The position numbers were made by a program, and so were the translations under genes. From positions 1 through 36,123 of the forward strand of contig DUEY01000047.1 in the NCBI GenBank assembly GCA_011174795.1: a stretch of DNA of 36,123 bases, written 5' to 3'. Source of the DNA: Dehalococcoidia bacterium (GTDB lineage Bacteria; Chloroflexota; Dehalococcoidia; SZUA-161). Under the pieces are notes generated by a model that had not been told where the DNA came from, made no database searches, and worked only from the letters and a program-made list of their open reading frames with translations. Positions 1 to 36,123 of the stretch are shown one piece after another (the first letter of the stretch is position 1; the number at the start of each line of letters is the position of its first letter).

Positions 1-11
1 AAACGAGGAAT

Positions 12-1226
12 TCACCTCGACCAGCTACCGGAAGCGTTCGATCTGAAACCGAGGGAGGTATAGACGGCGTCAACAAGGCTTTGTCCCCTGGGATTAAGAC
101 CCAGCCCGATGCCCATTTTATTCATCATGTAGCCGAATGACATCCTCTCCTGTGGGTCAGCGAACCCGACGGAACCCCCGGCTCCAGCATGGCCGAATGC
201 GTCTTCGCTCAGGATAGCACTGTCCTGCATGCCCGGAGGTTGTTTCCTGTTATCGAATGATTTTCCGAAACCGAGAGCGAACCTCATGGGGATAAGGATT
301 GTCATATCCTGGCCAGTCGAAGAAGATACCGCAGACATCCTCGCCAGGGTGTCACAGTCCACCAGATCGACACCCTTGAGGCTTCCTCCGCACGCCAGCG
401 GAGCATACATGCCGGCAAGCCCACGAGCATTTGTTATACCGCCAGCCGCTCCGATCTCGGCTGCATGAAAGTCGCGCACGTCAACGCCGGCCATCATAGC
501 GCCACCGTCGTTAATAATGCACAGGCCCGGTATAGAGTTCGGATCTGTCATGGCAGTTTTCATGAAGGGTGTGTCCATCATTTGCTGAGGGTCGAACGTA
601 ATAATCTTTGCTACCCGCGGTTCGATCTCCTCCGGCAGGCCGATCCAGAAGTCAAGCCCAAGGGGTTCTGCTACTTCGTCCTGGAAGAAGCGGCCGAGCG
701 ATTTGCCCGATACACGCCTCACCACCTCACCGACCAACCAGCCAAACACCCAGAATTCATAGCCATGTCGTGTACCGGGCTCCCAGAACGGCTCTTGCTC
801 CTCAAGTGCGTGTACCATTGTGTCCCAGTCATAGAACGCCCCTTGGGGTAACGGCTTACGGACATGTGGCAGACCCGCCTGGTGGTTGAGCAGCATCTTC
901 ACCGTGATGTTTTTCTTACCGGCCCCGCCGAACTCGGGCCAGTATTTCACTACGGGCGCATCGATATCCATGAGGCCCCGAGAGGCGAGGATATGAGCAC
1001 ATAGAGCTGTAGCCCCCTTTGTGGAGGAGAAGACGACCGAGACCGTGTCCTCCTTCCATGGCTCCCCTGTGTCGACATCAGCCGTGCCACCCCAGAGGTC
1101 CACAATGGTTTCGCCGTCCGAGGTAATGCATACAGAGGCCCCGACCTCTTCACGCTCTTTGAAATTGCGCTCGAATTCATCGCGTACTCGCACGAACTTA
1201 GGGTCACACTTTCCCGAAACAGCCAT
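12..1226 (-). CDS. Serine hydrolase, beta-lactamase/esterase (EstB-like) family
   Basis: Class C beta-lactamase-like serine hydrolase of about 404 residues, the usual size for EstB-type carboxylesterases. The SxxK motif is visible as SSTK at about residues 67-70, which supplies the nucleophilic Ser and its Lys. A Tyr at about 156 (HGYEFWVFGWLVGE) fits the second catalytic motif, and the C-terminal GHAGAGGSVGFADP stretch is typical of the family. There is no signal peptide, so it is probably cytoplasmic. The ATG at 1226 is chosen because AGGAGG lies 6 nt upstream; the longer reading from 1253 has no such site. It follows pyrK on the same strand after a 94-nt gap and may be read through from the pyr operon, but nothing links it to pyrimidines. 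The substrate cannot be predicted; ester hydrolysis is more likely than beta-lactam hydrolysis. Confidence 0.88.
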   Translation of the reverse strand: MAVSGKCDPKFVRVRDEFERNFKEREEVGASVCITSDGETIVDLWGGTADVDTGEPWKEDTVSVVFSSTKGATALCAHILASRGLMDIDAPVVKYWPEFGGAGKKNITVKMLLNHQAGLPHVRKPLPQGAFYDWDTMVHALEEQEPFWEPGTRHGYEFWVFGWLVGEVVRRVSGKSLGRFFQDEVAEPLGLDFWIGLPEEIEPRVAKIITFDPQQMMDTPFMKTAMTDPNSIPGLCIINDGGAMMAGVDVRDFHAAEIGAAGGITNARGLAGMYAPLACGGSLKGVDLVDCDTLARMSAVSSSTGQDMTILIPMRFALGFGKSFDNRKQPPGMQDSAILSEDAFGHAGAGGSVGFADPQERMSFGYMMNKMGIGLGLNPRGQSLVDAVYTSLGFRSNASGSWSR

Positions 1227-1320
1227 GACGAACCTCCTCTTCCCAATGCTCACACGCTCATGGCACAGTCAAGAGAAGCCTATGATTTACTGCAAGTATT
1301 CTATGAGGGCACTCATTCTT

Positions 1321-2136
1321 TCATACTAGATTCGCATTGTCAATGCCCCCACTTGCTGCAGGCGCTATTATTTTATCCCATACAACTTCTTTCAGTTCGA
1401 AGACAGGCCCGTCCTTACAGACACGTCTGTTGCCGTTTAACGTCTCGATAGTACAGCCAAGGCAGGCGCCGACGCCGCATCCCAGCACAGTCTCCAAGAG
1501 AACCTGCACGGGTTTGCCATTAGTAATATCAGTCATCTCAGCCATCTTTTTATACATAGGAAGCGGTCCGCAGGCGAATACCTGGTCTGTGTCCGCTATA
1601 TATTCGGGCAGCAAGTCGGTTACCATCCCCTTCGTCCCCAGCGAACCGTCCTCGGTGGCGACAACGGTCTCGATTCCCGACGGTAGCAGGCTCTGGGGGT
1701 ATATCTGCGAAGCAGTCCTGTAGCCGATGAGGAGCGTTACCGAGCGATCCGATTCGACGGCCTGGTCAGCGAGCGCCACCAGCGGTGCGATGCCCATTCC
1801 CCCGGCAATGAGCAGTAGGTTTCCTGAAGCAGGGAGAACCTCGAAGCCCCTGCCCAGCGGCCCGAACAGGTCCAGGGAGTCCCCCTTGCTTCGCTGTGCC
1901 AGCCATTCCGTACCCCGTCCCACCACCGCGAATAGAAAGGCTATACTGCCATCGCGAGATACCCTATGGATGCTCAGAGGTCGCCTCAAGGGCATGTCGC
2001 AGCCCTCGCCACAGCGCACCATGACGTACTGCCCCGCCCGGGCTACCGTTGCGATTTCCGGCGCACGCACCCAGAGAAAAAAAGCGCCGTCCCATAGCTC
2101 CTCGCTGGATACGATAGTGGCGTCAATGCGTTTCAT
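1321..2136 (-). CDS. pyrK: Dihydroorotate dehydrogenase B, electron transfer subunit
   Basis: 271-residue iron-sulfur flavoprotein that passes electrons from PyrD (dihydroorotate oxidation) to NAD+. Visible features in order: a ferredoxin-reductase-type FAD-binding half with RRPLSIH, a nucleotide-binding half with GGMGIAPL and CGPLPMY, and a C-terminal [2Fe-2S] region with CGVGACLGC followed by a fourth Cys in RVCKDGPVF. The catalytic partner pyrD is not next to it, which is unusual; it must lie elsewhere or be replaced. The gene follows carB by 73 nt, and that gap contains a short palindrome. It is probably the last pyrimidine gene of the operon starting with pyrR. Related NAD(P)H-dependent oxidoreductase subunits share the same architecture, but the pyr context supports PyrK. 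Confidence 0.92.
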   Translation of the reverse strand: MKRIDATIVSSEELWDGAFFLWVRAPEIATVARAGQYVMVRCGEGCDMPLRRPLSIHRVSRDGSIAFLFAVVGRGTEWLAQRSKGDSLDLFGPLGRGFEVLPASGNLLLIAGGMGIAPLVALADQAVESDRSVTLLIGYRTASQIYPQSLLPSGIETVVATEDGSLGTKGMVTDLLPEYIADTDQVFACGPLPMYKKMAEMTDITNGKPVQVLLETVLGCGVGACLGCTIETLNGNRRVCKDGPVFELKEVVWDKIIAPAASGGIDNANLV

Positions 2137-2180
2137 TTATCCTTTTAATCCCCCTGAATCCCCTTTTCACCCTCACCTAG

Positions 2181-2201
2181 CCTCTCCCCTCAAGGGAGAG
2201 G
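2181..2201. repeat. Short intergenic palindrome (8-bp stem)
   Basis: The sequence cctctccc-ctcaa-gggagagg is a perfect 8-bp inverted repeat with a 5-nt loop in the carB-pyrK gap. It has no following T-run, so it is not a standard terminator. The pyrimidine-rich lead-in looks like a dispersed palindromic repeat. It could also form an mRNA hairpin that protects or separates the carB and pyrK messages. Confidence 0.6.
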
Positions 2202-2209
2202 TAATAGGA

Positions 2210-5200
2210 TTAGGAATTGCGCGATATATCAGCGTGGTATTCCTGGAGGCTCTTGACCTCGCCGTGTCCTTTCCGATAGGCTGCGATTCCCCTCGCTGCG
2301 GCAACCGCTGCCGTCGTGGTTGTGATATAGGGAACCTTGTACTTGATCGCCGCTTTTCGAATGTAGGAATCGTCCACAGCGCTCAGCTTGCCGCTGGGTG
2401 TATTGACCACGAGCTGAATCTCCTTGTTCTTTATGGCATCGGTGATATTCGGGCGACCTTCATGCTCTTTCAGAATCAGCTCCGAATCTACGCCACGCTC
2501 GGCAAGATATTCGCGGGTGCCTACCGTGGCTCTGAGGGCAAACCCAAGCTTCGAGAACTGCTCCGCTGCCTCCAGTCCACCCTCCCGGTCGAGGGGGGAG
2601 ACGGTGATGAGTACCGTGCCCTCCGAAGGTAGATACTGCTTGGCTGCCTCCTGCGCCTTGTAGTAGGCAAGTCCGGGGTTGTCGGCCATGCCCAGTACCT
2701 CTCCCGTCGAACGCATCTCGGGGCCGAGCACAGGGTCTACCTCGGGGAACATGTCGAAGGGGAACACCGCTTCTTTCACGCCAAAATGCGGGATCGGCCT
2801 GCGCTTGAGGCCGAGGTCGCTCAGCTTCTTCCCCAGCATTACCTGGGTGGCAAGACGCGCCATGGGGATATTGCAGACCTTGCTCACCAGCGGCACAGTG
2901 CGGCTCGCCCGCGGGTTTGCCTCCAGGATATACACTGTGTCCTCACAAATGGCGTACTGGATGTTCATCAAGCCCACGACATGGAGCTCCACCGCTATTT
3001 TTCGCGTATAGTCCTCGATGATATCTATATGTTTTTGAAGAATGCTTACCGGCGGGATCACGCACGCGGAGTCGCCGGAGTGGATGCCGGCGAGCTCTAT
3101 GTGCTCCATAACAGCGGGCACGAAGGCATCGGTGCCGTCGGCGATAGCGTCGGCTTCCGCTTCTATAGCGTTCTCCAGGAAGTTATCAATCAGGATGGGC
3201 CGCTCGGGAGAGATGCCCACCGCCGCCTCAACGTATTCCTTCAGCATATCCTCGTCGCGCACCACCTCCATCGCCCGCCCGCCGAGAACGTATGATGGTC
3301 GGACGATAAGGGGGTAGCCGATCTCGGCGGCAATGGCAAGGGCCTCGTCCAGGTTACTGGCCATACCGGACTCGGGCACGGGAATATCCAGCTCCCGCAT
3401 GATCTTGCGAAAGCGGTCGCGGTCTTCGGCGAGGTCAATGGTCTCGGTGCTGGTACCCAGAATCTTAACCCCCGCGGCTTCGAGCTCAGCGGCGATGTTG
3501 AGCGGCGTCTGGCCTCCGAACTGGCAGATGATGCCCTCCGGCTGCTCCTTCTCGTAGATAGCCAGGACATCCTCCACGGTCAACGGCTCGAAGTACAGCT
3601 TATTCGAGGTATCATAGTCGGTGGATACTGTCTCCGGGTTGCAGTTGACCATGACCGACTCGATTCCCTCGTCACGCAGGGCGAAAGCCGCGTGTACACA
3701 GCAGTAGTCGAACTCGATACCCTGGCCGATACGGTTGGGGCCGCCTCCCAGAACCATGACCTTGCGGGCACCGCTCACCCCCACCTTGTCGGGGGCGTTG
3801 TAGGTAGAGAAGTAATAGGCAGCATCCTCCACACCGCTCACGGGCACGGGCTCCCAGCCCTCGACGACGCCGAGTTCGGTTCGCCTGGCGCGGATATCAG
3901 CCTCGGGTACCCTTAGTATCTGTGATAAATACCTGTCGGCGAAGCCATCCTTCTTAGCCTGCACGAGGAGGTCGCCTGGAGGAAGCTTGCCTTTGTGTTT
4001 CAGCAGCCTCTCCTCCAGTTCCACGAGCTCCTTCATCTGCTCGATGAACCAGGGTTTTATATAGGTGCGCTGGTAGAGCTCGTCGATGTCCGCTCCCTTG
4101 CGCAGGGCTTCGTACATGATGAATTGCCGCTCGCTTGATGGCTCGCGGAGCTTATCCATCAGCTCCTCCAGCGATTTTTTATTGAAGTCTTTGGCGAAGC
4201 CCAGGCCGTAGCGACCATTTTCCAGTGAGCGGATGGCCTTCTGAAAGGCCTCTTTATAGTTCTTCCCGATGCTCATAACCTCGCCGACTGCGCGCATCTG
4301 GGTGCCGAGCTTATCCTCTACCCCCTTGAACTTCTCGAAAGCCCAGCGGGCGAACTTCACCACTACGTAGTCACCAGAGGGCGTATACTTCTCCAGCGTC
4401 CCTTCCCGCCAGTATGGTATTTCGTCCAGCGTGAGACCTCCCGCCAGCATGGATGACACCATGGCGATGGGGAATCCGGTCGCCTTCGATGCCAGCGCGG
4501 ATGAACGCGAGGTACGCGGATTGATCTCGATAACCACCACCCGTCCGGTAGTAGGGTCATGGGCGAACTGAATGTTTGTGCCGCCGATTACCTCGATGGC
4601 ATCGACGATATCGTAGGAATACTTCTGGAGTTTCTGCTGAAGTTCAGGGTCTATGGTCAGCATGGGCGCTGTGCAGTAGGAATCACCGGTGTGCACGCCC
4701 ATGGCGTCTACGTTCTCGATGAAACAAACGGTTATCTTCTGGCTCTTCGCGTCCCGCACCACCTCGAGTTCCAGTTCCTCCCACCCAAGGACAGACTCCT
4801 CCACCAGCACCTGACCAACGAGGCTGGCAGACAGGCCACGACTGCCCACGATGCGCAGCTCCTCCACGTTGTAAACCAGCCCGCCGCCGGTGCCACCCAT
4901 TGTGTAGGCGGGACGGAGCACAACCGGATACCCGAGCTTCTCGGCAATCGCTTCCATCTCCTCAACGGTATGGGCGATCTCGCTTCTCGGCATCTCGAGG
5001 CCGATGCTTGTCATGGTGTCCTTGAACACCTGGCGGTCCTCACCGCGTTCGATAGCATCAACGTTCACTCCGATTACCTTGACGCCATATTTCTCCAGCA
5101 CCCCCGCCCGGTACAGCTCCGAGGATAGATTCAGCCCCGACTGCCCGCCAAGGTTGGGCAGCAGGGCATCCGGACGTTCCTTCTCTATAATCCTGGTCAT

Positions 5201-5419
5201 GGTGGCAAGGTTGAGCGGCTCGATATAGGTCACGTCCGCCATGCCGGGGTCGGTCATGATGGTGGCGGGGTTGGAGTTGACGAGCACTATCTTATAGCCG
5301 AGTTTTCTCAGCGCCTTGCAAGCCTGCGTGCCGGAGTAGTCGAACTCGCATGCCTGGCCGATGATGATGGGGCCGGAACCGATAATCATTACCTTGTCGA
5401 TGTCTTCGCGCTTGGGCAT
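2210..5419 (-). CDS. carB: Carbamoyl-phosphate synthase, large subunit
   Basis: 1069-residue synthetase subunit, full family length. It makes carbamoyl phosphate from bicarbonate, ammonia (from CarA-hydrolysed glutamine) and two ATP, feeding PyrB and arginine synthesis. Two homologous halves are visible, each opening with a nucleotide-binding signature (IIGSGPIIIGQACEFDYSG near residue 12 and LGGGPNRIGQGIEFDYCC near 550). Each is followed by an ATP-grasp domain (EINPRTSRSSALASKATG and EANPRASRTVPLVSKV). The last 130 residues form the MGS-like allosteric domain. The start is supported by GGAGGGG just upstream of the ATG. The glutaminase partner carA is absent from this window, although carB usually sits directly behind it. 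Confidence 0.97.
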   Translation of the reverse strand: MPKREDIDKVMIIGSGPIIIGQACEFDYSGTQACKALRKLGYKIVLVNSNPATIMTDPGMADVTYIEPLNLATMTRIIEKERPDALLPNLGGQSGLNLSSELYRAGVLEKYGVKVIGVNVDAIERGEDRQVFKDTMTSIGLEMPRSEIAHTVEEMEAIAEKLGYPVVLRPAYTMGGTGGGLVYNVEELRIVGSRGLSASLVGQVLVEESVLGWEELELEVVRDAKSQKITVCFIENVDAMGVHTGDSYCTAPMLTIDPELQQKLQKYSYDIVDAIEVIGGTNIQFAHDPTTGRVVVIEINPRTSRSSALASKATGFPIAMVSSMLAGGLTLDEIPYWREGTLEKYTPSGDYVVVKFARWAFEKFKGVEDKLGTQMRAVGEVMSIGKNYKEAFQKAIRSLENGRYGLGFAKDFNKKSLEELMDKLREPSSERQFIMYEALRKGADIDELYQRTYIKPWFIEQMKELVELEERLLKHKGKLPPGDLLVQAKKDGFADRYLSQILRVPEADIRARRTELGVVEGWEPVPVSGVEDAAYYFSTYNAPDKVGVSGARKVMVLGGGPNRIGQGIEFDYCCVHAAFALRDEGIESVMVNCNPETVSTDYDTSNKLYFEPLTVEDVLAIYEKEQPEGIICQFGGQTPLNIAAELEAAGVKILGTSTETIDLAEDRDRFRKIMRELDIPVPESGMASNLDEALAIAAEIGYPLIVRPSYVLGGRAMEVVRDEDMLKEYVEAAVGISPERPILIDNFLENAIEAEADAIADGTDAFVPAVMEHIELAGIHSGDSACVIPPVSILQKHIDIIEDYTRKIAVELHVVGLMNIQYAICEDTVYILEANPRASRTVPLVSKVCNIPMARLATQVMLGKKLSDLGLKRRPIPHFGVKEAVFPFDMFPEVDPVLGPEMRSTGEVLGMADNPGLAYYKAQEAAKQYLPSEGTVLITVSPLDREGGLEAAEQFSKLGFALRATVGTREYLAERGVDSELILKEHEGRPNITDAIKNKEIQLVVNTPSGKLSAVDDSYIRKAAIKYKVPYITTTTAAVAAARGIAAYRKGHGEVKSLQEYHADISRNS

Positions 5420-5467
5420 CTGCCCCTCCCATACTAAGATTTTCCCGAGTGCTCCATATTGTTTTAA

Positions 5468-6781
5468 TTATCCTTTGTATACCACCACGCCTCCGACCAC
5501 CGTGAGCATCACCCTGCCCCTGAGGGCACGTCCGTCAAGGGGGGTGTTTTTACCCTTGGAGACGAATTCATCCGGGTTCACCACCCATTCCGCTTCGGGG
5601 TCGAAGACCGTCACATCCGCCATAGAGCCGGGCTTCAGCGTACCGAGGTCTGCCCGCCGCAGGACAGACGCCGGCTCATGCGTGAGTTTCGAGACAAGCA
5701 TAGATAGCTCTATCTTCCCCCGGTGCACCAGTTCCATCAGGCTGCCCAGCGCTGTCTCGAACCCGCTGATGCCGAAGGCAGCCTTGTCGAAACCGCACAT
5801 TTTATCTCCGTTGGTGTGCGGGGCATGGTCGGTGGCGATGGCATCAATCACGCCCTCCTTCAAGCCGACAATAAGCTCTTCAATATCCTCAACCGTCCCC
5901 AGCGGCGGGTTCACCTTGGCAGCAGTGTTACGGCCGTCTATGATATCGCAGGTCAATGTCAGGTGGTGCGGGGTTACCTCGGCGGTAACCGGTACGCCCT
6001 CACCCTTGGCGCGTCGTATGAGGTCTACCGAGGTAGCAGTGCTCACATGACAGATGTGAAGCCTGCCCCCGGTCGCTTTCGCTAGCTCGATATCCCTGGC
6101 AACGATATTGGACTCGGCAGTGTCCGGAATCCCCTTGAGCCCCAGCCTAGCCGCCACCTTGCCCTCCCTCATTACTCCACCACCGCTCAGGTTCAGGTCC
6201 TCGCAGTGGTCACAAATCAGCAAATCGAGAGCCCTGCCCCGTTCCAGCGCCCGTCGCATTATGGAGGAATCAGCTACCGGGCTGCCATCGTCGCTGAAGG
6301 CGACGACGCCCGATACGGAAAGCTCGCCGAGGTCGGCGAGCTCGCTTCCCGCTCTGCGCTTGGTAACGCACCCCACAGGCAGGACGCGAACCACGCCCTC
6401 TCTCTCAGCTATACCCCTGATATATGCCACCGTCTCCCCCGTATCCAAAGGCGGCTCGGTATTCGGCATGCAGCAGACGGTGGTGAATCCGCCCTTAGCC
6501 GCGGCGCGTGTCCCGGTGGCTATCGTCTCCTTCTCCTCGAACCCCGGCTGGCGCAGGTGGCAGTGAAGGTCAACGAAACCGGGGCATACCACCATACCCC
6601 CAGCCTGAATTACCCGGCAGTTCTCAGGTACGGCAGACTCTCCTTGTATGTTAAGCCAGTCAATCCTGCCGCCAGAGATGAACAGGTCGCCTCTGGTATC
6701 TATCCCCTGCGCGGGGTCGACGACACGACCTCCCTGAATAAGCAGGTCACTGTGCTCGCGGTCCGAGCGCTCTGCTGCCAC
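5468..6781 (-). CDS. pyrC: Dihydroorotase
   Basis: 437-residue class I dihydroorotase of the amidohydrolase superfamily; it cyclises carbamoyl aspartate to dihydroorotate in the cytoplasm. Metal-ligand motifs are visible: DLHCHLRQPG early, CHVST and TPHHLTLT in the middle, and IATDHAPHT late. All canonical ligands seem present, so it should be catalytic rather than a PyrC-like structural partner. It starts with GTG at 6781, 2 nt after the pyrB stop codon, with GAGG in the end of pyrB. Translation is therefore likely coupled to pyrB. A 48-nt gap separates it from carB. Confidence 0.96.
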   Translation of the reverse strand: MAAERSDREHSDLLIQGGRVVDPAQGIDTRGDLFISGGRIDWLNIQGESAVPENCRVIQAGGMVVCPGFVDLHCHLRQPGFEEKETIATGTRAAAKGGFTTVCCMPNTEPPLDTGETVAYIRGIAEREGVVRVLPVGCVTKRRAGSELADLGELSVSGVVAFSDDGSPVADSSIMRRALERGRALDLLICDHCEDLNLSGGGVMREGKVAARLGLKGIPDTAESNIVARDIELAKATGGRLHICHVSTATSVDLIRRAKGEGVPVTAEVTPHHLTLTCDIIDGRNTAAKVNPPLGTVEDIEELIVGLKEGVIDAIATDHAPHTNGDKMCGFDKAAFGISGFETALGSLMELVHRGKIELSMLVSKLTHEPASVLRRADLGTLKPGSMADVTVFDPEAEWVVNPDEFVSKGKNTPLDGRALRGRVMLTVVGGVVVYKG

Positions 6782-6783
6782 TG

Positions 6784-8202
6784 TTACCTCTTCTTCGCCT
6801 TTCCACGAAAGGCTTTCTTAGCCGGCTTGAATCCCCGGGCTTGTGCGATGTCTTCCGAGTCGAAGATTATGAGGTTCTCGGGCTGTATTCTCCTCAGCAT
6901 AGAGCTGTCAGCGCTATAGTATCTCTTTCTTTCCACGATCCCCTGGTGCCATTTTGAGCTTGCTATGTACCGCGGATGTATCTCGTGTTCACAGTAGACG
7001 CACCTCAGCGTCAACGGATTTTTCGACACTATCTGGAACCTGGGCTTGATGTACCGCGTCTCGGTCTCCTGCCTCGACACACAGTTCTTATTCAGGCATA
7101 GAAGCCCGGTGCTTCGTTTGTAAACCGTATAAGCCTTTTTTATTACCCGTGATGGACGTTTGCCCTCCGGGACAGCAGCCTGCTTAGCCCCGAGAAGAAG
7201 CGCTATCAGCGCCATCCTGATCGGCACCCCACGTTGTGCCTGTTTGAAGTACATGCTCCGCGGGTCAGCATCGATCTCATAGGCAAGCTCGTCGACACGG
7301 GGCAGAGGATGCATAACAATCGTCTCCTCGAATCGTTTTTCCCTGAGCAGTTTCTTATCAACGACAGGGTAGTACAATTCATCTCCACCCGCTCCGGCCT
7401 CAATCCTCTCCTTCTGAAGCCTGGTGACATAGAGGGCATCAACACCCTTCTCCATCTCGATTTGAATACCGACGGCGGGGATATTCGCCAGCTGATGAGG
7501 TCCGCTTGGCGTAATATATACGGCATCAAGGGGGAAAAGCCCCTCTATCTTCATATCCTCTGAGCCATTGTACCGTTCCAACATACCGCTATATTCTGTG
7601 GTCAGCTTCCTCACGACGTGCTCAGGCAACTCCAGCCCGGGGCTGGGGCGGAAATGGATGTCTGCGCCGAACCTCGCCAGGGCGTAGGCCAGAGAGTGTA
7701 CCGTGCGACCGTATTTCAAGTCCCCCCACAGGGCTATCTTCAACCCTTCAAGGGTCTGCCTCTCCTTCTTGAGCGTGTAGAGGTCGCACAGGGTCTGCGT
7801 GGGATGTTCATGCCCACCGTCGCCGGCGTTTATCACGGGGACTTCAGCGTAATCGGCAACAACCTGCGCCGCTCCTTCCCACGGATGCCTGATGACGATT
7901 ATGTCCGCGTAGCTTCCCACAACCCTCGCCATATCGGCGATACTCTCGCCCTTGGCCAGCGAGGTGTTGCTCATCTCCACGACTGATATCACCCTTCCCC
8001 CGAGCCGGTTCATCGCAGCCTCGAACGACAGCCGCGTCCTCGTGCTCGGCTCGAAGAACAGGCTCGCCATTACCATGCCCTGGCACAGGCCAGACTGCTT
8101 ACGTATCGAGCCAGCCATTTCGTCGGCCAAGGAGAGAACTGCCTCGATCTCCTGATTCGAGAAGTCATCTATCGTTATCAGGTCCCTATTCGCCAAGCTC
8201 AT
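6784..8202 (-). CDS. pyrB: Aspartate carbamoyltransferase with fused C-terminal PyrI-type zinc domain
   Basis: 472 residues; ordinary catalytic chains have about 310. Residues 1-338 are the catalytic chain: the carbamoyl-phosphate loop STRT at 53-56, HPWEG near 106, HPTQT near 133 and HPLPR near 298. The region around residues 230-252 looks longer than in the E. coli chain. After a basic linker, residues 369-404 carry CLNKNC and CVYC (Cys369, Cys374, Cys401, Cys404). This C-x4-C / C-x2-C spacing is that of the zinc domain of the PyrI regulatory chain. The PyrI nucleotide-binding allosteric domain is absent. About 68 further residues, ending in a very basic tail, have no recognised match. pyrB lies 7 nt after pyrR. 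It condenses carbamoyl phosphate with aspartate; the fused domain probably aids oligomer assembly. Confidence 0.94.
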   Translation of the reverse strand: MSLANRDLITIDDFSNQEIEAVLSLADEMAGSIRKQSGLCQGMVMASLFFEPSTRTRLSFEAAMNRLGGRVISVVEMSNTSLAKGESIADMARVVGSYADIIVIRHPWEGAAQVVADYAEVPVINAGDGGHEHPTQTLCDLYTLKKERQTLEGLKIALWGDLKYGRTVHSLAYALARFGADIHFRPSPGLELPEHVVRKLTTEYSGMLERYNGSEDMKIEGLFPLDAVYITPSGPHQLANIPAVGIQIEMEKGVDALYVTRLQKERIEAGAGGDELYYPVVDKKLLREKRFEETIVMHPLPRVDELAYEIDADPRSMYFKQAQRGVPIRMALIALLLGAKQAAVPEGKRPSRVIKKAYTVYKRSTGLLCLNKNCVSRQETETRYIKPRFQIVSKNPLTLRCVYCEHEIHPRYIASSKWHQGIVERKRYYSADSSMLRRIQPENLIIFDSEDIAQARGFKPAKKAFRGKAKKR

Positions 8203-8209
8203 AACTGCC

Positions 8210-8776
8210 TCACCCCTTATGATTGTGCGCGGCGCCAGTCTCAGCCGAATCCATGATTACCACCTCGTCCCTGCCATCGGTCTCTTTCAGCCGTAGCTGA
8301 ATGCGTTCATACTTCGAGGAGGGGATGTTCTTCCCCACAAAATTAGGCCTTATCGGGAGCTCCCGGTGTCCTCGGTCGATGAGCACCGCAAGCAGGATGC
8401 GCTGGGGGCGCCCGTAATCGATGAGGGCATCCATGGCGGCGCGGATGCTCCGCCCGGTGAACAGGACATCGTCGACCAGGACAACGTCTTTACCGGTGAT
8501 GCTGGCGGGTATATCGCTGGGCCGAATAACCGGCTGAACCCCACGGTAGGAAAGGTCATCGCGATGCAGCCCGATATCGAGCGCACCGACCGGGACATCC
8601 ATCCTCTCAGAATCACCTATCACCGCTGCGATGCGGTGAGCAAGCGGGACGCCGCGGGTATGCACGCCGATTAAAACCAGGTTATCGCAACCATCGATAT
8701 TCTCTATAACTTCATGGGCGATACGGACCAGTGTCCGCCGTATCCCCTCACCCGACATTATCACTTTCTCAGGCAT
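8210..8776 (-). CDS. pyrR: PyrR: pyr operon attenuator / uracil phosphoribosyltransferase
   Basis: About 188 residues, the usual PyrR length. PyrR binds pyr mRNA in the presence of UMP/UTP and promotes termination; many members also convert uracil and PRPP to UMP. The PRPP-binding motif [11 protein letters not shown] is at about 98-108, and [10 protein letters not shown] and DIGLHRDDL match the family. The ATG at 8776 is preferred because GGCGGAGG precedes it by 7 nt. An upstream in-frame ATG at 8794 lies inside the terminator loop and would cover that ribosome-binding site. First gene of pyrR-pyrB-pyrC-carB-pyrK. A perfect PyrR target motif in its own leader (8865-8878) implies autoregulation. 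Confidence 0.96.
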
Positions 8777-8850
8777 AAAAAAACCTCCGCCCATAAAAGG
8801 CTGAGGATTATTCTCTGTGGCTTTGGTTTACCCTGATTAGGGGTCGCCAT
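8761..8850 (-). CDS. Putative pyr operon leader peptide (29 aa)
   Basis: A short reading frame in the pyr leader starts with ATG at 8850 behind a good ribosome-binding site (AAGGA, 6 nt spacing). It encodes a 29-residue basic/hydrophobic peptide beginning [13 protein letters not shown]. It runs through the terminator hairpin and the pyrR ribosome-binding site and stops 13 nt inside pyrR, in another frame. Ribosomes translating it would melt the terminator, as in leader-peptide attenuation of E. coli pyrBI. Its ribosome-binding site is probably paired in the PyrR-bound hairpin. Position and signals argue for a real regulatory peptide, but no homologue was compared. Confidence 0.5.
8777..8806 (-). 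terminator. Intrinsic terminator overlapping the pyrR ribosome-binding site
   Basis: On the mRNA strand CCTCAGCC, a 7-nt loop and GGCGGAGG form a stem of seven pairs with one mismatch. It is followed directly by seven T residues and then the pyrR ATG. The 3' arm is the pyrR ribosome-binding site, so the hairpin can both stop transcription and hide the start. The 5' arm can instead pair over 8 bp with AGGCTGAG (minus strand of 8862-8869), inside and beside the PyrR-binding motif. That makes a mutually exclusive antiterminator. Confidence 0.8.
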
Positions 8851-8864
8851 ATTTCTTCCTTCTC

Positions 8865-8878
8865 AGCCTCACGGGACT
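8865..8878 (-). promoter_or_regulatory. PyrR-binding RNA motif (anti-antiterminator)
   Basis: The mRNA strand reads AGTCCCGTGAGGCT, an exact match to the established PyrR-binding consensus ARUCCNGNGAGGYU. CAG/CTG and CC/GG pair around the loop, with the expected single-base bulge. An outer CCTT/AAGG pairing would extend the stem across the ribosome-binding site of the leader peptide. It lies about 20-30 nt after the predicted transcription start. Confidence 0.9.
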
Positions 8879-8902
8879 GAATTAAAGGCCCGGTTTGCGA
8901 AG

Positions 8903-8931
8903 ATTATAGCAGCTAGGAAAGCGGTTGGCAA
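8903..8931 (-). promoter_or_regulatory. pyr operon promoter
   Basis: On the minus strand TTGCCA (8926-8931) and a perfect TATAAT (8903-8908) are separated by 17 nt. Transcription should begin near 8896, giving a leader of about 120 nt that holds the PyrR motif, leader peptide and terminator. It sits just after the acpS stop codon. Confidence 0.82.
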
Positions 8932-8958
8932 GGGGGTTATTAATTGTTTTTAGAACTA

Positions 8959-9333
8959 TTAAAATGCGCCCTGTGCCGCCGCTATCACCGATGCGATGGC
9001 GTTTTCGCGGGAGTGGGAAAGGCTGATTGCCAGCTCGGTTATACCCAGCCTCCTCGCCCTGCGGCGAGCCCCGCCGTGGAGGTAGACAAGAGGTGCATTG
9101 CGGCGGTTGGGCAGTATTTCAATGTCCCTCCAGGAGATACCTCTTATGCCCGTACCCAGCGCCTTCATCACCGCTTCCTTAGCGGCAAACCGAACGGCCA
9201 GTTCGGGCACGCGGCCGCGGCAGAACTCGAGTTCCGCTTCCGTATATACCCTGCTGAGGAACCTCTGTCCCCAGCGGTCGATGACCCTGCGGACGCGCGC
9301 TATCTCGATTATATCAACACCGACACGATACAT
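8959..9333 (-). CDS. acpS: Holo-[acyl-carrier-protein] synthase
   Basis: About 124 residues, the normal AcpS size. It transfers 4'-phosphopantetheine from CoA to acyl carrier protein. The signatures GVDIIEI (magnesium ligand Asp) near the start and RFAAKEAVMKALGTG near residue 55 are intact, as is the late SLSHSRENAIA block. The ATG at 9333 is preferred over a TTG 36 nt upstream because family members begin close to GVDIIEI. A weak TTTAGG lies upstream. It is followed by the pyr promoter and is probably transcribed on its own from an extended -10 promoter at 9371-9379. Confidence 0.93.
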   Translation of the reverse strand: MYRVGVDIIEIARVRRVIDRWGQRFLSRVYTEAELEFCRGRVPELAVRFAAKEAVMKALGTGIRGISWRDIEILPNRRNAPLVYLHGGARRRARRLGITELAISLSHSRENAIASVIAAAQGAF

Positions 9334-9370
9334 CGTTAAAAACCTAAACCGAAGCGATCGGACAGCCAAG

Positions 9371-9379
9371 AGTATACCA
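9371..9379 (-). promoter_or_regulatory. Candidate extended -10 promoter for acpS
   Basis: The minus strand reads TGGTATACT, an extended -10 element (TGN plus TATACT) about 38 nt before the acpS start codon. No good -35 box is seen, which is acceptable for extended -10 promoters. Confidence 0.45.
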
Positions 9380-9431
9380 CAAGCGGCACGCCTGCACTAT
9401 ATCGTGTTCATAGGTACCTTTTCCCACAGTC

Positions 9432-9491
9432 AAGTTTAATCTTGGTTGATTTTATGTCGTATGCCTGAGAGATCGTGTAGTTCAATCCTCA
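9432..9491 (+). repeat. Imperfect direct repeat, left copy
   Basis: This 60-bp stretch aligns without gaps to 10080-10139: 49 of 60 positions are identical, and 9 of the 11 differences are transitions. Weaker similarity continues for about 30 bp beyond both copies. The two copies bracket the small AT-rich gene at 9687. Each ends about 50 bp before a promoter-like sequence, so the duplication may have included promoter-proximal DNA. It resembles no insertion-sequence end that I recognise. Confidence 0.8.
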
Positions 9492-9537
9492 CCGCTTACC
9501 TCACATATAAAAATAACTATACCATTAAAGGTAGTGT

Positions 9538-9566
9538 TTTACATTACATCACAAGATTGTTATAAT
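9538..9566 (+). promoter_or_regulatory. Promoter of the AT-rich island gene
   Basis: TTTACA (9538-9543) and a perfect TATAAT (9561-9566) with a 17-nt spacer. This would give a leader of about 110 nt before the gene at 9687, an unusually long leader containing two hairpins. Confidence 0.7.
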
Positions 9567-9615
9567 CCAGAAAAATCGGAGTACCCATAAGGGAAAATGC
9601 CGATAAGCTCTGAAA

Positions 9616-9653
9616 GCCAGTTACTGGCAGCGTTAGTATGCAAATACTAACGC
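9616..9653 (+). other. Tandem hairpins in the 5' leader
   Basis: Two perfect stem-loops lie one base apart. The first, 9616-9628, is GCCAG-TTA-CTGGC. The second, 9630-9653, has a 10-bp stem (GCGTTAGTAT / ATACTAACGC) closed by GCAA, a GNRA-type tetraloop. No U-run follows, so a terminator is unlikely. It may be a protein-binding or stabilising RNA structure, a small structured RNA, or a DNA recognition site. Confidence 0.65.
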
Positions 9654-9686
9654 AAACAAAGATGTTTTAAGGATATAATCTCTTTC

Positions 9687-10070
9687 ATGAAGGTAGTAAT
9701 CACAAGAACAAGTGTTGCTGCTGGTGATGATTGTTTTGCACCACATCGAAGAGATATTGACGTATCAGATGAATCATCTATTGAGGAGATTGTAAAATTA
9801 ATCGTAGATTCTGATTATCTTCCATCAATCTGTGGAGGAAAAGCAACTTGGAGTGTCCAATCGAAAAAGATTTTAGCGGTAGTTGCACAGCAATGGAAAC
9901 GACCAAAAATGATTTCTAATATAGAGCTTCTTTATGAATTAGAAGATTTGGATTATTCTGATAGTGTTCTTAGAATCCATTTCAATTATCACGCAGGAAC
10001 AAAACCAGATATAGTATTCAACGTACTTGAAGAAATTGACCAATGTGTAGACATCAATAATGCAAGCTAA
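9687..10070 (+). CDS. Small protein of unknown function in an AT-rich island
   Basis: 127 residues, acidic, with no signal peptide or membrane segment. It is markedly more AT-rich than its neighbours and uses AT-ending codons, which suggests transfer. The N-terminus (MKVVITRTSVAAGDD) leads into a predicted beta strand, then helices with many acidic residues. A central LPSICGGKATWSV stretch and AVVAQQW look like conserved core segments. I do not recognise a named family; the size and acidity would suit an immunity or antitoxin-like protein, but that is speculation. The ribosome-binding site is weak (AAGGA, about 13 nt from the ATG). It has its own promoter and hairpin leader and is flanked by 60-bp direct repeats. 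Confidence 0.75.
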   Translation: MKVVITRTSVAAGDDCFAPHRRDIDVSDESSIEEIVKLIVDSDYLPSICGGKATWSVQSKKILAVVAQQWKRPKMISNIELLYELEDLDYSDSVLRIHFNYHAGTKPDIVFNVLEEIDQCVDINNAS

Positions 10071-10079
10071 CAACTATTG

Positions 10080-10139
10080 AAGTTTAGTCTTGGTTGACTC
10101 TATGTCATATGTTCCCGAGATCGTATAGTTCAGTCCTCA
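10080..10139 (+). repeat. Imperfect direct repeat, right copy
   Basis: Partner of 9432-9491 (49/60 identical, no gaps), starting 9 bp after the stop codon of the unknown gene. The distance between copies is 648 bp. The remaining stretch to 10285 holds the promoter at 10192-10220 and nothing else I can identify. Confidence 0.8.
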
Positions 10140-10191
10140 TCCCTTTCCTTACCACCAACCACAATTAAGCTGTACCGCTCCCACAGCTATA

Positions 10192-10220
10192 TTGACTTTA
10201 AAATAGTTTATTGCTAGACT
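10192..10220 (+). promoter_or_regulatory. Candidate promoter of the CoA-transferase cluster
   Basis: TTGACT (10192-10197) and TAGACT (10215-10220) are spaced by 17 nt, about 65 nt before the first CoA-transferase start. The -35 is close to consensus and the -10 matches at four of six positions. Confidence 0.5.
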
Positions 10221-10285
10221 TTCGCAGGAATCCCGAGTAAAGCGACTTATCACCGTTAGACTCAATACGTAAAAAGGGGTAAGAG

Positions 10286-11518
10286 ATGCCAGGGAAGAAT
10301 AAATCAGACGGATTCATTCCTCGATATCGGGTGTTGGACCTGGCCGATGAGAAGGGTGCCTACTGCGGCAAGCTTCTCGGCGACCTCGGAGCCGATGTAA
10401 TCAAGGTTGAGCCCCCGGGAGGGGACAGGACAAGGTTCCGGGGTCCTTTTCATAAGAACGAGGTCCACCCTGAGAAAAGCCTGCACTTCCTCTACTTCAA
10501 CACCAGCAAGGGTTCGATCACGCTGGATATCGAGGACAGCACGGGCCAGTCTATATTTAAAAAGCTGGTCGAGAAAGCGGACGTGGTGGTAGAGAGCTTC
10601 CCCGTAGGTTATCTTGACAGCCTCGGTCTGGGCTATCGCGCACTGCGGAAGATCAATCCCCGGCTGGTGATGACCTCCATCACGCCGTACGGGCAGAGCG
10701 GGCCCCAGAGCGGGTACAAGGCTGCCGATATCAACATCCTGGCCATGAGCGGCTACATGCAGCTTATCGGAGAGCCCGACCAGCCGCCGATGATGCTCGG
10801 CGGCGAGCAGACATTCTATCCCGCGGCACAGTACGCAACAGCCGGCACGTTAGCCGCGCTGTTCTACCGGGATGCCTCCTCAGGCAGGGGACAGCACGTA
10901 GATGTGCCGATGCAGGAGGCAATGATAACCTTCTACCACGAGCAGATGCCGGTAGCGATGTGGGAAAAGGACAAGGAGAACGTATCACGTGTCGGTGTGA
11001 TGGATGCCATGGTCACGCCCTGCGGGCTGTATCCCTGCAAGGACGGCTGGATTTCGATGTGCATTGTAACTCCCCAGGAATGGGAGGGGCTGTCACAGTG
11101 GATATACGAGGTCACCGGCAACGAGGAAATCCTGAAAGAGGAGTACAAGGGCGGGCTCATTGCACGCATGCCGGTGCGCGATATGGTTAACGTTCTGGTA
11201 ATAGAGTTCACCGACAAGCTCACGGCAAGGGAGCTCTTCCTCGAAGGTCAGAAGCGCAGGCTGGTGGTAATGCCGGTAAACGACGTGCCTTCCCTGCTCG
11301 AAGATGCGCAGCTTAACTCGCGCGGCTTCTGGGTAGAGCTCGACCATCCCGTAGTGGGTAAGATGAAGTACCCCAAAGGCGCGCTCTACAGCGACGCCAT
11401 CGGTGCTCCTCGCAGTGCAGCTCCGCTGCTGGGCGCGGACAACGAGAGAATCTATTGTAACGAGCTGGGATACTCCAGGGAAGACCTAGCGGTGCTGCGC
11501 ACTACAGGCGTTATCTAA
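10286..11518 (+). CDS. CaiB/BaiF family III CoA-transferase paralogue lacking the catalytic Asp
   Basis: 410 residues, the normal length for class III CoA-transferases, which move CoA between acyl-CoA and a free carboxylic acid. The N-terminal fold (VLDLADEKGAYCGKLLGDLGADVIKVEPPGGD) and the GRGQHVDVPM block are clear. An ungapped comparison of PPMMLGGEQTFYPAA with the common family pattern, where Asp is followed by L-T-x-G, places Phe177 at the catalytic Asp position. The protein may thus be non-catalytic by itself. The next gene, 39 nt downstream, is a paralogue with that Asp in place, so the two probably form a hetero-oligomer. GGGG lies before the ATG. Substrate unknown; the context suggests an unusual carboxylic acid. 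Confidence 0.88.
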   Translation: MPGKNKSDGFIPRYRVLDLADEKGAYCGKLLGDLGADVIKVEPPGGDRTRFRGPFHKNEVHPEKSLHFLYFNTSKGSITLDIEDSTGQSIFKKLVEKADVVVESFPVGYLDSLGLGYRALRKINPRLVMTSITPYGQSGPQSGYKAADINILAMSGYMQLIGEPDQPPMMLGGEQTFYPAAQYATAGTLAALFYRDASSGRGQHVDVPMQEAMITFYHEQMPVAMWEKDKENVSRVGVMDAMVTPCGLYPCKDGWISMCIVTPQEWEGLSQWIYEVTGNEEILKEEYKGGLIARMPVRDMVNVLVIEFTDKLTARELFLEGQKRRLVVMPVNDVPSLLEDAQLNSRGFWVELDHPVVGKMKYPKGALYSDAIGAPRSAAPLLGADNERIYCNELGYSREDLAVLRTTGVI

Positions 11519-11557
11519 CCCCCCAGACAACGTGTGAATGAAAGGAAGGATAGGGCT

Positions 11558-12781
11558 ATGGCAAAGAAACCTCTTCAAGGCATCAGAGTCATAGAGTTCG
11601 GTCTGTACATAGCACTGCCCCTGGCTACGCGCCTGCTTGCCTCCATGGGGGCAGAGGTTATCAAGGTCGAGACCCTGACATCACTCGACATGTCATGGTT
11701 CGGCCCCATCTACGCACCCGGGGCGCTTCAGCTCGAGTACCGGCCACTCAAGCGCAATGTCACCCTCGACGTGCGTCAGCCCAGGGGCAAGGAGATAATG
11801 GAGGAGTTGCTCAAGAAGAGCGACGTATACATTACCAACCTCGGCGAGGGAGCTCTGACCAAGTACGGTCTGACCTTCGACCATGTTCGGTCGCTGAAGA
11901 AGGACCTGATAGTGCTGTGGCAGACGGGCCTAGGAAGCACAGGACCCTATGGAGGCTACAAGGCGTACGGCAGGCTGATGCAGCACGCCTGCGCCGTGTC
12001 CACCATAAGCGGAACGCCCGACAGCCTCGGCGTAGCCAACGTCTCCTACTCCGATTACCACACTTCGGTGTTCAACGCGATGGCGATAATAGGGGCGCTG
12101 GAGAGACGCCGCCGCACCGGCGAGGGCTGCTTCATCGAGTGCCCGATATACGAGTCCGGCGTTGTCACCGTCGGTCCCGCCTTCCTGGACTACCAGGTAA
12201 ATAAGGTGATACCGGAGCGGAGGGAGAACAGGCACCGCTTCTTCGCCCCCCACGGCGCATATCCCTGTAAAGGTACGGACAGGTGGTGTACCATCGCCGT
12301 GACCAACGAGGAGGAATGGAAAGCCTTCTGCGGCGTTATCGGCAACCCCGCGTGGACGAAATCACCGCAGTTCGCCACCGCTGCCGACAGGGTAAAGAAT
12401 GCCAAGGAGCTGGACCGCCTGGTCGGGGAGTGGACCTCGAAGCGCAACGCCCACCAGGTGATGGAGAGGATGCAAAAGGCGGGTGTGCCGGCGGGAATCG
12501 TGTCCAAGGGGGAGGACCTCGCCAACAGCGAGCACCTGAAGAGCCACGAATTTTATAAGCATACCGAGTACTATGCTGCCGACTTCAACGCGCCCGGCGT
12601 GAAATGGCCCGTAGCCGGGACATCGCCAGTCTTCTCAGAGCCGATCTACTTCTCGGAGACACCTGTTATGTTCGGCCCCATGCACAAGGTGGGGCAGGAC
12701 AACAACTATGTCTACGGCAAGCTGCTGGGCATGTCGAAGGAGGAGATTAAGAAACTGACAAAAGAGGGCGTGTTCGCCTAG
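11558..12781 (+). CDS. CaiB/BaiF family III CoA-transferase with catalytic Asp
   Basis: About 407 residues, family III CoA-transferase. The N-terminus (GIRVIEFGLYIALPLATRLLASMGAEVIKVE) is typical. Asp166 in NVSYSDYHTSVFNAMA aligns without gaps with the catalytic Asp that forms the acyl-anhydride and glutamyl/aspartyl-CoA intermediates in this family. The ATG at 11558 is chosen because AAGGA lies 7 nt upstream; an in-frame GTG at 11534 has no better signal. It is adjacent to the paralogue that lacks the Asp, and the pair resembles two-subunit CoA-transferases such as BbsEF of toluene degradation. It is followed by a palindromic repeat and an amidohydrolase-like gene. The physiological acid and CoA donor cannot be read from sequence. 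Confidence 0.9.
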   Translation: MAKKPLQGIRVIEFGLYIALPLATRLLASMGAEVIKVETLTSLDMSWFGPIYAPGALQLEYRPLKRNVTLDVRQPRGKEIMEELLKKSDVYITNLGEGALTKYGLTFDHVRSLKKDLIVLWQTGLGSTGPYGGYKAYGRLMQHACAVSTISGTPDSLGVANVSYSDYHTSVFNAMAIIGALERRRRTGEGCFIECPIYESGVVTVGPAFLDYQVNKVIPERRENRHRFFAPHGAYPCKGTDRWCTIAVTNEEEWKAFCGVIGNPAWTKSPQFATAADRVKNAKELDRLVGEWTSKRNAHQVMERMQKAGVPAGIVSKGEDLANSEHLKSHEFYKHTEYYAADFNAPGVKWPVAGTSPVFSEPIYFSETPVMFGPMHKVGQDNNYVYGKLLGMSKEEIKKLTKEGVFA

Positions 12782-12819
12782 GTACCACCAGCGAATGATA
12801 TGAACTGATATAACATATG

Positions 12820-12878
12820 CCGTTCGTGGTGAGCCCGTCGAACCATGGACGGCCCTTCGACAAGCTCAGGGCGAACGG
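12820..12878. repeat. Intergenic palindromic repeat (REP/MITE-like)
   Basis: The 59-bp element begins CCGTTCGTGGTGAGC and ends GCTCAGGGCGAACGG, so its ends are inverted copies of CCGTTCG/CGAACGG. The inner part (CCCGTCGAA... / TTCGACAAG) also pairs partly. It lies between the second CoA-transferase and the amidohydrolase gene, upstream of that gene's ribosome-binding site. A related start (CCGCTCGTGGTGAGC) occurs near 34493. It looks like a dispersed non-autonomous repeat, not a terminator. Confidence 0.7.
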
Positions 12879-12906
12879 GTTAAAATTTATCAAGGAGGAT
12901 ACCTAA

Positions 12907-13803
12907 ATGGCTACGAAGCGCTTGACCAACCCCAAAGCTATTGACATGGAGTGCCTGATGAGCACCAAGGAAGGCGCGGTGAGCAGAGACCCCGCGATGA
13001 TTGAGGCTCTTCAGGAATACTTCAAGACTTCAGGAATGCGGATAAAGACCGAAGACGAACAGGCGCAAGACTGGAGAGATGCTGGTGTACAGGTGGTGAT
13101 TCTCACCGCAACAGGCAAGCCCTTCGGCTTCACCGAGTTCGAGCAGATAAAGGAAAGGCATAACTATATCGGTCAGCTTAAGAAGGATTATCCCGACGTC
13201 GTTCTGGGATTCTGGGTCGGCCTTCCCCTCGACTGGGGCGTCTGGACAGCGCTCAAGGAACTGGAGAGGTGTATCAAAGACCTGGGTAGCTACGGTGTAT
13301 TCGTCTCAGGTATGGCCGGGGTTCCGGCGAACGACAAGACGTGGTGGCCTTTCTACGAGATGTGCCAGGAGGCACAGGTCCCCATCAAGATTACAGTAGG
13401 CGCAACCGCCGGAGGCGCCGGTCAGGGCGGCGGTATGGGCATACGCCTTGCCACCGAGAACCCGATACCCAACGTGGACGACGTCGCCGCGGCATTTCCC
13501 GGCCTGAATATTATCGGGCATCACTATCCCTGGCCCTTCATCGAAGAGATGACAGCGGTCATGATACACAAGGACAACGTATACTGCGAGGTGCACGGCT
13601 GGCGGCCTAAGTACCATCATGAGCTGTTCAAGCGAGAACTGAACACCCGCGTCAGGGACAAGATAATGTTCGGCTCTGACTACCCCTTCTTCCAGTACCA
13701 GATACTCTTCGGAGACTGGGAGGCGGAGACGTACGGCATCAAGCCGGAGGTTCTACAGAACGTCTATCTCAATACGGCGCGGAAAGTGTTAAAATTAAAA
13801 TAG
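12907..13803 (+). CDS. Amidohydrolase-2-like protein with altered metal site
   Basis: 298 residues, TIM-barrel amidohydrolase-related protein (COG2159 type; relatives are decarboxylases and hydrolases of aromatic or cyclic acids). Recognisable late motifs are IIGHHYPWPF (His) and KIMFGSDYPFF (Asp), followed by the typical NVYLNTARKVLKL end. At the N-terminus, where the family has D-x-H-x-H, the sequence reads AIDMECLMS, so both His ligands appear replaced by Glu and Leu. Metal use may be altered or lost. A strong ribosome-binding site (AAGGAGGA) precedes the ATG. It lies between CoA-transferases and acyl-CoA dehydrogenases on the same strand, and so likely acts in the same catabolic route. 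Confidence 0.82.
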   Translation: MATKRLTNPKAIDMECLMSTKEGAVSRDPAMIEALQEYFKTSGMRIKTEDEQAQDWRDAGVQVVILTATGKPFGFTEFEQIKERHNYIGQLKKDYPDVVLGFWVGLPLDWGVWTALKELERCIKDLGSYGVFVSGMAGVPANDKTWWPFYEMCQEAQVPIKITVGATAGGAGQGGGMGIRLATENPIPNVDDVAAAFPGLNIIGHHYPWPFIEEMTAVMIHKDNVYCEVHGWRPKYHHELFKRELNTRVRDKIMFGSDYPFFQYQILFGDWEAETYGIKPEVLQNVYLNTARKVLKLK

Positions 13804-13847
13804 AGCATTACCAAGTCATATAACTCCTGGAAACGGAGGCATTTCAC

Positions 13848-15020
13848 ATGGAGTTCAGTTTTACCCCTGAGCAGGAGCGCCTGCGGCGGGAAGTGCGGGA
13901 GTTTCTGCAGAAAACGGTGACGGATGAGAGCAGGCTGGATTTCAGGTTCGACCGACCGTACTGCCCCGATACCTGGAAGGTGCTGCGCGGTTTGGGGGAA
14001 CATGGCTGGCTCTGTCCTCTATGGCCAAAGGAATGGGGCGGGATACATGCTACGCCTCTGGACAACTATGTCATCCAAGAAGAACTGGCATACGCATATG
14101 CTCCCGCGCCATTCGCTGTGATTAGTGCCATGGTTGTGGGTCCCACGCTCCTGCTCCACGGCAGCGACGAGCAAAAGAAGAAATTCCTGCCCATGATAGC
14201 CCGCGGCGAAGTCGAGTTCTCCATGGGCTATACAGAGCCTCAGTCAGGCTCGGACCTCGCTTCGCTGGCTCTAAAAGCTGAGGACAAGGGCGACTACTAT
14301 CTGCTCAACGGCCAGAAGATGTTCAGCACCAAGGCTGACTTCGCCGAATATGGCTGGGTGGCAGTGAGAACCGACGCTGAGAACCCCAAGAAACACAAGG
14401 GTATTTCGCTGCTGATTATCGACTTGAAGAATACGCCTGGTGTCACCATCCGCCCTATCTATAGCATGAGCGGCTATCACTCCAACGAGGTCTTCTATGA
14501 CGACGTCCGTGTCCCCAAGGAGAACCTTGTCGGTGAAGAGAATCAGGGCTTCTATATTATCGGGGCAGCTCTGCTTTTCGAGCGGGCTGTTACAATCAGC
14601 GGGTTTCACCGCCCTCTTGAGGAACTGGTGGAGTACGTCAAGAATACAAAACGGCATGGGAAGCCGCTGTCAGAGGACCCACTCATCAGGCGCAAGCTGG
14701 CTGACATCGAGATGAAGTTTGCCGTAACCGGGGCGATCTCGCGCCGTCTCTGCTGGATGCAGGAGAAGAAGCTGTTTGCTCTGACCGAGACCGCAATGTC
14801 CAAGTTGCTCAGTACCGAGATAGTCTACGATATGGCGAACGCAGGTATGCAGATAATGGGCCCCTATGGCGAACTGGCGTCCGACTCCAAATATGCAGAG
14901 TTGCATGGATGGTTTGCCCATATCTACCAGGAGTCTCCACACTACAAGATCGCCGGCGGAACTTCTGAGATTCAAAGGCAGATTATCTCTACCAGAGGGC
15001 TAGGGCTTCCCAGGGGTTAG
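13848..15020 (+). CDS. Acyl-CoA dehydrogenase, alpha-type (GTSEIQR) subunit
   Basis: 390-residue FAD enzyme introducing an alpha-beta double bond into an acyl-CoA. The family blocks are present: helical N-terminus (MEFSFTPEQERLRREV), YTEPQSGSDL near residue 127, the beta-barrel FYDDVRVPKENLVGE, and the C-terminal AGGTSEIQRQII. The residue at the position of MCAD Glu376 is Gly, so the catalytic base must come from elsewhere, as in several FadE-type heteromers. AACGGAGG precedes the ATG. It resembles the protein at 31772 (shared GTSEIQR ending, GLGLPR C-terminus). Its likely partner is the acyl-CoA dehydrogenase at 16093, beyond the activase gene. Substrate unknown. Confidence 0.92.
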   Translation: MEFSFTPEQERLRREVREFLQKTVTDESRLDFRFDRPYCPDTWKVLRGLGEHGWLCPLWPKEWGGIHATPLDNYVIQEELAYAYAPAPFAVISAMVVGPTLLLHGSDEQKKKFLPMIARGEVEFSMGYTEPQSGSDLASLALKAEDKGDYYLLNGQKMFSTKADFAEYGWVAVRTDAENPKKHKGISLLIIDLKNTPGVTIRPIYSMSGYHSNEVFYDDVRVPKENLVGEENQGFYIIGAALLFERAVTISGFHRPLEELVEYVKNTKRHGKPLSEDPLIRRKLADIEMKFAVTGAISRRLCWMQEKKLFALTETAMSKLLSTEIVYDMANAGMQIMGPYGELASDSKYAELHGWFAHIYQESPHYKIAGGTSEIQRQIISTRGLGLPRG

Positions 15021-15063
15021 TTCCTATTAACAGCTAAGCCCTCTATCCACAACATGGAGAAAT

Positions 15064-16029
15064 TTGGCATCTATGGTCACTCTGAGAGGTTTGCCTTTGA
15101 GTAGTCCCAGAAGCAGGAAAAAGAACGAAATTAAGGGCTGCGTTTTTAATATAGAGCGATTCGCCATACGCGATGGGCCGGGAATCAGAACCACCGTTTT
15201 TTTCAAGGGCTGCCCGCTTCGATGCCTCTGGTGCAGCAACCCGGAATCGTTCCAGCCCTCCCCACAGCTTTTCTACTTCGAACACCTGTGCCAGCAATGT
15301 TATCGTTGTGTTGACGCATGCCCTAACAAGGCCACCTCGGTAAACCCAGAGGGCGGTATAGAGATAGCTAGAAACCTATGCAAGGCTTGTGGCAAGTGCG
15401 TTGAGGTATGTCCCACCAAGGCCAGAGACATAAGCGGGATGATTATGACCGTTGACGAAGTGATGGAGGAAGTGAAGAAGGACATGCTGTTCTATCAAAA
15501 CTCAGGCGGCGGAGTTACCGCCTCAGGAGGCGAGCCGACGCACCAGCCTGAGTTCCTCCAGCGTCTCTTCGAGAGGTGTCATGAGTCAGCAATCCATACG
15601 TGCCTGGATACCTGCGGATTCGTGAAATCCAAGGTGCTGCAGAAGATACTGGCGTATACCGACCTAGTTCTCTACGATATAAAACATATGGACCCGGTGC
15701 AGCATAAGAAGCTAACCGGTGTAGACAACGGCATCATATTGGAAAACGCCAGAATGATCGCCACTCAAGGAAAGCCAATGATTGTAAGGGTGCCCTTGAT
15801 ACCACGGCACAACGACTCGGAGCAGAATATCAAAGCACTGGCCGGGTTTATGGCTGATCTTAAACTGAAAAAAATAGACCTTCTCCCCTACCACGCACTT
15901 GGCAAGGCGAAATACGAAAGATTGGGTCTGGAATACAAACTAAGCAAGCTCAAGCCACATAAAAGCAAGGAGATAGAAGCGATTAAGACCGCTCTGGAGT
16001 CCTACGGTCTGGAAGTCGGGGTAGGCTGA
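15064..16029 (+). CDS. Glycyl-radical enzyme activating protein (radical SAM)
   Basis: About 321 residues. It has the activase signature GPGIRTTVFFKGCPLRCLWC with SAM-cluster Cys50, Cys54 and Cys57. Next come two ferredoxin-like [4Fe-4S] motifs: Cys76, 79, 82, 86 and Cys106, 109, 112, 116. The SAM-binding SGGEPTHQPEF follows. Activases of this kind (BssD, HpdC, CutD, GD-AE) place the glycyl radical on a partner enzyme anaerobically. No glycyl-radical enzyme is in this window. The start is uncertain: TTG at 15064 has GGAG only 4 nt away, and ATG at 15073 is an alternative. It sits 43 nt after one acyl-CoA dehydrogenase and 63 nt before another, suggesting an anaerobic route. Confidence 0.9.
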   Translation: MASMVTLRGLPLSSPRSRKKNEIKGCVFNIERFAIRDGPGIRTTVFFKGCPLRCLWCSNPESFQPSPQLFYFEHLCQQCYRCVDACPNKATSVNPEGGIEIARNLCKACGKCVEVCPTKARDISGMIMTVDEVMEEVKKDMLFYQNSGGGVTASGGEPTHQPEFLQRLFERCHESAIHTCLDTCGFVKSKVLQKILAYTDLVLYDIKHMDPVQHKKLTGVDNGIILENARMIATQGKPMIVRVPLIPRHNDSEQNIKALAGFMADLKLKKIDLLPYHALGKAKYERLGLEYKLSKLKPHKSKEIEAIKTALESYGLEVGVG

Positions 16030-16092
16030 CCTTCCACCCCGCGTGAGCGATTCCGGTTGATTACGGTTTCTGACGACAAAAAGGAGGAGAGC

Positions 16093-17226
16093 ATGGATTA
16101 CGCTCTTAGTGAACAACAGGAAATGCTGAAGAATACGGCGCGCGACTTCCTGGCAAAGGAATGCCCGAAGACGCTGGTACGAGAAATGGAGAAGGATGAG
16201 AAGGGCTACTCACCCGAGCTGTGGAAGAAGATGGCGGAGCTCGGTTGGATGGGTCTGGTGTTCCCCGAGGGATACGGCGGCAGCGGGTTAACCGTACTGG
16301 ACCTCACCATCCTTCTCGAAGAGATGGGGAGAGCGCTTGTCCCCGGTCCTTTCCTTTCGACCGTTGTCTGCGGCGGGTTAACCATTCTGAAATGGGGCAG
16401 TGCAGAGCAGAAAAAGGAACTGCTTCCCAGAATCGCGAAAGGGGAGTTGATACTTGCGCTAGCCCTTACCGAGCCCAGCGCCAGCTACTTCGCGGAGGAT
16501 ATAACCGTTAAAGCTGCCCCCGACGGAGATGATTTTGTAGTCAGCGGCACCAAGCTTTTCGTGGAAAACGCCCATGTTGCCGATTACCTGATATGCGTCA
16601 CCAGAACCAAGGAAGGCAAGAATAAAAAGGACGGGATCACGGTCCTCCTCGTGGATGCAAGGAGTCCGGGCATTAGCTACACACTTCTGAAAACCTTCAC
16701 CGCCGATAAGCAGTGCGAGGTCATTTTCGACAAGGTGCGTGTTCCCAAATCCAACGTGCTCGGCAAAGTGGATAAGGGGTGGCAGATAGTTGAGGATATT
16801 ATAGAGCAGGCGGCGTTTGCACTGTGTCCCTGGATGACAGGCGGTGCTCAGCAGGTTCTGGAAATGGCGACCGAATACGCCAAGGAGAGAGAGCAGTTCG
16901 GCCGTCCCATAGGGAGCTTCCAGGCTCTCCAGCACAAGTGTGCCAACATGGCGACCGATATCGCCGGAGCGAGGGACATTACCTACCAGACAGCCTGGAA
17001 GATCAGCGAGGGGCTGCCCTACAAGAAGGACATCTCAATAGCGAAAGCATGGATTAATGAGGCCTATCGCAACGCCTGTGTCGAGGGTACTCAGATTCAC
17101 GGTGGCATAGGAATTACCCAGGACCACGATATGCAACTCTATTACCGCCGTGCCAAGGGGATGGAAATCGCCTTCGGTGACGCCGACTACCACCTCGAAC
17201 TGGTGGCACAGGAGATGGGCCTCTAA
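16093..17226 (+). CDS. Acyl-CoA dehydrogenase, beta-type partner subunit
   Basis: About 377 residues. It has the acyl-CoA dehydrogenase fold (ALTEPSAS near residue 128, VIFDKVRVPKSNVLG, and REQFGRPIGSFQALQHKCA near 273). The C-terminus ends in FGDADYHLELVAQEMGL instead of the GTSEIQR block. Such chains usually pair with a GTSEIQR chain in alpha2-beta2 enzymes, as described for mycobacterial FadE proteins; here 13848 is the candidate. The ATG at 16093 has AAGGAGG upstream; a longer TTG start has none. It is closely similar along its length to the protein at 32995. Its stop codon abuts the stop of the opposite-strand gene at 17227. Confidence 0.92.
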   Translation: MDYALSEQQEMLKNTARDFLAKECPKTLVREMEKDEKGYSPELWKKMAELGWMGLVFPEGYGGSGLTVLDLTILLEEMGRALVPGPFLSTVVCGGLTILKWGSAEQKKELLPRIAKGELILALALTEPSASYFAEDITVKAAPDGDDFVVSGTKLFVENAHVADYLICVTRTKEGKNKKDGITVLLVDARSPGISYTLLKTFTADKQCEVIFDKVRVPKSNVLGKVDKGWQIVEDIIEQAAFALCPWMTGGAQQVLEMATEYAKEREQFGRPIGSFQALQHKCANMATDIAGARDITYQTAWKISEGLPYKKDISIAKAWINEAYRNACVEGTQIHGGIGITQDHDMQLYYRRAKGMEIAFGDADYHLELVAQEMGL

Positions 17227-18000
17227 TTACAGGTTCAGCCTCATCCCTTCATAGGCCAGAGCTATATCCGCTCCCAGCTCTCCAGCTACCTTTGTCGCTT
17301 CCTCCCTTATGTCATCCTCGAACAACGGGCTGAGGTGGATGAGCACCACCGGCGGCAGATAGCCCCTGGCTTTCTTGAACTCAGCGAGCTCCTGCCCAAG
17401 CAGTCGCGGCGTAAGATGGCCCGCCGGTATAGCGTGCTTCTCGTGCTGGTTGGGCAGGGTTACATCGATAATGAGAAGTTGCGGCGATATGTGCTCCCAA
17501 CAGGCGGATAAACCCGGACCCGTATCCCCACTGAAGAAGAAACTCTTCCCCTCGCCGGAACTGACCTGATAGCCTACTGTAGGCACAGCGTGATTCACAG
17601 GAACAGCCAGCACCTTGTAGCCGCCGATATCCTCGACCTTATAAGGCTCAAGCGGGCGGAATTCGATGGGCGGGTTGTCAGGCGTCTTTATCTCGTTGAA
17701 TTTGGGATAGATAACCCCGTTGAGAACATGGCGGGAAATCTCATCCAGCGTGCTGGCCTGCGAATAGACGCAGACGGTCTTCTGGAAATAGGAGATATTG
17801 AGCGCCATAGCAGCCACATCCCTGATGTGGTCGTAGTGGCAATGGGTGAGGATGATACTGTTCACCTTCGCCTGCTCCGAAAAGGAAAGGCTCGAGGTGA
17901 GCCCGCCGGCATCTACCGCGAGAGTGCCGTCAATAAGCAGCGATGTCAGCCTCGCGGTATCCGATTCGGAGTTGTGCGCACCCAAGACCCTGATCTCCAT
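17227..18000 (-). CDS. Metallo-beta-lactamase-fold phosphodiesterase-like protein
   Basis: 257 residues with the MBL metal motif THCHYDH (His53, His55, Asp57, His58), a middle VNHAV, SGDTGPG (bridging Asp), and late AGHLTP and IHLSP. The stretch after HCHYDH (ALNIS...ISRHVLNGVIYPKF) resembles class II 3',5'-cyclic-nucleotide phosphodiesterases (PDE1/CpdP type) more than lactamases or glyoxalase II. A cytoplasmic phosphodiesterase acting on a cyclic nucleotide is thus plausible but unproven. It lies 28 nt downstream of the queuosine-precursor transporter on the same strand and may be the last gene of a long operon. Confidence 0.82.
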   Translation of the reverse strand: MEIRVLGAHNSESDTARLTSLLIDGTLAVDAGGLTSSLSFSEQAKVNSIILTHCHYDHIRDVAAMALNISYFQKTVCVYSQASTLDEISRHVLNGVIYPKFNEIKTPDNPPIEFRPLEPYKVEDIGGYKVLAVPVNHAVPTVGYQVSSGEGKSFFFSGDTGPGLSACWEHISPQLLIIDVTLPNQHEKHAIPAGHLTPRLLGQELAEFKKARGYLPPVVLIHLSPLFEDDIREEATKVAGELGADIALAYEGMRLNL

Positions 18001-18028
18001 TTCTCGATTTCCTTTCCCTGAGTTGCTC

Positions 18029-18733
18029 TCAGCGTGTTACCAGTAAGGGATTGAAGTCGGTGTCGTAGTCGTAGGTATCAATACCTTCCTTCTTCTTGAG
18101 ATAGCCCACGATGGCATAGGTGAAGGGCGTGGCCACCGCCTCGTAGAGGGTTTTCACCAGCCAGTGAGTAAGGATAATACTGCCGAGCACAGCCCCGGGC
18201 AGTGTGCCGCCGAAGGCGATTGCGATGAATACCGCGGCATCCAGCCCCTGCCCGACGATGGTGGAACCGATAGTCCTGGACCAGAGGAAACGTCCCTTCG
18301 TCCTGATTTTCATCTTGGCCAAGACGAAGGAGTTGGCGAACTCTCCTATCAGGTAGGCGACAAAGGATGCTGCCAGAACCCGGGGAACGTAATTGAAGAT
18401 GCGTTCATAAGCTATCTGCACCTCGCTGTCAAACGCGGGAATCAGCCCCGCGACCCAGAAGGCTCCTACAGCGACGAGGTTGCAAAAAAAGCCCAGCCAG
18501 ATCACGCGGCGCGCCTGGCGATACCCGTAAACCTCGGTGAGTATATCGCCGAAGATGTAGCTCAGGGGGAAGATGATTATGGCGGCGGGCAACGGCGCCG
18601 GGATTTCGAGGCTGCCGAGCTTTATAGGATCAACGCCTAGGGTTATCAGCTTGACAGCGATGATATTCGCCGTAATCAGGCAGGTGATGAACAGTGCGGC
18701 AACAACAACAAACCGGTGTGAGATGATGTTCAC
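18029..18733 (-). CDS. yhhQ: Queuosine precursor transporter (YhhQ/QPTR, VUT family)
   Basis: 234-residue integral membrane protein with about six hydrophobic segments. It carries the family signature IIFPLSYIFGDILTEVYGY near residue 53 and RTIGSTIVGQGLDAAVF near residue 153, plus GEFANSFVLAKMK. Characterised members import preQ0/preQ1 for queuosine modification of tRNA. It begins 3 nt after the corA stop, so translation is probably coupled to corA. No preQ1 riboswitch is possible in that tiny gap. The hydrophilic C-terminus (KKKEGIDTYDYDTD) fits a cytoplasmic tail. Confidence 0.88.
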   Translation of the reverse strand: MNIISHRFVVVAALFITCLITANIIAVKLITLGVDPIKLGSLEIPAPLPAAIIIFPLSYIFGDILTEVYGYRQARRVIWLGFFCNLVAVGAFWVAGLIPAFDSEVQIAYERIFNYVPRVLAASFVAYLIGEFANSFVLAKMKIRTKGRFLWSRTIGSTIVGQGLDAAVFIAIAFGGTLPGAVLGSIILTHWLVKTLYEAVATPFTYAIVGYLKKKEGIDTYDYDTDFNPLLVTR

Positions 18734-18736
18734 CTT

Positions 18737-19738
18737 TTAAATCCAGTGCCGGGAGCGGAAGAAAACGAGCATACCGACGATGATCACCACCATGGCGACC
18801 ATCAGGCCGGCAAAGGCAGCCGGGTCATCTATGGGCATAGGATAGATATTCATGCCCAGGATGCTGGCAACCAGCGTCAGAGGAAGCATTATCGTTGCGA
18901 TGATGGTCAGCACCCGCATAACCTCGTTGATGCGAAACGAGGTCAGGGTATCATTGGTATCGCTAAGACCCTCCACCACCTCTTTATAATCTTCAAGGGT
19001 ATCTCTAATCTTGCGTAAATGGTCCGCTATATCGCCAAAGTAGACCTCTGGGTCTTCCTTGAAAATAGGCCACTCCTTCTGCTCCAATACCTCCACCGCT
19101 TCCGTCTGAGGCCTGATAATGCGCCGAAATGAAATGATGTCCCGGCGCAGCACCGCTACCTCCCTCACCGTCCCATGCGGCGTCTCGCTAAAGATACGGT
19201 CCTCCACTGACTCAATATTATCGCCTATCTTGTTGAGGATGGGGAAGCAATAGTTAACCAGCCTGTCGAGAATGAGATACAGCAGATAGCCGGAGCTACG
19301 GCCCATGCTTTCCTGCCGCATCTTTTCATTCGTTTGACATGATTTAAAAAAGCTTACCAGTGGCTTCAGGTCTCCCTGATGTAATGTGATCAAGTAGTGT
19401 TCACCGACGAAGATCGAAACCTGGCTCGGCGTCGTTACGCGTGCCTCGGGATTAAAAACCGGGAAATGAAGTACCATAAAGAGATATTCTTCGTACTCGT
19501 CTATTTTCGGCGTCTGGATCCTGCTCAAGCAGTCATCCAGATCGAGGGGATGGAACGGGTAATTCGCTGCCAGATACTTGGTCTCCTCCTCGGTGGGCCG
19601 CTCAATATCGACCCAGGTCAGCTTCTCCCAGACAATAGATTGGACGCTGGGCTCCGTGCCAGTTACAGAAGGTTTAGCTATACCGGCATAACGTCTTCTT
19701 ATCACTCTTGGCCCTGTTATCCGTCTTATCCTCACCAT
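18737..19738 (-). CDS. corA: CorA-family divalent cation transporter
   Basis: 333 residues. A large N-terminal cytoplasmic domain is followed by two C-terminal membrane helices. The first helix ends in the pore signature GMN at 295-297 (ILGMNIYPMP), and the second is VAMVVIIVGMLVFF. The short basic tail RSRHWI is typical. CorA forms pentamers that take up Mg2+ (or Co2+/Ni2+, and in some members Zn2+ efflux). The first 30 residues are basic and variable. It starts 24 nt after trxB with GAGGT upstream. The Mg2+ preference is by family only. Confidence 0.92.
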   Translation of the reverse strand: MVRIRRITGPRVIRRRYAGIAKPSVTGTEPSVQSIVWEKLTWVDIERPTEEETKYLAANYPFHPLDLDDCLSRIQTPKIDEYEEYLFMVLHFPVFNPEARVTTPSQVSIFVGEHYLITLHQGDLKPLVSFFKSCQTNEKMRQESMGRSSGYLLYLILDRLVNYCFPILNKIGDNIESVEDRIFSETPHGTVREVAVLRRDIISFRRIIRPQTEAVEVLEQKEWPIFKEDPEVYFGDIADHLRKIRDTLEDYKEVVEGLSDTNDTLTSFRINEVMRVLTIIATIMLPLTLVASILGMNIYPMPIDDPAAFAGLMVAMVVIIVGMLVFFRSRHWI

Positions 19739-19762
19739 TTGACAAACGACCTCAGTCTATCA

Positions 19763-20683
19763 TCAGGCAGAGGAAAGGAATCTCTCAGCGGAGATGGCTG
19801 CGGTGGCTCCATCACCGACAGCGCTGGCGACCTGACGTGCCGAGCCTGCACGTACATCTCCTGCTGCGAAAATTCCCGGTACCTCTGTTTCCATCCGGTC
19901 ATTGACCAGTATAAAGCCTTGGGGAGATAAAGCAAGCAGCCCACTCAGATAACCAGTATTGGGACTCAGCCCCACAGCTATAAAAACGCCGGAGACCTCC
20001 AGCCCAGACTCCTCCCCCGTCTTCACATTTCGCAATCCCAACTCCCTGACCTGAGTGTCTCCTTTAATTGACTCAACCACCGTATCCCAGAGAAAGGCTA
20101 TCTTGTTCTCAGCAAAAGCCCTTTCCTGCAGTATCCTGGTCGCCCTTAGCTGGTCGCGGCGATGGATAATAACCACTTTGGATGCGAATCTGGTGAGAAA
20201 GAGGGCGTCGTTCAAGGCAACATTACCCCCTCCCACAACCGCGATTGCCTGCTCACTGAAAAAAGCTCCATCACACATGGCGCAGTAGGACACCCCCCTG
20301 CCTGTGAAATCCTCCTCACCGGGCACACCCAGCTTGCTGTGCTCGGAGCCACCGGCGATAATAACCGCTTTAGCATGATAACTGCCTTCACCGGTGCTCA
20401 CTATCTTTCCATCCCCGCTCAACGCTATCCCCTCAACCTCAGCCATAACCATCTCCAGCCCGTATTTCTGCGCCTGCTGTTCCATCAGAGAGCCCAGTTC
20501 AGCACCGGATATGCCCTGCGGGAACCCCGGGTAATTCTCCACCAGCTCCGCATTCATAATCTGGCCTCCGAGCATAGCCCTTTCCAACAGCACCGCGTGC
20601 AACCTTGATCTCGCAGCATACAACCCTGCGCTAAGCCCTGCCGGGCCACCGCCAACAATAAGCAACTGGTAAGCATTATCCAT
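19763..20683 (-). CDS. trxB: Thioredoxin reductase
   Basis: About 306 residues, two-domain FAD/NAD(P) reductase. Visible: the FAD motif LLIVGGGPAGLSAGLYAAR, the redox pair CAMC near residue 130 (classical TrxB has CATC), the nucleotide motif VVGGGNVALNDALFL, and the late FAD motif GIFAAGDVR. Basic HRRDQLRA after the second Rossmann motif favours NADPH. The ATG at 20683 is chosen over a TTG 18 nt upstream because GAGGG precedes it. trxA lies 200 nt upstream on the same strand, so this is a reductase-thioredoxin pair. Confidence 0.94.
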   Translation of the reverse strand: MDNAYQLLIVGGGPAGLSAGLYAARSRLHAVLLERAMLGGQIMNAELVENYPGFPQGISGAELGSLMEQQAQKYGLEMVMAEVEGIALSGDGKIVSTGEGSYHAKAVIIAGGSEHSKLGVPGEEDFTGRGVSYCAMCDGAFFSEQAIAVVGGGNVALNDALFLTRFASKVVIIHRRDQLRATRILQERAFAENKIAFLWDTVVESIKGDTQVRELGLRNVKTGEESGLEVSGVFIAVGLSPNTGYLSGLLALSPQGFILVNDRMETEVPGIFAAGDVRAGSARQVASAVGDGATAAISAERFLSSA

Positions 20684-20694
20684 ATCCAGATCCC

Positions 20695-20832
20695 TCAGCA
20701 AATAGCCTTTAAGCTTTCAGAATGCCAGATAAAGCGCAGTATAGCCGGCAGCTCCAGACCTTTTTGGAACCGATGCTTCAACCTACCCATAAAAAACAGC
20801 CTACTACTGAAGTTGAGGAATATCCGCTTCAT
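20695..20832 (-). CDS. Possible small basic protein between trxA and trxB
   Basis: A 45-codon frame starts with ATG at 20832 and stops 11 nt before the trxB ATG. The peptide starts MKRIFLNFSSRLFFMGR and is basic and amphipathic. It fills most of the otherwise unexplained 200-nt trxA-trxB gap on the same strand. The ribosome-binding site is poor and no homologue is known to me, so it may be chance. Confidence 0.22.
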   Translation of the reverse strand: MKRIFLNFSSRLFFMGRLKHRFQKGLELPAILRFIWHSESLKAIC

Positions 20833-20884
20833 TACGCCAAAGGACTGTGGAGCCCACCGGGGCAAGTCCTAATTCGGGCACCGA

Positions 20885-21211
20885 TTACGTCAGGGAAGCA
20901 TCCAGGTGCTTTTTTAACTCCGCCCTAGGCCTAGCACCGACGATCTGCGTCATTGGCTTGCCGTCTTTGAACAGGAGCAGCGTTGGTATACTGCGAATTC
21001 CATATTCCGTGGCCACCCTGGCGTTCTCATCGACGTTAACCTTGGCAAATCCAATACGGCCTTCGTATTCCACTGCCAGTTGCTCGACCACAGGGGCAAT
21101 TACGCGACAGGGTGCGCACCAGGGCGCCCAGAAATCCACGAGGAACGGCATTTCAGCCCCTAGAACAACATCCTTGAAACTAGTATCATCCACATTGAGT
21201 GGCTCAGACAT
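20885..21211 (-). CDS. trxA: Thioredoxin
   Basis: 108 residues, the normal thioredoxin size, with the fold signature FLVDFWAPWCAPC. The redox pair is Cys32/Cys35 in a CAPC site instead of the classical CGPC, which may shift its redox potential. The cis-Pro loop (RSIPTLLLF) is present. It is a cytoplasmic disulfide reductant, recycled by the TrxB encoded downstream. It lies 29 nt after plsX on the same strand, with GGAGG before the ATG. Confidence 0.94.
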   Translation of the reverse strand: MSEPLNVDDTSFKDVVLGAEMPFLVDFWAPWCAPCRVIAPVVEQLAVEYEGRIGFAKVNVDENARVATEYGIRSIPTLLLFKDGKPMTQIVGARPRAELKKHLDASLT

Positions 21212-21240
21212 GAAGACCTCCAGATAGCTTTATCGGCGGG

Positions 21241-22242
21241 CTAGCCCTCCATTGCCCCGGCTACTCCCTGCTCAGCCGCCAGTTTTGCCGCCATTATGGC
21301 ATTCTTTATCGCATCGGCGTCGCTGCGACCATGTGCCACGATAACATTATCGTTGACCCCGAACAGCAGGGCGCCGCCATACTCCCTATAGTCCAGCGTT
21401 CTGATAACCGACTGGAAGGTAGGCTCGAGGAGATCCGAAGCTTCCTTGAGAGCGGGATTCTCAGCCACAGCCGCTCTTAGTGAGTCAAGGAGCATCTCGC
21501 CGATACCCTCGCCTAATTTGAGTAGCACATTACCGGTGAAGCCATCGGTAACAATCACATCGGCAATGCCCCGGGCAATATCTCTACCCTCCACATTGCC
21601 GATGAAATTAACCTTGGCTTTCCGCAGCATCTTATGCGCCTTCTGAACCATCTGACTGCCCTTCGTATCCTCCTCGCCACTTGAGAGCAAGCCTATTCGT
21701 GGATTCTCAAGGCCGAAGACCTTCTCCATATAGATACTGCCCATGTGAGCGAACTGAACCAGCGATGTTGCCTTGCAATCAGAGTTTGCCCCCAGGTCGA
21801 GGCAGAGAAGGGGCCCGGCGGGGAACGGGAAAACAGCTCCCAAAGCGGGGCGGCCGATACCCTTCTTCCTCCCCAGAGCCAGGCATGCCGCCGTCATCAC
21901 CGCCCCGGTATTGCCCGCGGAGACAAAAGCCCCTACCTCAGCATTTTTCAGCAGTTCAATCCCAACTACGATGGACGAGTCCCTCTTCTCCTTAACCGCC
22001 ACAACCGGGCGCTCATGCATAGCCACTACTTCGCTGGCGTGCACGATGCTGATCCTCGAGTTTGTGGAGCCATATTTTCCCAGCTCCGCTCGTACTATAT
22101 CCTCCGGCCCCACCAGCACAATCTCCATACCGTCATCCTGAGCCGCAGCAACACCCCCCTTAACTATCTCCTCAGGAGAATAATCTCCGCCCATTGCATC
22201 GAGCGCGATCCTGGTTCTTTCAGGTGCTTGTAGCTTCGACAC
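21241..22242 (-). CDS. plsX: Phosphate acyltransferase
   Basis: 333 residues. PlsX converts acyl-ACP and phosphate to acyl-phosphate for PlsY in phospholipid synthesis. The N-terminal IALDAMGGDYSPEEIVKG is diagnostic, and SAGNTGAVM near residue 110 and VIVTDGFTGNVLLKLGEG near residue 230 are conserved. It starts with GTG behind AAGGAG. It sits 33 nt after the radical SAM gene and just before trxA. The usual plsX-fabH/acpP neighbours are not here. Confidence 0.95.
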   Translation of the reverse strand: MSKLQAPERTRIALDAMGGDYSPEEIVKGGVAAAQDDGMEIVLVGPEDIVRAELGKYGSTNSRISIVHASEVVAMHERPVVAVKEKRDSSIVVGIELLKNAEVGAFVSAGNTGAVMTAACLALGRKKGIGRPALGAVFPFPAGPLLCLDLGANSDCKATSLVQFAHMGSIYMEKVFGLENPRIGLLSSGEEDTKGSQMVQKAHKMLRKAKVNFIGNVEGRDIARGIADVIVTDGFTGNVLLKLGEGIGEMLLDSLRAAVAENPALKEASDLLEPTFQSVIRTLDYREYGGALLFGVNDNVIVAHGRSDADAIKNAIMAAKLAAEQGVAGAMEG

Positions 22243-22275
22243 GCTTAGCTTCTCCTTTTCAAGACATCTACGGCA

Positions 22276-23781
22276 CTAGTCACCGCTAGTGCCATCGCCT
22301 CTTTTACCAGATGACGAGGCCTGTATCTTATCTCTCCTGGCGTAGTAAGCCCTCTTCCTCGCCGTAACCCTCTCCGGAGGATGGTCCATCACTTCCATCC
22401 ACCTTTTAGCCCAATTGTAATCCTGCTCCCATATCGGTGCATACAGCTCTTCGACCTCACGAGCATAATCATCGAGTCCTTTGCTGAGCTCAGTGAACGT
22501 CTTCTCCGCCTCCTCATGGGTGGGATAGGCGTTCCACCTCCTGAGAGAGGTGCGCATTATCTTGGGGTGGTCAATGATGGGACAGGGACGCAAAGTGTTA
22601 TAGCTGAAGGGTTGCATGCTTCTCAGCCCTCTGAAGAACGGCGAGTTCAGCGTCTCCACAAGGGAACACTCTTTAAGATTATCAGTAGCGTAGTGAACAA
22701 AGATGCAGGGCTCGACATCCCCTTTGTGGTTTACGTGAAAATAGATTCGCCCGCCGTTTATACACCCGGCAGTGAGGGGGCCGTCATTCCAGAAATCGAC
22801 CATAATTACCGGTTTTGTTCGCCGAAAACGGTTCACAGCCTGGCGCAATATATCTCGTTGCTCCGGTGTCGGCATCAAAGAGAGGTCGGGATTTCTGCCT
22901 ACCGGCATATAGAGAAAATACCAGCCATAGATAGCCCCCTTGCCAATTAACATATCCATGAATTCATCGCCGGTGACGTAATCAAAGTTATTCCGGTCAA
23001 CCCTGATGCTGAAACCGAAGAGGCAGCCAGCTTCTCTGAGGTTATCCATAGCTTTCATCGCCCGCTCAAAGGCACCCTGGCCTCTACAGGCATCTGTCTG
23101 TTCCGCGAAGCCCTCAATGCTTATCATTGGAGCGACATTACCCAGCTCCACCAGCTTATCGGCCAACTCCCTGGTTATTAAGGAGCCGTTGGTGTAGGGC
23201 TGGAAGCAGGCTTTAGGATGTTTCTTGAAGATATCGAGCAGGGGCCGATATACAAAGGGCTCGCCCCCAAGAACAGGCATGAACTTGATGCCTATTTCCT
23301 CAGCCTCAGTAATCACCCGGTCGAACAACTCAGGCGGCATATCATCGTCAGTTGTATATTTAGCAGCATAGCAGCCAGCGCATTTGTAGTTACATCTCAT
23401 CGTCGGTGAGATCAACATCACAGAGGGGGGATTGAAACCGTATTCCGCCCTCATCCAGTCATAAATCTGCTGGTCGCGGAAGAACAGGCTCACCAGCATA
23501 TTGGCAAGGTAATTCTTGCGCACGTTGGCATGTACCCCTTTCAGCAGTCGGGAGACGAAAGCGCCCCCGGGATTGCCCTCCGAGAGCCAGCTATCAATCC
23601 ATGCAGCAATCATTCTCTGGTGCTCGGTCTTAGCAATCCTGTTGAACGCGCCCATAATGCGACGGTAATTTTTCTCCGAGGAATGCCCCAGAAGCATCAA
23701 TGCCTGGCTGACCAGATTTTCCGCCAGCTCCCTCTTGATTATCCGATAAATCCGCTTACGCCGATCAGTAACAACGACCAT
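22276..23781 (-). CDS. Radical SAM protein with N-terminal helical domain and C-terminal cluster-like region
   Basis: 501 residues. Residues 1-118 are a helical, basic N-terminal region. The radical SAM motif is Cys130, Cys134, Cys137 (TMRCNYKCAGCYA), followed by VLGGEPF for SAM binding. Later Cys residues in TAGCINGGRIYFHVNHKG and VEPCIF look like a SPASM-type auxiliary-cluster region. The C-terminus is highly charged. The family is often annotated only as radical SAM protein, and the substrate is unknown. First gene of an apparent operon with plsX, trxA and trxB, so a role in lipid or cell-envelope modification is possible but unproven. AAAGGAGGT precedes the ATG, and a good promoter lies at 23899-23928. 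Confidence 0.88.
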   Translation of the reverse strand: MVVVTDRRKRIYRIIKRELAENLVSQALMLLGHSSEKNYRRIMGAFNRIAKTEHQRMIAAWIDSWLSEGNPGGAFVSRLLKGVHANVRKNYLANMLVSLFFRDQQIYDWMRAEYGFNPPSVMLISPTMRCNYKCAGCYAAKYTTDDDMPPELFDRVITEAEEIGIKFMPVLGGEPFVYRPLLDIFKKHPKACFQPYTNGSLITRELADKLVELGNVAPMISIEGFAEQTDACRGQGAFERAMKAMDNLREAGCLFGFSIRVDRNNFDYVTGDEFMDMLIGKGAIYGWYFLYMPVGRNPDLSLMPTPEQRDILRQAVNRFRRTKPVIMVDFWNDGPLTAGCINGGRIYFHVNHKGDVEPCIFVHYATDNLKECSLVETLNSPFFRGLRSMQPFSYNTLRPCPIIDHPKIMRTSLRRWNAYPTHEEAEKTFTELSKGLDDYAREVEELYAPIWEQDYNWAKRWMEVMDHPPERVTARKRAYYARRDKIQASSSGKRGDGTSGD

Positions 23782-23839
23782 AATACCTCCTTTGGGGGGA
23801 TTTATTCAGTTACCCTATAGAGGTTTGTCCGCTATCAAC

Positions 23840-23870
23840 CTTGCATCTACCTCGGATACTCAGATGCAAG
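23840..23870 (-). other. Hairpin in the radical SAM-plsX leader
   Basis: Perfect 9-bp inverted repeat CTTGCATCT / AGATGCAAG with a 13-nt loop, about 30 nt after the predicted transcription start and 59 nt before the start codon. There is no U-run. It could be an operator palindrome or an RNA stem-loop in the roughly 110-nt leader. Confidence 0.5.
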
Positions 23871-23898
23871 CAATCCATACGCTTTACGGGTTGGGACT

Positions 23899-23928
23899 AG
23901 TATAGAATAGAAACAGTTAAAGGGTCAA
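23899..23928 (-). promoter_or_regulatory. Promoter of the radical SAM-plsX-trx operon
   Basis: On the minus strand TTGACC (23923-23928) and TATACT (23899-23904) are separated by 18 nt. It lies between yraN and the radical SAM gene and should start transcription near 23892. Confidence 0.65.
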
Positions 23929-23964
23929 GCGTTTCTCCAGCAAATTTCCCGTCTGACAGACTTA

Positions 23965-24474
23965 TTAGTCCACAGCGTTCTCGATATGCTCCAGGCGCGA
24001 TACTTCGCCGCCGGGAGTTAGCTCCACGGCCACGACATCGATGCGCCATGCCTTGGGCTTAACGTCTAGGGTCTGAAGGTAGATTTTGGCCAGTGATACC
24101 AGCTTCTCCCTTTTAGCAAAGGTGACCGACTCCTCAGGGGTGCCGAAATCAGAGCTCCTTTTAGTTCGGACCTCAACGAAAACGAGATAGTCGCCATGCT
24201 GAGCAATGATGTCGATTTCTCCCTGCCGGCAGCGGAAGTTTCTCCGCAGAATCCTGTAGCCAAGCCCTTTCAAGAAATCGACCGCCAGGTCCTCACCCCT
24301 GGCCCCCACTTCCCTGCGTGTCAACGGCGCAGCCTCAGCCGACACGCCTGCTCCCCCCGAGCTGAGACCAAGGTGCCGTGTGCGCTCCCCGAGGTGGCCC
24401 TTTCTACAGCGTTCGAGAACAAACCTCTGGAAGCGCTTCAGTAATGTATTAATCGATACCTTCGATAGCGACAT
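23965..24474 (-). CDS. yraN: YraN/UPF0102 nuclease-fold protein
   Basis: 169 residues. The core of about 115 residues (RREVGARGEDLAVDFLKGLGYRI... GEIDIIAQHGDYLVFVEVRTK) matches UPF0102, with the PD-(D/E)xK-like GEIDII...VFVEVRTK active-site layout. The first 50 residues are a basic extension not usual in the family; no better internal start is evident, so the extension may be real. The biochemical role is unsettled; Holliday-junction-resolvase-like folding is the common view. It lies between the helicase gene and the radical SAM operon. Confidence 0.88.
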   Translation of the reverse strand: MSLSKVSINTLLKRFQRFVLERCRKGHLGERTRHLGLSSGGAGVSAEAAPLTRREVGARGEDLAVDFLKGLGYRILRRNFRCRQGEIDIIAQHGDYLVFVEVRTKRSSDFGTPEESVTFAKREKLVSLAKIYLQTLDVKPKAWRIDVVAVELTPGGEVSRLEHIENAVD

Positions 24475-24486
24475 ATCGGAGTACCT

Positions 24487-24516
24487 ATTCTAGCATCTAC
24501 ACGGGTATAATGTCAG
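24487..24516 (-). promoter_or_regulatory. Candidate yraN promoter
   Basis: CTGACA (24511-24516) and TAGAAT (24487-24492) on the minus strand with an 18-nt spacer. This places the start about 10 nt before the yraN ATG. The rest of the gap, 24517-24751, contains nothing I can identify. Confidence 0.4.
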
Positions 24517-24751
24517 TTCCATCCGCGCTTCATCCATACAACCACTTTCTATCTCAAGCCTTCAGCACTATTAGCCCTGAGAGCCCCTGAGAGGCCCGTA
24601 GCGCCCACATGCACTTTGTGTATAGAAGAAGACAACTTTATTATTACAGGTATCACAAAACTGATTACAGCGCCTCTGAGGCCAACTGGATTTATAAGCC
24701 CGGCAAACGATGCGGATTGAGGAGCTCTGAATGCTGTGCCCGAGGTCACGG

Positions 24752-26944
24752 CTAGGACATCTTCTGTAGAGGCGCCAGGCTCAACAGAAATCTCTTCACA
24801 CCGGCATCGCCTTTAAAAGCGATGGTGACTTCATGGTCGCCGCCTGTTGCTATACAGTTGACCACAATGCCCTCACCGAACATGGCATGGCTCACATGAT
24901 CGCCCGCTTTAAATACAGGCGGTTCGCCGGTATCCGCAGCCCGTGCCTCATGTGCTTCGTTAGCAGTCGGAATGCGCCTGGTTGCTTGCTGTGGGTACCA
25001 TGTTTCAGAAGTTAGAGCGCCGGCAGAGGCCACCAAGTGCAGGGGGATATCGTCGAGAAAGCGTGATGGAGGATTATGGGCGCTACTACCCATAAGGCTG
25101 CGGCGCAGGGCATGAACCAGATAGACCTTCTCCTTGGCCCTCGTTATTCCTACATAGCAGAGGCGGCGTTCCTCCTCCATCTGCCCCGGGTCAGGGAACG
25201 ACCTGAAATGAGGCAGAACGCCCTCCTCCATGCCGACAATAAATACCACGGGGAATTCCAGGCCTTTAGCCTGGTGCAGGGTGATGAGCGTCACCGCCTC
25301 GACCTTCTCATCAAGGTCGTCGACATCCGAGACCAGAGCCACCTCCTCTAGAAAATAGGCCAGCGCCTCCCGTGGCTCAAGGTCGTGATAGCCCGCGGCC
25401 ACGTTGCGCAGCTCCATGATATTCTCCCACCTCTCCTCACCATCCGCGCTCTCCAGCGTATAACTCTTATATCCAGACCTTTCCAGCACCAGATCGAAGA
25501 GGTCGAGCAGGTTTAACTCAGCGCCCTGAGCGATGAACTCATCGAGCATATTGAGAAAATTGCTCAGCGCCTGCACGCTCCGGGAAGCAAACGTCGTGTC
25601 CTCCTCCCCCCCGGCTATGAGCTTGAGGGCATCGTAGTACGGCAGCCCTCTCTCATTCGCCCACATGGTAAGCTCAGCTATCGTGCGCTGCCCGATGCCC
25701 CTCACGGGGACGTTTATTATGCGGGCGAGGCTCACACCATCGTAGGGGTTATAAATCAGCCTGAGGTAAGCGATGATGTCTTTAACCTCGCGCCGCTCGT
25801 AGAAGCGCGTAGCACCCACCAGCTTATAGGGGAACCCGTAGCGTACAAACGTCTCCTCCAGCGCCCGTGACTGCGCATTAGTACGATACATGATGGCACA
25901 ATCGCCAGCCCCCCAGCGACCGCTGGTCACCAGCTTCTCTATCTCGCTGACCACGAAGTGTGCCTCATCCTGCTCGCTGTAGGTCTGCGCCACGGTCAGG
26001 TGCTCACCGGCCTCGTTCTCGGTCCACAGCTCCTTCTCCTTCCGATGCTGGTTCGCGGCGATGACACGGTCGGCAGCTTCGAGAATGGTCTGGGTGGAAC
26101 GGTAATTCTGCTCCAGGTACAGGACCTTGACATCAGGGTAGTCATTCTCGAAGTCCAGGATATGCCTCAGGTCGGCATGCCTCCAGGAATAGATAGACTG
26201 GTCGGGGTCGCCGACAACGCAGATATTGCGATATTTCCCCGCAAGCTGCCTGGACAGGATATACTGGGCGCGGTTGGTGTCCTGAAACTCGTCGATCATG
26301 ACGTGCAGGTAACGAAACTGATACCTGTCCAGGACATCCGGCTGGCTGCGGAAAAGGTGTACCGTTCTCATAATCAGGTCATCGAAGTCCAGGGCACTGC
26401 TTTCGGCAAGAAGCTCCTGGTATCGCTCATAAACCCGCGCCACGATTTCCTCGAAATAGCTGTCAACCTGCCCCCGGTAGTCCTGGGGGGCGAGGAGCCT
26501 GGCCTTGGCTGATGATATCGCCGCCCGAATGCCGCCGGGAGGATACTGCCGGGGGTCGAGTCCCACCTGCTCGATACTGCGCTTGAGCAGGCTGAGCTGG
26601 TCGCCCTCGTCGTAGATGATGTAGCTTCGATCCAGCCCGATGTGTTCAGCCTCCATGCGAAGGATACGGGCGCAGGTGGCGTGGAATGTGCCCAGGGTCA
26701 GGCCCTCAACCACCCGCCCCAGGAGGGCATAGATTCTCTCCTTCATCTCGCGGGCCGCCTTGTTAGTGAAGGTGACCGCAAGGATGCGGTGGGGGCTGAT
26801 GCCGCAGACGGTGATGAGATAGGCTACCCGGTGGGCGATAACCCTGGTCTTGCCCGACCCCGGCCCGGCCACGATGAGCACCGGGCCCTCTATGGTCTCC
26901 ACCGCCTCCCGCTGGGCAGGATTGAGACCGGCTAGTATGTCCAT
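24752..26944 (-). CDS. pcrA: ATP-dependent DNA helicase, PcrA/UvrD type
   Basis: 730 residues, the standard PcrA/UvrD size; a 3'-5' superfamily 1 helicase for repair and replication-conflict resolution. Motifs in order: LNPAQREAV (Q motif), VAGPGSGKTRV (Walker A, with GPGSG), DEFQDTN (Walker B), VGDPDQSIYSWR, EQNYRST, TLHQAKGLEFPVVFI and VGITRAKE. The C-terminus has a small Tudor-like stretch (AGDHVSHAMFGEGIVV), as in PcrA. The ATG at 26944 opens the domain directly. A longer open frame runs to 27364 but overlaps the divergent gene and shows low-complexity sequence, so it is not used. A promoter with perfect TATAAT sits 16 nt upstream, giving an almost leaderless mRNA. Confidence 0.95.
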   Translation of the reverse strand: MDILAGLNPAQREAVETIEGPVLIVAGPGSGKTRVIAHRVAYLITVCGISPHRILAVTFTNKAAREMKERIYALLGRVVEGLTLGTFHATCARILRMEAEHIGLDRSYIIYDEGDQLSLLKRSIEQVGLDPRQYPPGGIRAAISSAKARLLAPQDYRGQVDSYFEEIVARVYERYQELLAESSALDFDDLIMRTVHLFRSQPDVLDRYQFRYLHVMIDEFQDTNRAQYILSRQLAGKYRNICVVGDPDQSIYSWRHADLRHILDFENDYPDVKVLYLEQNYRSTQTILEAADRVIAANQHRKEKELWTENEAGEHLTVAQTYSEQDEAHFVVSEIEKLVTSGRWGAGDCAIMYRTNAQSRALEETFVRYGFPYKLVGATRFYERREVKDIIAYLRLIYNPYDGVSLARIINVPVRGIGQRTIAELTMWANERGLPYYDALKLIAGGEEDTTFASRSVQALSNFLNMLDEFIAQGAELNLLDLFDLVLERSGYKSYTLESADGEERWENIMELRNVAAGYHDLEPREALAYFLEEVALVSDVDDLDEKVEAVTLITLHQAKGLEFPVVFIVGMEEGVLPHFRSFPDPGQMEEERRLCYVGITRAKEKVYLVHALRRSLMGSSAHNPPSRFLDDIPLHLVASAGALTSETWYPQQATRRIPTANEAHEARAADTGEPPVFKAGDHVSHAMFGEGIVVNCIATGGDHEVTIAFKGDAGVKRFLLSLAPLQKMS

Positions 26945-26959
26945 GCCTATACAACTATC

Positions 26960-26988
26960 ATTATAGGTTACGCCAAAAAGGTATGCAA
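26960..26988 (-). promoter_or_regulatory. Helicase gene promoter
   Basis: TTGCAT (26983-26988) and TATAAT (26960-26965) on the minus strand, 17-nt spacer. The start should fall about 10 nt before the ATG. Confidence 0.75.
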
Positions 26989-26993
26989 TTTCC

Positions 26994-27022
26994 TTGACTT
27001 TCCTACCTGCATGCCCTATATA
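26994..27022 (+). promoter_or_regulatory. Promoter of the acyl-CoA dehydrogenase at 27081
   Basis: TTGACT (26994-26999) and TATATA (27017-27022) with a 17-nt spacer. Its -35 box is only 5 bp from the -35 box of the divergent helicase promoter. Confidence 0.7.
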
Positions 27023-27080
27023 TGGGGGCACATTCCACGGTTGAGCGATTACGCTCGAATATAGGAAAAAGGAGAGGTAA

Positions 27081-28307
27081 ATGGCAAACCATATCGCTAT
27101 CGAACCGCTGCTCACTCCAGAAGCCGAGATGGGCCGTGCCCTGGCGCGCCAGTTTGTCGAGAACGAGGTCTTCCCCGTGAGGCAGCGGATAGACGACGAC
27201 AAGGACCATACCGAGGTCGTCAATCCGCTGCTGAAGAAGCTATTGATAGATTTGGGGGTGCAGAGCATGCTGGCTGCAGGAGACCCCACACTCGGAACCA
27301 TGATCAACGGGATGGGGTTCCTGGAGGAGCTCTCCCGCGGTGATACCGCGATAGTAGTTGCCATGGGAGCCCTGGGCTGGTGCCTTCAACCCATCCAGAA
27401 TGAGCCCTACAAGAGGCCCGACCTGATACAAGAATTCGCTCCTATATTCCAGGTAAATGAAATCCGCCACGGCTGTTTCGCCATGACCGAACCCGAAGGT
27501 GGCTGCGACATCGAGAACCCCCGGATGCAGGGGCGTACCATCCGCACCAGGGCTGTCCTAGAGGGCGACGAATGGGTAATAAATGGTGCCAAGCAATGGC
27601 CCTCAAACGCCGGCGTTGCCTCCCTGTACTGCACGGTGTGCACCACGGACCCCGAACTGGGTGACGAGGGTATCGCCCTTATCTACGTTCCCTATCCTAT
27701 CGAAGGGATGTCCTTCAGCAGGTTTGAGAACAAGGCGGGGATGCAGGCGGACAGGAATTGCACCATTTACTACGACAACGTCAGGGTGCCCAAGAGGTAC
27801 CGAGCCTGGGGGCCGGGAGACGACGCTAACCTGTTGCACCAGATTATAGTCCAGGCTTCCATCGGCAGCGCCATGATGTCGGTGGGTTGCTCGCGCAACA
27901 TATTCGAAATTGTCACCGAATATGCCACAAACCGGATAGTCGCCGGGAAGCCGATCAAGGAGCACAGCGTGAACGCCTGCGCCCTGGCGGATATGGCTAT
28001 CGGGATCGAGACCGCAAGGACGTATACTATGAACGTCGCCTACAGGTACGACCACCCTGAAACCTACGGACCGCGATGGTCGCCGGAGATGCGGGCACGG
28101 GCCAGAATCGCCAAGGTTCACGCCGCCGATGTGAGCGTCATGGTCGCCAACAAGGCGATGGAGATGATGGCATCCTTCGGCTATACGAGGGAGGGCGACG
28201 TGGAGAAACACTGGCGCGACAGTAAGATGATACAACTATGGCTGGGTGGTGCGCAGGGAGGACGACTGGATATAGCACGCTACTTCTGCAACCTGAAGAT
28301 ACTATGA
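27081..28307 (+). CDS. Divergent acyl-CoA dehydrogenase lacking the canonical Glu base
   Basis: 408 residues with acyl-CoA dehydrogenase blocks: FAMTEPEGGCDIENPR near residue 133, IYYDNVRVPKRYR near 230, and the C-terminal helix region. Aligning KMIQLWLGGAQGGRL with MCAD KIYQIYEGTAQIQRL places Leu at the catalytic Glu376 and Gly at Thr378. Another base or altered chemistry is therefore needed. It has its own promoter and a good ribosome-binding site (AAAAAGGAGAGG), is single-gene, and ends convergent to speE. It is not close to the four paired dehydrogenases in this window. Confidence 0.9.
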   Translation: MANHIAIEPLLTPEAEMGRALARQFVENEVFPVRQRIDDDKDHTEVVNPLLKKLLIDLGVQSMLAAGDPTLGTMINGMGFLEELSRGDTAIVVAMGALGWCLQPIQNEPYKRPDLIQEFAPIFQVNEIRHGCFAMTEPEGGCDIENPRMQGRTIRTRAVLEGDEWVINGAKQWPSNAGVASLYCTVCTTDPELGDEGIALIYVPYPIEGMSFSRFENKAGMQADRNCTIYYDNVRVPKRYRAWGPGDDANLLHQIIVQASIGSAMMSVGCSRNIFEIVTEYATNRIVAGKPIKEHSVNACALADMAIGIETARTYTMNVAYRYDHPETYGPRWSPEMRARARIAKVHAADVSVMVANKAMEMMASFGYTREGDVEKHWRDSKMIQLWLGGAQGGRLDIARYFCNLKIL

Positions 28308-28333
28308 GGGCTGGTAGTGTGCAGGCAAACGGC

Positions 28334-29248
28334 TCAATAGGTGAACAGGGGCTGGTCTTTGGTGATAATCCGCTTCTCCCTCGCCATTTCCTCGCGTAGA
28401 TACTTGGGCACGGTGTACATCCCGCAGTGGGTGAGCCCGTCGTAGAAGCGGAGGGGCTTGCTCACCCGGCTCGAGAGCCTGCGGTCAACTTCCTCAGGAG
28501 ATAGTTCGCGCGGGTCTGAACCCTGCGAGGCCACGGCGAATCCCCAAGAGCCGCCGAAGGAAGGTATCTCCGCCTGGTAGGGAGCGACTACCGGGAACGC
28601 TGTACTCAGTGTATTCGCCACTGCGACAAAGCCAAATGAGATAACCATGCTCGTCGAGCCCGCCTGAAGTGCGACCACACCATCTGAGGTCAGCTTCTCC
28701 CTGAGGTCGTGATAGAACTCCCTGGTATACAGCAGGTAGGACGGCCCCTCCTCCAGAGGCTCGGTCAGATCGATAATGACAACGTCGAACTTCTCCTTCG
28801 TTTCCTCCAGATACTTCATAGCGTCGGTATGGAGAAGCTCAACCCGGCTGTCATCGAAAGCGCCCTGGCTCAGGGAGGGGAGGAATTCCTTACAGACGTC
28901 GACCACTTTCTTATCCAGGTCGACCATAACCGCCTTTTTCACGGTCTTGTGCGCCAGCACCTCCCTCAACGTAGCCCCCTCACCACCCCCGGCGATGAAA
29001 ACGGTCTCCGGCTGCGGGTGGGCGAGCATCGGGGGATGGACCAGCGCCTCGTGGTAGATAAACTCATCCGATTCGCTGCATTGAATCTTGCCGTCCAGTA
29101 TCAGGCATTTGCCGAAGCCCGGGGTATCGAGGATTTGAATGGACTGAAACTCCGATTCCCCATTATAGAGCACATCACTGATACTGAACTGCTGGATAAA
29201 ATGGGGAGTAACGTGCTCCGAAAACCACATCGTCGGTATATCTTTCAC
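28334..29248 (-). CDS. speE: Aminopropyltransferase (spermidine/thermospermine synthase family)
   Basis: 304 residues. It transfers an aminopropyl group from decarboxylated SAM to a polyamine. Motifs: substrate site SDEFIYHEALVHPP near 60-73, GGGEGATLREVL at 87-98, and IIDLTEPLEEGPSYLLYT near 158-175. Asp160 is kept, and Glu163 stands where classical SpeE has Asp (DxxDP). The GPSYLLYT continuation is closer to thermospermine synthase-like enzymes (ACL5, GPCYxLYT) than to spermidine synthase (GPAExLF). The acceptor is therefore open: putrescine, agmatine or spermidine. It follows the SpeD homologue by 3 nt and must share its transcript. Confidence 0.93.
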   Translation of the reverse strand: MKDIPTMWFSEHVTPHFIQQFSISDVLYNGESEFQSIQILDTPGFGKCLILDGKIQCSESDEFIYHEALVHPPMLAHPQPETVFIAGGGEGATLREVLAHKTVKKAVMVDLDKKVVDVCKEFLPSLSQGAFDDSRVELLHTDAMKYLEETKEKFDVVIIDLTEPLEEGPSYLLYTREFYHDLREKLTSDGVVALQAGSTSMVISFGFVAVANTLSTAFPVVAPYQAEIPSFGGSWGFAVASQGSDPRELSPEEVDRRLSSRVSKPLRFYDGLTHCGMYTVPKYLREEMAREKRIITKDQPLFTY

Positions 29249-29251
29249 TGG

Positions 29252-29596
29252 CTAGAAACCCCTCTTAAGCTCCACAATGGCAGGATTCTTACTCTCCAGC
29301 TTCTCCACCACTGATTTGGCTACTTCATCAGGGCGGAACGAGTCCCCATGGGTGAAAATGTCTATCGCCGCATACCCATATTCCGGCCAGGTATGAATAC
29401 AGAGATGGGCTCCGGTTATCAGTACCACGCCACTCAGACCCTGTGGTTCGAATCTATGGAATGAGTCCCCGATCACAGCGGTACCGGCCTCTCTTGCCAC
29501 TGAGAGGAGGACATCCTTGATGAAATCCATGTCATTCAGCAAATCGGGGTTGCAGTCCTTCAAATCCAGAAGGTAGTGTTTCCCCAGCGTGCCCAC
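29252..29596 (-). CDS. SpeD (AdoMet decarboxylase) homologue without pyruvoyl-forming Ser
   Basis: 114 residues, class 1B AdoMet decarboxylase fold from end to end (GKHYLLDL start, FHRFEPQGLSGVV, IHTWPEYGYAAIDIFT, ending KRGF). Active proenzymes cleave themselves at Glu62-Ser63 within xSESHLTIH, and Ser63 becomes the pyruvoyl cofactor. Here the sequence is ITGAHLCIH: Gly62, Ala63 and Cys66. The proton donor Cys83 is His83, while His68 and Ser55 remain. It cannot form the usual pyruvoyl group. It starts with GTG behind AGGAG and has its own promoter. It may be a regulatory prozyme-like partner, or it may use other chemistry. The fold call is secure; AdoMet decarboxylase activity is doubtful, hence no gene symbol. 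Confidence 0.9.
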   Translation of the reverse strand: MGTLGKHYLLDLKDCNPDLLNDMDFIKDVLLSVAREAGTAVIGDSFHRFEPQGLSGVVLITGAHLCIHTWPEYGYAAIDIFTHGDSFRPDEVAKSVVEKLESKNPAIVELKRGF

Positions 29597-29625
29597 ATCA
29601 CTGCTCCTGGCGAAGAGTCGTCAAC

Positions 29626-29654
29626 ATTATATAGTATGAGCCTTCTTTTCTCAA
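29626..29654 (-). promoter_or_regulatory. speD-speE promoter
   Basis: TTGAGA (29649-29654) and perfect TATAAT (29626-29631) on the minus strand with a 17-nt spacer, about 30 nt before the GTG start. Confidence 0.75.
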
Positions 29655-29678
29655 ACGTTGCCAGCCAGTCATCTCGTG

Positions 29679-29707
29679 TTGCCCGCTCTCCATCGGGATG
29701 TTATAAT
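29679..29707 (+). promoter_or_regulatory. pncA-pncB promoter
   Basis: TTGCCC (29679-29684) and perfect TATAAT (29702-29707) with a 17-nt spacer, 30 nt before the pncA ATG. Confidence 0.7.
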
Positions 29708-29736
29708 ACCACCGCTCTGAGAGCACGAGCGACCAT

Positions 29737-30252
29737 ATGGCTAACGCGGTTATCGTCATAGACCCGCTCAAAGGCTTCCTGGAGGAAGGCTATCCCCTCT
29801 TCTGCGGCGAACAGGCACGCCTCATTATCCCCCGAATCAGCAGACTGCTGGCGCGAGAGCAGGAGCATGGGTCTGCGATCCTCTTTCTCTGCGACAGCCA
29901 CGACCCCGATGACCTCGAATTCAAGATGTTTCCGCCTCACTGCGTCGCCGGAACCGAGGAGGCAGAGATTATCCCCGAACTCCGCGACTGTAACGCAGAG
30001 GTGATACCAAAACAGCGCTTTAGCTGCTTCTTCAATACCACACTTGCCGAGCGGCTCGATGAGATTAAGCCGGACAAGCTTATAGTCTGCGGCGTCTGCA
30101 CCGACATCTGCGTCATGCATACCGTTTGCGACGCACGCAACCGGGATTACGATGTGGAAGTCCCCACCGACTGCGTCGCCAGCTTCAATGAGGAGGGGCA
30201 CCGTTTCGCCCTCGGCCATATGGACAAGGTGCTGGGAGCGAGGCTGGTATAA
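29737..30252 (+). CDS. pncA: Nicotinamidase / isochorismatase family hydrolase
   Basis: 171 residues of the cysteine-hydrolase fold. The catalytic triad is visible as Asp9 (VIDPLKGF), Lys92 (IPKQRFS) and Cys125 (GVCTDICVMHT). Metal ligands are likely in CDSHDPDD (Asp53, His55) and FPPHCVAGT (His68). It hydrolyses nicotinamide to nicotinate. The assignment to nicotinamidase over other isochorismatase-like hydrolases rests on the metal motif and on pncB starting 12 nt downstream. The ribosome-binding site is weak. Confidence 0.9.
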   Translation: MANAVIVIDPLKGFLEEGYPLFCGEQARLIIPRISRLLAREQEHGSAILFLCDSHDPDDLEFKMFPPHCVAGTEEAEIIPELRDCNAEVIPKQRFSCFFNTTLAERLDEIKPDKLIVCGVCTDICVMHTVCDARNRDYDVEVPTDCVASFNEEGHRFALGHMDKVLGARLV

Positions 30253-30264
30253 CAGGAGTAATCA

Positions 30265-31260
30265 ATGAGTCAGCCCGAATTCGAAATTCATCCCTCCGTC
30301 CTGTCAGGTGAAACATCCGATATCTACTTCCTGCGGGCAAGGGAGATACTGGAAAAAGAGGGGATCAACCCCGTAGCGACGATGGAGGTATTCCCCAGCA
30401 GGGACGGAATGTTCTGCGGCATCAGGGAGGTCAAGGCATTGCTGGACAAAGCGCTGCCGCAGGGCAGCGAGGTCTGGGCATTGTCCGAGGGCGAGACCAT
30501 GCAGCGGAAAGAGGTTACCCTGAGGATCACCGCGCCCTATCAATCATACGGTATATACGAGACTGCCATCGTGGGGATACTGGCGCATTGCAGCGGCTGG
30601 GCGACAGCCGCCCGTGAGTGCGCCGATGCGGCGCAGGGCATTCCCGTCATAAGCTTCGGAGCCCGACACGTCCATCCCCTCGTCGCCGGCATCATGGAGT
30701 ACGCAGCGGTGATAGGAGGCTGCACCTCCTGCTCATCGGTGGCGGGCGCCAGCCTAGCAGGGGTCACCCCGACGGGCACCATGCCCCACGCTTTAATCAT
30801 AGTTATGGGCGACACGGCAAAGGCAACACTGGCATTCGACAAGCACATGCCGCCTGATGTGCCGCGAATCTCGCTGGTCGATACCTTCAAGGACGAGGCC
30901 GAGGAAAGCGTGATCGTAGCGCAGGCGATGGAGGGAAGGCTGTCCGGGGTGAGGCTGGATACGCCGTCGGAGCGCGGTGGCGTAACCGCCGACCTGGTCA
31001 GGGAGGTTCGAGCCAAGCTGGACCTCGCCGGGTTCAAAGAGGTAGGTATCTTCGTGAGCGGCGGGCTCAGCCCCGACCGTATCCGGTATTTCAGGGAGAA
31101 CGAAGCGCCTGTAAATGGCTTCGGCGTGGGTAGCCACATCAGCGGAGCGAAACCGATCGACTTCACCGCTGACCTCCACGAGGTGGAAGGCAAACCCATA
31201 GCCAAACGGGGCAGGATTCCCGGCATCACACCCAATCCCAAGCTCAAACGGATACTATGA
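30265..31260 (+). CDS. pncB: Nicotinate phosphoribosyltransferase
   Basis: 331 residues, the short form of the family. It makes nicotinate mononucleotide from nicotinate and PRPP. Conserved stretches: ARHVHPLVAGIMEYAA near 133, TPTGTMPHALI near 172, IFVSGGLSPDRI near 268, and GFGVGSHISGA near 290. GGAGT lies before the ATG. Together with pncA it gives a deamidating NAD salvage route from nicotinamide. Related quinolinate phosphoribosyltransferases lack the GTMPHALI loop. Confidence 0.95.
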   Translation: MSQPEFEIHPSVLSGETSDIYFLRAREILEKEGINPVATMEVFPSRDGMFCGIREVKALLDKALPQGSEVWALSEGETMQRKEVTLRITAPYQSYGIYETAIVGILAHCSGWATAARECADAAQGIPVISFGARHVHPLVAGIMEYAAVIGGCTSCSSVAGASLAGVTPTGTMPHALIIVMGDTAKATLAFDKHMPPDVPRISLVDTFKDEAEESVIVAQAMEGRLSGVRLDTPSERGGVTADLVREVRAKLDLAGFKEVGIFVSGGLSPDRIRYFRENEAPVNGFGVGSHISGAKPIDFTADLHEVEGKPIAKRGRIPGITPNPKLKRIL

Positions 31261-31321
31261 GACAGTTTACAGTCTTCAGCGACCAGCCGAACGCTGATAA
31301 ACAGGTTGCCGGGAAAAGCCC

Positions 31322-31350
31322 TTTTCAACAGTGCCGGCTAAAGGTATAAT
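31322..31350 (+). promoter_or_regulatory. Candidate promoter of the Lrp-domain gene
   Basis: TTTTCA (31322-31327) and perfect TATAAT (31345-31350) with a 17-nt spacer, about 75 nt before the start codon of the gene at 31426. The -35 is weak. Confidence 0.4.
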
Positions 31351-31425
31351 GGAGGATAGTTTGTCCCGTACCGGACAGGCTGAGGATAGACCGAAGGGCA
31401 CAACAGGTGGAAAGGTGGTGAGGCA

Positions 31426-31665
31426 ATGACTGCCAGAGCGTACGTATTAATCGAGACCTCGGTTGGAAAGACGAAGCATGTCGTCCAGGTCCTCCGCAAA
31501 GTGAAGGGGATGAAAGAGGTAAACGCCGTTACCGGCCCCTACGACGTGATTGCGGTGGTCGAGGGAGCAGACCTGACCGCCGTAGGCAATCTGGTGACCA
31601 GCGAGATTCACGGCGCGGGCGGTATCGAGCGGACCGTAACCTGCCTGGCGGTGGACGTCGGCTAG
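31426..31665 (+). CDS. Stand-alone Lrp/AsnC ligand-binding (RAM) domain protein
   Basis: 79 residues, only the RAM domain of Lrp/AsnC regulators without a DNA-binding helix-turn-helix. The pattern RAYVLIETSVGKTKHVV ... VTGPYDVIAVVEG ... TVTCLAVDV is characteristic. Such proteins form dimers or rings that bind amino acids or other small ligands. They may modulate full Lrp proteins or enzymes. GGTGGTGAGG precedes the ATG. It lies between pncB and an acyl-CoA dehydrogenase pair; a sensor role for that pair is possible but inferred. Confidence 0.88.
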   Translation: MTARAYVLIETSVGKTKHVVQVLRKVKGMKEVNAVTGPYDVIAVVEGADLTAVGNLVTSEIHGAGGIERTVTCLAVDVG

Positions 31666-31718
31666 AACAGAGGCCCACGCAGCTTCCCAGTTCAGAGCAG
31701 TGGGTATGAGATAAGTAT

Positions 31719-31740
31719 GGCTTGCTTCAGTGAGCAAGCC
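31719..31740 (+). promoter_or_regulatory. 8-bp palindrome upstream of the acyl-CoA dehydrogenase pair
   Basis: GGCTTGCT-TCAGTG-AGCAAGCC, a perfect 8-bp inverted repeat 31 nt before the start codon at 31772. There is no T-run after it. It could be a repressor operator or a leader hairpin. Confidence 0.45.
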
Positions 31741-31771
31741 GACGAATCTGGAGGCCTAAAAGGAGTACTGC

Positions 31772-32959
31772 ATGGATTTTACATTCACCGAAGAACAGGA
31801 TAAGTTCCGCCAGGAGGTGAAGGATTTCCTGGCAAAGCAGCTCCCCGCGGACTGGTTGACTGGAGGGGCGCCGGAAGAGGAAACCGACGAATGGTGGGAG
31901 TTTACCAAAAAGTTCCTGCTGGCGATGGCCGATAAGGGCTGGCTCTCACTTACATGGCCCAAGGAGTACGGGGGCCAGGAGCGTCCTCTTTGGGAAGACG
32001 CTATTCTGGGCGAGGAGCTTGCCTACGCGAGGGCGCCGGGCATGGATTACTGGTACCGGTGGAAGATGATAAGCGCCCTCCTGCTCAACTTTGGCAATGA
32101 CGAGCAGAAGAGGAAGCACCTGCCGGGAATAGCCAGCGGTGAGGTTCACTGGGCCCAGGGCTTCAGCGAGCCTGAGGCAGGCTCCGACCTAGGAGCAACG
32201 AAGGTACGCGCTGAAGATAAGGGCGACCACTGGCTGGTAAACGGGCAGAAAATCTGGACCACCGGAGCCCACCGGTCTAACTGGTGCTTCGCGCCAATGA
32301 TGACAGACCCCGACGCTGAGAAGCGCTCGCGAAGGCTGAGCATGCTGCTCATCGACATGAGTACACCGGGCATCACGGTGAACGTCATGGAAAGCATGGA
32401 GGGGGCTTCACACGTTTGCGAGACCTTTTTCGATGACGTCCGCGTGCCCAAGGAGAACCTGGTTGGTGAAAGAGGGCGGGGCTGGCTGGCGGCTATGGCG
32501 CTGGTGAACATCGAGAGATCCGGCACGGGGTTTGCCTCACTGCCGCAAAGGGTCCTGGAGCAACTTGTCCAGTACGCGAATGAGACGAAGTGCAACGGCG
32601 TACCGCTGGCTCAGGACCTGGTGATTCGCTCCAAGCTGGCCCAGATTGCTATAGAGATAGAGGTCTGCCGCATGCTCGCCTACCGGACAGCCTGGGTACA
32701 GAACACAGGGCAGGACGTTACGTCCGTAGGAGCAATGATCAAGCTTTTTGGCAGCGAGATGATGCAGAGAATTTCTAACACGGGGTTGCAAATCATGGGA
32801 CCCTACGGACAGCTCGAGCCGGGCTCTAAACGGACACAGATTGCCGGCCTGATCGAGCGTGACTACCTGTGGAATGTAAGCATGACCATAGCCGGGGGCA
32901 CATCGGAGATTCAACGTATTATCATTTCAACAATTGGCCTGGGGCTGCCCAGGATGTAG
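31772..32959 (+). CDS. Acyl-CoA dehydrogenase, alpha-type (GTSEIQR) subunit
   Basis: 395 residues. Family blocks: MDFTFTEEQDKFRQEV, WAQGFSEPEAGSDLG near residue 130, FFDDVRVPKENLVGE near 219, and the C-terminal AGGTSEIQRIII with GLGLPRM. Gly occupies the MCAD Glu376 position, as in the protein at 13848. A good ribosome-binding site (AAGGAG) lies 6 nt before the ATG. It is followed after 35 nt by a beta-type partner on the same strand, which makes an alpha2-beta2 enzyme likely. The many Trp residues in the N-terminal third may shape a bulky-substrate pocket; that is only a guess. Confidence 0.93.
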   Translation: MDFTFTEEQDKFRQEVKDFLAKQLPADWLTGGAPEEETDEWWEFTKKFLLAMADKGWLSLTWPKEYGGQERPLWEDAILGEELAYARAPGMDYWYRWKMISALLLNFGNDEQKRKHLPGIASGEVHWAQGFSEPEAGSDLGATKVRAEDKGDHWLVNGQKIWTTGAHRSNWCFAPMMTDPDAEKRSRRLSMLLIDMSTPGITVNVMESMEGASHVCETFFDDVRVPKENLVGERGRGWLAAMALVNIERSGTGFASLPQRVLEQLVQYANETKCNGVPLAQDLVIRSKLAQIAIEIEVCRMLAYRTAWVQNTGQDVTSVGAMIKLFGSEMMQRISNTGLQIMGPYGQLEPGSKRTQIAGLIERDYLWNVSMTIAGGTSEIQRIIISTIGLGLPRM

Positions 32960-32994
32960 ATTACAGCCTAAAACGACGAACAGGGGGAAAGAAC

Positions 32995-34125
32995 ATGGAC
33001 TTTGCGCTTAACGAAGAGCAGGAAATGCTGCGGAAGATGTCCCGCGACTTCCTGGAGAACGAGTGTCCCAAGTCGCTGGTGCGGGAGATGGAGGAGGACG
33101 AAAAGGGGTACTCGCCCGAGCTGTGGAAGAAGATGGCTGAACTGGGATGGATGGGGCTGGTCTTCCCCGCGGAATACGGCGGAGAAGGGATGAATTTCCT
33201 CGACCTGACGGTTCTCATCGAGGAATTGGGCCGTGCGCTCGTGCCCGCGCCTTACCTCTCAACGGTGGTCTACTGCGGGTATGCCATCCTGGCAGCGGGT
33301 ACCGAGGAGCAGAAAAAGGAGCTTCTGCCCAAGATAGCGAAGGGCGATTTAATCCTGACCCTCGCCCTGACCGAACCCAGCGCCAGCTGGGAACCCTCGG
33401 GAGTGGAAGTCAAGGCAGTTCCCGAAGGGGACGATTTCGTCATCAGCGGCACCAAGCTGTTCATCTCCGATGCCCATATCGCTGACTACCTGCTGTGCGT
33501 CACGAGGACCAAGGAGAGCAAGGGCGAGGACGGTATCACCCTCTTTCTCGTGGACGCCAAGAGCCCGGGGATAAGCCTCACGCCGTTGAAAACAATCGCC
33601 TCCGATAAGCAGTTCGAGGTCGTTTTCGACAAGGTGAAGGTTCCCAAGAAGAACATGGTAGGGGAACTCGACCGCGGCTGGGACGTGATTAAGGATATGC
33701 TGCCCAAGGCGACGCTGGCGCAATGCGCCCTGATGGTCGGCGGCGCTCAGCAGGTCCTGGAGATGAGCGTGAACTACGCCAAGGAGAGGGTACAGTTCGG
33801 CCGTCCCATCGGGAGCTTCCAGGCGATCCAGCACAAGTGCGCCGATATGGCGACCGACGTCGACGGTTGCCGCTTCATCACCTATCAGGCGGCGTGGAAG
33901 CTGAGCGAGGATCTGCCCTGCGCCCTGGATGTCTCGATGGCCAAGGCATGGGTGAGCGAAGCGTACCGTCGTACCTGCGTGGAGGGGCACCAGATACACG
34001 GCGGCATCGGCTTCATCAAGGACCACGATATGCAGCTCTACTACCGCCGGGCCAAGGCATCGGAGCTCATTTTCGGGGACGCCGACTACCACCGCGAACT
34101 GGTAGCGCAGCAGATAGGGCTCTAA
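32995..34125 (+). CDS. Acyl-CoA dehydrogenase, beta-type partner subunit
   Basis: About 376 residues. It is the close paralogue of the protein at 16093 (shared segments such as DEKGYSPELWKKMAELGWMG and QFGRPIGSFQA, and the ending FGDADYH-ELVAQ-GL). It has the FAD fold but not the GTSEIQR block. The ATG at 32995 is chosen because the family begins at MDFALNEEQEML and GGGGGAAAG precedes it. A longer frame from 32869 overlaps the upstream gene and is not used. It pairs with 31772. Confidence 0.93.
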   Translation: MDFALNEEQEMLRKMSRDFLENECPKSLVREMEEDEKGYSPELWKKMAELGWMGLVFPAEYGGEGMNFLDLTVLIEELGRALVPAPYLSTVVYCGYAILAAGTEEQKKELLPKIAKGDLILTLALTEPSASWEPSGVEVKAVPEGDDFVISGTKLFISDAHIADYLLCVTRTKESKGEDGITLFLVDAKSPGISLTPLKTIASDKQFEVVFDKVKVPKKNMVGELDRGWDVIKDMLPKATLAQCALMVGGAQQVLEMSVNYAKERVQFGRPIGSFQAIQHKCADMATDVDGCRFITYQAAWKLSEDLPCALDVSMAKAWVSEAYRRTCVEGHQIHGGIGFIKDHDMQLYYRRAKASELIFGDADYHRELVAQQIGL

Positions 34126-34138
34126 GCGGGACAAGCGT

Positions 34139-34480
34139 ATGAACTGCATTTTCTGCCGCATTGCCAGCGGCGAAGTTCCAAGCAACATCCTTTACCAGGA
34201 TGAGCGGGTGGTCGCCTTCCCCGACATCAACCCCAAAGCGCCGGTTCACCTGCTCGTAGTACCCAGGGAGCACATCGAGACGGTTGCCGAGCTAACCGAA
34301 GACAGTGCGTCGATAATAGGGCACATCGTCACAGTGGCAAACCGGCTCGCCCGGGAGGCGGGCATTGCCGAGAAAGGGTATCGGCTGGTGGTCAACTGCG
34401 GATTGGAAGGGGGGCAGGAGGTCCCCCATCTCCACGTGCATCTCCTCGGCGGACGCCAGATGACGGGCACTCTCGGGTAG
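34139..34480 (+). CDS. HIT-family nucleotide hydrolase
   Basis: 113 residues, Hint/HinT branch. The histidine triad is His97, His99, His101 (PHLHVHLLGG). The N-terminal CIFC begins the zinc-linked motif seen in many HIT proteins (CIFCRIASGEVPSNILYQD). It hydrolyses purine nucleoside phosphoramidates or acyl-adenylates. It starts 13 nt after the acyl-CoA dehydrogenase stop, probably co-transcribed. GGGAC lies before the ATG. Confidence 0.94.
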   Translation: MNCIFCRIASGEVPSNILYQDERVVAFPDINPKAPVHLLVVPREHIETVAELTEDSASIIGHIVTVANRLAREAGIAEKGYRLVVNCGLEGGQEVPHLHVHLLGGRQMTGTLG

Positions 34481-34522
34481 ACACGCCGAATGCCGCTCGT
34501 GGTGAGCTATGTTCACCCACAC

Positions 34523-34621
34523 CATTGCGAGCCCGCCAGAGGCGGGCGTGGCAATCTCCCCGTCGACCACCACCCATAAGATTGCTTCGTCGCCCCGCCA
34601 GAGGCGGGCGGACTCGTAATG
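34523..34621. repeat. Long palindromic intergenic repeat
   Basis: Two arms of about 40 bp are inverted copies: CATTGCGAG...GGCAATCT and the reverse complement reading CATTACGAG...GCAATCTT. Each arm holds its own CCCGCC-AGA-GGCGGG hairpin (34531-34547 and 34594-34608). A GCCGCTCGTGGTGAGC start just upstream (near 34491) recalls the element at 12820. It fills the space between the HIT gene and the surface-protein gene and is likely a dispersed non-coding repeat. Confidence 0.75.
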
Positions 34622-34680
34622 GTATAAGAATGAGCATGGCATGGGGAGAGGGATTCCCAGTCTCGACAATTAAATACTGT

Positions 34681-34723
34681 AAAAACAGAGCGGCGGGCTT
34701 CAGAAACGTTTGCTGAAGCCCGC
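34681..34723 (-). terminator. Probable terminator of the surface-protein gene
   Basis: A perfect 11-bp stem (GCGGGCTTCAG / CTGAAGCCCGC, 34693-34723) with a 9-nt loop. On the minus strand it is followed 7 nt later by TTTTT (34681-34685). It lies 23 nt past the stop codon at 34747. The gap between stem and T-run is longer than ideal. Confidence 0.6.
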
Positions 34724-34746
34724 TGCCTGCAATCTCAGCGAATCGC

Positions 34747-36123
34747 CTATTCCGCGGAACCCTCCGGCTTCTCAGTCTCCTCTGTCTCCCCCGGCTCACC
34801 GGGTACCTCCAGCTCCTCTGGAGCTTCGGGCTCCCCAGACTCACCAAGCTCCTCAAATCCCTTCTGCTCCTCAAATCCCTCAAAGGGCCCCACGTCCTCG
34901 AACGGTTCAAAGGTATACCTCTTTCTCCTCCTCAGTAACAGGTATACAATGAGCGCTATGAGAATCACCGCGATTACCGGGCCGATGATAATCCAGAGGC
35001 CTGCCACGCCCTCTTCCTCCTCCGGTGTCGGCGTCGCGGTTGCCGTGGGCGCCGGAGTTGCCTCCGGGGCAGGGGCATAAGCGGCGAACAGGGTGAAGCC
35101 GCTCACCTCAGCCATAATAAGGTTGTTCACCGTATCCACGGTAGAGGGCAGCACAACCCACTTGCCTGTTATCACATCATAATAGGCTATGACCAGGTCC
35201 TCTTCATCGACCCCTGGCGGAATAAGACCGGGGGCATATGTCACTGTTATTGTGATAGGCGGAGCAAAGGTTGCGCCGTCGGGCTTATAATCATAGGCGC
35301 AGCCGATTATATAGGCGCCGAGCGGTGGCGGCGGATAGTCGAAACACAGGACAGCTATCTCGATTAGCTCCAGAGGCTCGCCTTCTTCCGTATGCGCCAC
35401 TGTGCCGCTGCTGATAAAGATATTTATTTTGCCATCGGTTGTTCTGTACTCGATGTCCTCCTGGACAACGCCCTCATCGTTCACGGGCAACTCAACCGGC
35501 TGTGGCGTCGGTGTGGGCGTCGGCGGCTCCGTAGGCTCTGCGGTAGGCTCCCCCGTAGGTTCCGCTGTGGGTTCCGATGTGGTTGTCGCCGTCGGCTGCG
35601 GCGTCGGTGTATCGGTCGCCGGCGGTACACCACCACCACCACCTCCTCCTCCCCCGCCACCACCGGTATATTCGAAGTATGCTGTGACGGTCTTGTCTGA
35701 ATCCATTATCACCGATGTAATACGTGAGTAGGGGCTGACCACACCACCCTCCCACCTGCTGAACTTCCAGTTGCTGCCCGGTGTAGCGACAATGGGGACC
35801 TCCTCACCGCACTCATAATAGTGGACGCCCACTGCCGGCGGGGTAGTGGTTCCGGTCCCGACCGTTTTCATAATCAGGGCACACGTCTCGCCGGGCGGCG
35901 GTGTGGTGGTCGGCGTCGCTGTCAGTGTTGGCGTTACCGTAGGCGTCGGGGTCGGCGTTTCGCTCCCCGAGGGCGTCGGCGTTACCGTAGGCGTCGGCGT
36001 CCATAGCGGCGTTTCCGTCGGTGTCGGCGTTATCGTCGGTGTTATCGTCGGCGTCGGGGTCGGCGTCCATATCGGTGTTTCCGTCGGTGTCGGCGTTATC
36101 GTCGGTGTTATCGTCGGCGTCGG
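34747..36123 (-). CDS. Membrane-anchored surface protein with Thr-Pro repeats and InlB-like domain (partial)
   Basis: The frame is open from the stop at 34747 to the window edge (458 residues visible; N-terminus missing). In order: Thr/Pro-rich repeats with a 66-nt (22-residue) tandem unit rich in [12 protein letters not shown], then a divergent InlB B-repeat-like domain ([39 protein letters not shown]). A 12-Gly run and a second Pro/Thr/Glu-rich linker follow, then a beta-rich region. One membrane helix ([23 protein letters not shown]) is followed by RRRKR and an acidic cytoplasmic tail of about 55 residues. The topology is outside-to-inside with a C-terminal anchor. It is probably a cell-surface or adhesion protein; the ligand is unknown. 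Confidence 0.87.

Follow-up and report, generated by a model that had tools for sequence, protein, structure and literature searches.

A tandem pair of family III CoA-transferase genes resembling BbsE and BbsF, with the catalytic aspartate in the second subunit only, in a Dehalococcoidia bacterium

The window (the whole stretch of DNA that was analysed, 36,123 nucleotides) is one entire contig of a genome of 1.81 Mb in 76 contigs, estimated to be 89.6% complete. It contains two tandem genes on the + strand, here called A and B, which lie in the same reading frame and both encode family III CoA-transferases (Table 1): the CoA_transf_3 domain spans nearly all of each protein, with scores of 296.8 bits for A and 272.3 bits for B against a cut-off of 23.3. 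This agrees with the earlier note on this DNA, which had described the two proteins as full length and adjacent. B is listed from a GTG at 11534; it most likely starts at the ATG at 11558 instead, because the latter is preceded by a better ribosome-binding stretch (purine-rich and GGAAGGAT-like) and because 407 a.a. is also the length listed for B in six out of seven close relatives. The aspartate of B discussed below is residue 166 counted from ATG 11558 (the numbering that the earlier note had used) and residue 174 counted from GTG 11534.

Table 1. Genes of the conserved cluster in the window
Gene product	Position	Strand	Remarks
ORF A, subunit A, BbsE-type family III CoA-transferase	10286..11518	+	410 aa, CoA_transf_3
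ORF B, subunit B, BbsF-type family III CoA-transferase	11558..12781	+	407 aa, CoA_transf_3
Amidohydrolase_2-family protein	12907..13803	+	relatives carry a counterpart of 75-91% identity here (incomplete in two of them)
Acyl-CoA dehydrogenase, best model PimC-like	13848..15020	+	profile matches
Glycyl-radical-enzyme activase	15064..16029	+	TIGR02494, 370 bits; listed TTG start uncertain
Acyl-CoA dehydrogenase, PimD-like among best models	16057..17226	+	last gene of the conserved cluster

A and B are the first genes of a six-gene cluster, followed by the amidohydrolase, an acyl-CoA dehydrogenase, the activase and another acyl-CoA dehydrogenase. The cluster is complete in two related genomes (G002 and G007) and can be followed to the contig limits in four others (G001, G003, G004 and G005); what was recovered together in G008 is limited to A, B and a partial match to the amidohydrolase. 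The profile match of the Amidohydrolase_2 protein begins at profile position 64, so that the first metal-binding strand is either absent or degenerate; there is no HxH near the N-terminus, and judging from its sequence the protein may bind metal in an altered way. The activase contains a CxxxCxxC motif and two ferredoxin-type cysteine clusters, and is the only match over the cut-off in its genome. The scan of window ORFs gave no match to a thiolase, a hydratase or a BssA-like enzyme (the genome being about 90% complete), and the larger window ORFs yielded none to a glycyl radical enzyme. Elsewhere in the window there is a second pair of acyl-CoA dehydrogenase genes (31772-34125, + strand, overlapping as listed), whose products are 41% and 69% identical to the two of the operon, and an aspartate carbamoyltransferase gene (6784-8202, - strand) that encodes, within one chain, a PyrI metal-binding domain at the C-terminus.

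Only one of the two CoA-transferases has the conserved catalytic aspartate of family III. When A and B are aligned with SUGCT, 4ed9, BbsE and BbsF, the catalytic-Asp column of SUGCT, 4ed9 and BbsF holds Phe177 of A (TTC, 10814-10816) and Asp166 of B (GAT, 12053-12055), as the earlier note had proposed from an ungapped comparison. In BbsEF the same column is occupied by D178 in BbsF and by Tyr171 in BbsE. The title of PDB entry 9fol is 'BbsEF, D178-CoA adduct', so the BbsF residue that aligns with Asp166 of B is the very residue titled as covalently modified. An alternative alignment that places an aspartate in the active site of A was looked for and none was obtained: the sole aspartate within 15 residues of Phe177 is Asp165 (in 'GEPDQPP'), and it matches a second, non-catalytic aspartate of 4ed9. 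As 4ed9 has an aspartate at both places (GEPDREP...GVAFAD), no small shift brings an aspartate into the site of A. Among A orthologues of ∼80% identity the column holds Phe, Cys or Tyr, a variation that fits a position freed from catalysis.

By sequence, the closest solved relatives are BbsE for A (9fn0_A, E-value 3e-54) and BbsF for B (9fn0_B, E-value 3e-46). An approximate maximum-likelihood tree of 283 sequences (FastTree) separates the two types: the complete set of 101 A-type sequences, BbsE among them, falls on one split with 15 of the 85 others (support 0.84-0.92), and the complete set of 97 B-type sequences, BbsF among them, on a second with five of the 85 others (support 0.99), the A and B labels being derived from gene order and from the profiles of the survey described below. 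In alignment A3, six single rows from three close relatives fall on the correct half.

The predicted structure of A alone (from an alignment of 26 sequences) has a mean pLDDT of 84, with a poorly ordered N-terminus and with residues 157-164 and 222-242 mostly below 50. Its best structural match is again BbsE (9fn0_A; Z 37.3, rmsd 3.0 over 393 residues), although SUGCT and a Brucella formyl-CoA transferase come within one Z unit, in effect a tie; the group of FRC, CaiB, SUGCT and YfdE shares the fold at Z of about 33-37. Since the two genes share a frame, reading past the stop of A yields one chain of 831 residues, and the model of this chain (from an alignment of 25 sequences) reaches a pTM of 0.90 and a mean pLDDT of 87. 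Leaving aside the linker and residues 1-5, it has no segment below 50, and residues 157-164 and 222-242 of A rise, although the two models are not strictly comparable, as the chain contains an artificial 14-residue linker and was predicted from a different alignment. Against 9fol_A the TM score is 0.89 for the read-through model and 0.84 for A alone, and the read-through model matches 9fn0_B at 0.94; in that model these matches presumably come from the A half and the B half, respectively.

The same arrangement recurs in the genome. There are 24 matches to family III CoA-transferases, and 18 out of 22 such ORFs are paired. In all nine pairs A comes before B and B has the aspartate, and in eight of them A lacks it; the ninth (C65) stands at the edge of a contig. 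For a wider survey we drew 310 distinct family members from loci of this genome, of its relatives and of named contigs, and assigned them to A or B with two profiles built from the pairs of this genome and BbsEF; since most loci were retrieved with A as the query, the sample is not random. The best matches with a named source are for the most part bins of Chloroflexi/Dehalococcoidia, and the rest include Proteobacteria and Acidobacteria. Among 117 adjacent same-strand pairs in this sample, 102 are in the order A then B (the remaining 15 comprise nine B-A, four A-A and two unclear pairs). Four of the 102 were left out of the residue counts because a partner was short or unread. In the 98 readable pairs, B invariably has the aspartate, which is missing from A in 91 (Tyr in 45, His in nine, Phe in eight, and others); across the survey as a whole the residues at the A site include Y, F, H, E, S, Q, C, L, N and G. 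The arrangement of an A without the aspartate and a B with it is therefore more than chance. It is not obligatory, as both subunits have the aspartate in the other seven readable pairs, and a tandem pair in Aromatoleum toluclasticum (L101:8971-11438) keeps it in both members. The numbers of such genes vary widely: one relative has 83 family III matches, and six out of 60 genomes have no match close to A. In two relatives, aldehyde ferredoxin oxidoreductase genes were observed near A-B pairs (L055:6355-8142 and L062:5853-7628).

The two subunits also diverge together. For 48 of 73 pairs (those with Asp in A, unread columns or partial members were dropped) the distances among A and among B proteins are correlated with a Mantel r of 0.93, and none of 2000 permutations was as high; for the pairs less than 50% identical r is 0.69 (20 pairs; none of 2000 permutations), and within this genome alone it is 0.78 (two of 2000 permutations) for seven of the nine pairs, two being omitted on the same grounds. 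In four other genomes of the class (G023, G037, G050 and G051) some adjacent CoA-transferase matches share one open frame. We selected 20 of these natural fusions (L258-L277, 767-878 a.a. as read) from longer match lists, excluding one antisense ORF (L267, + strand). The first half is A-like and lacks the aspartate at the column in all 20 (with Glu in five), and the second half has it in all 20, with one column uncertain (L269); 19 second halves score as B, and that of L269 gives a marginally better score for A than for B. The fusions, again with A before B, provide good evidence for the two proteins acting as a unit.

We consider it highly probable that A and B form a hetero-oligomer of the BbsEF type, in which interlocked family III subunits have one kind of active site, built on Asp166 of B. 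The genes are adjacent, E type then F type; the aspartate is in the F-type subunit and absent from the E-type one; and each protein groups with its counterpart in the tree. The BbsEF-like layout suggested in the earlier note is borne out by the best solved relatives, the tree, the fold of A and the alignment with D178, and the hetero-oligomer that it had thought likely gains support from the joint model and the natural fusions; the indicators of an A-B complex (joint model, fusions and co-divergence) are all predictive in kind. In family III enzymes the subunits are interlocked, each site lying between the large domain of one subunit and the small domain of the other, and the conserved aspartate forms a covalent intermediate (PMC9196870). 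With this layout a hetero-pair would have one live site, made of the aspartate of B and the small domain of A, and one dead site.

For the assembly in the cell, the donor, the direction of transfer and the role of A, we infer the following. At the active site centred on B, Asp166 would form a covalent aspartyl intermediate with the acyl donor, which by analogy with BbsEF is probably succinyl-CoA, and the CoA would then be passed on to an organic acid as acceptor. The site centred on A would be dead, because Phe177 replaces the aspartate. B would thus do the chemistry and A would be the partner that completes and shapes the site of B, which would leave the sequence of A free to specialise for the acceptor acid. 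As for that acid, it is possible, though on balance somewhat doubtful, that it is a carboxylate from a glycyl-radical-enzyme pathway, with the activase of the operon serving to activate the radical enzyme and the two acyl-CoA dehydrogenases then oxidising the carboxylate.

The genome has one glycyl radical enzyme, located on another contig at about 5 kb or less from a different A-B pair and surrounded by genes for acyl-CoA dehydrogenases, MaoC-like hydratases, an enoyl-CoA hydratase, and thiolase-like and ChsH2-like OB-fold proteins. In G002 (L065), two glycyl radical enzymes directly precede an A-B pair (58% and 53% identical), and a dehydrogenase of 81% identity to the 13848..15020 protein of the window comes next; in G001 (L154), one glycyl radical enzyme directly precedes an A-B pair (57% identical in A). 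These linked radical enzymes show 71-89% identity where compared. In the readable copies (G000, G001, three in G002, G003, G004, G005 and G007) the active-site Cys is followed by Met-Arg, or in one copy by Leu-Arg, whereas the same site reads Val-Glu in glycerol dehydratase and Met-Ser-Pro in BssA and MasD. Loci with this C-[ML]-R group are L022:11725-14178, L065:1057-6005, L154, L225, L226, L232, L252 and L253, and fragments that end short of the active site were found in G006 (89%) and in G008 (74%; 246 N-terminal residues, L278).

The linked enzymes score best to B12-independent glycerol dehydratase (447 and 479 bits), and reading them as benzylsuccinate or alkylsuccinate synthases is unsupported, with ∼360-370 bits to MasD and BssA; the one enzyme of this genome is likewise not BssA/MasD-like, by best match or by motif. 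Another genome of the same class (G036; L231, L255) has a match of 1317 bits to MasD, the 1-methyl alkylsuccinate synthase, with two activase genes beside it.

The conserved operon with its activase, and the A-B pairs found behind radical enzymes, make a radical-initiated pathway linked to the pair plausible. An activase of the window type occurs in eight out of nine genomes of the family (66-77% identical in the relatives), and in eight out of nine it is present together with the C-[ML]-R radical-enzyme group. In the ninth, G008, there is no recognisable window-type activase, with short ferredoxin-type matches only; the idea that G008 lacks activase and radical enzyme together was dropped, since it has the radical-enzyme fragment of 246 residues mentioned above.

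There is, on the other hand, close to an even chance that the pair is real and acts on a substrate unconnected with any glycyl radical enzyme, in which case the activase just happens to lie nearby and serves the radical enzyme encoded elsewhere in the genome. That the larger window ORFs include no match to such an enzyme, that the only one in the genome is on another contig beside a different A-B pair, and that G008 retains A, B and the radical-enzyme fragment with no recognisable activase all fit this reading, and the two acyl-CoA dehydrogenases, which would suit almost any CoA-based breakdown, also weigh against the radical link. It is opposed by the conservation of the six-gene cluster in relatives, by the related pairs directly behind radical enzymes in L065 and L154, and by the joint presence of activase and radical-enzyme group in eight of the nine genomes. 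A more specific proposal can be put forward only tentatively and is rather unlikely as a whole: the pair would supply CoA activation in an anaerobic pathway not yet described, whose first enzyme would be a new C-M-R/C-L-R type of glycyl radical enzyme, switched on by the activase of the window, and the A subunits would have diversified over many paralogous pairs as dead, substrate-shaping partners.

As to the pair itself, B could instead be an ordinary homodimer, with A as a separate protein, inactive or of another activity, that lies beside it by chance. Homodimers of identical subunits, both with the aspartate, are what FRC, CaiB, SUGCT and YfdE form, and in our survey the aspartate is present in 14 out of 15 B-type sequences that stand single or at contig edges. 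But the A-then-B order in 102 of 117 adjacent pairs, the co-divergence of A and B, the fused versions, the joint fold with its high pTM and the presence of both subunits in the solved BbsEF entries together make this improbable. That A is itself catalytic through another residue, which would give two different active sites, is very improbable: Glu174, three residues before Phe177, is nearly invariant in ten aligned A proteins and would be the candidate, but the site varies freely among A subunits (F, C or Y even at about 80% identity), BbsE has Tyr there, and the adduct named in the title of 9fol bears the residue number of the aspartate of BbsF.

The BbsEF-type reading bears on how genomes of this class are interpreted. 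Several of them are rich in family III CoA-transferases and others have few or none close to A, and such genes are easily counted as so many enzymes. With 18 of 22 ORFs paired and eight of nine first members lacking the aspartate, roughly a third or more of these genes may encode non-catalytic partners, and partners of this kind, if so common, would change how catabolic potential is read from genomes. Both the proportion of partners without the aspartate and the link to the unusual radical enzyme are worth following; the latter, by tying the pair to an uncharacterised group of glycyl radical enzymes, would allow a concrete search for the substrate.

As an enzyme, the A-B pair most probably belongs to the already known BbsEF type. 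In both there are two family III subunits with the catalytic aspartate in the F type only, and each protein of the window is closest in sequence to its counterpart, in the gene order bbsE-bbsF known from the bbsEFG operon (PMC11497800). The differences are that A is ∼32% identical to BbsE, that the dead site has Phe in A but Tyr in BbsE, and that the pair of the window has no adjoining bbs-type gene set. BbsEF proper, the benzylsuccinate enzyme, was rejected on this context: genes for an amidohydrolase, a glycyl-radical-enzyme activase and two acyl-CoA dehydrogenases stand beside the pair in place of the bbs/bss neighbourhood of toluene degradation.

The homodimeric enzymes FRC, CaiB, SUGCT and YfdE share the fold with A and the catalytic aspartate with B. 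Fused family III CoA-transferases resemble the pair in having the half without the aspartate first and the half with it second; they differ in that the two halves are one chain from one gene, whereas A and B are encoded by two. DddD is a two-domain member of family III with the aspartate in its second domain. In a paper on SAR202, DddD is reported as the top hit for a subset of the CoA-transferases described, and the best 12 of 20 passages of that paper make no mention of inactive partners (PMC5395668). Two further systems are likened to A and B by description, not by sequence: SptAB, the succinyl-CoA:phthalate CoA-transferase, is described as a family III enzyme (PMC11659651), and LssDE, the limonenylsuccinate CoA-transferase, is described as acting after a fumarate-adding glycyl radical enzyme (PMC12583861).

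Follow-up and report, generated by a model that had tools for sequence, protein, structure and literature searches.

A SpeD homologue without the pyruvoyl site, conserved in an uncultured order of Dehalococcoidia, and its possible part in a two-gene AdoMet decarboxylase

The window, the whole stretch of 36,123 nucleotides that was analysed, contains a SpeD homologue of 114 aa with GTG as start codon, and a polyamine aminopropyltransferase (APT) which begins after a gap of 3 nt (Table 1), the close coupling having been pointed out by the first-pass annotation. The SpeD homologue was identified in profile searches by Pfam AdoMet_dc (122 bits) and by NCBIfam TIGR03330 (122 bits, cut-off 75.65), the family profile of class 1b AdoMet decarboxylase (AdoMetDC). 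Its AF2 model had a mean pLDDT of 94.1, and the top PDB match was 1tmi, the S63A mutant of Thermotoga maritima SpeD, with a TM score of 0.93, so the fold is kept as had been claimed. The next structural match after the bacterial SpeDs was human spermine synthase (3c6k, TM 0.68).

Table 1. Features of the SpeD-APT locus on the window, and the decarboxylase genes beside the second SpeD in the sister family f2 (residues numbered as in T. maritima SpeD)
Feature	Position	Strand	Basis
Non-processing SpeD homologue, 114 aa, class 1b fold	29252..29596	(-)	ORF, Pfam, NCBIfam, AF2 model, PDB match
Ser55, retained; equivalent of human Ser229	29432..29434	(-)	alignment; equivalence from PMC3975893
Codons 62-63, GGA GCC, Gly-Ala replacing Glu-Ser (pyruvoyl site lost)	29408..29413	(-)	
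HTWPE 68-72, retained second half of active site (His68, Trp70, Glu72)	29381..29395	(-)	invariant in 16/16 orthologues
Codon 83, CAT, His replacing catalytic Cys	29348..29350	(-)	
Polyamine aminopropyltransferase of the thermospermine synthase / Thermus APT type, 3 nt after SpeD	28334..29248	(-)	NF002010, 301 bits, cut-off 260
PLP decarboxylases beside f2 paralogue	L162:3735-4853, L163:1727-2899, L164:1055-2185		

The pyruvoyl site read ITGAHLCIHTWPE in the window protein and ISESHLTIHTWPE in T. maritima, and FTHG was found at the place of FTCG. Alignment in T. maritima numbering, with which the window protein's own numbering coincides, agreed with the first reading of Gly62, Ala63 and His83 and of the retained Ser55 and His68, and added Trp70 and Glu72 to the residues that were retained. 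Compared with a class 1b SpeD such as T. maritima TM0655, the window protein has the same fold, length, APT operon and residues F49, S55, H68, W70 and E72, but is without Glu62, the pyruvoyl precursor Ser63 and Cys83, in which it resembles the non-processing mutant 1tmi. It is called the dead SpeD below, together with its orthologues.

The nearest solved relatives of the APT were thermospermine synthase (6bq2) and the Thermus enzymes 3anx and 1uir. When compared with APTs beside working SpeDs, its conserved columns were intact in the order to which the window belongs, with the exception of position 58, where Ser was changed to Cys in nine of 16 sequences, and one Thr/Ser swap. A switch of the APT to another donor was ruled out, these being the only differences at conserved columns. 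In G010, a genome of a third family, the APT was cut by the end of the contig. The order keeps an intact APT, yet the neighbouring gene which should supply its substrate is, judged by its residues, unable to form the pyruvoyl cofactor.

The two genes being 3 nt apart, the dead SpeD could serve the adjoining APT as a subunit for dimerisation or regulation. The parallel is the inactive AdoMetDC domain that human spermine synthase is said to carry (PMC5201418), that enzyme being the next structural match after the bacterial SpeDs. In both cases a dead AdoMetDC fold is associated with an APT; the human enzyme, however, is one fused chain with 18-20% identity, whereas separate ORFs were found here. 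Canonical SpeDs of other orders were equally near the same APT, so the adjacency is inherited. Moreover, almost no lineage-specific change was seen in the APT, His68, Trp70 and Glu72 would be needless for scaffolding, and the source of decarboxylated AdoMet would stay unexplained, which makes such a subunit unlikely, although with this structural neighbour and the adjoining APT gene it is still a serious rival.

Other genes of the window were also looked at. A 472-aa aspartate carbamoyltransferase (6784-8202, minus strand) had a C-terminal extension matching PyrI_C (39 bits), the regulatory chain's metal-binding domain, and is a PyrB-PyrI fusion without a recognised PyrI N-terminal domain. Between 10286 and 34125, five acyl-CoA dehydrogenase-like ORFs (13848, 16057, 27081, 31772 and 32869) and two CoA-transferase-like ORFs (10286 and 11534) were read from the sequence, and an amidohydrolase (12907) was identified by profile scan. 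These ORFs suggest a putative degradation cluster around the SpeD-APT pair.

Eighteen genomes of this one uncultured Dehalococcoidia order were compared, falling into the window's family (f1), a sister family (f2) and the third family (f3). An orthologue of the dead SpeD was found in 16 of them, nine in f1 and seven in f2. All nine f1 proteins had Gly62-Ala63, with His or Tyr at position 83; the f2 proteins had Gly62 and His or Gln at position 83, with Ser63 in six and Ala63 in G012. Gly62 was thus present and Cys83 absent in 16/16, whereas Glu62, Ser63 and Cys83 were all present in 89/89 aligned homologues from outside the order (Dehalococcoidia, Nitrospirota and others). In a FastTree phylogeny the SpeDs of the order formed a single clade (support 0.99), so that the changes define a clade, a check that the first-pass annotation had proposed. 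The f2 proteins were nested in it as a group (support 0.996) with G012 inside, hence at least two losses of Ser63 are probable, both of them later than those of Glu62 and Cys83. The six f2 SpeDs of seven which still have Ser63 may show residual Gly-Ser processing.

A loss of catalytic residues would by itself look like sequencing error or a decaying relic. However, the same substitutions were present in independent assemblies of 16 genomes from several projects (records of other projects included, L057-L061), pairwise dN/dS of the order's SpeDs was 0.03-0.16 and the APT was intact, and such an origin is hardly credible. As was argued at first reading, the residue changes are neither error nor decay, and the protein is under purifying selection. 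TIGR03330 is an equivalog profile and its cut-off is well exceeded, but annotation as AdoMetDC is wrong for the proteins of this clade by themselves. Low-scoring matches were checked for other dead SpeDs in the class (L182-L186), and all of them were canonical, paralogue-type, truncated or divergent. Two ORFs among them, L183 (116 aa, LETSHMCAHSWPE) and L186 (158 aa, LDSSHFSVHSYSD), are divergent SpeD-like proteins from other Dehalococcoidia families, without the usual Glu directly before Ser.

Twenty-six positions were conserved in at least 97% of the 89 canonical SpeDs. Four of these were lost in the order (39, 62, 63 and 83), whereas positions 49, 51, 53, 55, 68-73 and 75 were invariant in 16/16, including F49, S55, H68, W70 and E72. 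Positions 60, 61, 63, 83 and 84 varied within the clade. Strands were predicted at 41-49, 53-60, 63-70 and 75-82 in the AF2 model, and this meander would put 41 near 61, and 63 near 82-83. In the model the lost positions 39, 62, 63 and 83 would share one end of the sheet and the kept substrate and processing residues 49, 55, 68 and 72 the other, a division that was drawn after the data had been seen. Human Ser229 and His243 come from the other half of the enzyme, in agreement with this strand geometry. They correspond to Ser55 and His68 and act on Ser68 (roles and Ser55 equivalence from PMC3975893).

The strong overall conservation, and Cys66 in 15/16 orthologues, could mean that the dead SpeD is itself catalytic by another route, for example with pyruvoyl made from another residue or with a cofactor-free chemistry. 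The new chemistry allowed for at first reading found no support, since position 83 (His, Tyr or Gln) and position 61 (Thr, Ser, Asn or Ala) vary as expected of a released site. The site residues 60, 63 and 84 also vary within the clade. Cys66, which had been listed as a peculiar addition, was also present in 13/89 canonical SpeDs and was missing in G014, and it was ruled out as a new cofactor residue. Catalysis by the dead SpeD on its own is therefore very improbable.

The search for a second Ser63-containing SpeD, which had been recommended, was successful. Contig 37 of the window's genome carried the one further PF02675 gene, which encodes AESHISVHTFPE and FSC and so has Glu62, Ser63 and Cys83; an agmatinase gene (TIGR01230, 251 bits) follows directly downstream of it. 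This setting matches the rule of Li et al. for SpeD-derived arginine decarboxylases (PMC10407285). The paralogue resembles the arginine and ornithine decarboxylases of SpeDA/SpeDC type in its agmatinase neighbour, Glu-Ser and Cys83 (PMC10407285), and its synteny points to arginine as substrate. The pyruvoyl serine and altered substrate pocket of that type were not found in the window protein, which has no serine and retains the AdoMet-type HTWPE. The paralogue was common across the class, usually adjoining agmatinase, and Glu62, Ser63 and Cys83 were kept in 46/46 sequences. No PF02675 protein other than the dead SpeD and the paralogue was found in the 18 genomes.

A canonical SpeD was accompanied by an APT match above 200 bits in almost every genome. 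Among the paralogue-only genomes outside the order, one of 29 had an APT match above 200 bits, and the SpeD of that one was a fragment at a contig end. Since paralogue-only genomes are almost always without APT, the paralogue does not normally act as an AdoMetDC by itself. Within the order it was present in 10/10 dead-SpeD genomes at least 85% complete, against 46/70 canonical-SpeD genomes, a comparison which is weak because the genomes are related; two dead-SpeD genomes of low completeness, G008 (70%) and G017 (53%), had none. A class 2 AdoMetDC (PF01536) gave no match in the order, and no control genome gave one either. Neither PF01276 decarboxylases nor agmatine deiminase (PF04371) were found in the order. 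PF02784 was represented by one protein in each f1 genome, presumably LysA, and by a second one in five f2 genomes.

In the sister family f2 the paralogue adjoined not agmatinase but a PLP decarboxylase of 373-391 aa (Table 1), which was claimed by no NCBIfam equivalog and was closest to lysine/ornithine decarboxylase (5gjm). Agmatinase was absent from the f2 genomes except for an unlinked one in G011. Thr69 was lost in 6/6 f2 paralogues and kept in 40/40 others, and additional losses were seen at F70 in two genomes and at E72, Y49 and P51 in one or two genomes each. Ser55 and His68 were still present in 6/6, and with these two residues the f2 paralogues may process as homodimers. The paralogue's own partner half is thus eroding in f2 while its cofactor half is intact, and the dead SpeD and the paralogue show complementary losses, the paralogue keeping the reverse set of residues. 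A natural experiment is provided by G012 (92% complete), which had an Ala63 SpeD, the PLP decarboxylase and an intact APT. Because its SpeD has Ala63, the paralogue is the only SpeD in that genome able to form pyruvoyl, with the APT present.

The f2 paralogue, with its altered motif and away from agmatinase, might be taken as the AdoMetDC of the order by itself, the dead SpeD then being an AdoMet-binding regulator or having an unrelated role. However, the f1 paralogues retain the class-wide motif and the agmatinase neighbour, and the changes in f2 lead away from the AdoMetDC motif HTWPE, so this explanation seems quite improbable.

It is known that bacterial SpeDs are half-enzymes which dimerise face to face, and that the eukaryotic enzyme consists of two fused halves, one of which makes pyruvoyl (PMC5201418, PMC10407285). 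In class 1b, two SpeD chains would be stacked in this way with each site shared, a picture which is in part established and in part deduced here, one chain giving Glu62, Ser63 and Cys83 and the other giving Phe49, Ser55, His68, Trp70 and Glu72. This chain-by-chain assignment is a putative one, based on PMC5201418, on the geometry of the strands and on homology with human AdoMetDC. With no cofactor and invariant partner residues, the dead SpeD would correspond to the silent half of the eukaryotic enzyme. In our reading, which we hold at even chances, the dead SpeD is the non-catalytic partner in a heteromeric AdoMetDC encoded by two genes. It would lend the pocket of AdoMet type and the residues for processing to the paralogue of contig 37, which bears the pyruvoyl, and the mixed dimer would produce decarboxylated AdoMet for the APT adjoining the dead SpeD. 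In f1 the paralogue alone would probably still decarboxylate arginine for the adjoining agmatinase. In f2 putrescine would come from the PLP ornithine-type decarboxylase instead, and the mixed enzyme may be all that the paralogue is still used for. The f2 pattern, with agmatinase gone, a PLP enzyme gained and the partner half eroding, supports the shared-site reading. More tentatively, the live paralogue might act on arginine as a homodimer and on AdoMet in a pair with the dead SpeD, and f2 might have an obligate two-gene AdoMetDC similar to an unfused eukaryotic one.

Like the eukaryotic class 2 AdoMetDC, this two-gene enzyme would have one pyruvoyl half and one silent half, and the losses in the window protein seem to follow the pattern of the silent half; unlike it, the two are separate genes here, and the live half is a paralogue of SpeDA/SpeDC type and no copy of the same SpeD. 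The SpeD-SpeDC fusions of Victivallis vadensis, with a degraded second domain, also combine live and dead SpeD-like halves for AdoMet decarboxylation, but their dead half is of SpeDC type and fused (PMC10407285), whereas here it is the SpeD and unlinked.

The first-pass annotation had compared the protein with the AdoMetDC prozyme of trypanosomatids, a dead AdoMetDC paralogue retained beside a live one (PMC5201418). As an activator of this type, the dead SpeD would bind the live paralogue and turn it on allosterically without giving residues to its active site. Almost all genomes of the order contain both a dead and a live SpeD, and what stands of the comparison is an inactive chain partnering an active paralogue. 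The trypanosomatid pseudoenzyme, however, arose by recent duplication of a class 2 enzyme with a dimerisation domain and relieves autoinhibition by the N-terminus (PMC5201418); it works through an N-terminal extension and the dimerisation domain, both of which are missing from the bacterial enzymes. The window protein is a 114-aa class 1b orthologue in the canonical SpeD-APT position. By orthology it is the canonical SpeD of this very lineage that has gone dead, and a protein of SpeDA/SpeDC type is the sole live SpeD. Allostery alone also gives no account of invariant substrate and processing residues beside a drifting cofactor end, which suggests a shared site over pure allostery, and a prozyme-type activator is considered unlikely.

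The prozyme has been found only in trypanosomatids (PMC5201418), and a literature search, mainly of open-access papers, brought up neither a bacterial SpeD that stands alone and does not process nor a SpeD heterodimer. Dead AdoMetDC partners as separate proteins have been described only in trypanosomatids, and the present case is bacterial and order-wide. The small size of both proteins makes the two-gene reading testable in E. coli. If it is true, the complementary loss of halves would show how a shared-site homodimer comes to be divided between one catalytic chain and one binding chain, a step that is presumed to come before the fusion seen in eukaryotes. On the more tentative reading with two substrates, one pyruvoyl subunit would serve two steps of the polyamine pathway, with a pseudoenzyme changing the substrate of its partner.
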